Part shown: one piece after another, positions 1 through 57,552 of the stretch
Position numbering within the stretch: the first letter of the stretch is position 1
How the letters are laid out: each line of letters begins with the position of its first letter
Assembly (NCBI GenBank): GCA_902559415.1
Contig: CACEHW010000004.1
Span: 1-57,552 of the forward strand
Direction of reading: 5' to 3'
Length of the DNA stretch: 57,552 nt
From: an uncultured Fidelibacterota bacterium
GTDB lineage: Bacteria; Fidelibacterota; Marinisomatia; Marinisomatales; UBA1611
Program-made: the position numbers and the translations under genes
Notes under the pieces: generated by a model
Databases searched by the model: none
The model's input: the letters and a program-made list of their open reading frames with translations, nothing else
What the model was told of the DNA's origin: nothing

Positions 1-131
1 TCACTAAAATTGGCGTCTCCATGAAACATCAATTTATTTTCTACAGTGAAATCAGCTCCTGGATGATAATCCTCAGCAACGATAACTGAGATGAGCAGGG
101 TGGAAAGAAATAAAGTTAACATTTTTTTCAT
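1..131 (-). CDS. Partial secreted protein of unknown function (N-terminal 43 aa only, truncated by left edge)
   Basis: Reverse complement from ATG at 131 reads MKKMLTLFLSTLLISVIVAEDYHPGADFTVENKLMFHGDANFS..., a Lys-rich start plus hydrophobic signal peptide, open to the window edge; not in ORF track. Confidence 0.7.
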   Translation of the reverse strand, partial: MKKMLTLFLSTLLISVIVAEDYHPGADFTVENKLMFHGDANFS

Positions 132-416
132 ACTTACTCTCCCTTTGGTTAGATTAACTTTAAACAATCAATATTTACGTTTAAAATAAACGGTCAATAC
201 AGCTAATTAAAGCTCCGTCAAATATTTAAAGCACAATCAAATATAATTTTAATTTTTAGAAATTTCCTAGATATAAAATTAAAAAAAACCAATATTTTAG
301 ATTTTAATGAAAATCTTAAAATATTAAATAATTTTAATCTAAAGGATTATTTTTTAAAACCTAGTATGAGAAATAGATAAACTTTTTTAAAAATATAAAG
401 CATTAAAAAATTAATT

Positions 417-2852
417 CTATATGTCTAGGTCAGTACCTATAATTATTTGTCTCCCAAGTGCTGGCTCGGTAATTGATCTAGAAATATCAGTATGATTATT
501 CAGATTTCGAATGTCTAAATAGAAGGAAACATTATTTGTAATCGAGTAATTCAACCTAAGTCTAGCATTGTAATAAGAGTCATAGTCCATTAAGATTTCT
601 CTACTATAGTAAGTAACTGGTTGAATATCAGGATTATACAACCCATCATAATAAAGCAGCCAATTGCGACCTTTTCTTTTACCTATATAGCTGACATCAA
701 ATGAAATAGACCCACCTTTATCTGAGGTGTATTTTGTCCCAGGCAAGTTTAAGCTTATTGAAATATTACCAGTCTGAGATGGGACATCAGTTCTTCTCTC
801 TCCTTTATCATAAAAACCTTCATATATTGGATCAGTCTGGCGTATTGAATCTTCACCCCAACGACTATCGAGATAGGTATAATTAACACTAATGTCAAAG
901 ATGTCAAGAATTCGTGTTTTAGCTGCAACCTCAATACCTTTATTTATGATCTGACCGAGATTTATATACCAATATTCTTGTTTTATTGTCAAAAGGTCAT
1001 CAATACTTGGGTCATTAGCAATACCATCTAAAAATAACTGATCAAAAAATGTAAATTCTACAAAGAAGTTATCTCCGTAATAAAAATCACCACCAATTTC
1101 ATATCCTGATTGTCTTTCAGGCTTAAGATCAGGGTTCCCAATATTAATGCTGTAGCTTGACTCACTTGGTAATGCCTGCATCGCTTTTGGTGGGTTAATC
1201 CCACCACTGCCCCATGCTCCTCTGGTTTTTAGAATAGATTTGCCAAAACTAAACAAATAAGAAAAGCCAAATCTAGGACTAAAATGAGTGCCATAGTCTT
1301 TCCCGAAATACTCATTCTGTTCAATCCGCTCACCTATGGTTATAAACAATTTATCTTTATAATCCGCTACAAGTTCTGCATAAAAACCTGAATTCTTATT
1401 ACTTTGATCTACAATAGATGCATCATCAAAATCTTCATAATAATATTGATCCTTAACCTCATCAAGCTGCCCTGATAATCGGACGTGATTGCTCATTGTA
1501 TTTTGAACGCCTGCTGTAAGATCTATTTTTAAAAGCTCATTAATTGGCCTTTTGTAACTCCAAAAATAATTTAAAGTATATCTATTCCAATTTTCTGTTA
1601 AATAAGATTGATTAGATGTCTCATAATATTTTTTATATAAAAACTTTTTTGAATCATTACCTAACACCAAACTATGATAAAGGTTTTTACTAAAACTCTG
1701 TGAAATATTTAAGCTAAATCCAGGCTTGTAATACTCTGTGCCACCATTAGAAAGTGAATCATCCCAATGGCTTGGTGCATTAGTCCAGTCTCTTTCATTT
1801 TTATATTCTAGAAGATGAAATAAATTGCTAATGAAACCCTGACTTCCCCAGCTATGATAGGTTTTAAGATTAATTACCGCAGAACCAATTTGAGTATTAA
1901 TGGATCCATGCATTTTTAGTCTTTCTATATCGCTACCATTACTTGGCATAACCTCTTCATCTAAAGATTTATTAACTCCTAAGCTGTAGCTTGTTTTAGA
2001 ATTGCCACCACCATTAATACTAAACATCATTTCTCTTCCGAGAACATTTTTGTCAAGAATTGGAGCTTCAGTCATCTTGCTTGCAAGCTTCATTCTAATC
2101 TTTGTTCTATTAAGATTTGAACCTTTCTTTGTAAAAATTTGAATGATACCGCTTTGTGCATTTGAACCATGCAAGGTTGAACCCATTGGCCCTCTTAAAA
2201 CCTCAATTTTTTCAATATCAGAAGGGTCCACAAAATCAGCAATCCCAGGATATGATTGCATATCAAACCCAAGTAACTCAACTCCATCAATATAAATCTT
2301 AACATCTCCCAGTGGTCTTCCTGAACCACTAGTGCCTCCTCTAATAGTAAATGCAGAATTGTTTTGTCCAGGCCTTGATGGGAGACTTGCAAAACCCCCT
2401 GGGACATTACCTGTTAAAACCTCATCAATACTCCTTACTGGCATTCTCCTTAATTCATCTTGAGATATTATTGTAACCGGGGAGGCCTGAGCTCTTTTTT
2501 TTCTTTCGCTAAAACTTGCAGCAACAACAACCTCATCTAGGTCTACGAGCGACATAACTAATTCAAAATCAATTTCTACTAAAGCGCCCTCAATGGTTTT
2601 TAATTCTTTGGTCATAGTCCTATGCCCAATAAACATTGCGGTTATCTTATATTCTCTACCAGATGGAATTTTTTTTATCTGATATTTACCCTCAGCATTT
2701 GTAGCTGAACCTAGCGAAGTGCCATCAATAAATATATTAGCACCGATCAAAGGCTTGCCTTTTTCATTTGTAACCGAGCCAGAAACTGTAATCGATTGTG
2801 AAAATAAAAACCCTCCAAAAAAAGAAAGGAGAAATATTGTAGATCGAATCAA
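417..2852 (-). CDS. TonB-dependent outer-membrane receptor with N-terminal carboxypeptidase-regulatory-like domain
   Basis: Signal peptide; VSGSVTNEKGKPLIGANIFIDGT (CarbopepD_reg-like); plug motif IYIDGVELLG...IEKIEVLRGPMGSTLHGSNAQSGIIQIFTKKG; beta-barrel-like C-terminus. Confidence 0.93.
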   Translation of the reverse strand: MIRSTIFLLSFFGGFLFSQSITVSGSVTNEKGKPLIGANIFIDGTSLGSATNAEGKYQIKKIPSGREYKITAMFIGHRTMTKELKTIEGALVEIDFELVMSLVDLDEVVVAASFSERKKRAQASPVTIISQDELRRMPVRSIDEVLTGNVPGGFASLPSRPGQNNSAFTIRGGTSGSGRPLGDVKIYIDGVELLGFDMQSYPGIADFVDPSDIEKIEVLRGPMGSTLHGSNAQSGIIQIFTKKGSNLNRTKIRMKLASKMTEAPILDKNVLGREMMFSINGGGNSKTSYSLGVNKSLDEEVMPSNGSDIERLKMHGSINTQIGSAVINLKTYHSWGSQGFISNLFHLLEYKNERDWTNAPSHWDDSLSNGGTEYYKPGFSLNISQSFSKNLYHSLVLGNDSKKFLYKKYYETSNQSYLTENWNRYTLNYFWSYKRPINELLKIDLTAGVQNTMSNHVRLSGQLDEVKDQYYYEDFDDASIVDQSNKNSGFYAELVADYKDKLFITIGERIEQNEYFGKDYGTHFSPRFGFSYLFSFGKSILKTRGAWGSGGINPPKAMQALPSESSYSINIGNPDLKPERQSGYEIGGDFYYGDNFFVEFTFFDQLFLDGIANDPSIDDLLTIKQEYWYINLGQIINKGIEVAAKTRILDIFDISVNYTYLDSRWGEDSIRQTDPIYEGFYDKGERRTDVPSQTGNISISLNLPGTKYTSDKGGSISFDVSYIGKRKGRNWLLYYDGLYNPDIQPVTYYSREILMDYDSYYNARLRLNYSITNNVSFYLDIRNLNNHTDISRSITEPALGRQIIIGTDLDI

Positions 2853-2863
2853 AATTATAACTA

Positions 2864-3667
2864 CTATTTTAGTAGTGTCATTTTAGCAGTTACACTTGAA
2901 CTAGGAGATTCTATATTATAAAAGTAGACACCAGATGGAAGCGAATTATATTCTTCATCTTTCCCATCCCAATCGATAAAATGATTTCCGCTATCAAAAT
3001 ATTTTTTTGAGAAAATTCTTACTACTTTTCCACTCATTGAAAATATTTTTAAACTTATCTCATCACGATTTAAAACAGAAAATTGAATCCTTGTGGTAGG
3101 GTTAAAAGGATTTGGGAAATTACCGCTGATACTTATTTTATTCGGAGTAAAACTATCATCAATTGATAATGTTCCTATAACGAAGGAATCAATTTCTGTG
3201 GTTGATTGTTCTCCATCTGTGTTCAATGCAGTAACCCACCAATAAATCTTTGTAGCATTGGCATAGGGGTCTATACGTTTAACATAATGATAATTTTGAG
3301 ATAGTAAATTGTATAATCTTGGCATAGCACGCATGTAGACACTCGCGTTTTGCGAGCCTACTTGCCAGTTAAGCACTACCCCTCCTGGTTCAACATTATC
3401 CTCATCAACGCCGCCATTAACAATCACATCTACAAGGACCTCAGAATATGGAGGAATATATTCAGGGAGAGTATCAATAGTATTTAGACCAACATGAGCT
3501 ATCACAATTGTCGGCGCGGTAAGAAATGAAACTGAGCTTTTTGTTGTAGAAACGTTATTTATTTGATTTCCATTTAAATTTTTCCCAGATGATGCTAAGC
3601 AAATGAAACTACTGAAAAAAATTAGAGTACCTACTTTTCTAATATTTAATACCATTCCAAACTCCAT
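2864..3667 (-). CDS. Secreted protein with FlgD-like/T9SS-type C-terminal sorting domain
   Basis: C-terminus ISGNFPNPFNPTTRIQFSVLNRDEISLKIFSMSGKVVRIF...SGVYFYNIESPSSSVTAKMTLLK; hydrophobic N-terminus. Confidence 0.85.
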   Translation of the reverse strand: MEFGMVLNIRKVGTLIFFSSFICLASSGKNLNGNQINNVSTTKSSVSFLTAPTIVIAHVGLNTIDTLPEYIPPYSEVLVDVIVNGGVDEDNVEPGGVVLNWQVGSQNASVYMRAMPRLYNLLSQNYHYVKRIDPYANATKIYWWVTALNTDGEQSTTEIDSFVIGTLSIDDSFTPNKISISGNFPNPFNPTTRIQFSVLNRDEISLKIFSMSGKVVRIFSKKYFDSGNHFIDWDGKDEEYNSLPSGVYFYNIESPSSSVTAKMTLLK

Positions 3668-5077
3668 TTATGTTGATTTAAACTTAACTACTTTAGGTTT
3701 ATCATCATTTAGATGACTATCAATGTATTTTTTTATCCTTTTAGATGTCGGTCTAGGAGCATGAGCTGTAATAATTTTACCATCACGATCAATCATCATA
3801 AACCGAGGAATCAGGCTAACACTAAATGATCTCATAAAGGAAGAACTTAAACCCTCCGAATCATATAGTTGAATTCCTCCAACATCTTTTTCAGGAACCA
3901 TTTTTCGCCATTTTTCGTAGTCTTTTTCGCTATCTATTGAGATACTAACAAATTCAATATCTTTTCCTTTGTAGTGATCAACTAGCTCTTTAAGGGCTGG
4001 CATTTCCTTAATACACGGACCACACCATGTCGCCCAAACATCTATATAAATTATCTTACCTTTTAGATCTTTGAGTGATGTTCTCCCACCATCAAAATTC
4101 TCATAATCAAAATCTGCAGCAATTGCTCCAGATGTATTTTCTTTTGCTGATTTATATCTCAATAAAAGTTTATCCTTCATCCGATCAGTAGATAAAAGAG
4201 AGTCAATTCGGATATAATCTTTATCTATATTTAAGTTTGATTCCTTCATCTGCCTAATGAGCATACTGGCAAATTGCTCTTTAATATCTAAACTACTTAT
4301 TTTTTTTATTCTTTCGCCAACAAAATCAACAATGTCAATCCCAACATCCTTAGATAATGCTTCTTTTGATGAATGCCTGAAATTCTCAACTACTAAATTT
4401 CTATATGCTCTACAATACCTAAACATTTCGTCATCATTTAAATCCATATTAATAATAGGTTCATAATAATCATCAGGTAGTTTGGCATTAGTTTTTTTAT
4501 GATAACTATAAAATTTCTGATAATTATTATAGGATTGAAGATATTCATAATATATGATCCTTTTTTCAATAGCTTTTGTCTCTTGACTTAGGACATTATT
4601 GTCCTCTAATAAATCAAGCAATGCGCTTTGTGTTTTCTCAATTTTAGCCTGAAATTCTTGCAATGGTACCACAAAGTAGTCCTTTGCATTTCCCACAAAT
4701 TTTGATCTCAGTTTAGATTTAGCTACGTTATAATTATTTTCATTCTTCAGTGTACCTGAATATGATATAAAATGGAAAAAACTATCAGCGTCGATACTTA
4801 CATTGACCTTATGGCCTGGAGAGAAAAATACCGTTGTATAAGATCTCCCAATCTGAAAATAATAATATCCTTTTTTATCTATTTTAAAAGAACCTGAAAA
4901 ATATCCTAAGGAGTCGATGTCTATTTCTTCCTTCAACGTGCTATTATAATTACTCACTTTCACAATAGCTTCAGTAGTATTTTTGACCTGTCCTGAAAAA
5001 GTGATGTTATTTTTCTCTACATTTGAGCAAGAAAAAAACACAGCCCACGATATAAAAGTAAATATATAAAATCTCAT
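3668..5077 (-). CDS. TlpA-family thiol:disulfide oxidoreductase, lipoprotein
   Basis: IYIDVWATWCGPCIKEMPALKELVDHYKGKDIEFVSISID (CGPC thioredoxin motif); N-terminal lipobox-like ...VFFSCSN. Confidence 0.9.
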   Translation of the reverse strand: MRFYIFTFISWAVFFSCSNVEKNNITFSGQVKNTTEAIVKVSNYNSTLKEEIDIDSLGYFSGSFKIDKKGYYYFQIGRSYTTVFFSPGHKVNVSIDADSFFHFISYSGTLKNENNYNVAKSKLRSKFVGNAKDYFVVPLQEFQAKIEKTQSALLDLLEDNNVLSQETKAIEKRIIYYEYLQSYNNYQKFYSYHKKTNAKLPDDYYEPIINMDLNDDEMFRYCRAYRNLVVENFRHSSKEALSKDVGIDIVDFVGERIKKISSLDIKEQFASMLIRQMKESNLNIDKDYIRIDSLLSTDRMKDKLLLRYKSAKENTSGAIAADFDYENFDGGRTSLKDLKGKIIYIDVWATWCGPCIKEMPALKELVDHYKGKDIEFVSISIDSEKDYEKWRKMVPEKDVGGIQLYDSEGLSSSFMRSFSVSLIPRFMMIDRDGKIITAHAPRPTSKRIKKYIDSHLNDDKPKVVKFKST

Positions 5078-5124
5078 GAGTTCAAATTAGACTGTTATTT
5101 AAATCATTTCCTATTGATTAACTT

Positions 5125-8100
5125 TCATTGGGAGGATTTGAAACTAAATAGTTTTGGATAATCCCCAACCGTGATATCATCCTTAGAACCATTTGGCCAT
5201 CTTATAACTATTTTTTCGACTTTTGATTTATCTCCAAAATACAAAACAGGACCAGACTGTGATAGGTAGCCAGAACTACCACTAAGTTCATGTAATTGAA
5301 TTTTTCCATTGGAATAATGAATCCAAATTTTTGATCCTATGAAACGCTTTCCTTTCGGTAAATCGGTTAATCTAATTGAATTTCCATTAAAACTGTTCCT
5401 ATTGATAAATGACTGAAATCTGCCATTATTTACACCTACTAAAAAGTCAACTTTCCCATCCTGATCAACATCATTAATAGTTAAACTTTTCGCATCTCCA
5501 CTGACTATAAGACCGCTTTCATTCGGAGAGATTGGATCAAAATTTCCTTCTCCATCTCCTATTAGAAGATGGCTCACCCCACCTCTCATATACCCTGTCT
5601 CTCTCTGAGGACCAGAAAAATTTTGAACTACATATAAATCTAAATTACCATCGCCATTGACATCACAAAATGCTGAACCAAAAATAGGACTGGATTGTAT
5701 TATTCTTGGAAGAGGTCGATACTCAAACCTGACCTCGCCATCTGGATTTGTTATATTTTCGATTATCGCTGATGATAATTCATTTACCTCGAATTTTTGA
5801 GCTTTATCTAATAATTCTTGAGAATAAATTTGATCTACTGATGAAACTGCAAATTGATGATATGTTGGAAATTTCTCTTTTATTATAGGCATAGCATCGC
5901 TTGAACAACCTAATCCCCTTCTAGGAAAACAGACATTATTCTCAAACTTTGCTTCTACAATATTTTTTTTACCATTGCCCTCAAAATCACCGTAATATAA
6001 AATTTCAGGATTGTAGTATGATGCTTTGTATTTAGTATTATATCCTGTGTTCCCAACTACATAATCCATATCACCATCGTTATCAATATCTCCGGCAGTG
6101 ATACTACTAAACCAGCCTACTTTGTTATCTAATCCTACATCTGAGGTCTTATCAATTAACCAGCCATTCTCATTCAAGAAAAAACGCACTGGACCCCATT
6201 CATACGTAACAAGAAGATCTGGCCAGTTGTCTCCATTCACATCTGAAAAAATAGCTCCAGTTACCATTCCAGCTTCCATCAAAGATGGGGCCAGATCCTT
6301 GGTGCTATTAATAAATCTTGAGCCAGAGTTAATAAATATATAAGAATTTGGGCTTGAGGGGTATTCACCTGGTACTGTCCTTCCACCTACAAACAAATCA
6401 TCTCTTCCATCTTGATTGATATCTCCTACAACCACAACACTACCACTCTCATTTATTTCAGGTATTAATCCATCAGCAGCCTTGCCAAAATTTCCCTTTC
6501 CATCATTGATATATAGGCGATCTTTTAAAATTGGATCTCCTGCATCACATTCGACACCTCCACTTACAACATATAGATCGAGATCTCCATCTCTATCTGG
6601 ATCGAAAAATACAGAACCCATATCTTCGTAATTAGCATCATTTATAAAAGCCGGCTGAAATTTATTTTCAAAAATCTTTTTACCTTTATTTATATATAAT
6701 TGCGATGCGAACCCTCTTGAATCACCTATAAAAACATCGTCATCGCCATCGCCATCAACATCTCCCCATGAAACACTAGATCCAAGCTGAGATAATTTAT
6801 TTGGAAGTAAATTTTCCCTTTTAAAATCGTCATAGAATCTCTCTCGGTGAATTATTTTAGATAAACTACCATCATCTTTGACAAACATTGGTTTTACTTC
6901 AATATTCTTTTTTTCATCTCCCAATTTTTCTTTTACTCTAATAGTAATATTTGCAGGAATCTTTTTTAGAACCTGTGACTTTCCAGACGGCCAATAAATT
7001 AAAAGACTATCAATGATATTTTTCTCACCAAGACCGAAATGTACTACTGACTCACTTGAGCTCATAAATCCTCTGGAGCTAGATAAATATCTCGTTAGTT
7101 TTTTTGTACCATCATACGTTGCAATAACTTTTGCTCCTAAACCCTGTACATTACTTTCTACTCCTTCAAGAATTACACGTATAGAATTACCAGCTATAAG
7201 ATCATTTCTGTACAAACGTATCTCTTCATCAAACCCATTCATAATAATATCTAGATCTCCATCACCATCTAGATCACCCAAGGCAGAACCTGTGCTTACA
7301 CCGAAATGGTCTAAATTCCATTTGATGCTAGTGTCTTTAAACTTATAGTCCCCTAAGTTTTTATATACCATATTACTAAGTCTGTATGGCTCTTCATTCT
7401 CCCATAAATCTGATTCTTTTAATACTTGTTCATTGTTATTTGTGATCACCCTAAATCTGTCTTTTAGATCACCGTTTACAAAATCTCTAGACATACCATT
7501 AGTAAAATAGACATCCTCAAATCCATCATTATCTAGGTCACCAAATTTTACAGTCCATGTCCAATCTGTTGCTGCTAGGCCAACTAAGTTTGCAATTTCC
7601 ATAAACCTTTCAGTACCAGTATTAAGGTATAAAGAATTGCGCATATATTGAGGTGGATTTGGGAAATTTAAAAACCAAGCTTCGCTGTTTGGCCCGCTCA
7701 TTGATCCCATTGAAACTTTATCTCTATAATGATTACTACCAGCCATGTCTGATGCCATAAAATCAATTAATCCATCATTATTAATATCACTATAATCAGA
7801 ACCCATTGAGAACCAAGGCGTATAAGGTAAAGCACTTGCAACGACATCTTTAAACTGAGTTATTCCTTGATCATTTACTCCCTTATTCTCAAATAGATGG
7901 TCAGGCCCCATATAATCATTTGCAACATATAGGTCTGGTAAACCATCATCATTATAATCCCACCATGTTGCTGATAAACCATAATAAGGCCTCTTGCCAA
8001 TACCTGCGTCGTTAGATATATCTGTAAACTTGCCATTATCATTTCGATATAAATAATCGTACTGTCCAGCATTAACAAGCAAAGGTACTTTCCCAGGCCT

Positions 8101-8937
8101 TTTGATAAAATATCCTATTTCTTTATACTTGGGATCAATTATATATGGATTTTTTCCATCCTTAATTGTTTTCACGTTTAAAGTAGAATCAGTATCATGA
8201 AGCCTATTTGTTAAGAGGTATGCATCTAAATCCCCATCTAAATCAAAATCAGCAAAAGACATAGATACACTAGCGCCACTAAAATCTAGACCATATTTTT
8301 CTGCAGATTCGACAAAATAATCACCAGTGTTAATATATAGCTTGTTTGGACTGTCAAATGCACAAACATACAAATCAAGTTTATCATCATTATTGATATC
8401 AATAAATGATACCCCAGTACTCCAAAAAGGCTCAGATTTAATTCCAACACTTTTTGTTACATCCTTGAAAGTAAACCCCCCAAGGTTTTGAAATAATTTA
8501 CCACCATCTTGCTGTCTTGCTAGATAAACGTCTTGCAGTCCATCATTGTTAAAATCACCAATAGCAACTCCGGCAGCAATAAATGAATTTCCCAACTGTC
8601 CCTTATATTGAGGATCAGGGTTCCACATATTTTTGAATTGAATTCCCGATTGAGAAGGTTCAATATGTATATATTCCCCTGGCTGATCATTTAATTTTTG
8701 CTTCTCATTAAACGGCTCAACAGACAGAACATGCTTATCTTTTAACAAACTTTTTACTAGCTCATTTGCTTCTGGAGTTAATTCAACTTTACTAAACTCT
8801 TTTTCTGCTTTTGAATCACAACTTGATAATAAAAACATTGAAAGAAAAATTAATGCTAATGATAAATAGCCCTCTTTAAATGTCAGAAAGATAGATTCAA
8901 ATAATTGAATAAATTTAGATTTTATAACAATACTCAT
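5125..8937 (-). CDS. FG-GAP/VCBS-repeat protein with two ASPIC/UnbV modules, lipoprotein-like
   Basis: About 14 DxDxDG-type repeats (e.g. DFNNDGLQDVYL, DLDGDGDLDIIMNG, DVDGDGDDDVFIGD); UnbV-like segments IDSLLIYWPSGKSQVL and VEKIVIRWPNGSKDDI; N-terminal ...FLLSSCDSK lipobox. Confidence 0.9.
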   Translation of the reverse strand: MSIVIKSKFIQLFESIFLTFKEGYLSLALIFLSMFLLSSCDSKAEKEFSKVELTPEANELVKSLLKDKHVLSVEPFNEKQKLNDQPGEYIHIEPSQSGIQFKNMWNPDPQYKGQLGNSFIAAGVAIGDFNNDGLQDVYLARQQDGGKLFQNLGGFTFKDVTKSVGIKSEPFWSTGVSFIDINNDDKLDLYVCAFDSPNKLYINTGDYFVESAEKYGLDFSGASVSMSFADFDLDGDLDAYLLTNRLHDTDSTLNVKTIKDGKNPYIIDPKYKEIGYFIKRPGKVPLLVNAGQYDYLYRNDNGKFTDISNDAGIGKRPYYGLSATWWDYNDDGLPDLYVANDYMGPDHLFENKGVNDQGITQFKDVVASALPYTPWFSMGSDYSDINNDGLIDFMASDMAGSNHYRDKVSMGSMSGPNSEAWFLNFPNPPQYMRNSLYLNTGTERFMEIANLVGLAATDWTWTVKFGDLDNDGFEDVYFTNGMSRDFVNGDLKDRFRVITNNNEQVLKESDLWENEEPYRLSNMVYKNLGDYKFKDTSIKWNLDHFGVSTGSALGDLDGDGDLDIIMNGFDEEIRLYRNDLIAGNSIRVILEGVESNVQGLGAKVIATYDGTKKLTRYLSSSRGFMSSSESVVHFGLGEKNIIDSLLIYWPSGKSQVLKKIPANITIRVKEKLGDEKKNIEVKPMFVKDDGSLSKIIHRERFYDDFKRENLLPNKLSQLGSSVSWGDVDGDGDDDVFIGDSRGFASQLYINKGKKIFENKFQPAFINDANYEDMGSVFFDPDRDGDLDLYVVSGGVECDAGDPILKDRLYINDGKGNFGKAADGLIPEINESGSVVVVGDINQDGRDDLFVGGRTVPGEYPSSPNSYIFINSGSRFINSTKDLAPSLMEAGMVTGAIFSDVNGDNWPDLLVTYEWGPVRFFLNENGWLIDKTSDVGLDNKVGWFSSITAGDIDNDGDMDYVVGNTGYNTKYKASYYNPEILYYGDFEGNGKKNIVEAKFENNVCFPRRGLGCSSDAMPIIKEKFPTYHQFAVSSVDQIYSQELLDKAQKFEVNELSSAIIENITNPDGEVRFEYRPLPRIIQSSPIFGSAFCDVNGDGNLDLYVVQNFSGPQRETGYMRGGVSHLLIGDGEGNFDPISPNESGLIVSGDAKSLTINDVDQDGKVDFLVGVNNGRFQSFINRNSFNGNSIRLTDLPKGKRFIGSKIWIHYSNGKIQLHELSGSSGYLSQSGPVLYFGDKSKVEKIVIRWPNGSKDDITVGDYPKLFSFKSSQ

Positions 8938-9046
8938 TAATACGTTAAATGTTAGTTAAGATAATTTTTAAAATAAATAAAACTTCGTACGAATGTTAAA
9001 AATACACTACTTTTCAAGTCCAAAGATATATAAATAATCATCCATC

Positions 9047-9700
9047 ATGATAAATAACAAAAGCCTTATGGTGATAGACCCAGCGGTAGTTACGCCTTCC
9101 ATTGAGTCTTTCAATCGAATTTCAAAAGTCGCGCCGTTCAATGTAACATATCACCTACCAGCCCTTTATGGCGCTAGTAGCTTACACAAAGAATACAGTA
9201 GAAACACATTGGGAATCATCGTTTTAGGAAGCGCAACATCTGTAAATGATAAAAACCAATGGCAAAATGAAATAGTTAAGATTCTTTTAGATGGTGCAAA
9301 TAATAATGTACCAATTCTTGGATTATGTTATGGTCACCAATTATTAGGTAAAATTTTCGGAGGAAAGGTTGAGCCTCTATGGGAAGGAGAAATTAAACGT
9401 GGTAACAGATTAGTTAATCTCAAAAATAGTTTGATGTGGGGTAAACCACAATCTGGACTTTTATTATATTCCCATCAAGATGGTATCACACAAATACCTC
9501 CAGATTTTAACATTCTAGGTTCTAGTAAAATGGTCTCCATCGAAGCTATTGAAGCTGAAAATAAACCTATCTGGGGATTTCAAACTCATATAGAAGCTAC
9601 TGAATCATTCGTGAAAGAACATAATCTTGGAAATGACGGTATTAAAGAATCATATAAGTTTGGCCATAAACTTTTAGATAAATTTATTTTATCCTTATAA
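9047..9700 (+). CDS. Class I glutamine amidotransferase (GATase1) domain protein
   Basis: Nucleophile elbow ILGLCYGHQLLGKIFGG and downstream GFQTHIEAT (HxE) give a Cys-His-Glu triad. Confidence 0.88.
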   Translation: MINNKSLMVIDPAVVTPSIESFNRISKVAPFNVTYHLPALYGASSLHKEYSRNTLGIIVLGSATSVNDKNQWQNEIVKILLDGANNNVPILGLCYGHQLLGKIFGGKVEPLWEGEIKRGNRLVNLKNSLMWGKPQSGLLLYSHQDGITQIPPDFNILGSSKMVSIEAIEAENKPIWGFQTHIEATESFVKEHNLGNDGIKESYKFGHKLLDKFILSL

Positions 9701-11121
9701 TGATTAAAACTTTTCAAAATTCAATTTTGCATATATTAATAATAATTTTTATTTCGATTAACATTTCATGCACTCCTCCAAAATCTCTTTACAATATGGA
9801 AGGATCACCAAGCTTAATAAGTAAAATAAATAAAATTATTGAAGAATCTGAGATTGATTTAAACATGAGTATCCAGATTATGTCACTGGACGATAATAAG
9901 ATTATTTATGATTATAACAGTCAAAAACTTTTAATGCCCGCAAGCACAAACAAACTATATACATCTGCTGCTGCACTACATTTTTTGGGTAAAGACCACC
10001 ATTTTGAAACAAATGTTCTAAGTAATAAAAACAACCTCATTATTAAAGGTGGTGGAGATCCAGACTTAAAAATCAAACAACTCGACTCACTAGCTTTAGA
10101 AATTTCAAAAAAATATAAAACCATTGACACTCTTTTCATAGATGACTCATTCCTCGATAGCTTAAACTATGGTGAAGGCTGGATGTGGGATGAAGGTCCA
10201 TGGTGGTATGCAGCTCCAATTAGTGCGCTTTCAGTAAACGACAACTGTATTGATTTTTATGTAAGTCCTGGTAAAAAAGGTAAAATTGCTTCTGTAAATT
10301 ATTTTCCTAAAACATCTTATATTAGAATCAATAATGAGTCTTTTACCGTTCAAGATTCAGTTGCTAGCAAATTAAAAATTGATAGGGACTGGGTTTCAAA
10401 TAAAAATAATTTTTACATATATGGTGAAATTATTGATACCGCTAAAGTAGATACTTTTTATAGGAATATTTATGATCCTAGTAGCTTTACTGGGACAATA
10501 TTTAAAGAATTATTAAATCAGTACGGGGTAAAATTAAAACATGTATCACCCAATCCTAGTCAATATGATAACTATAATAATTTAGTAAAACATAAATCTA
10601 TGCCATTGCTGTTCTCAGCTAAAAATCTAATGAATGAAAGCGATAACTTAACCGCTGAGCTTTTTGTGAAATCTATCGGTGCCATGGACACCATACCAGG
10701 AACTTGGGATATAGGCATAGATAGTATCAAATCGTTTCTTGCTGAAAAAGTTCTGATTGATACATCGAATATCAGACTTGCTGATGGCTCAGGAGTCTCT
10801 CGTTATAATTTAACTAGCTCAGCTCAGTTAATTTCTTTATTAAAATGGATGTATAATAGTAAATATAAAGATGATTTTATTTCAATCCTTCCAGGAGGAG
10901 GATGGGAAGATAGTACATTAGAAAAGAGGCTAATAAATGAAGGTGGGCTTGTGAGGGCAAAAACTGGAGGGCTATCTGGCGTGCGAAACCTCGCAGGCTA
11001 CATTACCTCTAAAAGATATGGTAATGTAGCCTTTTCAATTTTAATGAATGGATACATTGATTCATCATCAAAGTATACTCGAGTTCAAGATAAAATTATA
11101 AAAACGATTATCTATGATTAA
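9700..11121 (+). CDS. dacB: D-alanyl-D-alanine carboxypeptidase / PBP4 family (peptidase S13)
   Basis: SxxK (PASTNKLYTSAAALHFLG), SxN (ALSVNDNC) and KTG (RAKTGGLSGVRNLAGY) motifs; signal peptide with ...INISCTPP lipobox. Confidence 0.9.
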   Translation: MIKTFQNSILHILIIIFISINISCTPPKSLYNMEGSPSLISKINKIIEESEIDLNMSIQIMSLDDNKIIYDYNSQKLLMPASTNKLYTSAAALHFLGKDHHFETNVLSNKNNLIIKGGGDPDLKIKQLDSLALEISKKYKTIDTLFIDDSFLDSLNYGEGWMWDEGPWWYAAPISALSVNDNCIDFYVSPGKKGKIASVNYFPKTSYIRINNESFTVQDSVASKLKIDRDWVSNKNNFYIYGEIIDTAKVDTFYRNIYDPSSFTGTIFKELLNQYGVKLKHVSPNPSQYDNYNNLVKHKSMPLLFSAKNLMNESDNLTAELFVKSIGAMDTIPGTWDIGIDSIKSFLAEKVLIDTSNIRLADGSGVSRYNLTSSAQLISLLKWMYNSKYKDDFISILPGGGWEDSTLEKRLINEGGLVRAKTGGLSGVRNLAGYITSKRYGNVAFSILMNGYIDSSSKYTRVQDKIIKTIIYD

Positions 11122-12046
11122 ACCAAAAGCGCTTCATAAAAATTCAACTATTGGCATTATAAGTCCTTCATATTGGCTTGACGATCGAGTTTTATCCTCA
11201 ACATCAAAATATTTTTCAGATTTAGGATACCGCATTGAATTTGGAAAAAGCAACAATCTAAAATGGGGGCCTTTTGCTGGTAGCCCCCAGGATAGAGCAA
11301 ATGACATTCATCGAATGTTTGAAAACTCTAGAATCGATGCTATTATGTGCGCAAGAGGTGGCTATGGCGCCAACAGAGTATTGCCACTGCTTGATTATGA
11401 TCTAATAAAAGAAAACCCCAAAATATTTATTGGGTACAGTGACATTACAGCATATCTAACATCAATCACTCAAAAAACCAAGCTAGTCACTTTTCACGGT
11501 CCAATGCTAACAACCTATAAAAATTCCTGGGTAGAATATAATTACAGTATTATGCAACGAGTTTTAGCTGGGGAAACATTCATCAAACTATTTAGCCCAA
11601 ATGGTCTTGAACCAAGGGTCTTAAAACATGGTGAGGCAACAGGCCCATTATGGGGTGGTAACATGTGCTTGCTAATGAATAGGTTAGGAACAAATGATAG
11701 TCTAAATACGGATGGAATCATTTTATTTCTAGAGGATATTGATGAGTATTTATATTCATTTGAGAGGATACTTGTCCATATGAAAGAAGCAGGTATGCTT
11801 GATAGAATTAAGGGACTTATCTTTGGAGAATTAAAAGATATAAAAGATCAAGAAATAGCATTTGAGCGAAACACCGATGAAATAATTCTGGATATTTGTG
11901 GAGATTTAGATATTCCGATTTTATCTAATTTCCCTTGCGGGCATGGTAAGTTTCAATCAACATTACCAATATCTATTAATACTGAAATTAATACAAAAAA
12001 TAAGGAAGCACCGCTTACGATAATTGATAACGCGGTTAAAAAATAG
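11114..12046 (+). CDS. LD-carboxypeptidase, peptidase S66 family (no signal peptide, probably cytosolic)
   Basis: IGIISPSYWLDD..., MCARGGYGANRVLPLLDYDLIKENPKIFIGYSDITAYL, GPLWGGNMCLL; overlaps dacB end by 8 nt. Confidence 0.9.
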   Translation: MIKPKALHKNSTIGIISPSYWLDDRVLSSTSKYFSDLGYRIEFGKSNNLKWGPFAGSPQDRANDIHRMFENSRIDAIMCARGGYGANRVLPLLDYDLIKENPKIFIGYSDITAYLTSITQKTKLVTFHGPMLTTYKNSWVEYNYSIMQRVLAGETFIKLFSPNGLEPRVLKHGEATGPLWGGNMCLLMNRLGTNDSLNTDGIILFLEDIDEYLYSFERILVHMKEAGMLDRIKGLIFGELKDIKDQEIAFERNTDEIILDICGDLDIPILSNFPCGHGKFQSTLPISINTEINTKNKEAPLTIIDNAVKK

Positions 12047-12053
12047 ACTTCAT

Positions 12054-12653
12054 ATGCTTAATTACATTTGGTTTGGACTAATATTTATATCTGTAGTTGT
12101 TGGCACAATTACGGGCAGAATCGATCAAGTCACCGAGGCTGCTATTTCTATGTCTAAAACCGCTGTGGAGATTGCAATTGGATTGATTGGGATAATGGCC
12201 CTTTGGCTTGGTATAATGAAAATTGCAGAAGAATCAGGCCTAATTAATATCATCGCGAGATTAATTCGCCCGATTACAATTAGACTTTTTCCTGATGTCC
12301 CTAGTGATCATCCTGCGATAGGATCAATAGTTTTAAATATGGCGGCAAATATGCTTGGTCTGGGAAATGCGGCTACCCCATTAGGATTAAAAGCGATGAA
12401 AGAGCTACAAAGTATAAACGAGCAAAAAGATACCGCAACAGATGCTATGTGTACATTCCTAGCGATCAATACTTCAAGCGTTCAAATTATTTTACCTGCA
12501 ACTGTAGTGGGTCTAATGGGAGCATCGTCTAGTCAAATATTTATCACAACTATATTTGCCACGACTATGTCCACAATAGCCGCAATAACATCAGTCAAAT
12601 TCTTATCTAGATTGAATAGATTTAAAATTAAACATGATAAGGACTTGAAATGA
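12054..12653 (+). CDS. spmA: Spore maturation protein A-like, nucleoside-recognition (Gate) domain membrane protein
   Basis: SpmA-like: LNYIWFGLIFISVVVGTITGR...NMAANMLGLGNAATPLGLKAMKELQ...TFLAINTSSVQIIP-type region. ORF track starts at 12024; ATG at 12054 (MLNYIWFG) just after the previous stop is more likely. Confidence 0.85.
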   Translation: MLNYIWFGLIFISVVVGTITGRIDQVTEAAISMSKTAVEIAIGLIGIMALWLGIMKIAEESGLINIIARLIRPITIRLFPDVPSDHPAIGSIVLNMAANMLGLGNAATPLGLKAMKELQSINEQKDTATDAMCTFLAINTSSVQIILPATVVGLMGASSSQIFITTIFATTMSTIAAITSVKFLSRLNRFKIKHDKDLK

Positions 12654-13198
12654 CCGATAGCTTTATCATATTAACAAATCAAATCTCAAAATATATTATC
12701 CCATTTTTACTAGTTGGGATTCCATTTTATGGGTTGATAATTAAAAAAATAAAAGTCTATGAGTCATTTGTTGACGGAGCAAAGGATGGGTTTGACATTG
12801 CATTGAGGATTATTCCATACCTTGTTGCCATTCTTGTAGCAATTGGAATGTTTAGAGCATCTGGTGCAATGGAGATGTTCATCTCTCTTATTTCTCCAAT
12901 TTTAAATATTATTGGATTTCCTCCTGAGAATGTACCTCTAGCTATAATGAGACCACTCTCCGGAAGTGGGTCCCTCGGGCTATTTACGGACCTTGTAAAT
13001 GAATATGGAACGGATTCACTTTTTACAAAAATAGGTGCAACAATGTTTGGTTCTACTGAAACAACATTTTATGTTTTAGCAGTCTATTTTGGATCTGTTG
13101 GAATACGAAAATCAAGACACGCGTTAGTTGCAGGATTAATTGCTGATGCTGTAGGGGTTATTGCAGCGGTATATATTTGTAAAATTATTTTTATTTAA
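12650..13198 (+). CDS. spmB: Spore maturation protein B-like, nucleoside-recognition (Gate) domain membrane protein
   Basis: IPFYGLIIKKIKVYESFVDGAKDGFDIALRIIPYLVAILVAIGMFRASGAM...RPLSGSGSLG...GSTETTFYVLAVYFGSVGIRKSRHA; 4-nt overlap with spmA. Confidence 0.87.
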   Translation: MTDSFIILTNQISKYIIPFLLVGIPFYGLIIKKIKVYESFVDGAKDGFDIALRIIPYLVAILVAIGMFRASGAMEMFISLISPILNIIGFPPENVPLAIMRPLSGSGSLGLFTDLVNEYGTDSLFTKIGATMFGSTETTFYVLAVYFGSVGIRKSRHALVAGLIADAVGVIAAVYICKIIFI

Positions 13199-13209
13199 TT
13201 GTCTAAATA

Positions 13210-14580
13210 GTGACTGAATATAAAAAAAATCTAGGCATTAAAGAATCCACCTCAATTGTTGTTAGTAGGATTATTGGCTCTGGAATTTTTCGTACTCCCG
13301 CTCCAATTATGGCGCTGGTGGGATGCACTTCTCTGTTTGGCTTAGTCTGGGTTCTTGGAGGAATTATTACCATCTTCGGAGCTGTTGTTTATGCAGAACT
13401 TACAGCGATGATCCCAAAATCTGGAGGCCCTTATGTTTTTTTAAAGGAGGCCTACGGGCCTTATATTGCTTTTTTGAGAGGATGGGCAATGTTTTTTGTT
13501 TCAGAAACAGCTTCAATTGTAGCAGTTTCTCTTGTTTTCACCGAATTTATAAATGCTATTTTTCAAATCATCACAGGTACTCCATTCGGCATTTTCCCTA
13601 CATTTGTATTATCACTTTTTACAATATGGCTTTTAACGATAATTAATCTTTTTGGGGTGAGCTTAAGCGGGAAGTTTCAGGTTGTTTTTGGTGTTACTAA
13701 GATAGCAGCTGTAGGAGCGATTATTGGAATTACATTAACTGGGTTCTCGACTGGCAATGTAAGCAATTTTACAAATCCATTTTGGCCAGAAAGTTTTGGT
13801 TGGCCAACTATACTCGCAATTGGAGCAGCGTTAAGATACTCATTCTTTGCTTTTAGTGGCTGGGAAGGTGCTACATATATGGCTGAAGAAGTAAAAGACC
13901 CTGGGAAGACTCTTCCCTTATCTCTTTTCTTAGGTATAGCTGGTATCATGATTTTATATATTGGAGCAAATGTTGGTTATTTATATCAGTTAGATGTTGA
14001 CACAATTAAACAAAATAAATGGGTCGCGACAAAGGCAGTTGAGGTTGTTTTGGGAGCTACAGGAGGAATACTTATTTCTATAGCTGTAGCAATTAATGCT
14101 TTTGGAAATATTAGTACCCAGATCCTTTGCAAAGGTAGGTCTTGGCATGCTATGTCTAGAGATGGATTATTTTTTGATAGCTTTAAAAAGCTTCATCCCG
14201 TTTATGCTACGCCAAATAATGCACTAATCGGTCAAGGTGCTTGGGCTTCTGTTCTACTAATTGGTGCAGTATTATCAAATTATTTTCAGTCTGGAAGTGC
14301 TGGAAATAATATGTACGAAACCGTAATTGATTTTTTTTCAGCTACCAGCACGATATTTAATCTTTTAACTTTCGGCTCTATATATGTACTAAGAAAAAAA
14401 TATCCAAATCGGGCAAGACCATACAAGGCTTTTCTATATCCGACTAGTATGGTTGTGGTATTAGTGCTATATACCTCTTTCCTTATCCTAACACTTATTA
14501 CAGCTCCTTTACCATCAATCTTAGGTATCGGACTGACTGCAACTGGAACAATTTATTACATAAGGAAAGTTCGTAAATAA
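13210..14580 (+). CDS. APC-family amino acid permease
   Basis: STSIVVSRIIGSGIFRTPAPIMALVG; GGPYVFLKEAYGP; about 12 hydrophobic segments; GTG start. Confidence 0.9.
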   Translation: MTEYKKNLGIKESTSIVVSRIIGSGIFRTPAPIMALVGCTSLFGLVWVLGGIITIFGAVVYAELTAMIPKSGGPYVFLKEAYGPYIAFLRGWAMFFVSETASIVAVSLVFTEFINAIFQIITGTPFGIFPTFVLSLFTIWLLTIINLFGVSLSGKFQVVFGVTKIAAVGAIIGITLTGFSTGNVSNFTNPFWPESFGWPTILAIGAALRYSFFAFSGWEGATYMAEEVKDPGKTLPLSLFLGIAGIMILYIGANVGYLYQLDVDTIKQNKWVATKAVEVVLGATGGILISIAVAINAFGNISTQILCKGRSWHAMSRDGLFFDSFKKLHPVYATPNNALIGQGAWASVLLIGAVLSNYFQSGSAGNNMYETVIDFFSATSTIFNLLTFGSIYVLRKKYPNRARPYKAFLYPTSMVVVLVLYTSFLILTLITAPLPSILGIGLTATGTIYYIRKVRK

Positions 14581-14583
14581 AGT

Positions 14584-14958
14584 TTATTGTAGTGAGAAAG
14601 AGTCTGCGTAAAGTTTATTTTTTTTCACCTTCCCTTTTACATTTGCTATTCTAACTACATTACAAAATCCATCTTTGGCATGAGAATCTACATGAGCATC
14701 GATATCAACATTTGCAACTTTCAAGATATCTTTACCAATTTTTACAGATAAGCCACAGGTTCTATCATTAGTATCAAAATTACACATACCGCATGAGGCA
14801 AATGTTTTGCCATCAACTTTACCGTTAGACGGAACCACTTCAATAAACGCCTTCGATGTTCTATTTTTATCAGCAGCGCAAGAACCACAACCTGCATTTA
14901 ATTGGTTATATGAAAAAACAGTGAAAAGTAGAATTATAGATACATATTTGATTTTCAT
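14584..14958 (-). CDS. Small secreted Cys-rich protein, DUF6370-like
   Basis: Signal peptide, then FASCGMCNFDTNDRTCGLSVKIGKDILKVANVDIDAHVDSHAKDGFCNVVRIANVKGKV, resembling DUF6370 (xSCGxCxF...CxLxVxI...HxxxHAxDGFCNxxR). Confidence 0.6.
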   Translation of the reverse strand: MKIKYVSIILLFTVFSYNQLNAGCGSCAADKNRTSKAFIEVVPSNGKVDGKTFASCGMCNFDTNDRTCGLSVKIGKDILKVANVDIDAHVDSHAKDGFCNVVRIANVKGKVKKNKLYADSFSLQ

Positions 14959-14961
14959 AAT

Positions 14962-15162
14962 TTAACTCCTTTTGTTCGGGTCTTGATATTGCTTAGCTAA
15001 TCTTAATTTTGATTGACGCTTTAGCACTACGTAGTTTATAGAAATAATAGTCAACATGATAGCATATTTATAATGTTCGAAATGAGTTCCAGATCCTACA
15101 ATAAATGATAAAACCTCAAAAATAATAATTGATATAATAAAATAATTTATACGCTTAAGCAT
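14962..15162 (-). CDS. Small hypothetical membrane protein
   Basis: 66-aa ORF with two hydrophobic helices, tightly packed between same-strand neighbours. Confidence 0.5.
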   Translation of the reverse strand: MLKRINYFIISIIIFEVLSFIVGSGTHFEHYKYAIMLTIISINYVVLKRQSKLRLAKQYQDPNKRS

Positions 15163-15176
15163 AACTTATGTACTCC

Positions 15177-15650
15177 TTATTTAGAAATTGTTAGAATACT
15201 CTCATTTAATGAGGTACTGTAAGATGTAAGCCTAGCAGAGGGAGGACCAGCAGCGACGCTACCAGATGTATTAAAGCTACCGCCATGCCCAGAACTACAA
15301 ACAGCTAGACCTTGACTATTAAATGCATTAACAGAATAAGAGGAATGTGTACATCTTCTTGAGAATGCTTTTATATTATTATCAGATGATCTGATCAAAA
15401 GTAATCCTAAAGAGTCAATACTATTAGGAGGTAATGCAGAAGTACCTCCAATAGATTCTAAATTTTGATGCGGAGCTTGCGAGATATCAATAGAAAATTG
15501 AATATCATTATCACCATCATTATTATCATCATCTACATTCTGTTCGTAGGCTTTATTATCTTCACAGCTCTGTAACAGACTTAATGACGAAACACCAACA
15601 CAAGCGCATGCTAGACTACAAGTATTTTTTATAAAATCTCTTCTATTCAT
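15177..15650 (-). CDS. Rieske-domain-like Tat lipoprotein with non-canonical ligand spacing
   Basis: MNRRDFIKNTCSLACACVGVSSLSLLQSC (twin-Arg plus lipobox); CTHSSYSVNAFNSQGLAVCSSGHGGSFNTSGSVAAGPPSARLTSY aligns with the Rieske region. Likely start is the ATG at 15650, not 15677. Confidence 0.75.
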   Translation of the reverse strand: MNRRDFIKNTCSLACACVGVSSLSLLQSCEDNKAYEQNVDDDNNDGDNDIQFSIDISQAPHQNLESIGGTSALPPNSIDSLGLLLIRSSDNNIKAFSRRCTHSSYSVNAFNSQGLAVCSSGHGGSFNTSGSVAAGPPSARLTSYSTSLNESILTISK

Positions 15651-15695
15651 GTTATAAAGTAGTACATAAAATAACAAAAAATCAAAACAATTAAC

Positions 15696-15854
15696 TCAAA
15701 TACGCTCAAAACGCTTTTTATATCTTATGCTAGAACAACGCTTAGAGCAATACTTTACAAAATCCCAATTTAGTCTCCATTTTTTTCTCCAAGTAAACGG
15801 GCGCTCACAGACTATGCAAACCTTAGATAAACGATTTAACTGAGTGTTGTGCAT
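15696..15854 (-). CDS. DUF2256 domain protein (52 aa, zinc-finger-like)
   Basis: Absent from ORF track. Reverse strand reads [52 protein letters not shown], the CxxCxRPFxWRKKWxxxWxxVKYCSxRC signature. Confidence 0.88.
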
Positions 15855-15868
15855 TGGAATGTGATATC

Positions 15869-16306
15869 CTAATTCCAGCTGTATGTTTTGTATAATATCT
15901 TTCGTAAAAAAATAGGGAAAACTAGAATTGGTGAAACAAAAAACATTACAAACCTGTTTGCACCAATAAAATGAATATCATCCACTATTTTTATATCTTC
16001 ACCTTCCCTTATAATCTCATGAGTATGCTCCCATTTTGTTAATCCAAAAGGTAAAACTGTGCCGAGATCTTTAAATGAAAACGAAGAATCACTTTGTTTA
16101 TTTTCTCCATGCGTAACTACAAAATTTTTCCATCCAAAAAACCAAAATTTCATGTGTGCTTTAGCGCCGTCATAAGTACCATCCCATCTGATAATTTTTA
16201 CAGGTTGCAAAGTAATTAGATACTTTAAAAACTTAATATCATTAAATGTTTTGTTAGCCTGACTTAGACTAACGTTTTTAATTATAACAGTCTGTTTGTA
16301 ATTCAT
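15869..16306 (-). CDS. SRPBCC-fold (ligand-binding) protein
   Basis: [30 protein letters not shown]...[21 protein letters not shown]...[13 protein letters not shown], an SRPBCC-like pattern; lies in the photolyase-like cluster. Confidence 0.6.
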
Positions 16307-16317
16307 AATTACCTTAG

Positions 16318-16737
16318 TTATTTATTTAAACTATTCAAAATAGAAGGGTCTTCTACTACTTTATCTATAAATAGTATATCTCCTGATATAAAGTCATAAT
16401 CTTTTAAAGTAGATAAATCGACCCATTTTATGTCATCATGCACGTTCATTTTAACTTCTCCACCATAAGAATTAATTTCAAAGAAAGAAATGTCATACAG
16501 TGTGTTTTTGTATTTATGGACATATTGCATAACTTTTTGTTTTACTGAGGCATCTATACCTAGCTCTTCTTTTAATTCTCTTATTACAGCGTTCTTATCT
16601 GATTCTTCTAATTCTATCTTGCCACCTGGAAACTCCCATAATCCACCACCTTGGTCTCTCTTTGAACGTAATCCAATTAAAATTTTATTATCTTTAATAA
16701 TAATGCCCGAGGCGACTGGAATAACAGGGAATTTCAT
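16318..16737 (-). CDS. NUDIX hydrolase, MutT-like (8-oxo-dGTP diphosphatase-type)
   Basis: Nudix box GGKIELEESDKNAVIRELKEELGI; MutT-like ILIGLRSKRDQGGGLWEFPGGK. Start reassigned to the ATG at 16737 (MKFPVIPVASGIIIKDNK), immediately after the upstream stop. Confidence 0.9.
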   Translation of the reverse strand: MKFPVIPVASGIIIKDNKILIGLRSKRDQGGGLWEFPGGKIELEESDKNAVIRELKEELGIDASVKQKVMQYVHKYKNTLYDISFFEINSYGGEVKMNVHDDIKWVDLSTLKDYDFISGDILFIDKVVEDPSILNSLNK

Positions 16738-16738
16738 T

Positions 16739-17950
16739 CTAAGATGTTCCAAAAAGTGGAGTTTCCCAATAAAAAGAAACAATATTTTTAATTTTTTTCT
16801 TTAACTTAAAAAAGCCTTTATCTGCATGTTCCCAAAATGAAATGTCCCAATCATGGTAATAATAAAAGATTTTTACATCTAATTTGTTGAAAGTAGATGG
16901 AATTAATTTTTCATACTTCCCAATAGTTGGGGCAATTATCTCTATCTCATTAATGCTGTTTTCTAAGATCCACTTTTCAATTGTACTTGGATTTTGCCAG
17001 TTAAATGTTGTCACCTTACTACTAATATTATTTTTACAGTATTCGATTGCTTGTTTCAAAGCTTCATCCGACAACAATTTTACATTATTACTCTGATTAA
17101 ATGTATTGTATGATTCAGACTGAATTAATACATGATGATTTTTTTTAACATTCTCAAATGAAAGGTCTTCCTCGATAACGATGTAGCCCTTTTTGCTACT
17201 AGATGACAAAATACTCTCTCTGTCTTTGTAGCTTGGCTCATAAAATACATATTCATCTACTAGGTTATCTTGTAACTTAAATTGCTCAGGAAATTTGTAT
17301 CGACTCCCAGTAAAACGATCAATATTTTCTTGGTAAGTAATGTACTTTTTCCCCATGGTCTGTAGCCCAGCTACCCACCTCCAAGAAAGAGTATTAGAAG
17401 CAGGATCCGCATCAATTAAATTTTGATAAAAAAATTCAGCACCGAGCTGCCAAGGCAATTTAAAATAGAAGATCCAAATACTTGCAAACCACATTCTAGT
17501 ATGATTATGCAAATATCCAAATTCCAATAGGTCTTTAACCCAATCATCAAAACACTCTAGGCCAGTCTTTCCTGTTACGGCATTAACATAATTGCTATTA
17601 TTTTTTTTATCATCCAGACTACTTAAATCAGATAAATAATCATACCAGACTTTCGGCCTGTGCTCGAGCCACCCTTTCCAATAAGTTCTCCAACAAATTT
17701 CATCTATATATTTTTCTACTTGCCCATATGAAAATTGGTTAGACACTCTGGCAATGATTTTCCTTTCTGTTAAAATTCTTCTTGATAACGCTGGTGAAAG
17801 AGCACTGACATAATTTTTTTTGTAACTACCAAGGTCAAAGTTTCTCTTACTTTTATAATGTAATAGTTTATCACTTATAAATTTGTCTAATAGAAAGAGT
17901 GACCCATTATGATTAACAATGTCGCCAAAATATTTTCGTTCAAACTTCAT
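16739..17950 (-). CDS. Photolyase/cryptochrome-like FAD-binding domain protein lacking the N-terminal antenna domain
   Basis: IDEICWRTYWKGWLEHRPKVW...GKTGLECFDDWVKDLLEFGYLHNHTRMWFASIWIFYFKLPWQLGAEFFYQNLIDADPASNTLSWRWVAGLQTMGKKY matches the photolyase FAD-domain core; it begins at the N-terminus. Confidence 0.88.
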   Translation of the reverse strand: MKFERKYFGDIVNHNGSLFLLDKFISDKLLHYKSKRNFDLGSYKKNYVSALSPALSRRILTERKIIARVSNQFSYGQVEKYIDEICWRTYWKGWLEHRPKVWYDYLSDLSSLDDKKNNSNYVNAVTGKTGLECFDDWVKDLLEFGYLHNHTRMWFASIWIFYFKLPWQLGAEFFYQNLIDADPASNTLSWRWVAGLQTMGKKYITYQENIDRFTGSRYKFPEQFKLQDNLVDEYVFYEPSYKDRESILSSSSKKGYIVIEEDLSFENVKKNHHVLIQSESYNTFNQSNNVKLLSDEALKQAIEYCKNNISSKVTTFNWQNPSTIEKWILENSINEIEIIAPTIGKYEKLIPSTFNKLDVKIFYYYHDWDISFWEHADKGFFKLKKKIKNIVSFYWETPLFGTS

Positions 17951-17981
17951 AATAATATTTTAGCTATTTACAGAAATAGGT

Positions 17982-18356
17982 TTAAATAACCTTACTTTTA
18001 TTACTATTTTTTTTCATTAGGCTATTGATAATAAATGCTTCAAGTATATGAGTTAGAAACCAGAAAAATGTCAAAAGAGGAACAAATATTCTAAAATCTA
18101 ATTCAACATAGGCTACACCAAACCATGTTATAAACACCATACCCACCGTTTTGGAAACAAAGCTGATAGCAGAAAAGCCAACTCCATACATATTCCCTTG
18201 ATTCTTTGTGATAAAGTATCCAATTGCAAGATGTATAAAATTCAGTATAATGGGCGCTAAAACACCTAATAAAAAATAGAGCATATGTGATTTATATTTT
18301 AAATAAGAAAACTTTTTTTCGATAACAGGGCTATTAAAATAACAAATAATGCTCAT
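17982..18356 (-). CDS. Small hypothetical membrane protein
   Basis: Several hydrophobic segments (LYFLLGVLAPIILNFIHLAIGYFI...VGMVFITWFGVAYV...FVPLLTFFWFLTHILEAFII); 32 nt upstream of the photolyase-like gene, same strand. Confidence 0.55.
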   Translation of the reverse strand: MSIICYFNSPVIEKKFSYLKYKSHMLYFLLGVLAPIILNFIHLAIGYFITKNQGNMYGVGFSAISFVSKTVGMVFITWFGVAYVELDFRIFVPLLTFFWFLTHILEAFIINSLMKKNSNKSKVI

Positions 18357-18409
18357 AGTAATTATGATTTTAAAAAATTAGTTTTCAAGAGCTACAGTAC
18401 TAAGGGAGG

Positions 18410-18441
18410 GGTGCTGGGTGAAACTAAATGCACCCAGCACC
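18410..18441. repeat. Perfect 11-bp inverted repeat (stem-loop) downstream of the DUF4397 gene
   Basis: GGTGCTGGGTG (18410-18420), 10-nt spacer, CACCCAGCACC (18431-18441); no clear T-tract on either side, so not called a terminator. Confidence 0.7.
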
Positions 18442-18460
18442 ATTTCATGACGTTGAAAGA

Positions 18461-19843
18461 TTACTTTATCAGTGACATCTTCTTAATTATTGAATTTTCA
18501 CCAGAAGTGATAGAGTAAAAATAAACTCCTCCAGCTACTGATAAACCATTAATGTTTTTACCGTTCCAATTAATATTGTATGTACCTGCTCCTAAATTTC
18601 CAGACATTAAGTTTTTGACCAATCGCCCATTCAAATCAAACACAGATAATGAAACTCTAGATGCTTCATATACATCAAAGGATATTGTAGTGCTTGGGTT
18701 AAATGGATTTGGGTAATTTTGATTTAGTGAGAAAGCCAATGGATTAATATTTATTTCATCAATTGTAGATAGAGCAGTCGATGCACTTGGTAATTGAACA
18801 CTGTACCCACTTGGTGTAGTTAAAATTAATGAAAAAGCCGAATCAGATGCAGAAGCTAAAAACCCAGATGCGTATACGATGCCAGTACCACCACCAAAAC
18901 CTGATAATGGAGCTGCAAAAGAGGCAACAGATTCTTCTGAACCATGAGCAGTTACATCAATAGTGTAATCACCTACTGGTACCTGCAGGTAACCCGCATA
19001 TTCACTGTAACTTAAATTCTCAACTAGCAGACCACCATTTGCATAAATATCCACTGCTGGAGCATCTGTGACACCATGGAAAACCTTCAAACCAAAGTGA
19101 TTTGAATCTACTGCCGTAACTTCTAATCCTGATGCAATTAAACCAAATGGAGCTAAGCTGTTACCTAATATACCTGCTGCTGTGACTACATAATTACCAT
19201 CTGACTCTAAGGTAAATGGGAAATCTGCAATTATATCGCCATTTGCTGGGGCAATACTCACTGTAGTCGATGTTGGGATTTGCAGTAAACCTGTAGAAGC
19301 TCTGTAAGGCACATCACCGAGTGCTTCAGCATTATCCACATATATGTCTACTACTGGATATGGAGAATTATGGATTATCTGGACATTTGCGACTTCACTT
19401 GGCTCTAGTAGACTAGTTACCTCATCATTTATCGCATATGATTTTTGATCTATAGGTGCTGGATAGTTGTAGCTGTCAATTTCAATTGGCCCATCCAAAT
19501 GATCTTTACCTCTGCTAATTTTTATCGGGCTTATTGCTAAAGATATCTCGTTATCATTATCTCCTGAAAATGGTTTATCAATGATCAAGGTATTAATAAA
19601 ATCTGTTTCTAATTTTAATACAGACCTAAATACTTCATACCCATCTAAATAAACAGAAATTTCAGAATCTGGTGCAATCTCAACCACTCTAGATACGACT
19701 TTGTAATCAGAAACTCTCATGATCTGTTTTTCATTTGATAGAATAGAGAATTTCTTTCCTTCAAGGTTATTGACAACATTTATTATAGCAGTATCTGCGA
19801 AGATTAAACTAAAAAATGTAAATAATATAACTATGCGCTTCAT
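18461..19843 (-). CDS. Secreted protein with tandem DUF4397-like domains and T9SS-type C-terminal sorting domain
   Basis: NVQIIHNSPYPVVDIYVDNAEALGDVPYRASTGLLQIP... and LKVFHGVTDAPAVDIYANGGLLVENLSYSEYAGYLQVP...; C-terminus FSLNQNYPNPFNPSTTISFDVYEASRVSLSVFDLNGRLVKNL. Confidence 0.88.
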   Translation of the reverse strand: MKRIVILFTFFSLIFADTAIINVVNNLEGKKFSILSNEKQIMRVSDYKVVSRVVEIAPDSEISVYLDGYEVFRSVLKLETDFINTLIIDKPFSGDNDNEISLAISPIKISRGKDHLDGPIEIDSYNYPAPIDQKSYAINDEVTSLLEPSEVANVQIIHNSPYPVVDIYVDNAEALGDVPYRASTGLLQIPTSTTVSIAPANGDIIADFPFTLESDGNYVVTAAGILGNSLAPFGLIASGLEVTAVDSNHFGLKVFHGVTDAPAVDIYANGGLLVENLSYSEYAGYLQVPVGDYTIDVTAHGSEESVASFAAPLSGFGGGTGIVYASGFLASASDSAFSLILTTPSGYSVQLPSASTALSTIDEININPLAFSLNQNYPNPFNPSTTISFDVYEASRVSLSVFDLNGRLVKNLMSGNLGAGTYNINWNGKNINGLSVAGGVYFYSITSGENSIIKKMSLIK

Positions 19844-19989
19844 TAGATTTCCTTTCTTTTATTCGTTAATTAAACGCTCATAACGCTCAAATCTAAATAG
19901 TTAGAAAACCAAATGTCAAAACAAAATTAGAATCTTTACCTATGTTAATAATTTATAACTATTATTGACGATGAATCGCGGATAGAAAT

Positions 19990-21219
19990 CTATATTTTTT
20001 TAATCCAATCTAGGTTAGGGAGTATGTTTTTTTCTCTTTTTAATTCATAGTTATATATTTTTCTACCTAACTCAGATAAAAATGGAATAGAAACAGTTTC
20101 ATAGTCATACACATTATCATTCATAACTTTATTACTATTACTATAGATGACTGCTGTTAAAAAAAACTCAACATTATTATCCAAATCAACTATATATGCA
20201 TTATCAATTGTAAAACCATACGCGAGCCCAATTTTATTAAATATTTTGATACTGTCAGGAATTCGTCTTTTTGTGTCACCAAATAAAAAGAACTTACAAT
20301 ATCCATCGTAGTATTTATCATAATCAGGAAAACTTGGGTGTTTACTCTCCCTTGGTAGAATTGACATTTCTCTGTATAATAATGAATAATCACTATCACT
20401 CAAATTAAAACGATCTCTATTTTTAAAATAATCGGGGAAAATTATTCGTTTAATTAACTCATGCTGATCAGGCAAATTCATAAAATTTTTACTACTAAAA
20501 TCTAAAGGGCCATCTCTTTTCGTACCTCGGACGTAATGACTTTTCCCAATTTTTAAATCTTCAACATTTACATCAAGAGATAAAGAAGCTATTTGACTTT
20601 TTTGCTCATAACTAATTTCTGATTCATTGTAAAAATTTATTGGGTGGGTAAATTTATTTTCCTCTTCTGATAATGAAAGACTTAAACGATGCCTTATTCT
20701 TGCGCTATTAAAGCCAAGGTCCCACATTCTTTTATTTATGTGATCTCTACCCAAAAAGTCATAAAGATAATTATTAGCTGAATTATCAGAGATGATAAAT
20801 AGGTTTCTTATCGAATGAGCCAAGCTTGGGTAACCACTTTTTGAACTGACATCATTGCTCACCCCTGATTTATATATCGGTCCAGGTAAAATTTCAAACC
20901 TATCGTAAATACCAACTTTACTTACTGACCTGGCCTTTTCAATGGCTAATACTGCTATGGGTAACTTAACGCAACTAGCTGGATAAAAATATTTTCCAGT
21001 ATCAACCCCAAATGAGTGTGTACTTAAAATAGGCTCATTTTTTTTATTTCTATCTATTTGGGTATATAAAATTTGTAGTCGATATTTTTTGGGTTTAGAT
21101 ACAACATCAGGAAATTCTGATTGCAAACTATTAACAATCTCATCTAGAATATTGTTTTTATGATTAGCGCTACAAGACATAAAGCTCAAAATAATTAAAT
21201 GTATTAGATATCTAAACAT
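19990..21219 (-). CDS. Serine hydrolase, class A beta-lactamase fold, lipoprotein
   Basis: SxxK in FYPASCVKLPIAVLAIEKAR; SDN in FIISDNSANNYLYDFLGRDHINKRM; KIG in FNKIGLAYGFTID; lipobox ILSFMSCSAN. Confidence 0.8.
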   Translation of the reverse strand: MFRYLIHLIILSFMSCSANHKNNILDEIVNSLQSEFPDVVSKPKKYRLQILYTQIDRNKKNEPILSTHSFGVDTGKYFYPASCVKLPIAVLAIEKARSVSKVGIYDRFEILPGPIYKSGVSNDVSSKSGYPSLAHSIRNLFIISDNSANNYLYDFLGRDHINKRMWDLGFNSARIRHRLSLSLSEEENKFTHPINFYNESEISYEQKSQIASLSLDVNVEDLKIGKSHYVRGTKRDGPLDFSSKNFMNLPDQHELIKRIIFPDYFKNRDRFNLSDSDYSLLYREMSILPRESKHPSFPDYDKYYDGYCKFFLFGDTKRRIPDSIKIFNKIGLAYGFTIDNAYIVDLDNNVEFFLTAVIYSNSNKVMNDNVYDYETVSIPFLSELGRKIYNYELKREKNILPNLDWIKKI

Positions 21220-21235
21220 TAATTTTATATACTAA

Positions 21236-22270
21236 TCAATTTTTTAATGGATATTCAAGAAGCCTAAAAATCTGATCTTCTGTATCTATTTCAGCAATCA
21301 CACCTAGTGGAATAGAGATATTCTTGGATCCATGTCCTGAGGGGAAGTCATAAATTACAGGCACATTGAAATTCGAAAAGTACTGATCAAAAACCTCTTC
21401 CATTTTAAAATCAGTAAGCTTATCAGGGAGCTCGCTATCTCTACGAGAAAATCTACCAATAATAACTCCTTTAAGCTTATTGAATTTCCCAGCTAATTTA
21501 AGCTCTTGGAGATACCTATCTACCCTGTAGGGTGACTCACCGACGTCTTCAATAAAGAGTATTTTATTTTCAGTATCTATTTCATACTCAGAACCCATTG
21601 CAGAACAAATCAATGACAAATTCCCTCCAGCCAATACACCAGATGAAACTCCCTCAACTAAGATTTTTACTTTTAAAGAATCTCCATAGATATCAAAAGG
21701 TATCTCATAACTATCATCGCTATTCATGAGTAAAGACCAAAAATATAATTCTGAAATAGGTTCAAGCCCATTTTTACTACCAATACCATACATAGGATTA
21801 GGAGTATGAAAAGTCACGAGGTTAGAATGATTATTCATTGCTATGTGAAGCGCTGTTATATCACTGAAACCAATAAAAATTTTTGGATTTTCCCTAATTA
21901 TGTTATAATCAAGCAATGATAATATTCTTGTTGCACCATACCCACCTGTACCAGGGAAAATAGCTTTTACACTTTTATCTTTAAAATATTTCATCAGCTC
22001 ACTGGCCCTAACATCATCTTCACCAGCGAGGTAGCCCCAGTTACGAAAAAGGGAATTATTATGAACTATATGAAATCCCTTTTCAATTAATCGCTTTTTA
22101 GCTAGGCTCATTCTTGTTGAATCTAAGAATCCAGACGGAGCGCAAAACGCAATAGTATCGCCCACCTCTAATCGATGTGGCTTAATAAAATTTGATTTTG
22201 ATTCTGAACTACAAGAAATAATAAATATTGTTAGAAGACAGGGCGCTAAAATGATTTTATTTAAACTCAA
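21236..22270 (-). CDS. LD-carboxypeptidase, peptidase S66 family, lipoprotein paralogue
   Basis: PGTGGYGATRILSLLDYNIIRENPKIFIGFSDITALHIA; GVLAGGNLSLICSAMG; N-terminal lipobox TIFIISCSSES. Confidence 0.9.
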   Translation of the reverse strand: MSLNKIILAPCLLTIFIISCSSESKSNFIKPHRLEVGDTIAFCAPSGFLDSTRMSLAKKRLIEKGFHIVHNNSLFRNWGYLAGEDDVRASELMKYFKDKSVKAIFPGTGGYGATRILSLLDYNIIRENPKIFIGFSDITALHIAMNNHSNLVTFHTPNPMYGIGSKNGLEPISELYFWSLLMNSDDSYEIPFDIYGDSLKVKILVEGVSSGVLAGGNLSLICSAMGSEYEIDTENKILFIEDVGESPYRVDRYLQELKLAGKFNKLKGVIIGRFSRRDSELPDKLTDFKMEEVFDQYFSNFNVPVIYDFPSGHGSKNISIPLGVIAEIDTEDQIFRLLEYPLKN

Positions 22271-22287
22271 GATAGGAATCCATAGTA

Positions 22288-23109
22288 CTAATCAGAAGCA
22301 ATTTTGTAAAACATAACACCATCAAATTTTGATTCTTTTTTACCATTTAGATAGCTTAATAAATCTTCTTTTACAGTTTTTTTATTAGATGAAGAAGCAT
22401 GAACCAGAAATTTTTTATCTATAACAAAACCCTCATGGGCTATTAAAATTCCATTTTTCACATATGATTTTTTAACAAAGGCAACACCGCAGATTCGCGG
22501 GAGTCTTAAAAGTATATCACTATCAACTAATTCGGAGGGGATAAATTCAAATTTATTTTTAAAATTCCAATCTAGATTTAAAAACTCACTCCCATCACTT
22601 TTCTTGTTTAGTGTCAATTCAATTTCTTCAAGTTCCGATTTTGATACTAAATCACTTGTCATATTAATGGTGTAAGGATTATTTATGATTCTATCTGAAG
22701 TATAATGCCAACGAGTTTTATACTCAGGTTTCTTTAAATTATTCTCATCAGGTTTGTAATGGATATCAATCATTTTGATTTTTGTTTCATTCCAGTTTTT
22801 ACTTGAGTTCATTGCAATACTAGTAAGCACATGTATCGTGCAATCTGTTGTGTCAATTCTCAAAATAGGATCTAAATCTGGTTCTTTTTCTTCACCTGAT
22901 TTAAAAATTCCATAGGGAGTTCCTAGCCTCCATAAATTAATCGCTTTTAATCGATCATTAAAATCAGGAAAGTATTTCATGAAGCCTGGAAGAATTCTAT
23001 TGTACTGATCTTCGTCAATTGTCCAAGGCTTAGGCAGTGAATTAACCCAATCTTGGGGATCTTGATTATTGCAGGAAAAAAGTATCGCTAAAAAAAATAT
23101 AACCCGCAT
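22288..23109 (-). CDS. DUF1460 / N-acetylmuramoyl-L-alanine amidase-like lipoprotein
   Basis: LWRLGTPYGIF...RIDTTDCTIHVLTSIAM...KTRWHYTSDRI...FLVHASSSNKKTVKEDLLSYL follows the DUF1460 pattern (LGxPY, tDCtTxVe, R.HY.sD, HAS). Confidence 0.72.
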   Translation of the reverse strand: MRVIFFLAILFSCNNQDPQDWVNSLPKPWTIDEDQYNRILPGFMKYFPDFNDRLKAINLWRLGTPYGIFKSGEEKEPDLDPILRIDTTDCTIHVLTSIAMNSSKNWNETKIKMIDIHYKPDENNLKKPEYKTRWHYTSDRIINNPYTINMTSDLVSKSELEEIELTLNKKSDGSEFLNLDWNFKNKFEFIPSELVDSDILLRLPRICGVAFVKKSYVKNGILIAHEGFVIDKKFLVHASSSNKKTVKEDLLSYLNGKKESKFDGVMFYKIASD

Positions 23110-23111
23110 TT

Positions 23112-23810
23112 TTATATAACGCTGAAAGATAATGAAATGGCATTCGGCTGATCTAGGTCAGCTGATACTAAATCACCCTTTTGTAATTGGCCTACGCCAG
23201 CAGGAGTTCCCGTGAATATCAAATCACCAGCTTTTAAAGGTATTGTTTGGGATAAGATTGATATTAATTCAAAAACATTCCAGATCATTTTATTACAACC
23301 AGAATTCTGTTTTTGTTGACCATTAACTGATAGAGAAATTCTCATCTTGTCTGGATCTATGGATTTTTTTAAAGGGACGATATCAGATAAAACAGCCGAA
23401 CCATAAAAGACCTTACCAGAGAACCATGGCTTACCACTATCTTTAGATTTTTTCTGTAAATCTCTTTTAGTGATATCAACACCTAAAGCATAACCAAATA
23501 CTTTATTTTTTGCTTCGGCATCATTTATTTGGAAAGCGTCTTCTGAAATTGCGACTACTAATTCAACCTCATACTGAAAATTACTAGTGTCTTTTGGATA
23601 TTCAATTTCTGAGCCATCATTAACTAAAACATCTGAAGTTTTTTGAAAAAAGAAAGGCTGTTCTCTATCTGGATCACTACCCATTTCTTTTGCGTGATCT
23701 CGATAGTTTCTGCCTACACAATAAATATTTCTAGATGGAAATTTTAATGATTCACCTAAAATACCACACACTACAGGAGGAGAGTTTTTTATGATCCAAT
23801 TGTTATTCAT
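23112..23810 (-). CDS. Fumarylacetoacetate hydrolase family protein
   Basis: IYCVGRNYRDHAKEMGSDPDREQPFFFQKTSDVLV...FQYEVELVVAI...GYALGVDITKRDLQ...IFTGTPAGVGQLQKGD. Confidence 0.92.
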   Translation of the reverse strand: MNNNWIIKNSPPVVCGILGESLKFPSRNIYCVGRNYRDHAKEMGSDPDREQPFFFQKTSDVLVNDGSEIEYPKDTSNFQYEVELVVAISEDAFQINDAEAKNKVFGYALGVDITKRDLQKKSKDSGKPWFSGKVFYGSAVLSDIVPLKKSIDPDKMRISLSVNGQQKQNSGCNKMIWNVFELISILSQTIPLKAGDLIFTGTPAGVGQLQKGDLVSADLDQPNAISLSFSVI

Positions 23811-24611
23811 CTAAACACAGAACAAAATAAAGCGCATAATATCATCATAATCTTTACTCTCATAAACCACCGATTTTGAATTTAACATAACCGTATTTGG
23901 ATATTGTGATGCTTTGTATGCATCTATATGTTTCATATAACGTATTTCTAATTTGAATTTATTAGGATGGGCCCAAATACATAATTTTAAGTCTAGGCTT
24001 AAAGCTTTTTCAACTTTCTTTTTTATTTGCAATCTTGAAAGCTCCGGTTGCAAGCTAATTGTGGAATCACCAACTCCATGCATAGTACTATGAGTAATTG
24101 TTAAAGGATTAATACGCCTAACTTCTTTACAAATACCGAAATCACCAGATACGAATACCAAAGGAACATGATATTTTGAGGCTATAGTTCCGTGCAATAA
24201 TAATTCTGAAGCAGATCTATCATTCAAACTAATTCTTTCTATTTTTGCACTAGACATTGTGTGAGCTAAAGGATTACCACCACTTCCTGCCTTTGAATGA
24301 TATCCAATCATTACTAAAGCATCAAATCTACTATTCAGTTCTTGAACCATTGAATAAGGATGGCCACTCCATCCTCTAATGAGTTTGACTTTTTTTGGTA
24401 AATAAGAAGGTAAGATATTCCTAGCAGAATAATGGGCATCTTTCACGTAAATTTCTTTTGCCCCAGCTATAATAGCACCTTCACATGCTGAAGCAACTTC
24501 TTTTGACATCTGTTTTTGAAAGTAGGGATATTCAGGCTTATTATGATCAACCTCATTCCAATGAGCAACTCCAGTTACTCCCTCCATATCTGCACTAATG
24601 TATACTTTCAT
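23811..24611 (-). CDS. M55-family D-aminopeptidase (DppA-like)
   Basis: MKVYISADMEGVTGVAHWNEV...YVKDAHYSARNI...ALVMIGYHSKAGSGGNPLAHTMSS...VFVSGDFGICKE matches M55 metallopeptidases. Confidence 0.88.
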   Translation of the reverse strand: MKVYISADMEGVTGVAHWNEVDHNKPEYPYFQKQMSKEVASACEGAIIAGAKEIYVKDAHYSARNILPSYLPKKVKLIRGWSGHPYSMVQELNSRFDALVMIGYHSKAGSGGNPLAHTMSSAKIERISLNDRSASELLLHGTIASKYHVPLVFVSGDFGICKEVRRINPLTITHSTMHGVGDSTISLQPELSRLQIKKKVEKALSLDLKLCIWAHPNKFKLEIRYMKHIDAYKASQYPNTVMLNSKSVVYESKDYDDIMRFILFCV

Positions 24612-24720
24612 TAAATGTCCTTGGTTATACTATTTTAAAAGTAAGCCAAAATTAAAGTAAGTGAAAGTTACTAATACTTTGAAACTGATTAAATTTTACA
24701 TTTAATAATTAAACTTAACT

Positions 24721-25302
24721 TTAAAAATCACTGGAAAGAGATTCTCGCATTTTCTCATTAAGATCAACGGAATACTGATAGTCATTATAGTCAATGTTAA
24801 TAGAGATTGTACTAGCTTCATTCATAAATAATATTTTTTGTTCTTCTATAAATGGAAATCTAATGTAATGAACAGAGCTTATATTATCTTCTTTTTCTCT
24901 ACCTTCTTCAAATTGAGCATATACCTTCTCTCCATTAATATCAAAATAAACATTTTCACCTTCAGTTAAACCAATAAAACTATCAAGAACTGGTCGTATT
25001 TTTTGGGGATCAGTTATCTCAATAAACAATGTGGCGCTAAGTTCATTACCCTTCGGAATTAGGGGATTATAAACGTTGAGCTCTTCTTCGATTTGACTAT
25101 CATGAACCATTCTTTCAGCCCTCATCATTTCTTGAATTTGAAACTTCATTGTCTTACTATTTTCAAAAGTAATTAGGATATTTGAGCCAAGGTTAAACCT
25201 TCTATTTTTTTTGTAATCTATTAACTCTTTCCTGTAAATATTTCTCTGTTTTTCATAATCAATTATATTTAATAAATCAGATTTTTCAATAACTGTACTC
25301 AT
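24721..25302 (-). CDS. DUF3501 family protein
   Basis: YRKELIDYKKNRRFNLGSNILITFENSKTMKFQIQEMMRAERMVHDSQIEEELNVYNPLIPKGNELSATLFIEI is DUF3501-like; next to the Fe-S oxidoreductase and rubrerythrin. Confidence 0.75.
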   Translation of the reverse strand: MSTVIEKSDLLNIIDYEKQRNIYRKELIDYKKNRRFNLGSNILITFENSKTMKFQIQEMMRAERMVHDSQIEEELNVYNPLIPKGNELSATLFIEITDPQKIRPVLDSFIGLTEGENVYFDINGEKVYAQFEEGREKEDNISSVHYIRFPFIEEQKILFMNEASTISINIDYNDYQYSVDLNEKMRESLSSDF

Positions 25303-25304
25303 AC

Positions 25305-26741
25305 TTATTTCCTTTTATTTTCTCCAAAACCATACGCTTTATGCAGCTCAATTATTGGATGACTTGGTTTAATTTTTTTATCACTAGCTTGATTTATTTG
25401 ATGACTAGCAAGAGAACAATCTGAGCATGCTACGTCCGCATCTTTAGCACTCAAATCATTTACACACCTATCCGCTACTTTCATCGACTCTTCAAAGAAT
25501 TCTGACTTCATTCCCCATCCACCATCCATTCCACTACATTGCTGAACAAGATTGACCTTTGTATCTGGAACCATTCTTAAAATATCTCTACTCTTATATC
25601 CAATTCTCTGCGCTTTTAAATGACAACTGACATGATAATTAACTGTACCGATAGTATTTTTAAAATCAGTTTTAATTTTATCTTCTTTTTTCAGCATCAC
25701 TAGATATTCAGAAATATCATATGTATTCTCGGATACTTTTTTAACCTTTTCATTTACTCCTAGGTAATCAGGGTACTCAGATTTTAATGTCAAGCTACAT
25801 GTAGGAGGACCTGTGACTACAATTTTATATCCTTTTGAAACCCACTTATATAATTCTTCTACATTTGGATTAGCTTGGGTTTTAAAACTATCAAAATCGC
25901 CAGGACTTAAATGCGGAGCTCCACAGCACTGCTGTTTTGGATAAACACATTCAACGTTATTATGCTCAAGAATTTCTACAGCACTTACACCAAGATCCAC
26001 ATCATTTGAATTGGTGTAGCAAGTGCCAAAAATAACTACCTTATCGATTGGATCTATAATATTAGAATTATGACTTTTAAACCATTTCTCAAACGTAGTT
26101 GTTGCTAACTCAGGAAGTTTTCTATCCTTGTGTATACCAATAATTTTATCTAAAAGCCAACGAAATGGTTTTAGCTTATTTGTAAAATTAATAATAGGCC
26201 CAAAATATGAACCTAATGCACCCAGTAAGTCTGTTTTTGATAAAAAGATGTCGTTTAATTTTAATCCTCTATCCTTTGTTCTTATTGCTTGAGCTCGCGT
26301 CATTAATTTAGGGAAATCCAGTTCAAACTCATGTTCTTTTCCTGGGGTATATGGGCAAATTGGATCACATAATTTGCACTGGTAACAGAGGTCTACTACT
26401 TCCCATTTTTGATCTTGAGATAGATCAGTGACTTCACCTCTAAATTCAACTTCAATACTAGCTTCGCTGGCATGTTCTCCTTCAGGAAGGTCTAGATATT
26501 CTCTATCTAGATTTTCTTTATCAACCCTACCTTCAGATTCCGCACTTTCTCGCTTTTGATCACCTATGCCATCAACAGAATTAAATAATGAAGGGAAAGA
26601 AGGACAAAGATTGAAGCATAATCTGCAGCCAATACATACATCATAAACTCTATTAAGTTCATTATCTAATGAGGTTTTATCCCAGTATTTAGGATCAGTT
26701 ATATCATATATAGCATCTTTTGTATCAGAATGATTTAGCAA
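25305..26741 (-). CDS. (Fe-S)-binding oxidoreductase, GlpC/heterodisulfide-reductase-like with CCG domains
   Basis: CIGCRLCFNLCPSFPSLF, CYQCKLCDPICPY (two 4Fe-4S motifs); YPKQQCCGAPHLSPGD (CCG); HVSCHLKAQRIG. Confidence 0.9.
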   Translation of the reverse strand: MLNHSDTKDAIYDITDPKYWDKTSLDNELNRVYDVCIGCRLCFNLCPSFPSLFNSVDGIGDQKRESAESEGRVDKENLDREYLDLPEGEHASEASIEVEFRGEVTDLSQDQKWEVVDLCYQCKLCDPICPYTPGKEHEFELDFPKLMTRAQAIRTKDRGLKLNDIFLSKTDLLGALGSYFGPIINFTNKLKPFRWLLDKIIGIHKDRKLPELATTTFEKWFKSHNSNIIDPIDKVVIFGTCYTNSNDVDLGVSAVEILEHNNVECVYPKQQCCGAPHLSPGDFDSFKTQANPNVEELYKWVSKGYKIVVTGPPTCSLTLKSEYPDYLGVNEKVKKVSENTYDISEYLVMLKKEDKIKTDFKNTIGTVNYHVSCHLKAQRIGYKSRDILRMVPDTKVNLVQQCSGMDGGWGMKSEFFEESMKVADRCVNDLSAKDADVACSDCSLASHQINQASDKKIKPSHPIIELHKAYGFGENKRK

Positions 26742-26764
26742 TAGCTACTCCAAGTTAAATAAAA

Positions 26765-26796
26765 GCATCAATGGATATATAAATATCCATTGATGC
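26765..26796 (-). terminator. Perfect 14-bp stem, 4-nt loop hairpin downstream of the rubrerythrin gene (terminator/attenuator-like)
   Basis: GCATCAATGGATAT / ATATCCATTGATGC around a 4-nt loop; on the minus strand followed by TTTTATTT; lies between rubrerythrin and the Fe-S oxidoreductase. Confidence 0.75.
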
Positions 26797-26808
26797 ACAT
26801 AGTTAGAT

Positions 26809-27228
26809 TTATAAAGAATCTAAAGTTTCTTGAAATTTGCCTGCATGAGATTTTTCAGCTCTGGCTAAAGTCTCAAACCACTCAGCAATATCATCAAACC
26901 CTTCCTCTCTAGCAGTTGCTGCAAAACCTGGATACATCTCAGTGTATTCGTAAGTTTCTCCAGCAACAGCTGCTTTCAAATTATCTTCAGTCTCTCCAAT
27001 ATTTAAGCCTGTTGCAGGATCGCCTGCGCCGCCCTTTTCTAGAAACTCAAGATGTCCGAAAGCATGACCTGTTTCTCCATCAGCAGTATTTTTAAATACG
27101 CCTGCAGCTTCAGGGTAACCTTCAATATCTGCCGCTCTGGCAAAATAAAGATATCTTCTGTTTGCTTGAGATTCTCCGGCAAATGCTGCCTTTAAATTCT
27201 CATGTGTTTTTGTTCCATCTAAACTCAT
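26809..27228 (-). CDS. Rubrerythrin
   Basis: [56 protein letters not shown]...[25 protein letters not shown]...EKSHAGKF (ExxH di-iron motifs). Confidence 0.93.
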
Positions 27229-27240
27229 TCTTAACTCCTT

Positions 27241-27609
27241 TTATTTAGTGTGTTTTTTACATTTTCCAATTATGAAAAAATTTGTACTCTCTGGTTCAAA
27301 ATTATATTCTTTAATGATTTTGTCTTTATTAAAATCTGATTTTATTTCTGCATCAATCAAAACACCGCACTCTGAGCACTTAAGGTGATGATGATGCTCT
27401 GTATTTCCATCATACTTGACTTGATTTTGATCATAAATCAGCTTGATACTACCAAGGTCTTCTAAAGTTTTTAAATTTCTATAAACTGTACCTAAACTAA
27501 TATTGTGTATCTTTTTTTTAGCCTCTAAGTAAATCCAATCAGCAGTAGGATGGGTCTTTGTTGAACAGACAATTTGCTTTATAATTTCTCTTTGAGCGCT
27601 ATATCTCAT
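27241..27609 (-). CDS. Fur-family transcriptional regulator, PerR-like
   Basis: HPTADWIYLEAKKKIHNISLGTVYRNLKTLEDLGSIKLI...HHHLKCSECGVLIDAEI is a Fur-family DNA-binding helix plus metal-binding region. Confidence 0.9.
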   Translation of the reverse strand: MRYSAQREIIKQIVCSTKTHPTADWIYLEAKKKIHNISLGTVYRNLKTLEDLGSIKLIYDQNQVKYDGNTEHHHHLKCSECGVLIDAEIKSDFNKDKIIKEYNFEPESTNFFIIGKCKKHTK

Positions 27610-27626
27610 ATAAAAAATTAAATAGG

Positions 27627-27639
27627 AATAGTTACTATT
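27627..27639. promoter_or_regulatory. Perfect 6-1-6 palindrome upstream of the Fur-family gene, candidate operator
   Basis: AATAGTTACTATT in the 122-bp divergent intergenic region, 17 nt upstream of the regulator start codon. Confidence 0.4.
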
Positions 27640-27731
27640 TACAAAAAAATAATAGAACTTTATTATAATTTATTTTCAATCTAAGTCAGTAAATTACAAT
27701 AAGATTTTTTAATACATAAAAGGAACAAACT

Positions 27732-28196
27732 ATGATAGAACTAAATGATATAGCCCCTGATTTCACACTTAAGAATACTAATAAAGAGGACGTGTCTTTA
27801 TCTGACTATAATGAACGAGCTGTCGTTTTAGCATTTTACCCTGGCGCATTTACCGGCGTTTGTGATACTGAAATGTGCACCTTCCAAGATAACTTAAAGT
27901 CTTTCAATGATCTAGATGCAACAGTGCTTGGAATCAGCGTTGACTCACCTTGGGCCAATGGAGGTTTTGCAAATAAATATAACCTTGAATTTGATTTACT
28001 ATCAGATATTGATAGATCTGTTATTAAATCCTATGATGTTGTTTTTGAAGGCCTCGGTGGTATTGATGGATATACATGTGCAAACAGAGCTGTATTTATC
28101 GTAAAAGATGGAACTGTAAAGTACAAGTGGATCGCTCCAAGTCCTGGTGAAGAGCCAAACTATGAAGAGATTCAAAATAAATTAAAAGAGATCTAA
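27732..28196 (+). CDS. Peroxiredoxin (AhpC/TSA family, AhpE/Bcp-like)
   Basis: APDFTLKNTNKEDVSLSDYNERAVVLAFYPGAFTGVCDTEMCTFQDNL (PxxxT/SxxC active site). Confidence 0.93.
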   Translation: MIELNDIAPDFTLKNTNKEDVSLSDYNERAVVLAFYPGAFTGVCDTEMCTFQDNLKSFNDLDATVLGISVDSPWANGGFANKYNLEFDLLSDIDRSVIKSYDVVFEGLGGIDGYTCANRAVFIVKDGTVKYKWIAPSPGEEPNYEEIQNKLKEI

Positions 28197-28233
28197 AACA
28201 TTTAATTCAGACTTTTAATTTATTGTTATCATT

Positions 28234-28265
28234 ATAGAAAAGGCTCCAAGTGGAGCCTTTTCTAT
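28234..28265. terminator. Bidirectional intrinsic terminator between convergent peroxiredoxin and EamA genes
   Basis: ATAGAAAAGGCTCCA-AG-TGGAGCCTTTTCTAT perfect inverted repeat with A/T tracts on both sides; overlaps the EamA stop codon (28262-28264). Confidence 0.85.
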
Positions 28266-29081
28266 TTCTTTAAAATTGCTCTAAATATTACTCCACCAAG
28301 CACAAGCGCCCCACCAAATACAGACCATGCTCCTAGAGTTTCACCTAAAACTATAAAAACTAGTATGGGATTTAAAATTGGTTCAATTATAGGAAATATA
28401 ATTGCATCCAGTGCTGTAACATGTTTAATCGCTGTAGTGTAAAGAATATATGGTATACCTAATTGCAGTACTCCTAATAGCAAGATAAGAATTATAGAAT
28501 TCAAATCAAATTCTGTGCCTCCTACAATCACAGGCAGCCCAATAACTAGAGTTAATATATTTCCTAGGAGTATTGAATCTGAAGGAGAATCATCTTTTTG
28601 TTTTCGCAATAATAAAGTAAGCCCTGCGAAAGACATTCCAGATAATATTGCCAGCACATTACCTAAATATCCATCAAAGCTGAGATCATCAAAAAAGAAG
28701 AGAGCAAGACCCAGCAATAATATCATAATAGTTGCCCAATCTACAAAAGTAGATTTTTCTCCAAGAAACATGTATCCAAATAACGCAACATAAACAGGCG
28801 CTGTGTACTGCAATAATATTGCATTCCCTGCGGTAGTAAGTTTATTCGCCATTACAAAAAGAGTTACAACAAGCGTGTAAAAACAAGCGGCAATTATTTT
28901 ATCTTTTGTAATTGTTATTTTATCATTTCTTGAATAAATGTATATAACAATAGCTGCAATCCCCCCCCCTCATTCCAGATATAGCAAGTGGAGGCCATGG
29001 AATACTTTTTATAAGCAAACCACCCAAAGACCACATTGCTCCTGCAAATAGTAATAGTATTATTGCATTTTCTCTTTTCAA
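28262..29081 (-). pseudogene. EamA/DMT-family transporter with a +1 frameshift at a C9 (G9 coding) homopolymer
   Basis: ORF track gives only 28262..28852. Upstream reads (TTG start 29081) KRENAIILLLFAGAMWSLGGLLIKSIPWPPLAISGMRGG | frameshift | IAAIVIYIYSRNDKITITKDKIIAACFYTLVVTLFVMANKLTTAG...; deleting one C from 28961-28969 restores one frame. Confidence 0.85.
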
Positions 29082-29100
29082 ATTTTAGAATCTCCAGAAT

Positions 29101-29134
29101 ATTAAAAAGCCCCAGAAACCTGGGGCTTTTTAAT
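29101..29134 (-). terminator. Intrinsic terminator downstream of the PuuD-like gene
   Basis: ATTAAAAAGCCCCAG-AAAC-CTGGGGCTTTTTAAT, perfect 15-bp stem with 4-nt loop and T-tract. Confidence 0.88.
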
Positions 29135-29160
29135 ATTAGAAAAATGGTTTATTATAAGTC

Positions 29161-29958
29161 TTAAAAACCTTTTATAGTACCAGATTTTTTGTAAAGTTGA
29201 AAAACAATGTGCCAACCCACAATAACCATTACCATTGGTAAAAGCCATGAAAACTCTGCTGGTATGCCTAGGGCAGTAGGTGCAGTAACATGATGTTGAT
29301 TATGCATGGTCCAAACTAGAGGCACTGACATATATGTATTATGTTTAGATCTCAATCCCGCTAAAGCTAAAAGGCTAGCGTCAGGTGCTTCACCATTTTT
29401 TATTGCGGTTATAATTTTTTGCTGGGCAGGCCAAATACGAAACCATACGTTAAACGCCATAATCGTTCCAAACATAGCTCCTAAATGAATATTAACTGCT
29501 CTATATTCAAAACCACCCAATGTTTGCATTGCATAAACATAAGCAGTAATAAGAAGAAAACTCACTACTGTAACTGCTCTTACATTTGATGCCAAAGGAC
29601 TCTTATACAAAGCATCGTAAGCAAATACAGCTACAAATGTAAATAATAAAAGAAAATGAATAGCCATATTCGCTGGCTCACCAGTTACATCATTTGAGGT
29701 AAAATCTGTTGGCATCATGCCTCCAGCCCAATAAATCACGTAGAGCAATACAATTCCTGTACCCCATGTCCAAGCCGCACCCATTCGAAACCAATACAAA
29801 GTTCTTGGCATTAATTCCGGGACAACTTTCTTTTTCGTATCAGCATCCATTGTTGGAGCAAAAGCTGTGTTAACAAAATTAAAAAAATACAGTAGTCCTA
29901 TCCACATTATCCCCGCGACTACGTGTAACCATTTAAAAATAGGATGAATTAGTTCCAT
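29161..29958 (-). CDS. Urate hydroxylase PuuD-like integral membrane protein (no cytochrome c domain)
   Basis: IHPIFKWLHVVAGIMWIGLLYFFNFVNTAFAPTMDADTKKKVVPELMPRTLYWFRMGAAWTWGTGIVLLYVIYWAGG resembles the PuuD N-terminal membrane domain; no CxxCH in the ORF. Confidence 0.75.
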   Translation of the reverse strand: MELIHPIFKWLHVVAGIMWIGLLYFFNFVNTAFAPTMDADTKKKVVPELMPRTLYWFRMGAAWTWGTGIVLLYVIYWAGGMMPTDFTSNDVTGEPANMAIHFLLLFTFVAVFAYDALYKSPLASNVRAVTVVSFLLITAYVYAMQTLGGFEYRAVNIHLGAMFGTIMAFNVWFRIWPAQQKIITAIKNGEAPDASLLALAGLRSKHNTYMSVPLVWTMHNQHHVTAPTALGIPAEFSWLLPMVMVIVGWHIVFQLYKKSGTIKGF

Positions 29959-30044
29959 GTTTCTCCTCTATTGGTTTATCTAATCAATTTATTTATAATT
30001 TAAATTAATATTAAAATTTAAATTCAATTTTATTGCCTGCAAAG

Positions 30045-31277
30045 CTATCCTTCTCTTAAAGCGTAAGCAGTACTTACTCTATCAATTGCAACCATGAAAG
30101 ATGCAATGCGCATTGGAACTTTTTTATTTTCCTTTACCGCATAAACTTCATTAAACGCATTAACCATCTTTTGCTCGAGCTTTTCATTTATCTCTGACTC
30201 TGGCCATTTAAACTGTTGCAAGTTTTGTACCCATTCAAAATAAGATACGGTAACACCTCCTGCATTTGTTAAAATATCAGGAATAATGGCTATTTTCTTT
30301 TTCCATAATTTATCAGCTGCCTCTCCAGTGACAGGACCATTTGCTGCTTCAATAATAATTTTACAATTTAAAGAGTCTACATTTTGTTCATTAATTGCGC
30401 TACCTAATGCAGCAGGAATTAAAAAGTCACATTCTAATGCTAGAAGCTCTTCATTTGTAATCTTTTTACCTTGCTGGTAACCATCAATGGTTCTATGCTC
30501 ATAGTTATAATCAAATAGCTCATCAACATCAAAACCTTCGGGTTCATAAAGACCACCGCTGATGTCACTCACACCAATAATTTTGCAACCATACTCATGT
30601 AAAAATTTTGCTGCATAAGAACCAACATTTCCAAAACCTTGCACTACGACCTTGGCTCCTTTGAGTTCAATATTCCATTTTTCAGCAGCTTCACGAGTAA
30701 TTATCGCAGTACCTCTTCCAGTAGCAGCTTCTCTACCTTCTGATCCACCTAATTCAAGCGGTTTTCCAGTAACAATTCCAGGTGTGTACCCATGTGTTTG
30801 ACTGTATTCATCCATGAACCAACTCATAACCTGGGCATTTGTATTTACATCTGGAGCTGGGATGTCAATATTAACTCCAATGATTGGATCAATTGCTCGG
30901 AAAAACTTTCTAGAGATTCTTTCAAGTTCTGTTTTACTATAATCGCTTGGGTTAATGCCGATTCCGCCTTTTCCGCCACCGTATGGAATGTCAATCAAAG
31001 CAGTTTTCCAGGTCATTAGCGTTGCTAGTGATCTTACTTCTTCAATGTCAACATGATGGTGATACCTAATACCACCTTTAAATGGTCCTCTGGTATTATT
31101 ATGCTGCACTCTAAATCCGACAACACTATCTATTTCACCATTATCTTTTCTAAAAGGGATTTCTACTTTTAGCTCTCTATCTGGCATTTCTAATGCCCTC
31201 GCGATATTGGACTTAAGACCTAAATTTTCTACAGCACTTTTGTAAGCTGCTCCAGTTGGATCTGAACTTGATGACAT
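30045..31277 (-). CDS. Glu/Leu/Phe/Val dehydrogenase (glutamate dehydrogenase)
   Basis: GFRVQHNNTRGPFKGGIRYHHHVDIEEVRSLATLMTWKTALIDIPYGGGKGGI; PAPDVNTNAQVMSWFMDEY; VVQGFGNVGSYAAKFL. Confidence 0.95.
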   Translation of the reverse strand: MSSSSDPTGAAYKSAVENLGLKSNIARALEMPDRELKVEIPFRKDNGEIDSVVGFRVQHNNTRGPFKGGIRYHHHVDIEEVRSLATLMTWKTALIDIPYGGGKGGIGINPSDYSKTELERISRKFFRAIDPIIGVNIDIPAPDVNTNAQVMSWFMDEYSQTHGYTPGIVTGKPLELGGSEGREAATGRGTAIITREAAEKWNIELKGAKVVVQGFGNVGSYAAKFLHEYGCKIIGVSDISGGLYEPEGFDVDELFDYNYEHRTIDGYQQGKKITNEELLALECDFLIPAALGSAINEQNVDSLNCKIIIEAANGPVTGEAADKLWKKKIAIIPDILTNAGGVTVSYFEWVQNLQQFKWPESEINEKLEQKMVNAFNEVYAVKENKKVPMRIASFMVAIDRVSTAYALREG

Positions 31278-31342
31278 ATTTTTATTCCTTATTTATTTTT
31301 AAACTTAATTATATAAATATTATGAAACTCATCTTTTGATAA

Positions 31343-32227
31343 TTATTTAACTATTAAAATGGGAACATCAGACTCATTCATAACTGACAACGGCACGCTT
31401 CCTTTAAAATACCTTTTTATTGGACTCATATTTGATGCTTTCATAACAATTATCTTATTCTTGTCAGCTTTTTTAATAATTTGATCTACGACTTCTCCCT
31501 CTTTTTCTTCATTTGTAAATTGAACGCCAGACCTTCGAATTAATTTTATTACCTTTTTTATAATATAGGATCTTTCCTGATTTAAACTTTTTTTGTTAAT
31601 TACTGTAAATATATCAATCCCAACATCAAGCGCCATAGCTACTCTAATTGCGTACTTCGCTACCTTCATCATTCCATTAGCATCGTTCAATGGCAATAAA
31701 ATTTTATCAAATTTTTGATTATCATAATTATTAACGATTAATACAGAGCTATTTATATATTGTAAAAGATCGTGAGACATGTTTCTCTTTCTACTCTTAC
31801 CTAATATAGTAACATCATATTTACCATACTGCACCTCATCTCTAAGCTCAGAAATAATGTCTCCATTTCGCAAAATCAAATTAACGTCCTCGCAAACTGT
31901 CCCAGACAAATATACCATTTTTCTATCTTCACCATCTTCAATTAATCTATTTTTTGGGAAACCTGTTTCTAACTGTGTTACATCAATTAAATTATTTTCA
32001 GAGAGATAATTAAATGCCCATTCAAGAACATCCACCCCAGGTGGATCAAAATCCCATGACTCCATTTGATCTTGCGCTAATTCTACAAGCTGTGAACTAA
32101 ACTCACTTATCTTTTCTCCGACATCTATGATAGTCGTTTTTGCATTAAATGCTTGCGCGACTTTCATTCCAAGGTTCAACGTAGGTTTTGAAAATTCCTT
32201 ACTACCTATTGCAATTAATATTTTCAT
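31343..32227 (-). CDS. Universal stress protein (two UspA-like domains)
   Basis: MKILIAIGSKEFSKPTLNLGMKVAQAFNAKTTIIDV and KILLPLNDANGMMKVAKYAIRVAMALDVGIDIFTVI; C-terminal YFKGSVPLSVMNESDVPILIVK. Confidence 0.82.
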   Translation of the reverse strand: MKILIAIGSKEFSKPTLNLGMKVAQAFNAKTTIIDVGEKISEFSSQLVELAQDQMESWDFDPPGVDVLEWAFNYLSENNLIDVTQLETGFPKNRLIEDGEDRKMVYLSGTVCEDVNLILRNGDIISELRDEVQYGKYDVTILGKSRKRNMSHDLLQYINSSVLIVNNYDNQKFDKILLPLNDANGMMKVAKYAIRVAMALDVGIDIFTVINKKSLNQERSYIIKKVIKLIRRSGVQFTNEEKEGEVVDQIIKKADKNKIIVMKASNMSPIKRYFKGSVPLSVMNESDVPILIVK

Positions 32228-32245
32228 AAATAAACCCTATTCAAA

Positions 32246-33658
32246 TCATTTAATTAGTGGCCAAAAAATATTTACGTACATTATCAATAAAACTATTGAT
32301 ACCAGTCCAACTCTAAACCCAATTCTAATAAAATCTTTTGCTTTAACCATGCCACTTGAATAAACAATTGTACAAGCAGGTGCAGCAACAGCAGTAAAAT
32401 AACTAAAGGATGATGCCATAGCAGTTAACAAACCAATGTCTAACATATTAGGAACTAGATTCAATGTAATAGGACCAAGTACAGCTACTGTCGCTGAGCT
32501 TGATAATACATTTGACATACCGGTTGTCATTAAAACGACCACGACTTCACTAAAAAAAGGAACGGATTCAATTAATGCTCCAAAAAAATATAAAATCTGA
32601 TCAGCTAGCCACATTGCAGCACCAGTTGATCTAATGCTCGTTCCTAATGAAATTGTAGCACCAAAAAGAATGATCACACCCCAATGTGTATTCCTGTTTA
32701 GATCACTCCATTTTACAAAGCCGCCAAGTAAATAAAGGAAAACACCTGTTAAAGCAATTGTTCCTAATCCAAATTTTTCGCTAAAAAATATCCAACCTAA
32801 AAAAATGAGAAAAAAGATAAAAACAGTTAATGTATTTCTACCAGTTATGCTCCTTGATCGGGCAACTTTTATTACTAGCTTTCTAATGCTACTATCAAGA
32901 ATTTTATACTCAGGTTTGAAGGTTTTAATAATTACCCAATTCACTATGGGTATTTGTAAAAAAATAAATGGATAGGTCTTTATCATCCATTCAAAGTATG
33001 ATATTGAGATATCTGATTGATTAAGGTAATTAATCATTATAACGTTCCTACCTCCCCCAGAAGGAGTACCAACCGAACCAATCAAACAACCATACGCTAT
33101 GGAAAATAGAATTGCAGCGGATAAGTTTTTTACTTTTGATATATCGCTAGAAGTAAAGCGAATGAGGGTCATCCCAATTGGCAACATTATTGCAGCAACA
33201 GTATGCTCACCAATGAACGAAGCTAGGATAGCCGAGATAGACAAAAAGCCTAATGCTATCCCTGAAGTTTTATTTCCTGTAATTTTTAAAATACCTAATG
33301 CAATACGTGAATCCCAACCTTGCCTTATAATTACCACAGCAAGCATAAGAGAACCCATAATAAAAAAAACAGCATCGCTCATAAATGATTTTGCAATACC
33401 ATCAACATTATCTACCCCTCCATAAATTTGTGAAATAAGTATGAAAATTGCGATCGCAGGTAAAGGGATAGGTTCTTTTATGATAAGTATAAGAGATACA
33501 AAAAGAATTACTATCGATGTTTTTCCCTCAACGCTTAAACCATTAGGCGTAGGTAAGAGAGTTAAAATAAAACCAATAAAAATAGCATAAATAAACCATT
33601 TTTTCTGTGTAGCCCAGAAAAGAAAATTACTTAATGAAATATTTGAAAAGCCTAACAA
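32246..33658 (-). CDS. SLC13/DASS-family divalent anion:sodium symporter-type permease
   Basis: Multi-span protein; SIAYGCLIGSVGTPSGGGRNVIMINYL; HWGVIILFGATISLGTSIRSTGAA...MSNVLSSSATVAVLGPI, typical of DASS/CitT. Confidence 0.88.
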   Translation of the reverse strand: MLGFSNISLSNFLFWATQKKWFIYAIFIGFILTLLPTPNGLSVEGKTSIVILFVSLILIIKEPIPLPAIAIFILISQIYGGVDNVDGIAKSFMSDAVFFIMGSLMLAVVIIRQGWDSRIALGILKITGNKTSGIALGFLSISAILASFIGEHTVAAIMLPIGMTLIRFTSSDISKVKNLSAAILFSIAYGCLIGSVGTPSGGGRNVIMINYLNQSDISISYFEWMIKTYPFIFLQIPIVNWVIIKTFKPEYKILDSSIRKLVIKVARSRSITGRNTLTVFIFFLIFLGWIFFSEKFGLGTIALTGVFLYLLGGFVKWSDLNRNTHWGVIILFGATISLGTSIRSTGAAMWLADQILYFFGALIESVPFFSEVVVVLMTTGMSNVLSSSATVAVLGPITLNLVPNMLDIGLLTAMASSFSYFTAVAAPACTIVYSSGMVKAKDFIRIGFRVGLVSIVLLIMYVNIFWPLIK

Positions 33659-33811
33659 AGGCGGTCTACTAATTTTTTAAGATAATGTATTTTAATATAT
33701 ATAATAATTTTTAATTCTTTTTATGTATAATTTGTAAAAAAATATTTTAAGGTTTTTACACATATCAAATATATTTGAGCTGATTATTACTTAACAATAA
33801 ATAATACTTAA

Positions 33812-34396
33812 ATGACTAAGATTCCATTATTCCCATTAAATATGGTAGTTCTTCCTTTTGAAAAGGTACCCTTACACATATTTGAACCTCGTTATAAAAA
33901 AATGATTTCCGAATCTATTGAAAACAATAGTCCCTTCGGAATAGTGCTGAATAACAATGGCTCTGTTGATAGCGTAGGCTGCACATTAAATGTTACAAAG
34001 GTAATTAAACATTATGAAAGCGGTGAGTATGATCTGATTGCCACTGGCAAAAAATGTTTTCAAATAATAGATAAGTCTAAAGAGGGTAATCTTTGGATAG
34101 GTAATATTGAATACATGGAAGGCCCAATTATTGAAGAAGGAAATCTCCTAAAATCCGTTCAAAATAAGTACCTTGAGTTGGTAATAAAGCTTGGAAAAGA
34201 AAAAGATTTTGAACAATATATCGATAAAGAAATATCATTTCAATTCCTAGTAGGCATATCACTACCAACTGATATAAAAAGGAATATTTTACTTCTTGAG
34301 AATGAGAATAAGAGGCTGTACTACATTAATGACTTATTTAAAAAAGTATTGTCTCAAAAGATAGAAACCAATGAAAGAGACTTACCAGAAGCATAA
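33812..34396 (+). CDS. LON peptidase substrate-binding domain protein
   Basis: TKIPLFPLNMVVLPFEKVPLHIFEPRYKKMISESIENNSPFGIVL; no Lon AAA+/protease domain. Confidence 0.9.
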   Translation: MTKIPLFPLNMVVLPFEKVPLHIFEPRYKKMISESIENNSPFGIVLNNNGSVDSVGCTLNVTKVIKHYESGEYDLIATGKKCFQIIDKSKEGNLWIGNIEYMEGPIIEEGNLLKSVQNKYLELVIKLGKEKDFEQYIDKEISFQFLVGISLPTDIKRNILLLENENKRLYYINDLFKKVLSQKIETNERDLPEA

Positions 34397-34837
34397 TTAA
34401 TTTTCGTCGAGTTTTTCGATTCTTCTTTTATGTCTTCCTGATTCAAAATCCGTAGATAGCCACAACTCAATAATTTTATACATCTCTTGGTCTGACATAA
34501 ACCTAGCACCTAAGGATAAAATATTGGCATCATTATGTTGCCTAGAAAGTTTAATGATTTCATCTGGACCATTGTAAAATACGGCTGCTCTAACACCTTT
34601 AACTCTATTCGCCGCCATGGCCTCACCTTGCCCTGAACCTCCTAGTATAATACCCTTACTGTTTGGATCATTCGAGACTGCCTCGGCGCAAGGAAATATA
34701 AAATCGGGGTAATCATCAAGTGCATCATATTCATAAGCACCATGGTCGATGACCTCATAATCTAATTTAGATAAATACGATTTAACTTTTTCTTTAAGCT
34801 CTAAACCTGCATGGTCTGTAGCAATATGAATTATCAT
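34397..34837 (-). CDS. rpiB: Ribose-5-phosphate isomerase B
   Basis: IHIATDHAGLELKEKVKSYLSKLDYEVIDHGAYEYDALDDYPDF...GIILGGSGQGEAMAANRVKGVRAAVFY...RQHNDANILSLGARFM. Confidence 0.94.
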   Translation of the reverse strand: MIIHIATDHAGLELKEKVKSYLSKLDYEVIDHGAYEYDALDDYPDFIFPCAEAVSNDPNSKGIILGGSGQGEAMAANRVKGVRAAVFYNGPDEIIKLSRQHNDANILSLGARFMSDQEMYKIIELWLSTDFESGRHKRRIEKLDEN

Positions 34838-36861
34838 AATAATCGTCCTAGAGACTCATGGATTTTTCTTATCACATTATCCGCAGTAAATCCAAACTCT
34901 TCAGCTAGGTCTGATGCTGGCGCAGAACTACCAAAATGGTCAATTCCAATAGAAAGGCCGTATCTACCTATGTATTTCTCCCAGCCGTGCGTTATGCCAG
35001 CTTCAATAGATACTTTTAAATTTCCCCTAGCAGGGATCAATTCATTTTTATATTTATCAGATTGTAAATCAAATAATTCCCAACAAGGCATACTCACAAC
35101 TCGAATTTTTTTATCATCTAACTTCTTAGCAACCTCTAAAGCTAGGCTAACCTCAGAGCCAGTAGCCAAAATAACAATCTCAGGGTTCCCATCACAATCC
35201 ATTACAGAATAAGCACCTTTTGCAACATTAGAGTCGACCTGTTTCTGGGTTTCTTCTAATACGGGCACACCTTGCCTAGTTAAAAGTAAAGCTGAAGGCA
35301 CGTTTTTATTTTTTAGCGCTAATTTCATACAAGATGCAGTTTCTTTTGCGTCTGCAGGCCTATAAACAGAAAAGTTTGGTATGGCCCTAAGGCTCATAGC
35401 ATGTTCGATGGGCTGATGTGTAGGCCCATCCTCGCCAACATAAAATGAGTCGTGGGTAAATTCATGAATGACCCTCACCTTTTGAATAGCTGCTAACCTG
35501 AGAGCAGGTCTTTCATAATCAGCAAACACTAAAAATGTTCCACCGAATGGAATAACTCCTCCATGTAAAGCCATCCCATTCATCATGGCGGCCATTGGGA
35601 ACTCTCTAACTCCAAAAGGGATATTCCTACCAGCTTTATTAGATTTTGTAAAATCACCAAATTTTTTCGCAAAATTTCCTGTGTAATTAGAAGGTTCTAA
35701 ATCTGCAGACCCGCCGACAAGCTGCGGCATAGAATCAGCAATAGAGTCTAAGACAGCTCCAAATGCTTTTCTTGTTGCAAACATATCTCCAGCATTAAAA
35801 TCAGGATCTTTAAATTCTGAAGTGATTTTACCAGAGATTGTATTTGCAATAATATTTTTTAAGCTTGAATTTTTTTCAGCTTTGTCATATTTCTCAGACC
35901 ACTTGCCTGCCTCAATAGATAAATCATCAAATCTCATCCGAAAATGATCAATAACCTCTATGGGTACATAAAACTTTTTATTTGGCAGGCCTAATTTTTC
36001 TTTTGTTAAATCAATTTCATCTTGCGGGAGAGGTGCTCCGTGAGTGTTATGGTCTTTCTCCATATTAGCAGAACCCTTAGCCATAACAGTTCTCCCAATT
36101 ATAATACTTGGTTTATCCATGACCTTAGCTGTTTCAATTGCAAAGTGCATAGCGCTATGATCATGCCCATCTATCGTTTGTACATTCCAACCTAATCCAT
36201 CAAATAAGGTGGCATAGTTTACAGAATCTGATCGTGAAACCTTTCCAGATATTTGAGCATCATTTGCATCATAATACACAACAAGTTTTTTTAATCCGAG
36301 GTGTCCCGCGATTGCTGCTGCTCCCAATGCAACTGGCTCTTGAAGGTCTCCATCCGTTGCAAGTACATAGGTATAGTGGTCAACTAATTTAGTACCCTCC
36401 TCATCTAATTTTGTTATTTCAGAGAGGTACGCTTCTGCAAAGGCCATCCCTACACCCATTGCAAAACCTTGCCCAAGCGGGCCAGTCGTACATTCTACAC
36501 CTTTGATTTCTGCTTCAGGATGTCCAGGAGTTTGACTACCTAGTTGCCTAAACTTTTTTATATCAGATAATTTCATCCAGCCTAGCATATGCAAAATACC
36601 ATACTGAAGCATTGACATATGGCCACCAGATAAAATAAACCTATCTCTATCAAACCAAGAAGGGTCTTTTGGATTAAACTTTAGATAGTCCTTAAATAAT
36701 AGATAAATAAAATCAGCAGAACTCATAGCACCACCTGGGTGCCCACTGTTAGCTTTTCTAACACCATCCATTATTAAACCTTTTAAAACAGAAATACTAA
36801 ATTGGTCTTTATCAGTTATCGACCAATATTCAAAAGAGTCAAGATCTTTATAAGTGTGCAT
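34834..36861 (-). CDS. tkt: Transketolase
   Basis: GLIMDGVRKANSGHPGGAMSSADFIYLLF; TTGPLGQGFAMGVGMAFAE; FTHDSFYVGEDGPTHQPIEHAMSLRAIPNFSVYRPADA. Confidence 0.96.
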   Translation of the reverse strand: MHTYKDLDSFEYWSITDKDQFSISVLKGLIMDGVRKANSGHPGGAMSSADFIYLLFKDYLKFNPKDPSWFDRDRFILSGGHMSMLQYGILHMLGWMKLSDIKKFRQLGSQTPGHPEAEIKGVECTTGPLGQGFAMGVGMAFAEAYLSEITKLDEEGTKLVDHYTYVLATDGDLQEPVALGAAAIAGHLGLKKLVVYYDANDAQISGKVSRSDSVNYATLFDGLGWNVQTIDGHDHSAMHFAIETAKVMDKPSIIIGRTVMAKGSANMEKDHNTHGAPLPQDEIDLTKEKLGLPNKKFYVPIEVIDHFRMRFDDLSIEAGKWSEKYDKAEKNSSLKNIIANTISGKITSEFKDPDFNAGDMFATRKAFGAVLDSIADSMPQLVGGSADLEPSNYTGNFAKKFGDFTKSNKAGRNIPFGVREFPMAAMMNGMALHGGVIPFGGTFLVFADYERPALRLAAIQKVRVIHEFTHDSFYVGEDGPTHQPIEHAMSLRAIPNFSVYRPADAKETASCMKLALKNKNVPSALLLTRQGVPVLEETQKQVDSNVAKGAYSVMDCDGNPEIVILATGSEVSLALEVAKKLDDKKIRVVSMPCWELFDLQSDKYKNELIPARGNLKVSIEAGITHGWEKYIGRYGLSIGIDHFGSSAPASDLAEEFGFTADNVIRKIHESLGRLL

Positions 36862-36888
36862 TTGAAGTTGAAATTTATTTATTTTGCG

Positions 36889-37473
36889 TTATTCTGAGGG
36901 CTCATCGTAAAGATTATCTAAATCAATATCAATGTCTTTTTTCTTATTTTCGTCAACTTTAAACATTTCTTCTTGAGGTAAACCTAGAGTATTAGCGATG
37001 AACATATCTGGTAAAGATTGAATACGAATGTTATAGTTATTCACACTCTCATTATATAGCTCGCGTCTGTCAGCAATTTCATTTTCTAAACCACTAATTC
37101 TTTCCTGCAGTTTAAGAAAATTATCATTTGAGCCTAATTCAGGGTAGGCCTCAGATAAAGCAAAAACCGATTTTAAAGCTTCAGACATTTGGTTATCAGC
37201 ATCTGCTTTTTCTGAAACACTGTTAGCACCTAAATAAAAGGTCCTTGCGGCCAATATATTATCAAACATTTTTTTCTCATGTTTTACAAATGATTTTAAA
37301 ACTTTTATTAACTTTGGAATTTCATCTGACCGTTGCATCAGAAGAACATCTATATTGGCCCACGATTTTTTTATGTTTTCCTTAACCTGAATAAGACCAT
37401 TGTAAACAGTAAAAAACCAAGATATAATACCTATTATTATTAGAACAATAACAAAAATAACTACAATATTCAT
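36889..37473 (-). CDS. LemA family protein
   Basis: N-terminal TM helix, then YNGLIQVKENIKKSWANIDVLLMQRSDEIPKLIKVLKSFVKHEKKMFDNILAAR...NDNFLKLQERISGLENEIADRRELYNESVNNYNIRIQSLPDMFIA. Confidence 0.92.
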   Translation of the reverse strand: MNIVVIFVIVLIIIGIISWFFTVYNGLIQVKENIKKSWANIDVLLMQRSDEIPKLIKVLKSFVKHEKKMFDNILAARTFYLGANSVSEKADADNQMSEALKSVFALSEAYPELGSNDNFLKLQERISGLENEIADRRELYNESVNNYNIRIQSLPDMFIANTLGLPQEEMFKVDENKKKDIDIDLDNLYDEPSE

Positions 37474-37491
37474 AAACGGTGTAATTCCTTA

Positions 37492-38172
37492 TTATATTGA
37501 TTGAATAGAATGGGCATTCGTATAAAAATCTTTAATCACTTGGTTGGGATTTTTCGAACCAAAAACTTCTGAGCCTGCTACTAATATATTACCGCCTGCA
37601 GATATAACCTCCTGGGCATTATGTAATTTTATTCCACCATCGACTTGAATCTGAACTCTTTCTAGACAGTTATCGTTCAGATATTTCTTAATTTTTGAAA
37701 TCCTAGCTGTAGAATCTTCTATGTATCCTTGCCCACCAAATCCAGGCTCAACACTCATTACAAGTACTAGGTCAACTTTATCCATAAAAGGCTTGATTTC
37801 ATTAAATGACGTTGATGGCTTTAAAGATATACCAACCATTTTCCCAGTTGCTCGAATTAATTCAATTACCTCTTCAGGTTTCTCAGATGCCTCAACATGA
37901 AATGTTATATTATCTGCACCAGCTCGAGCAAACGGCTCAACTAAATTTTCAGGATTAATGACCATCATATGGACATCAATGAATTTTTTAGTATTCTTCC
38001 TTAATGATTTAACTACTGGAGGCCCGATAGTTAAATTAGGAACAAACTGATTATCCATAACATCAACATGAATCCAATCGGCTCCTCCATCATCACAAAT
38101 TTTTAAAGCACCTTTAAGATTTGAAAAATCAGCAGATAAAATAGATGGAGCAAGCTTGAATTCTGAGTACAT
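37492..38172 (-). CDS. rpe: Ribulose-phosphate 3-epimerase
   Basis: LAPSILSADFSNLKGALKICDDGGADWIHVDVMDNQFVPNLTIGPPVVKSLR; VMSVEPGFGGQGYIE; VDGGI. Confidence 0.95.
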   Translation of the reverse strand: MYSEFKLAPSILSADFSNLKGALKICDDGGADWIHVDVMDNQFVPNLTIGPPVVKSLRKNTKKFIDVHMMVINPENLVEPFARAGADNITFHVEASEKPEEVIELIRATGKMVGISLKPSTSFNEIKPFMDKVDLVLVMSVEPGFGGQGYIEDSTARISKIKKYLNDNCLERVQIQVDGGIKLHNAQEVISAGGNILVAGSEVFGSKNPNQVIKDFYTNAHSIQSI

Positions 38173-38226
38173 ATTTATAATTGAAAGTTAATAAAAATCT
38201 CTAAAGCGTCACACAAATCAAGAAAT

Positions 38227-38631
38227 TTAAATATAGCTAAATGTTATTTCTTTATTCATATCAGGGTGCAAACTTTTATGGACAGGGCAAGCTAAAGCAG
38301 CTTTTTCAAGACGCTTCCTATCTTTTATAGCAAGATCCTTGCTCATATTAATGTCGATAACTACATCACTAATTGTTCTTGGATTGGTGCCCATAATTTT
38401 TTTTACTGAGGCACTAGTTTCTGATATATTTATACCATTTTTTTCAGCAGCAATAGCCATGATAGTTATCATGCATGACGCAAGTGCGGTTGCAACTAAA
38501 TCTGTTGGTGAAAATGCCTCCCCTTTACCATTATTATCCAAAGGGGCATCAGTGATGATCTTTTGCCCTGAAGCAATATGTTGAGCTTCAGTTCTTAAAT
38601 TATTTTTGTATATTATTTTTGATGTACTCAT
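38227..38631 (-). CDS. OsmC family protein
   Basis: GEAFSPTDLVATALASCMITIMAIAAEKNGINI...KAALACPVHKSLHPD (two reactive Cys). Confidence 0.9.
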   Translation of the reverse strand: MSTSKIIYKNNLRTEAQHIASGQKIITDAPLDNNGKGEAFSPTDLVATALASCMITIMAIAAEKNGINISETSASVKKIMGTNPRTISDVVIDINMSKDLAIKDRKRLEKAALACPVHKSLHPDMNKEITFSYI

Positions 38632-38635
38632 GATC

Positions 38636-39826
38636 TTATTTACAAACCTCCTTAAAAATACGTTTAAAGTTACCTCCTAAAATTTTTCTGACCTCTCTTA
38701 TTGTATATCCATGCTCAATTAATTTTTTTGTTAAAAATGGTAACTTCGAAACATTCTCTAATCCTGTTGGCATAATTTCAACTCCATCATAATCTGAACC
38801 AATACCGACGTAGTCGACTCCTACCAGATTAACTATATAAGAGATATGCTTGATAACGTCATTTATATTTGGTGCAATTCTAGCTTTTTCATGTTTCAAT
38901 AACTTCGTCTCCTCAAACCAATATTGGTTTGAAAGGGGATCATATTTCTCAGCCAGAATATCTAATTCTACTTCATATTTCATATTTATAATTTCTGCTT
39001 TTTGCTGAAATGTGCTATCAATATATCCCGGATAAAAATTGATAAACACTGCTCCCCCCGTTTTTGCTATTGCCTTAATTTGATCATCTTTTAGATTTCT
39101 GTAATGAGGGCATAATGCATATACCGAGGAGTGAGATGCAATTATTGGTTCTTGAGATTGATCTACTACGTCCCAAAAAGTTTGTTCTCCAGCATGTGAC
39201 ACATCAATAATTACACCAAGATCATTGCATTTTTGAATAACTTCACTCCCAAAATCAGAAAGACCGATATTCGATAATGAATTTCTATTAAAAGTTTCAT
39301 CCTTTGCCGAACTAGCTATGTGATTCGAGTTGTTCCATGTTAGTCCTAGGTAACGCATTCCCCTATCATGTAAAGCCTCTAGCTTACTGATATCTCTGCC
39401 TATTATATGACCCCCCTCAACACCAATCACACAAGACATTTTATTTTTTCTACTGTTATAGGTTATATCTTGGTAGGATTTTGCTAGGCCCCAATCCTTA
39501 GGAACTCTTGAAATAAGAAAGTTTAGTTTATTTATCATATCGTTTGCGTTCTCAAAGTATTTTTTTTCTTTTTCATCTGGGCTCACCCATATTGAAAAAA
39601 CCTGAAGGTCCACCCCTCCAAGCTTAAATTTTTCTAAATCAGAATGCGATTCTGGATGATACTCTAAAATATTTTGCCCCTCCACCGCTCTAAGCAAAAC
39701 ATCATTGTGCGCGTCGGCTACAAATGATTCTAAGTGAATATCATGCGTAGATCTGTCACAACTAAAAATTGAGAGAGAACATAAGATAAATATAAATGAA
39801 AGTGATTTTGTTTTAATCCCACTCAA
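38636..39826 (-). CDS. Membrane dipeptidase (M19 family), secreted/lipoprotein
   Basis: FVADAHNDVLLRAVEG; CVIGVEGGHIIGRDISKLEALHDRGMRYLGLTWNNSNHIA; VIIDVSHAGEQTFWDVVDQSQEPIIASHSSVYALCPHYRNLKD; YVGIGSDYDGVE. Confidence 0.94.
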   Translation of the reverse strand: MSGIKTKSLSFIFILCSLSIFSCDRSTHDIHLESFVADAHNDVLLRAVEGQNILEYHPESHSDLEKFKLGGVDLQVFSIWVSPDEKEKKYFENANDMINKLNFLISRVPKDWGLAKSYQDITYNSRKNKMSCVIGVEGGHIIGRDISKLEALHDRGMRYLGLTWNNSNHIASSAKDETFNRNSLSNIGLSDFGSEVIQKCNDLGVIIDVSHAGEQTFWDVVDQSQEPIIASHSSVYALCPHYRNLKDDQIKAIAKTGGAVFINFYPGYIDSTFQQKAEIINMKYEVELDILAEKYDPLSNQYWFEETKLLKHEKARIAPNINDVIKHISYIVNLVGVDYVGIGSDYDGVEIMPTGLENVSKLPFLTKKLIEHGYTIREVRKILGGNFKRIFKEVCK

Positions 39827-40163
39827 AACCAGTCACTACATTATTAAAGGAGTTTATTTCGATAATATTGTAATCTTGAATCCTATCAATATAATAATAA
39901 AGAAATTTTGTAGAGTCGTTATCACTTCTCCAAACTGAATCAGGTAAACCAATATTCTCTAACACCAAGCTCTCGGCTGGTTTATTTCGTAAAAATTCCC
40001 AAACCTCGTAATCGGTCATAAGACCCAAACTAAATATTGTTTTTTCTACTAGGTCAGGTCTGCTATCTTTTGTAGGAGGAAGAGAAAATAACTGAGGAGT
40101 TTTTACTTCAGAGGCACAAGAAAAAAAGAATAATATGAATGCTAAATGTTTGAATAACACCAT
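39813..40163 (-). CDS. Small hypothetical lipoprotein
   Basis: Lipobox LFFFSCAS; 116 aa; overlaps the start of the dipeptidase gene by 14 nt. Confidence 0.6.
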   Translation of the reverse strand: MVLFKHLAFILFFFSCASEVKTPQLFSLPPTKDSRPDLVEKTIFSLGLMTDYEVWEFLRNKPAESLVLENIGLPDSVWRSDNDSTKFLYYYIDRIQDYNIIEINSFNNVVTGFEWD

Positions 40164-40254
40164 TAAAAATAAGATATATGAAATCCATGATACAAGTGAA
40201 CTAATTTTAAAATTTTGTTATAACTTCTAGCTGATTTACTCTGAGGATTTTTTA

Positions 40255-41067
40255 ATGGCAAATAAAAAAGATAAAAACAGGTTCTATTTCAATAAAGATT
40301 TTTTAGGAAGCCCTGAAGGGCGATCTGTAAGAATTTTATCTGAATATTATGGCCCTTTAAAAAATATTAAGAAAAATAAAATTAATGATACAATTGTTTT
40401 TTTTGGGTCTGCCAGAATAAAGTCAGAACAAGAAGCCAAAAAAATATTAACTAACTTAAATGACTCTGCATCAGATCAAGTTAGAAAAAAAGCTCAAAAA
40501 GATGTTGAAATGAGCAAATATTATGAAGATGCAAGAAAGCTAGCAAAAAAATTAACTACGTGGAGTAAAGAATTAGACAATAAGAAATCTAGATATATTA
40601 TTACCTCTGGCGGTGGTGGTGGGATAATGGAAGCAGCAAATAGAGGCGCAAAAGAAGCAAATGGTATATCTGTCGGTTTAACAATATCTCTCCCCTTTGA
40701 AGCGACTAGTAATGAATACATATCAAAAGGGCTTGATCTGAAGTTTCATTACTTTTTCATGCGAAAATTTTGGTTTATCTATTTAGCAAAAGCTTTAGTT
40801 GTTTGGCCTGGAGGTTTTGGGACCCTAGATGAAGTGATGGAACTTTTAACGCTAATCCAAACTGAAAAAATCAAAAAGAAATTACCGATTGTTCTTTATG
40901 GATCTGATTTTTGGAATAATGTCATTAATTGGAACTATTTGGTTGAATGTGGAACCATTTCAGAGTCTGACTTAGATCTTTTTCATATATCTGATGACGT
41001 GAATGACTCATATGATTACATTGTTAAATACCTTGAAGAATACAAGCTAGCAGGACCAAATTTTTAA
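40255..41067 (+). CDS. LOG-family / TIGR00730-type Rossmann-fold nucleotide hydrolase
   Basis: ITSGGGGGIMEAANRGAKEANGISVGLTISLP...FFMRKFWFIYLAKALVVWPGGFGTLDEVMELLTLIQTEKI (PGGxGTxxE). Confidence 0.92.
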   Translation: MANKKDKNRFYFNKDFLGSPEGRSVRILSEYYGPLKNIKKNKINDTIVFFGSARIKSEQEAKKILTNLNDSASDQVRKKAQKDVEMSKYYEDARKLAKKLTTWSKELDNKKSRYIITSGGGGGIMEAANRGAKEANGISVGLTISLPFEATSNEYISKGLDLKFHYFFMRKFWFIYLAKALVVWPGGFGTLDEVMELLTLIQTEKIKKKLPIVLYGSDFWNNVINWNYLVECGTISESDLDLFHISDDVNDSYDYIVKYLEEYKLAGPNF

Positions 41068-41068
41068 A

Positions 41069-44000
41069 ATGTTAAAAAACATATTATATATTATTTTCCC
41101 ATTCTTGTTAGTTGCTCAAACTGAGCCCAATGAAAATCTTCAAAAAAATAGTCCCCGAGTTTGGACCCTTACAAATGGAATGATCCACACAGCTCCTGGT
41201 GATTTTATTAAAGGCGGATCTATTGTAATTAGAGATGGCAAGATCGAGGCAGTTGGAAGATATATCAAATCGCCAAAAGATGCCTACGAAATAAACCTAG
41301 AAGGTGCTCACGTTTATGCTGGTTTTATAGAATCATGGCTCGAAACAAAATCCTATAATGACAAATCAAAAACCAAAAGACGCCATTGGGATTTAAAGGT
41401 CAGACCTGATTATAGATCTGTTGATAATTTTGATTTAAAAGAAAAAGATTTAAAAGCCCTAAGGTCCTTGGGTTTTACTTCTGCTCAACTTGCACCAACT
41501 CAAGGAATATTTAGAGGCCAAACGGGTATTGTAAGTTTATCTGATGGCCCGCGAGCAATCAACTCTTCTATCGCTCAAGTTATAGATTTTAAATATCGAA
41601 CAAAAGGAGCAAGAACATATCCGAGATCTTTACTTGGAGTAATTGCCCATATTAGGCAGACATTTTATGATTCTGATTGGTACTTAAAAGCACAAGAAAT
41701 TGTGCAAGCCTATCCAACAGAAAATGAGCCTATATCATCAAATTCATCTTTAGAAAGTTTAGGTTTATCTAGAGCTTTAAATAAGCCCTTTATATTTGTA
41801 TCCTCAAATGAAAATTCCAATTCTCGGGCGATGAATATTACTAAAGAGTTCGACCTTACTCCATGGATTTTAGGTAGTGGCTATGAATACAGAAACCTTG
41901 ATTCTTTTGCAGATATAAATCCCTTCTTTATTATACCGATAAACTTCCCATCAAAACCTAATGTAGCTAAATACATGAGTGACCTTCAATATTCTACAAA
42001 AGAGCTTAAACATTGGGATATCGCTCCAGACAATTTGCTTTATTTATTTAATGCCAACCATAATTTTTCAATTACTAGTCATGGATTAAAGAAAAAATCT
42101 GATTTTAGGAAAAACCTTCAAAAAATCATTGATAGAGGCCTAAACAAAGATATTGTATTAGCTGCTCTAACTACAATCCCTGCTGAAGCACTTGGGTTAG
42201 AAAAATCTAATGGGAAAATTGCAAGAGGATACAACGCAAACTTGGTAATAGTAGATGGTGAATATTTTGATCCAAAATCAAAAGTTGTTAGTGTTTGGGT
42301 AGAAGGAAAAGAAATATATATTTCTTCAAAGAAAACCCCATCATTTTTAGGTGAATGGTCCTTGAAATATGATGGAACTGCCTATGAATTAAAAATAGTA
42401 GACCTTTTAAAAGATCAAACAAACAATATTGAAAATAAAATTTATAGTGGCTCAATATACTACCAAGGTAAAACGATAGATTTATATAATATCGATATAT
42501 TTGAGTCCTCCATTTCTTTTTCAATCAATGGTGCTCTCATTGGCCATAAAGGTTCTATTACATTTAATGGAGAGCTCAAAGATGATCAAATAATTGGAAC
42601 GACAAAAAATACTAATATCGATAAATCATCGTTCCAAGCAGATAGAAAAACAAAAGATAATTCTAAGGAGATTAAACCAGAAAGTCGTAGCTCACTTTCT
42701 GTCTATAAACCAGAAGGCGCTTATGGTCTGATTAAAAAACATCCAAAACCAAATGCCATATTAATTAATGATGCCACGTTGTGGACTTGTGGCCCAAAAG
42801 GAACTCTCGCCGAGTGGGATATATTATTTGTAGATGGAAAAATAGAACAAGTAGCTCCAGATATAACAGTCCCTCAAGGCAGTGCCGTAGTTATTGAAGG
42901 CGCAGGTAAACATATTACACCTGGTCTTATTGATTGCCACAGTCATTCTGCAGCTAGCAGTATTAATGAAGGCACACAATACATCACATCTGAGGTTAGG
43001 ATGAGAGACGTTATAGATCCTAATGACATTAACATTTACAGACAGCTTGGTGGCGGACTCACTACTGCAAATGTTCTCCATGGCTCTGCAAATCCTATCG
43101 GCGGTCAGAATGTTGTGATCAAATTACGTTGGGGTAGTAACGCAAATGAGTTAATATTTAAAAATGCACCAGAGGGCATAAAGTTTGCTTTAGGTGAAAA
43201 TGTAAAACAGGCAAACTGGAGTGGCACAAACCGCTACCCTCAAACCCGTATGGGTGTAGAACAAGTAATTAGAGATGCATTCCGAGCTGCTCTAGACTAT
43301 AAACATGCCAATGATAATTATTCTCGAAATTCAAAGAATCAAAGAACAAAAACGCCACCAAGAAAAGACCTTGAGCTTGATGCTCTGGTAGAAATTTTAG
43401 AGGGAAAAAGACTGGTGCACTGTCACTCTTATCGCCAAGATGAAATATTAATGTTAACCAGGGTCGCTGAAGATTTTGGATTTAAGATTGCTACATTTCA
43501 ACATGTTCTTGAGGGATATAAAGTTGCAGATAGGATTGCGGAACATGGTGCAGGAGCCTCAACATTCTCTGATTGGTGGCAATACAAGTATGAGGTTATT
43601 GATGCTATACCATATAATGGCAGCATGATGACAAAGAGTAATGTTTTAGTATCCTATAACTCAGATGATGATGAACTTGCTAGGAGGTTAAACACAGAAG
43701 CAGCCAAAGCAATTCAATATGGAGAATTAAGTCCTAACGAAGCACTTAAACTCGTTACAATTAACCCTGCTAAACAGTTGAAAATAGATAAATATGTTGG
43801 TTCGCTTGAGCCAAAAAAAGATGCTGATTTTGTCATTTGGGATGGAGAACCATTATCAATTTACAGCAAAGTTGAAGAGACTTGGATTGATGGTATAAGG
43901 TATTTTTCTCAAACTGATAATAAAATGCTCGAAGAGAGAGACTACCAGCTAAGGAAGGATCTCATTCAAAAAATCTTGTCAACTAAGGGTAATGGCAGTT

Positions 44001-44089
44001 CTACTTCAAATATAAATAACAGCTCATTAAAAAACCATGAAGGTCATAGTTGTGATATCATTGATAATACAGGTGTCTATGATGAATAA
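41069..44089 (+). CDS. Two-module amidohydrolase-family protein (degenerate N-terminal module plus imidazolonepropionase-like C-terminal module)
   Basis: C-terminal module: HITPGLIDCHSHSAAS, LVHCHSYRQDEILMLTRVAEDFGFKIATFQHVLEGYKVADRIAEHGAG. N-terminal module keeps the fold edge (GGSIVIRDGKIEAVG...AHVYAGFIESWLET) without HxH. Confidence 0.9.
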   Translation: MLKNILYIIFPFLLVAQTEPNENLQKNSPRVWTLTNGMIHTAPGDFIKGGSIVIRDGKIEAVGRYIKSPKDAYEINLEGAHVYAGFIESWLETKSYNDKSKTKRRHWDLKVRPDYRSVDNFDLKEKDLKALRSLGFTSAQLAPTQGIFRGQTGIVSLSDGPRAINSSIAQVIDFKYRTKGARTYPRSLLGVIAHIRQTFYDSDWYLKAQEIVQAYPTENEPISSNSSLESLGLSRALNKPFIFVSSNENSNSRAMNITKEFDLTPWILGSGYEYRNLDSFADINPFFIIPINFPSKPNVAKYMSDLQYSTKELKHWDIAPDNLLYLFNANHNFSITSHGLKKKSDFRKNLQKIIDRGLNKDIVLAALTTIPAEALGLEKSNGKIARGYNANLVIVDGEYFDPKSKVVSVWVEGKEIYISSKKTPSFLGEWSLKYDGTAYELKIVDLLKDQTNNIENKIYSGSIYYQGKTIDLYNIDIFESSISFSINGALIGHKGSITFNGELKDDQIIGTTKNTNIDKSSFQADRKTKDNSKEIKPESRSSLSVYKPEGAYGLIKKHPKPNAILINDATLWTCGPKGTLAEWDILFVDGKIEQVAPDITVPQGSAVVIEGAGKHITPGLIDCHSHSAASSINEGTQYITSEVRMRDVIDPNDINIYRQLGGGLTTANVLHGSANPIGGQNVVIKLRWGSNANELIFKNAPEGIKFALGENVKQANWSGTNRYPQTRMGVEQVIRDAFRAALDYKHANDNYSRNSKNQRTKTPPRKDLELDALVEILEGKRLVHCHSYRQDEILMLTRVAEDFGFKIATFQHVLEGYKVADRIAEHGAGASTFSDWWQYKYEVIDAIPYNGSMMTKSNVLVSYNSDDDELARRLNTEAAKAIQYGELSPNEALKLVTINPAKQLKIDKYVGSLEPKKDADFVIWDGEPLSIYSKVEETWIDGIRYFSQTDNKMLEERDYQLRKDLIQKILSTKGNGSSTSNINNSSLKNHEGHSCDIIDNTGVYDE

Positions 44090-45407
44090 TCGATTAGTAG
44101 TTTTTCTTTTTTTAGTTGGCTTAACCTTTGCGAATGATCAAATACCAGGAGAAGATCAAAAAAGACCTATTCTTTTAAAAGGAGGTGTCTTACATACTGT
44201 ATCAACTGAAGTTTTAGAGGGATACGATATCCTATTCTCAAAAGGTAAAATTGTTAGGATAGAAAAAAACATTATGGCATCGCCTGAGACCGATGTCTAT
44301 GACGTCTTTGGTAAACATATAATTCCAAGCTACATAGCTCCGATAACAAGAATCGGATTAGTAGAAATTGGTTTGGTTAAACAAACACGTGATTATGCAG
44401 AGCGAGGTACATATAATCCAAATGTAAAAGCCAATGTAAGTTACAATCCAGATTCTGAGCTAATACCAATTACTAGGTCAAATGGAGTACTTATCGCAAA
44501 CTCTGTTCCTGCTGGTGGAAGAATATCTGGACAATCTTCTGTAATGATGCTTGATGGTTGGACATGGGAACAAGCCACTCTCAAGCACCCATCTGGATTG
44601 CATATTAACTGGCCCTCAATGAGAATTAATTACGGAAGTAATATAAAAAAATCTGAAAAGCAGCAAAGAGAAGAAATTCAAAAATCTATCAGAGATCTTG
44701 ATGACATGATCCGAAATGTTAGAGCTTATTTTCAAAGAATAAAACAACGTAGTCGTTTATCAGACGAAAGACAAAAAGCAGACCTTCGATTAGAATCAAT
44801 GATTCCTTTTGTTATTGAACAAAAAAGTATTTTTGTACATGCTAATGAAGCTAGGCAAATAAAGTCTGCTGTAGATTGGGCGCGTAAGAATGATTTGAAA
44901 ATAATTATTGTAGGGGCATCTGATAGTTGGCGTCTTACTGATTTACTTATAAAGAACAATATTCCTGTCATTATAGACCAAGTGGAAAAAATCCCAACTA
45001 GGAGATTTGAGCCAATTCATTTACCATACAAACTCCCATCTATTTTAAAGGCACAGGGCGTTCAATTTTGTTTAAATACAATAATAGGCTATCCAAATGA
45101 TGGCAATATACGAAACCTCCCAAATGAAGCTATGAGAGCTTCCGCCTATGGATTGGACAAGAACGAGGCTTTGAGATCCATTACCTTAAGTACTGCAGAA
45201 ATTTTAGGTATCGATCACATGGTAGGTTCATTAGATATCGGTAAAGATGCAACATTTTTCATTTCTGAAACACCACCAATGGAAATGAATCCTAAAATAC
45301 TTATGGCTTTTATTCAAGGAAGAGAAGTTGATTTAAATAACCATCAAAAAATGCTTTACAAAAAATATCAGGAAAAATATCGTCGCCAAGGCCAGTTGAA
45401 TCAATAA
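44082..45407 (+). CDS. Amidohydrolase-like protein lacking the HxH metal motif
   Basis: LEGYDILFSKGKIVRIEKNIMASPETDVYDVFGKHIIPSYIAPITRIGL, where an active homologue would have PGxIDxHxH; C-terminal ILGIDHMVGSLDIGKDATFFI is amidohydrolase-like. Start probably at 44079/44082 (MMNNRLVVFLFLVGLTFA), not 44037. Confidence 0.82.
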   Translation: MNNRLVVFLFLVGLTFANDQIPGEDQKRPILLKGGVLHTVSTEVLEGYDILFSKGKIVRIEKNIMASPETDVYDVFGKHIIPSYIAPITRIGLVEIGLVKQTRDYAERGTYNPNVKANVSYNPDSELIPITRSNGVLIANSVPAGGRISGQSSVMMLDGWTWEQATLKHPSGLHINWPSMRINYGSNIKKSEKQQREEIQKSIRDLDDMIRNVRAYFQRIKQRSRLSDERQKADLRLESMIPFVIEQKSIFVHANEARQIKSAVDWARKNDLKIIIVGASDSWRLTDLLIKNNIPVIIDQVEKIPTRRFEPIHLPYKLPSILKAQGVQFCLNTIIGYPNDGNIRNLPNEAMRASAYGLDKNEALRSITLSTAEILGIDHMVGSLDIGKDATFFISETPPMEMNPKILMAFIQGREVDLNNHQKMLYKKYQEKYRRQGQLNQ

Positions 45408-45422
45408 ACCTGATAAGTTTAT

Positions 45423-46688
45423 ATGCCAAATACAATAAAAATTGAACGAATTGCTGTTCTTGGAGCAGGTGTCATGGGTGCCCAACTAGCTGGTCTTTTT
45501 GCTAATAAAGGTATAAGAACATCTTTATTTGATATATCTATAGATGTTTCTAGCTCTGGAAGAGAGCGATTAAACACTCTAAAGCCTCCGCCTCTTGAAA
45601 AACCAGAAAATATAAATTTAATTACACCTTGTTGCTATGAAAATGATATGGGAAAAATTGAAGAGGCAGATTGGATAATTGAAGCTGTTCCAGAAAATAT
45701 TGATATAAAAGTAAATGTTTACAATAAAATTGCTTCATCCATCAAGCCAACAGCTATATTATCAACAAATACATCTGGCATCACATTAAAAGAACTCATT
45801 CCTAATTTACCAGAAACATTAAAAGATAGATTTATAATTACTCATTTTTTTAATCCACCTGCATATATGAAGTTATTAGAACTAATCAAAACCAAGCATA
45901 CTTCCTCCGATATATATGACACTATGAATGATTTTGCCCAAAATCAATTACATAAAGGAATTGTCCCCGCTTCAGACACACCGAATTTCATAGGAAACAG
46001 AGTCGGCATTTTTGGTATCATGTCCGCCATAAAACTAGCATTAGAAAAAGGAATTACAATTCAAGAGGCAGATATGCTTACAGGTAAGATTTGTGGGAGA
46101 CCAAATAGTGCTACATTCAGGACAGCAGATTTAATCGGTTTGGACATTCTGAAAAATGTTGCAAATACCACCTATAAAAAATCTACTCATGATGAATCAA
46201 TTGAAGTTTTTAAAATTCCAAATATAATTGAAGATCTTATCGAAAAAGGCAACCTAGGACAAAAAACAAATGGCGGGTTTTACAAAAAAAATGAAGCCGG
46301 GGACATAGAAGTTTATCATCCTGAAAATAAAAACTATGCTCCAATAGAAAAATTAGATATTGACCTAGATGATGATAAAATAAATAATGGTGATATTAAT
46401 CAACGTATAAATTATTTGATTAGTTTAGACAACAAATATGGCGATTTTTTTTGGCACTCTATGTCTGACATGCTACTTTATTGCGCCCATAGAATTCCAG
46501 AAATCACTAGCGACCCAATCAACATTGATAACGCAATGAAATGGGGCTTTGGATGGCAATTAGGTCCATTTGAAATTTGGGATATAATTGGTCTAACTAA
46601 ATCTGTTGATAGGATGAGGTCAAATAATAAAAAAATCCCTCAATGGATTAAAAATAAGATTATAAGTAAAGAACTAAAGTTCTATTAA
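45423..46688 (+). CDS. 3-hydroxyacyl-CoA dehydrogenase (stand-alone HAD part, no enoyl-CoA hydratase domain)
   Basis: IERIAVLGAGVMGAQLAGLFANKGIRTSLFDI; EADWIIEAVPENIDIKVNVYNKI; ILSTNTSGITLKELI; RFIITHFFNPPAYMKLLELIKT. Confidence 0.92.
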   Translation: MPNTIKIERIAVLGAGVMGAQLAGLFANKGIRTSLFDISIDVSSSGRERLNTLKPPPLEKPENINLITPCCYENDMGKIEEADWIIEAVPENIDIKVNVYNKIASSIKPTAILSTNTSGITLKELIPNLPETLKDRFIITHFFNPPAYMKLLELIKTKHTSSDIYDTMNDFAQNQLHKGIVPASDTPNFIGNRVGIFGIMSAIKLALEKGITIQEADMLTGKICGRPNSATFRTADLIGLDILKNVANTTYKKSTHDESIEVFKIPNIIEDLIEKGNLGQKTNGGFYKKNEAGDIEVYHPENKNYAPIEKLDIDLDDDKINNGDINQRINYLISLDNKYGDFFWHSMSDMLLYCAHRIPEITSDPINIDNAMKWGFGWQLGPFEIWDIIGLTKSVDRMRSNNKKIPQWIKNKIISKELKFY

Positions 46689-46706
46689 AATGCATTTGGT
46701 TTTAAT

Positions 46707-47453
46707 TTAGTAGCTTGGAATTCTTTTTAAACTCTTTTCTTGAAATAAATCACTATCTATATCAGAATCCACTTTAATATTTTCAATATTTAAATTTGTA
46801 GTGTGATTTTTTTGAATATCATTAACAAAAATTTTTGATACCACAAAATAATTTTCAATTTTTGTGTAAAAAAATGTTTTCATTTTTTTAAGCTTATTTT
46901 TTTTATCAAACGAATTTTCTTTTACGATGTAAAGGTCCTCTTTAGAAACCCATATTTTATGCATACCATATGAGTTTCTAAATTCAGCTTTAGGAATTAC
47001 TTTTAAAACATAATAAGAAACCCCTTCAATTATTTCATCTTCTAAACGAAAATAATTATTTTCACTAAGTGATCTACTGGTCATATCTTCATAACTAAGA
47101 TCTGAGCCCATAAATGAGTCACTCATCCTATTTGCATTAATTCTACGAATTTTATTATATGCAGGTAACCATATTCGCATTTCATGGTTTTGGTCACTAT
47201 GCTCTTTTTTTAAAAATGACATCCCCCTATCTGACTTAGGTTCTAATACCCAGATAAGCTGATACTTATTTCTATTTGTGGATTTTGAGATCATTACACT
47301 TTTGCGAGTCTTATTTTTTGAATTTGTCAGTGTCATAGATATCTTACTCGACATGCTAATAGGTATACTTCTTTCATTAATCAATTTTGCTATCTCAAGG
47401 CCTGATTGAGAATAGATAATACTGAAAAGGCAGAAAAAGAAAATTACTCTCAT
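46707..47453 (-). CDS. Outer-membrane lipoprotein-sorting (LolA-like) protein
   Basis: RGMSFLKKEHSDQNHEMRIWLPAYNKIRRINANRMSDSFMGSDLSYEDMTSRSLSENNYFRLEDEIIEGVSYYVLKVIPKA is typical of the LolA-like family paired with RND/MMPL exporters. Confidence 0.85.
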   Translation of the reverse strand: MRVIFFFCLFSIIYSQSGLEIAKLINERSIPISMSSKISMTLTNSKNKTRKSVMISKSTNRNKYQLIWVLEPKSDRGMSFLKKEHSDQNHEMRIWLPAYNKIRRINANRMSDSFMGSDLSYEDMTSRSLSENNYFRLEDEIIEGVSYYVLKVIPKAEFRNSYGMHKIWVSKEDLYIVKENSFDKKNKLKKMKTFFYTKIENYFVVSKIFVNDIQKNHTTNLNIENIKVDSDIDSDLFQEKSLKRIPSY

Positions 47454-49765
47454 GAAATTTTTGACCCAATTAATTTATTTTTTTTCAATAAATGCACAAT
47501 AGAGGCTAACAATGTTAATGTTCCAAATGAGGTAGAAAACATAGCAAAGACCATTAAACCACCTACGTATTGAACAGGTATAAAACTTGAAAATAATAAT
47601 GCACCAAAGGACATGTTTGATACAGAGTCTAAAATAATAGGGTAACCAACTTCATTGATAACATTTTTTGAAATTTTATCTGAACTCGCTTCTTTTGATA
47701 ATCTTTTATATTGATATATGTAATGGATAGAAAAATCGACACCAACCCCTATAATGACCGATGATAAGAGTGCCGTAACATGACTCAAATAGATACCCGA
47801 AATACCCATAAATCCAAAATTTATTAATACAGCTGCAGCTAATGGGACTATCGAAAGGAAACCCCACGTTAAACTTCTAAAAAATAGTGATGTTATTACA
47901 CAAATTATCAACATCGAAAATGATATACTTAAAACTGAGGATTCTATCACTAAAAAAATTAGATCTCTAATTACCACAGCCATACCAGTCACAGACACAT
48001 TCTTTACTTCTTTTAATTTGCTTACAAAGTATTCAATTTCTTTTACGAAAGATATAATTTGATCGGTACTCATAACACTGCTTAAAGCGGTTATTAAACC
48101 AGTATTATAATTATAATCTACCATGGAACTAAGATCATCATAATCCCCAGACATAGAGTACATAAGAAGTAGATTACTGACTTTTTGTTTTTCCTCAGGG
48201 ATTACATCAAACTCAGGATCATCATCCATTAAAATACGATGCATTTGTTTTAAAGCATCTGCTATTGAGAAACTAGTAGTTACACTACTATTCTTTTCTA
48301 GTAATGTTTGTATTTTTTCAATTTCATAGAGCGCCAATGGATCTTTTAAATTGCCTTCCACTCTTACACGAATATCCATTGTCCCAGTCATTTGTTCATC
48401 AATAAAATCTATACTATTTCTGAATTCAGTGTCTTCCTTGAAAAAATTTGCAATATTTACATCGACCACTAATTTATTTAAACCAGCAATGCCAATAAGC
48501 ATAGTAACAAATCCAATCAATAAAATATTTTTTGGTTTAGAAACAACTACTTGCCCAAACGCTTTCATTAGATTCTCAGTAAAACTTGCTCTTGATATTG
48601 CAAGAGATTTCAATTCCCATTTTTTTAATGATAACGCAGCTGGTAAGAAAGTCAAGCTAAGGATAAAAGCATATAAAATACCTATACTCAAACATATACC
48701 ATATCCCATAAGCTGTTTAATAGGGGCAAAATAAAGAGCAAGAAATGCAGCGATTGTAGTTATACTTGTAAGAAAAATAGGAATTAAAAGCGTGTCCATT
48801 GCCTCAGACACTGACTGGTGAGCATCTCCAGTTTTTCTCATTTCTTTAAAAAATTTTGTTACAAAATGTACACCATCTGAATTTGCTATAGTTAATAGTA
48901 TAATCGGCATTGATGAGTTTATTATAGTAAAGTAAAAATTTTCTGAGCCTGTAAAATGTGTAATCCAGCCCATCATACCAGACATTACCAAAAGAGACTG
49001 AATTATAATCGAAAAGATCATTCCGACAGCAAATAGGTTCCTAATATTAAATAGTAAAACTATGCTCATTAGCGCTAGCCCTATGAAAAGTAGCATTGAA
49101 ATATCTTTTTTGATCATGCCAGGAACAGAGCCAGTTATATATGCAGTACCACCATAGTGTATTTCATAATTTTTAGATAATAAACTATCACCTACCTGGA
49201 CTACAGCATCTCTCAGAATATTATGTGGAATATTATCAGTAGGTTTTACTAAAACATTAAAATAATTATCATTTCTACTTACTGATCTTTTTTTAATAGA
49301 AGAATTGTCATTTAGATACTTTACTATATTATCTATTTGACTTTCACTTAATTCTGATTTTGGTTGAAGAGGAACGATTTCGAGAAAACCATCTGCACTC
49401 TCAATTTTTGGGATACTTGAGATACTAGTAACTTTTTCAACTTCATCAATTTTTTGCAAAGCATTTGTTAATTCCCATAGATGTGAAAGAGCTTTTTGAT
49501 TAAAAATATTTTCATTTTTTTTGCCGAATGCTACAAAAATAGATTCAGTGCTACCAAATTCACTTTGTACTGAATCCCACGATAATTTTGATTTCATGTT
49601 TTCTGGGAGCATTGCCATCATATTATCGTCAATTACAATAAACTTTAATCCAGAACCGATGATGAGAGTTATTATAAAGGGGAAAAAAATAGATTTTAAA
49701 GGATTGTCCAGAACCTTTTTTGTTATCCAGAACCTATACGATACTCTTTTTTTGAGGTTGGTCAA
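47450..49765 (-). CDS. MMPL/RND-superfamily exporter
   Basis: 771 aa, two repeats of a large soluble loop plus about 5 TMs; VLSISFSMLIICVITSLFFRSLTWGFLSIVPLAAAVLINFGFMG...VIIGVGVDFSIHYIYQYKR; 4-nt overlap with the LolA-like gene. Confidence 0.93.
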   Translation of the reverse strand: MTNLKKRVSYRFWITKKVLDNPLKSIFFPFIITLIIGSGLKFIVIDDNMMAMLPENMKSKLSWDSVQSEFGSTESIFVAFGKKNENIFNQKALSHLWELTNALQKIDEVEKVTSISSIPKIESADGFLEIVPLQPKSELSESQIDNIVKYLNDNSSIKKRSVSRNDNYFNVLVKPTDNIPHNILRDAVVQVGDSLLSKNYEIHYGGTAYITGSVPGMIKKDISMLLFIGLALMSIVLLFNIRNLFAVGMIFSIIIQSLLVMSGMMGWITHFTGSENFYFTIINSSMPIILLTIANSDGVHFVTKFFKEMRKTGDAHQSVSEAMDTLLIPIFLTSITTIAAFLALYFAPIKQLMGYGICLSIGILYAFILSLTFLPAALSLKKWELKSLAISRASFTENLMKAFGQVVVSKPKNILLIGFVTMLIGIAGLNKLVVDVNIANFFKEDTEFRNSIDFIDEQMTGTMDIRVRVEGNLKDPLALYEIEKIQTLLEKNSSVTTSFSIADALKQMHRILMDDDPEFDVIPEEKQKVSNLLLMYSMSGDYDDLSSMVDYNYNTGLITALSSVMSTDQIISFVKEIEYFVSKLKEVKNVSVTGMAVVIRDLIFLVIESSVLSISFSMLIICVITSLFFRSLTWGFLSIVPLAAAVLINFGFMGISGIYLSHVTALLSSVIIGVGVDFSIHYIYQYKRLSKEASSDKISKNVINEVGYPIILDSVSNMSFGALLFSSFIPVQYVGGLMVFAMFSTSFGTLTLLASIVHLLKKNKLIGSKIS

Positions 49766-51264
49766 CGATTATAGTTCATTATTTTATAAATGAATGCCAT
49801 AATATCTTGAAAATTTATTTGAGAATCTTCATTATAGTCTGCTGGTGGAGTATGAGGATAAAATCCATAATGCATGTCGAGGGTATAAAATAAATCAAAA
49901 ACATCAATAGACGAATCAAAATTCACATCTCCAACAATATAATCAGGAAAACCTGTTGTGTCTCCCCCACCAAGAAAATCAATAGAATACTTTTGCGCTC
50001 TAGCAATCATAATATTTACACCTGGGTATTCATAATCCCATACAGTGTTTCCTGATGAATCTACTTCAAAAATTGTCGCATCATCTGCAACAGAAATTAG
50101 TGTATTCCCATTTGGCAATCTAAATGCACCGCTCTGCACATTAGAGTGAAAACCACCTGTCACCATCCACTCTATTTCTTCTGGTCCAAAAGGCTCAGAG
50201 TCATTAATTACATAGTTAATACTATCTAAATCAAGAGGTGGAGAGATTTCAAAAACTGCGGATGATAAATTCCCATAATTATTATTATAGAGAATCAAAT
50301 TCCCTGCCCCAGGATATCCTTCTTTTATCCAATTAACTCCATGCTGACTGTCTAAACGTTGTGATGAAGTTGAACCTCTGTCATATGCAGTAGGATTTCC
50401 CCAACGATATAAAAAATCACCACCTTTTCCTGAATTTCCACCTGTATGACCTGCCGCCTCATCTGTTGTAGTGCTATGATCAATGATATATATTTCATTT
50501 TGATGTCTGGAACTGATAACAATTTGATCTAGTATTGGATTATAATCTATTGCATTAACATGCATCCAATCGGCATTGCTTCCACCTGGCCCTCCACCGC
50601 CACCAACATCACCAAAGTTAATATCCATCAACTCTGGATGCTCAGATATAACACCATATCCAGGAAGACTTTGATCTGAGTCTTGAACTAAATGATCCCA
50701 AAGGTGCCATTCCCATACAATGTTTACTTCATTAGGGGGAACCATTTCAATCTCTAAAATTGCAGTTGACCACATTTCACCCAATGGGTTATTTATTGAA
50801 ACTCGCCCCATGGCATATGCCTGAGCAGCAGATTTTTTCTCCCACACAATAACTAAAATATTACCATTCGGTAGAGGCTGGACATCGTGATGATGCTGAT
50901 AAACCTCATCTGATATAGTATATTGCCATAAAATCGTACCGTCCCAAGAAATATGAGCTACTCCTCCACCTACTCCACCAGCGCTCATAGTTGGGTTCTC
51001 AACCCTGTAAGGATAAATAATTGAGCTATCTGCTAATAAATAAGGCATACTTGCAGCACCTCTTGGATGGACCCATGTATGGACGCTATTCATGTTGTTA
51101 TCTAAGAGGTAACTAGTACCACCAGTCGCACCATTAGGTCCCCCTCCAGTAGGAGAAAATAAAGTATAACCATTAAATATCTCTGCATTTATACTAACTC
51201 CAAATACAATAAAAAATATTATAAAAGACTTAAATAAATGGTTCATGAAATACTTTCTGTGCAA
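49762..51264 (-). CDS. Aryl-sulfate sulfotransferase (ASST)-like secreted protein with dockerin-like C-terminus
   Basis: TSYLLDNNMNSVHTWVHPRGAASMPYLL...YQHHHDVQPLPNGNILVIVWEKKSAAQAYAMGR...DWMHVNAIDYNPILDQIVISSRHQNEIYIIDHST; C-terminal VGDVNFDSSIDVFDLFYTLD...ADYNEDSQINFQDIMAFIYKIMN. Confidence 0.87.
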   Translation of the reverse strand: MHRKYFMNHLFKSFIIFFIVFGVSINAEIFNGYTLFSPTGGGPNGATGGTSYLLDNNMNSVHTWVHPRGAASMPYLLADSSIIYPYRVENPTMSAGGVGGGVAHISWDGTILWQYTISDEVYQHHHDVQPLPNGNILVIVWEKKSAAQAYAMGRVSINNPLGEMWSTAILEIEMVPPNEVNIVWEWHLWDHLVQDSDQSLPGYGVISEHPELMDINFGDVGGGGGPGGSNADWMHVNAIDYNPILDQIVISSRHQNEIYIIDHSTTTDEAAGHTGGNSGKGGDFLYRWGNPTAYDRGSTSSQRLDSQHGVNWIKEGYPGAGNLILYNNNYGNLSSAVFEISPPLDLDSINYVINDSEPFGPEEIEWMVTGGFHSNVQSGAFRLPNGNTLISVADDATIFEVDSSGNTVWDYEYPGVNIMIARAQKYSIDFLGGGDTTGFPDYIVGDVNFDSSIDVFDLFYTLDMHYGFYPHTPPADYNEDSQINFQDIMAFIYKIMNYNR

Positions 51265-51308
51265 ATATTTTCAAAATTATAAAATACAATAAAAATTTAT
51301 TTAATATT

Positions 51309-51343
51309 TTAACTATTAGACTCTCAAGGCGTCAAATAGTTAA
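51309..51343. promoter_or_regulatory. 9-bp perfect inverted repeat in the divergent intergenic region, candidate operator
   Basis: TTAACTATT (51309-51317), 17-nt spacer, AATAGTTAA (51335-51343), between the divergent ASST-like and sulfotransferase genes. Confidence 0.4.
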
Positions 51344-51402
51344 GTAAATTCCTTTCTAAAGTTAATACAATATCTATATCTCTAAATTTTTCATATTAAA
51401 CG

Positions 51403-52491
51403 ATGTTTAAAATCAATAGAAAACTAACCGCATATAAAATTGTTGGTAAAACTTTTGGTGCTTGGCTAGCTCCGCTAATTACAGGTTTCTTACTTTTTTT
51501 AATGAAATTAATTGTTTCAGCTTTTTTATTTATTGATAAAGTTTTTTTTAGGGTAGCACGCAAACCTAATCTGAAAAAGCCAATAGTAATTGTCGGCAAC
51601 CCGAGATCAGGGACTACTTTTTTGCAACGGTATTTAATAAATAGTGGCTTAGGTACTGGATCTCAACTTTGGCAATTGATTTACCCTTCTATCATTCTGC
51701 AAAAGATTATAAAACCGCTCTTGCCTATTCTAGAAAAAATAAGTCCAGCTAGGCATCACTCGACTGCGGCACATAAAACAAGCTTAACATCCATTGAAAC
51801 GGATGATGTAGGTTTATTTTTTAGATATTTTGATGGATTCTTTTTGTATGGTTTTTTATTTGCTTTTGCAGAGAAAGATTTTTTCACATTTTTTGATCCA
51901 AAGCAAAGAGATACTAGTAAAAGAGACTTTGATTGGTTTGAAAGTGTTTGGGCAAGGAATACGCACAGCAATGATAAACCCTATATAGGAAAATTATTTT
52001 CTTTAAGTACTAATTTGCCTGCTTTTCAGAAAAGATTCCCCGATTCTAAAATATTGTATATGATTAGAGATCCTTTGAATGTAATTCCATCAGGACTCAG
52101 TTTAGTTACTGGCGTTCTTGATAAGCGATTTGGGTTTTGGAGTTTAGAAAATAATATAAGGGCTAAATACATTAATAGACTATATAGTGCACTTGTCATT
52201 TTATTGAAACGATTTCATGATGATTGGGTAAATGACAGGATTGATAAATCACGAGTTATGGTAGTAAGGTATGATAGAATGATGTCTGATTTTGAAACAC
52301 TAATGGATGACATTTTTCTTTTTACAAATCATGAACCTTCTGCGGCGCTTATTGATGAAATAAAAAATACAGCTGAAAATCAAAGGAGCTATAAAAGTAA
52401 ACACAAATATGATTTAAGTAAATTTGGCCTTAGCGAAGAAAAAATAAAAAAAGATTGCAAATCAATTTATGAAACATTTTTAACAGAGTGA
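51403..52491 (+). CDS. P-loop (PAPS-type) sulfotransferase family protein
   Basis: KPIVIVGNPRSGTTFLQRYLINSG (5'-phosphosulfate-binding loop) and ILYMIRDPLNVIPSGLSLV (3'-phosphate motif). Confidence 0.9.
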   Translation: MFKINRKLTAYKIVGKTFGAWLAPLITGFLLFLMKLIVSAFLFIDKVFFRVARKPNLKKPIVIVGNPRSGTTFLQRYLINSGLGTGSQLWQLIYPSIILQKIIKPLLPILEKISPARHHSTAAHKTSLTSIETDDVGLFFRYFDGFFLYGFLFAFAEKDFFTFFDPKQRDTSKRDFDWFESVWARNTHSNDKPYIGKLFSLSTNLPAFQKRFPDSKILYMIRDPLNVIPSGLSLVTGVLDKRFGFWSLENNIRAKYINRLYSALVILLKRFHDDWVNDRIDKSRVMVVRYDRMMSDFETLMDDIFLFTNHEPSAALIDEIKNTAENQRSYKSKHKYDLSKFGLSEEKIKKDCKSIYETFLTE

Positions 52492-53099
52492 ATTATATCA
52501 TAATAAGAAAATATATATTATCATTTTTATTATCGATTGTAGGGATTTGCTATGCAGAATTAGATTTGAATAGTATAAACGACGCCAAGGATTGGAAATT
52601 TATCCAAAAAGGTAATATCAATCTCAAATGGACTACTTATCAGGGTTATCCTATATGCAAAGTAAGCACTCTTTTGCCATATGCAATAGATTCAATATCT
52701 AAGATAATCGAAGATATTGAGAGTTATCCAAATATTTTCAAAAGAGTCCATAATGTTCAAATTTTAGACAAAAATATGGTCCGCATAATGCTTGATATGC
52801 CTTTATTTCTTTCAAATAGAGACTACGTAATACAATATAAAAAAAATAAAAAAATAACTAAGTGGGAGTTCTCTTTTAATGCCATTACTCACAAAAATGC
52901 TCCAATAGATAAAAACTATGTCAGACTCATAAATGCTGCTGGGAAATGGGAGCTTTATCCAAAGACAAAAAATGAAACCTTGCTAAGTTATACTTGGAAT
53001 GGAGAACTTTTAGGAGATTTTCCTGATTTTGCACTCAAAAGAGCATGGAAAACACAAGGTAATGAGATAATACATTGGATAACAAATGCGCTTAAATAA
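52488..53099 (+). CDS. START/SRPBCC-fold lipid-binding domain protein, secreted
   Basis: DWKFIQKGNINLKWTTYQGYPICKVSTLLPYAIDSISKIIEDIESYPNIFKRVHNVQIL...LFLSNRDYVIQYKKN...NAAGKWELYPKTKNETLLSYTWNGELLGDFPDFALKRAWKTQGNEI; GTG start overlapping the previous stop (GTGA). Confidence 0.8.
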   Translation: MNYIIIRKYILSFLLSIVGICYAELDLNSINDAKDWKFIQKGNINLKWTTYQGYPICKVSTLLPYAIDSISKIIEDIESYPNIFKRVHNVQILDKNMVRIMLDMPLFLSNRDYVIQYKKNKKITKWEFSFNAITHKNAPIDKNYVRLINAAGKWELYPKTKNETLLSYTWNGELLGDFPDFALKRAWKTQGNEIIHWITNALK

Positions 53100-54528
53100 A
53101 TTTTTATTTTTACTGTTTTTAACAACAAATATGGTAATAAGCCAGTCTCCAAACACTTTTAATGGATTTGTAGATTATAACTATATATCTAAAACTTCAG
53201 ATGGCTCAATAATTAATCTTCCCTATAGATTATTTGGAATGAATATTAATCATGAAAATAATGATATCGTATTTCGGTCAAATATAGCTGTTGAACATAA
53301 ACTTAGAGAAGACACATATTTCTTATCTAATAATTCACCCTCAGATTTTAGTTTAGACATGCGTGAATTTTATTTACAAATGTTTACCTCATGGGGTGAA
53401 TTTAAAATCGGGAAAATAATTCATACGTGGGGTAATGTTGATGAAAATAGTCCTATTGATATAGTAAGTCCTTATGACTACTACTATACATTTGAATCAG
53501 GGACAAATAAGAAGATGGGGGCTTTTTCTTCAACAGCTGATTTTTATTTTAATAATTATAAAGTAGGCTTAACGCTCTCGCCTATTCATAATACGCATAG
53601 AACTCCTCAAGAAGATGACGATTTTCCAATCAAACTACCATCAAACCCCACTGATGAAGAATTCATGAAAATTAATGGCTTACCGTTAGAAATAGGCATT
53701 TATGGTTCTAGAACATTAGGTATTGGTGACATTGCAATACACTACTTCGAAGGATATGACCGGTTGTTCAATTTATCAGGTGTCAATGTCTATGCATTTG
53801 GACCAGATAAAAGTTTTTCTATCATCGATATAATATATGGATATAGAAAAACAAAGATGATTGGTGTTGGGACGACCCTCTTTTTTGGGAATACCACATT
53901 TAGAGGAGATGCTGCATTATTTAATACATCAGATAAAAATAGTGCAACTGATTTTTCATCAAGGATAAGTTCTTATCAGCCTCAAATTTATGATTCTTTA
54001 CATTACTCTTATCCCTTAATGGAAAAAGCAAACTATTTCCAAGCTACATTACAGCTCGAGATTGACTTACCTTTTGATTTAAAATTTGTAGGCCAGCTAT
54101 TTACCTATGATACTTTAGATTATAGCTCTGATAGCTTACCTCTTGATGAAGATATATCTATCCCAAATCTTGAAATCAGCGTAGATGAATTAGACCCCGA
54201 AAATATATTTACGCCTGGTTATGGATCTTCTCTTGGAGTATTAACAAAAAAAGCCGTTCTATTATCACTGCAAAAAACATTAGCTGATGAGCAACTTACC
54301 CTATCAGTTTCTTCTCTCTTAGATATTAATAGTATAGATAATAGCAGCTCAGTTCCTGGAGTTATTTTTTCCTTTGAAACTTCTTACAATATAAAAGACA
54401 ATTTATATATCACTGTTGGCTATACAAAAATAAAAGGAGATAAAAACCATCCTCTAGGTGAAGATTATCGGATAAATATAATGGAAGATTTTTCACATAT
54501 GCGAGCAAGTTTAAAATATAATTTCTAA
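53086..54528 (+). CDS. Outer-membrane beta-barrel protein (DUF1302-like)
   Basis: Signal peptide ending VISQ; GEFKIGKIIHTWGNVDENSPIDIVSPYDYYYTFESG; alternating amphipathic strands; ends in aromatic residue (LKYNF). Confidence 0.75.
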   Translation: MRLNKFLFLLFLTTNMVISQSPNTFNGFVDYNYISKTSDGSIINLPYRLFGMNINHENNDIVFRSNIAVEHKLREDTYFLSNNSPSDFSLDMREFYLQMFTSWGEFKIGKIIHTWGNVDENSPIDIVSPYDYYYTFESGTNKKMGAFSSTADFYFNNYKVGLTLSPIHNTHRTPQEDDDFPIKLPSNPTDEEFMKINGLPLEIGIYGSRTLGIGDIAIHYFEGYDRLFNLSGVNVYAFGPDKSFSIIDIIYGYRKTKMIGVGTTLFFGNTTFRGDAALFNTSDKNSATDFSSRISSYQPQIYDSLHYSYPLMEKANYFQATLQLEIDLPFDLKFVGQLFTYDTLDYSSDSLPLDEDISIPNLEISVDELDPENIFTPGYGSSLGVLTKKAVLLSLQKTLADEQLTLSVSSLLDINSIDNSSSVPGVIFSFETSYNIKDNLYITVGYTKIKGDKNHPLGEDYRINIMEDFSHMRASLKYNF

Positions 54529-54541
54529 TTGAATCAATAGA

Positions 54542-55504
54542 ATGAGTATCCAAATAACAGGCGCTGGAATATATCTACCTGATAAAATTGAAAAATCTAA
54601 ATCAACAGCTCAACTAATAAATAAAAGTGAAGATTGGATAATTTCAAAAACAGGAGTTAAAGAAAGAAGAATATCAGAAATTGATGTTGATCAAATGGGA
54701 GCGATTGCTGCAGCAGAGGCATTGAACAACAAAGATGAGCCAGATTTAATAATAAATGCCTCAGGAGTACCCAAGCAAACCATCCCTGATACCTCTGTAT
54801 TTTTTCAAAGAGAACTTGGAATTAAGAATGTTCCCTGTTTTAGTATTCATGGAACATGTCTATCATTTTTAATAGCTCTGAATAATGCTAGAGCATTAAT
54901 TAATTCTAATATATACAAAAAAATTTTGATCATCTCATCTGATAGGGGAAGCATTGGGCGCAACCCAAACGAGCCTGAAAGCGCTGCACTACTGGGTGAT
55001 GGCGCAGCGGCTATATTAGTTGAAAAAGAAGATACCAGTACAAATAGTTTCCACTATTGGAAGATGAACACATGGTCTAGTGATGCTGAATTAACTGAAG
55101 TACGAGGTGGAGGTACTTTTAAACATCCTCTAGATAAAAACACAGAATTAAATGATAATTTATTTACAATGGATGGACCCGCTATTTATAAATCAGCCAG
55201 AAAAAAAGCCTATAAAATGGTTCTGGATACGTTTAAAAAAACAAATTTTAATAAAGAAGATGTTTCGTGGGTCATACCCCACCAGGCTTCGTTGAAGGCA
55301 ATAAATGCCTATCATGAATATGGTAAATTCGAAAAAGATAGAATTATAAACATAGTATCAAAAACAGGAAATTGTGTGGCAGCTTCAATGCCAATGGCAC
55401 TTGTTACTGCTATAAAAGACGGAAGAGTCAAGCGCGGAGATTTATTGTTCTTTATTGGTACTGGTGCAGGGCTTTCAATGGCTTGTGCTCTAGTAACTTA
55501 TTAA
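54542..55504 (+). CDS. 3-oxoacyl-ACP synthase III / OleA-like thiolase-fold enzyme
   Basis: Cys in SIHGTCLSFLIALNNARA, GDGAAAILVE, His in WVIPHQASLKAINAY, Asn in KTGNCVAASMPMAL (C-H-N triad). Confidence 0.9.
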   Translation: MSIQITGAGIYLPDKIEKSKSTAQLINKSEDWIISKTGVKERRISEIDVDQMGAIAAAEALNNKDEPDLIINASGVPKQTIPDTSVFFQRELGIKNVPCFSIHGTCLSFLIALNNARALINSNIYKKILIISSDRGSIGRNPNEPESAALLGDGAAAILVEKEDTSTNSFHYWKMNTWSSDAELTEVRGGGTFKHPLDKNTELNDNLFTMDGPAIYKSARKKAYKMVLDTFKKTNFNKEDVSWVIPHQASLKAINAYHEYGKFEKDRIINIVSKTGNCVAASMPMALVTAIKDGRVKRGDLLFFIGTGAGLSMACALVTY

Positions 55505-55506
55505 AA

Positions 55507-56574
55507 TTATTTTGTCAATATCGCTTTTTTTATAAATGTTTTGGATGAGGTATTCAACCTAATTATATAAATACCGCTACTAGAATTAGCTCCATCCCAA
55601 TTAAAATTATATTCACCTACCTCTAAAATTTTATCATTTAAAATATCAATTAAATTACCTTTTATATCAAAAATTGAAATATTAACATATTCAGTCTTCA
55701 ATAAATTAATTTTAATATTTGTTCGAGGATTAAATGGATTTGGGTATGGATTTTCTATACTTACATCATATGGTAAAACCTTGACCTCACCAAGCTCTGC
55801 ATAGTCGCATTCTTGTGGTGACTCAACTTGAAAAGAATAATAAAACTGATCAAGGCTAACATTGAAATTTGAACTATTAGCTATACAATCCGGGACATCC
55901 TCACAGAGGCTATTCCCTCCTATTGCAAAATAGGGAAACCATGCACTATCATCGCTACTCCAATCGATGCTCATACTACATATACAATCCGGAAGGGATG
56001 TTATATTATTATTAAATAACCATAAATATTGTAATTCATCAAGTTCACAAATAGAAGACGGAATAGAGTCAATCTGATTATAACCTAAATCCAAATATTT
56101 AAGATTTGATAAACTATCTAAGTTCTCTATTATTCCTTCCAATATATTATTTGATATATAAAGTGATCTAAGCTCTTTTAATTTTTCGAAATTTAAAGGA
56201 AGAAAAGATATTCTATTCCATTCTAAGTATAAACCACTAAGTTTAGTCCAATTACCTATGGACTCGGGGAGAATAAAAATTGTATCGTTAACACCAGAAC
56301 TATTACCATAGTTTCCTGCTACTAGTATTTTAAGCCTACCATTAAACCACGATTGTGTTCCTATCTCAAAAGCAGAACCATAGTTTAAATTATTCTCACT
56401 TATTAAATCACTTAACGCATCCAAATCATTATTGTAAAAACAAGTATCTCCGAATAAAATATTAACATTACTAGGCAAAGAATCTACATATGTATACTCG
56501 GCATCACATTGCGAAAATAATGTATGGCTACTAATTAGCAATACAACCAGAATAATCTGATAAAACTTGTTCAT
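55507..56574 (-). CDS. Leucine-rich-repeat secreted protein with T9SS-type C-terminal domain
   Basis: LRRs (LSNLKYLDLGYNQIDSIPSSICELDELQYLWLFNNNITSLPDCI); C-terminal ENPYPNPFNPRTNIKINLLKTEYVNISIFDIKGNLIDIL. Confidence 0.9.
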   Translation of the reverse strand: MNKFYQIILVVLLISSHTLFSQCDAEYTYVDSLPSNVNILFGDTCFYNNDLDALSDLISENNLNYGSAFEIGTQSWFNGRLKILVAGNYGNSSGVNDTIFILPESIGNWTKLSGLYLEWNRISFLPLNFEKLKELRSLYISNNILEGIIENLDSLSNLKYLDLGYNQIDSIPSSICELDELQYLWLFNNNITSLPDCICSMSIDWSSDDSAWFPYFAIGGNSLCEDVPDCIANSSNFNVSLDQFYYSFQVESPQECDYAELGEVKVLPYDVSIENPYPNPFNPRTNIKINLLKTEYVNISIFDIKGNLIDILNDKILEVGEYNFNWDGANSSSGIYIIRLNTSSKTFIKKAILTK

Positions 56575-57552
56575 TTATTTAATATATAAAATTTTCTTTA
56601 ATTGACTTTTTGAAGAATTACTAATACGTAAAAAATATAATCCAGAAGGATGACTCTCTGCATTCCAAGTAGTATGAAAGCTACTTGTATTAGATACTAT
56701 TATTGGTATGTTTGATATATTTCTACCATTTATATCAAATATATTAATACTTAATCCACTCTCTAAAATATTTTCAACATTAAGATGAATAAATGAATTA
56801 AATGGATTTGGAAAAGGCATTTTCAATGTAGCACCTGTAGGAATCATCGAAGGTTCACTATTAATGCCTAATTCACTTATATAAAGTTCATTTATAATGG
56901 TCTTGGCTAATAAAGGTTTTTGAGAGGGGACTACAACGAATTGGCAATAGCTACTATTTATAGAACTATTAGTTTCACCAATAAAAGTAATAACTTGTTC
57001 TTCTCCCGGCGCGAGTTCTACAAACCCATTTTGATTATCGAACCAATTAAATTCTTCTGAAAACTCATAACTAAAAATATCAGAAATAGAACCCTCATTT
57101 TTTAACGTAAATGATATTGAAGCATTACCTTCAGGAAGAAAAATACAAGGGCCAGATTCATAACCTTCATTCATATTAATTGAAAGGTCATGAGTTAATA
57201 CACTAAAAGCAATTGGATATAAACTTGGAATTCTATTTGCCCTATAAACAGCACATATTGGTTCACATAAATTATAGTTCCCCCTCCATACCTCCTCTCC
57301 ATTACTACTCACTTCTATGGAAGTACCATTCCCGCCAACAGTTGTAATTAAATAATTCCCATTATCAAGTTTTTGAGCATTTCCAGATGCAAAACCAAAT
57401 AAATTTTCTGGTAAAGAATACTGCCAAACAATTGAAGATTGATTCTGATTAATTTCTATTTCTAGCGCTCTAGAAATTGGATAATCAGTCCCGAGGAATA
57501 CTTCACTTAAATTCCCATTATCAAATGTAACAATATTCCCATTATCAAGTCT
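56575..57552 (-). CDS. Arylsulfotransferase (ASST)-like secreted protein with T9SS-type C-terminal domain, partial (5' end beyond window)
   Basis: ORF track starts at an internal GTG (57312). The same frame stays open to the right edge: RLDNGNIVTFDNGNLSEVFLGTDYPISRALEIEINQNQSSIVWQYSLPENLFGFASGNAQKLDNGNYLITTVGGNGTSIEVSSNGEEVWRGNYN...; C-terminal LKMPFPNPFNSFIHLNVENILESGLSINIFDINGR. Confidence 0.82.
   Translation of the reverse strand, partial: RLDNGNIVTFDNGNLSEVFLGTDYPISRALEIEINQNQSSIVWQYSLPENLFGFASGNAQKLDNGNYLITTVGGNGTSIEVSSNGEEVWRGNYNLCEPICAVYRANRIPSLYPIAFSVLTHDLSINMNEGYESGPCIFLPEGNASISFTLKNEGSISDIFSYEFSEEFNWFDNQNGFVELAPGEEQVITFIGETNSSINSSYCQFVVVPSQKPLLAKTIINELYISELGINSEPSMIPTGATLKMPFPNPFNSFIHLNVENILESGLSINIFDINGRNISNIPIIVSNTSSFHTTWNAESHPSGLYFLRISNSSKSQLKKILYIK

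Follow-up and report, generated by a model that had tools for sequence, protein, structure and literature searches.

The window, i.e., the whole analysed stretch of 57,552 nt from a Marinimicrobia (Fidelibacterota) contig, carries a divergent gene cluster which we read, with our confidence evenly balanced, as a putative envelope-spanning two-step sulfation system (sulfate relay). Since PAPS is made in the cytoplasm, Gram-negative bacteria need a route to sulfate targets outside the cell. The gene set, its conservation, the intact catalytic motifs and the linkage of a ketoacyl synthase III (KAS III), a PAPS-dependent sulfotransferase (ST) and arylsulfate sulfotransferases (ASSTs) across phyla are established by sequence comparison. 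Together, KAS III, PAPS-ST and exported ASST form a testable candidate donor pathway for ASSTs. According to a 2026 review, neither natural substrates nor physiological roles are known for most bacterial ASSTs, with Cpz4 as the well-established case (PMC13426309). Literature searches returned no description of the exact gene set.

Gene layout and conservation of the locus

The leftward arm (minus strand) comprises a LolA_like periplasmic carrier with a signal-peptide-like N terminus (46707-47453, 248 aa, PF17131, Pfam LolA_like 4.6e-45), an MMPL/RND transporter of the HAE3 type (47450-49765, 771 aa, Pfam MMPL 2.2e-25) and ASST-1 (49762-51264, Pfam Arylsulfotrans 1.3e-19), i.e., a propeller of the ASST family followed by a C-terminal dockerin-like domain. 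Both junctions overlap by 4 nt. The MMPL protein reaches 156 bits with TIGR00921, which is under that model's cut-off, and 70 bits for the HpnN type. A divergent intergenic region of 138 bp (51265-51402, from the ORF positions) separates this arm from the rightward one (plus strand), which starts with the PAPS-dependent ST (51403-52491, hydrophobic N terminus, Pfam Sulfotransfer_3 4.2e-17). It continues with a START-fold lipid carrier (52488-53099, 203 aa), which has a signal-peptide-like N terminus and is probably periplasmic, an outer-membrane beta-barrel (53086-54528, 480 aa) and a KAS III whose subfamily is nearest to MxnB/CorB (54542-55504, Pfam ACP_syn_III_C 4.2e-25). ST and START overlap by 4 nt and START and barrel by 14 nt, while a gap of 13 nt lies between barrel and KAS III. 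Beyond it, both on the minus strand, follow a secreted LRR protein with a T9SS sorting tail (55507-56574) and ASST-2 (56575-57552), which is cut by the contig end such that its C-terminal 325 aa including a T9SS tail are present.

The sequence-only reading had listed the seven genes from LolA_like to KAS III. ORF positions agree with its coordinates, strands and tight packing, and profile searches return the Pfam matches expected for LolA_like, MMPL, Arylsulfotrans, Sulfotransfer_3 and ACP_syn_III_C; the LRR protein, the ASST-2 fragment and the dockerin-like domain of ASST-1 had been overlooked. For two proteins the assignment comes from structure models. The START protein matches Pfam Polyketide_cyc under the cut-off (0.0019), and its AlphaFold model (pLDDT 90) has StAR as best Foldseek match (3p0l, 9e-11, TM 0.75), which supports the fold assumed from sequence. 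The barrel protein has no Pfam match, DUF1302 included, and its model (pLDDT 81) is most similar to AlgE and porins (5e-11, TM ~0.5). The model supports the proposed outer-membrane barrel.

To assess conservation, we surveyed 245 genomes of the phylum and based neighbourhood counts on 46 loci examined around ST. Membrane-type ST orthologs (53-81% identity) are found in 55/245 genomes. START is likewise present in 55 genomes and adjoins ST in 54 of them; for the related loci, adjacency is seen in 45/46. An ASST is located directly upstream of ST in divergent orientation in 43/46 loci, and the barrel and the LRR gene are at most 8 genes away from ST in 44/46 and 40/46 loci, respectively. Given that the order ASST< >ST>START>barrel is repeated in 43-45/46 related loci, the association of these genes is not due to chance. 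LolA_like is near ST in 29/46 loci, and MMPL/LolA are near the core in about 30/46 and elsewhere or absent in the others. ASST in divergent orientation together with ST-START-barrel makes up the conserved core, to which the MMPL arm does not belong. The same partners occur in rearranged orders at three loci (L107, L084, L093), a TetR regulator separates MMPL and ASST in some relatives, and the T9SS component SprA was found in 28/33 family genomes. ST-like proteins of family f9 (L109-L112, 26-30% identity) show a different neighbourhood and were left out of the ortholog counts.

The neighbourhood comparison suggested with the sequence-only reading hence finds the locus conserved across related genomes. 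Neither arms that fail to co-occur nor an ST or KAS III from an unrelated pathway, the two outcomes it had named as damaging, was found outright, with MMPL/LolA not always near the core.

GC-rich loci were analysed by profile searches over stop-to-stop frames. Outside the phylum, KAS III of the same subfamily adjoins ST in 15/29 loci, and ASSTs also occur in loci of Ignavibacteria, Bacteroidota and Gammaproteobacteria. The observed orders are KASIII-ST-APS kinase-multiple ASSTs (Ignavibacteria/Bacteroidota), KASIII-ST-CysD-like-CysNC-ABC-ASST (L177) and KASIII-ST-ASST lipoprotein (Ketobacter type). Within the stretches examined at L181, L190 and L198, where secreted ASSTs accompany KASIII-ST, no MMPL was seen. 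KAS III is a strong partner of ST across phyla, yet its ortholog was not found in 18/55 ST genomes of the phylum, including G110 (96% complete) and G106 (95%), such that these genomes must rely on a different lipid or enzyme.

Catalytic motifs of the sulfation enzymes

The Pfam matches of ST are Sulfotransfer_3/_1, and its PAPS motifs (5'-PSB P-loop GNPRSGTT; 3'-PB R222, S230) are invariant in 20 sequences. Loci of relatives also contain a PAPS synthase Sat-CysC (PF01747 + PF01583) and a CysQ-like gene of the inositol-monophosphatase family. In 28 ST genomes with Sat-CysC, a convincing PAPS reductase is absent (only background matches of 20-31 bits), and their PAPS is thus unlikely to serve CysH-type assimilation. 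Sat-CysC was not found in 24/55 ST genomes, including G115 (96% complete) and G126 (95%), in which searches for an APS kinase or a CysD-type gene were likewise negative.

For KAS III, the triad C106, H247, N277 is invariant. Its best PDB matches are MxnB (4e-73) and CorB (6e-73), each with about 35% identity, compared with 5e-60 for FabH. KAS III and MxnB/CorB have PRK07204 as common best NCBIfam model, share the motifs CLSF / GNC / GTGxG and carry an insert (TEVRGGGT...P...T...DNLFTMDG in the window KAS III) that FabH is lacking. Similarity and insert favour a grouping with MxnB/CorB over FabH. This putative assignment rests on shared motifs and profile scores in place of a tree, which we rejected as proof of kinship because one of three groups only cannot tell the closest pair. 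The catalytic Glu of PpyS/OleA (PpyS E105) is not kept, i.e., it corresponds to Ile81 in the window KAS III and to Val in MxnB, and MxnB/CorB have been placed inside the FabH clade (PMC4578411), so that pyrone formation is not diagnosed.

ASST-1 scores 70.9 bits with PF05935 and ASST-2 of the relative L069 79 bits (cut-off 24.2). Conserved residues of ASST-1 are HHH124-126, H235, R253 and H308. Although the sequence match to E. coli AssT (3ELQ) is weak (0.007), H356, R374 and H436 of AssT align with conserved residues in the Marinimicrobia ASST copies checked; in the ASST-1 copy of L120, His replaces the catalytic Arg. The equivalent of AssT H252 lies in a region outside the PDB alignment, where an HHH/HH motif is kept at plausible spacing. 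In contrast to AssT, the ASSTs studied here have additional dockerin or T9SS tails. Cysteine is absent from the window ASST-1 and its two nearest copies, and the window protein consequently lacks the AssT disulfide; we take the DsbL-dependent disulfide to be a feature of E. coli AssT and not of the whole family. The ASST-2 fragment of the window lacks its catalytic region owing to the contig end. Full-length ASST-2 of relatives has about 690 aa (ASST domain 4e-22) and is fused with LRR into one protein in some of them. There are two ASSTs per Marinimicrobia locus and up to six per Ignavibacteria locus. The external sulfate transfer that the sequence-only reading had granted ASST as an option is retained as a role; its optional status is at odds with multiple copies and intact catalytic residues, and the ASSTs are probably central to the locus.

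A putative sulfate relay and related systems

In the proposed relay, PAPS would come from Sat-CysC, which is encoded in relatives' loci and presumably lies past the contig end here. KAS III may condense acyl units, which would yield a lipid of beta-keto or alpha-pyrone-like type. The membrane-associated PAPS-ST would sulfate the acidic enol/phenol-like hydroxyl of this lipid, while PAP would be cleared by the CysQ-like phosphatase. By way of MMPL, LolA-like carrier, START carrier and barrel, the lipid sulfate would cross the periplasm and reach the surface, where ASST-1 and ASST-2, the latter secreted by T9SS and partnered with the LRR protein, could transfer the sulfuryl group via the catalytic histidine to a surface or extracellular acceptor. 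Lipid structure, outward direction, lipid-to-ASST transfer and acceptor are the parts we infer. The chemical prediction is a lipid enol or pyrone sulfate, with candidate organisms beyond Marinimicrobia. A narrower version, in which a self-made lipid pyrone sulfate is the transported donor for secreted surface-sulfating ASSTs and the KAS III-ST(-ASST) core is present in several phyla, is a possibility we consider somewhat less likely than not. If true, it would be the first natural donor pathway to be described for ASSTs that bacteria export.

The closest precedent is caprazamycin biosynthesis in Streptomyces, where Cpz6 makes a pyrone, Cpz8 is a PAPS-ST and Cpz4 an ASST that uses the pyrone sulfate as donor (PMC6731281, PMC4257720). 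There (and for liposidomycin) as well as here, a thiolase-fold/polyketide enzyme is encoded together with a PAPS-dependent ST and a PAPS-independent ASST. On the other hand, Cpz6 is a type III PKS instead of a KAS III. Here, moreover, the ASSTs undergo export (signal peptide, T9SS tail, dockerin or lipobox) and are accompanied by transport genes, and nucleoside antibiotic genes are absent. Likewise, the modular PKS that goes with the alpha-pyrone-forming MxnB/CorB in the myxopyronin and corallopyronin systems is absent at the locus. Mycobacterial sulfolipid-1 (Stf0, Pks2, MmpL8), the parallel drawn by the sequence-only reading, also combines a sulfotransferase with an MmpL-type exporter. Here, the ST belongs to a different Pfam family (Sulfotransfer_3/_1 and not Stf0) and ACP_syn_III takes the place of a type I PKS, for which reasons we abandoned this analogy; ASSTs and Gram-negative export parts are also present. 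KAS III, PAPS-ST and ASST fit the caprazamycin two-step logic better. With ASSTs probably central and such a logic, the sulfated lipid more likely serves to carry sulfate than as final product.

For the transport genes, AmeABCD of Castellaniella is an example of an export set already described for the envelope (HAE3 RND pump, LolA-superfamily protein, outer-membrane barrel; PMC6394551). Pump, LolA-type protein and barrel recur at the present locus; in contrast to AmeABCD, no AmeC homologue was noted, the barrel is without DUF1302 and a sulfation locus surrounds the export genes.

Alternative readings of the locus

The system had originally been described as one for synthesis and export of a sulfated lipid, of which conserved sulfation and envelope export persist, while the MMPL arm is not the core and the lipid is less likely the end product. 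We still see a limited chance that KAS III and ST build a sulfolipid which MMPL/LolA/START/barrel place in the outer membrane, with ASSTs merely adding or redistributing sulfate. The AmeABCD-type export set (PMC6394551), the lipid-binding START fold and the hydrophobic N terminus of ST agree with such an end product, but ASST is more constant at the locus than MMPL, LolA or KAS III, and L181, L190 and L198 combine several secreted ASSTs with KASIII-ST and no visible MMPL. A detoxification route, i.e., sulfate conjugation of hydrophobic phenols that are subsequently pumped out, would be in line with the TetR regulator of some relatives and with the HAE3 transporter that, with DUF1302/LolA-type partners, guards Castellaniella against monoterpenes (PMC6394551). 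We regard it as improbable, since a dedicated KAS III paired with ST over many phyla indicates a self-made substrate and since ASST and LRR are secreted.

Similarly small is the probability we assign to an inward route, in which ASSTs use environmental aryl sulfates, barrel/START/LolA/MMPL handle the product and ST does a separate job. For most ASSTs the natural donors are unknown, phenolic sulfates of the host are the presumed donors of E. coli AssT (PMC13426309), and PAPS synthesis genes are missing in several ST genomes. Against scavenging, a PAPS-ST with invariant PAPS motifs is nearly always beside ASST, relatives' loci contain a CysQ-like gene as well as genes for PAPS synthesis, and CysH is lacking in many of the ST genomes that encode PAPS synthase. 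Finally, KAS III and Sat-CysC are not universal, as might be expected if unrelated neighbours were held together by compact genomes. This we consider very improbable, given that the same partners are found in rearranged orders and in other phyla and that ASST-2 and LRR can be fused.

Composition and conservation of the divergent locus

The seven open reading frames of the sequence-only reading were all found as described, i.e., two divergent, tightly packed arms with 138 bp between them. Pfam backs the assignments to LolA_like, MMPL, arylsulfotransferase (ASST), Sulfotransfer_3 (ST) and KAS III, while the START-fold carrier and outer-membrane barrel are recognisable only from structure. The window is a complete contig of a 65%-complete genome, and at its right edge the reading had omitted two further genes: one for an LRR protein that carries a T9SS sorting tail, and the end of a second, likewise T9SS-tailed ASST (ASST-2), which runs off the contig. 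Signal-peptide calls rest on visual inspection and on the N-terminal helix of the START model. Dockerin-like C-terminal domains and T9SS sorting tails interchange on orthologous secreted ASST and LRR proteins of the phylum (window 49762-51264; L093, L098, L104), which suggests a comparable anchoring or sorting job for the former.

Among 245 genomes of the phylum (records named Candidatus Neomarinimicrobiota or Marinimicrobia), 55 carry an ST ortholog, separated by a clear gap from other sulfotransferases. START is also found in 55, of which 54 are common to both sets. Co-occurrence with ST gives Fisher p values of 4e-52 for START, 9e-28 for KAS III and 9e-7 for the fused ATP sulfurylase-APS kinase Sat-CysC, in statistics that ignore genome relatedness. 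All absences are subject to MAG incompleteness. We fetched 56 neighbourhoods and counted over the 46 with an ST ortholog. A divergent ASST lies directly upstream of ST in 43 loci (two more are cut by a contig end), START directly downstream in 45, and the barrel at most eight genes away in 44. The LRR gene is present in 40, a separate T9SS ASST gene in 34, MMPL in 30, LolA in 29 and the KAS III ortholog in about 25 of the 46; L098 and L104 encode LRR and the second ASST as a single protein. Three loci (L107, L084, L093) keep the same members in reshuffled order, which favours function over inertia.

Many relatives carry a second set of MMPL, a ~105-aa product and a LolA-like protein just past ASST-2 or Sat-CysC (L069:18484-20000, L084:175-3534, L091), and several a TetR-family regulator between the divergent ASST and MMPL (L080:12429-13052). 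One relative encodes, next to the set, a trypsin-like protease that carries a dockerin domain (L088:16884-19289). A START paralog sits in a different multi-gene lipid-type cluster without ST (L117, L118). In the small-genome family f9, distant ST-like proteins (26-30% identity; L109-L112) adjoin queuosine-type genes, as judged from sequence.

Catalytic residues and a possible KAS III product

The PAPS-binding motifs of ST are kept in 20/20 aligned sequences. The alignment of ASST-2 to E. coli AssT spans H356, R374 and H436, and no full ASST-2 copy deviates at the corresponding positions. The divergent ASST (49762-51264, minus strand) keeps the same catalytic set, save one copy with Arg-to-His.

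In KAS III, the Cys-His-Asn triad is intact. The enzyme's profile matches the pyrone-forming enzymes MxnB (4e-73) and CorB (6e-73) best, followed by FabH (5e-60). A stretch of the form (E)RGGGT..P...T..DN...M(D/N)G is common to KAS III and MxnB/CorB but missing from FabH. At the position of the PpyS glutamate, the locus enzyme has Ile and MxnB has Val. Given these sequence features, a pyrone product is a fair lead, not a finding. A FabH-type KAS III also occurs within the MMPL-LolA-barrel operon of some relatives (L074:14732-15742, L091:3731-4726), one of which, L074 (genome G146), is without the MxnB-like KAS III ortholog.

PAPS supply and a possible sulfate relay

In the window's genus, Sat-CysC is the gene next after ASST-2; in family f16 it is followed by a CysQ-like phosphatase gene. 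No convincing PAPS reductase was found in 28 of the 31 ST genomes with Sat-CysC, so their PAPS probably serves sulfation. Sat-CysC was not found in 24 ST genomes, nor were an APS kinase and a CysD-type gene in two of these (window's family, 95-96% complete). Binning loss may account for some missing copies and true absence for others.

The gene set fits a sulfate relay. Here, ST would move sulfate from PAPS to a lipid on the cytoplasmic side, MMPL, two carriers (LolA-like and START) and the barrel would take the lipid sulfate outward, and the secreted ASSTs would pass the sulfate on to an acceptor. SprA is present in 28/33 genomes of the window's family, such that T9SS tails are usable. By analogy, the relay would follow the chemical logic of caprazamycin sulfation, where Cpz8 sulfates a triketide pyrone that is then the Cpz4 donor (PMC6731281, PMC4257720). 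The main rival, put forward by the sequence-only reading, takes the sulfated lipid as the product, which remains in the outer membrane. ASST is, however, more constant in the locus than MMPL or KAS III, which tips the balance towards the relay. A search limited to open-access papers found no published description of the set.

Related loci outside the phylum

A genome-contig scan found ST relatives (~48-55% identity) in Ignavibacteria, Bacteroidota, Deltaproteobacteria/Myxococcota, Chitinispirillaceae and Gammaproteobacteria. At 15 of the 29 outside loci, ST has as a neighbour a KAS III from the same subfamily (328-432 bits with the profile); the FabH-type neighbour in L204 reaches 169 bits. 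Clear ASST matches occur in nine loci (at most six per locus, L181 and L190), an APS kinase in five (L177, L181, L190, L198, L205) and a START match in three (L170, L174, L204). The gene order is KASIII-ST-CysD-like-CysNC-PBP/ABC-ASST in L177 and KASIII-ST-ASST, with a lipobox-like ASST start, in L206-L208, followed in L207 by an AMP ligase-ACP protein. The records of L170 and L200 are titled Klebsiella pneumoniae and Synechococcus, yet their KASIII-ST loci are Deltaproteobacteria-like; these MAGs are probably misnamed.
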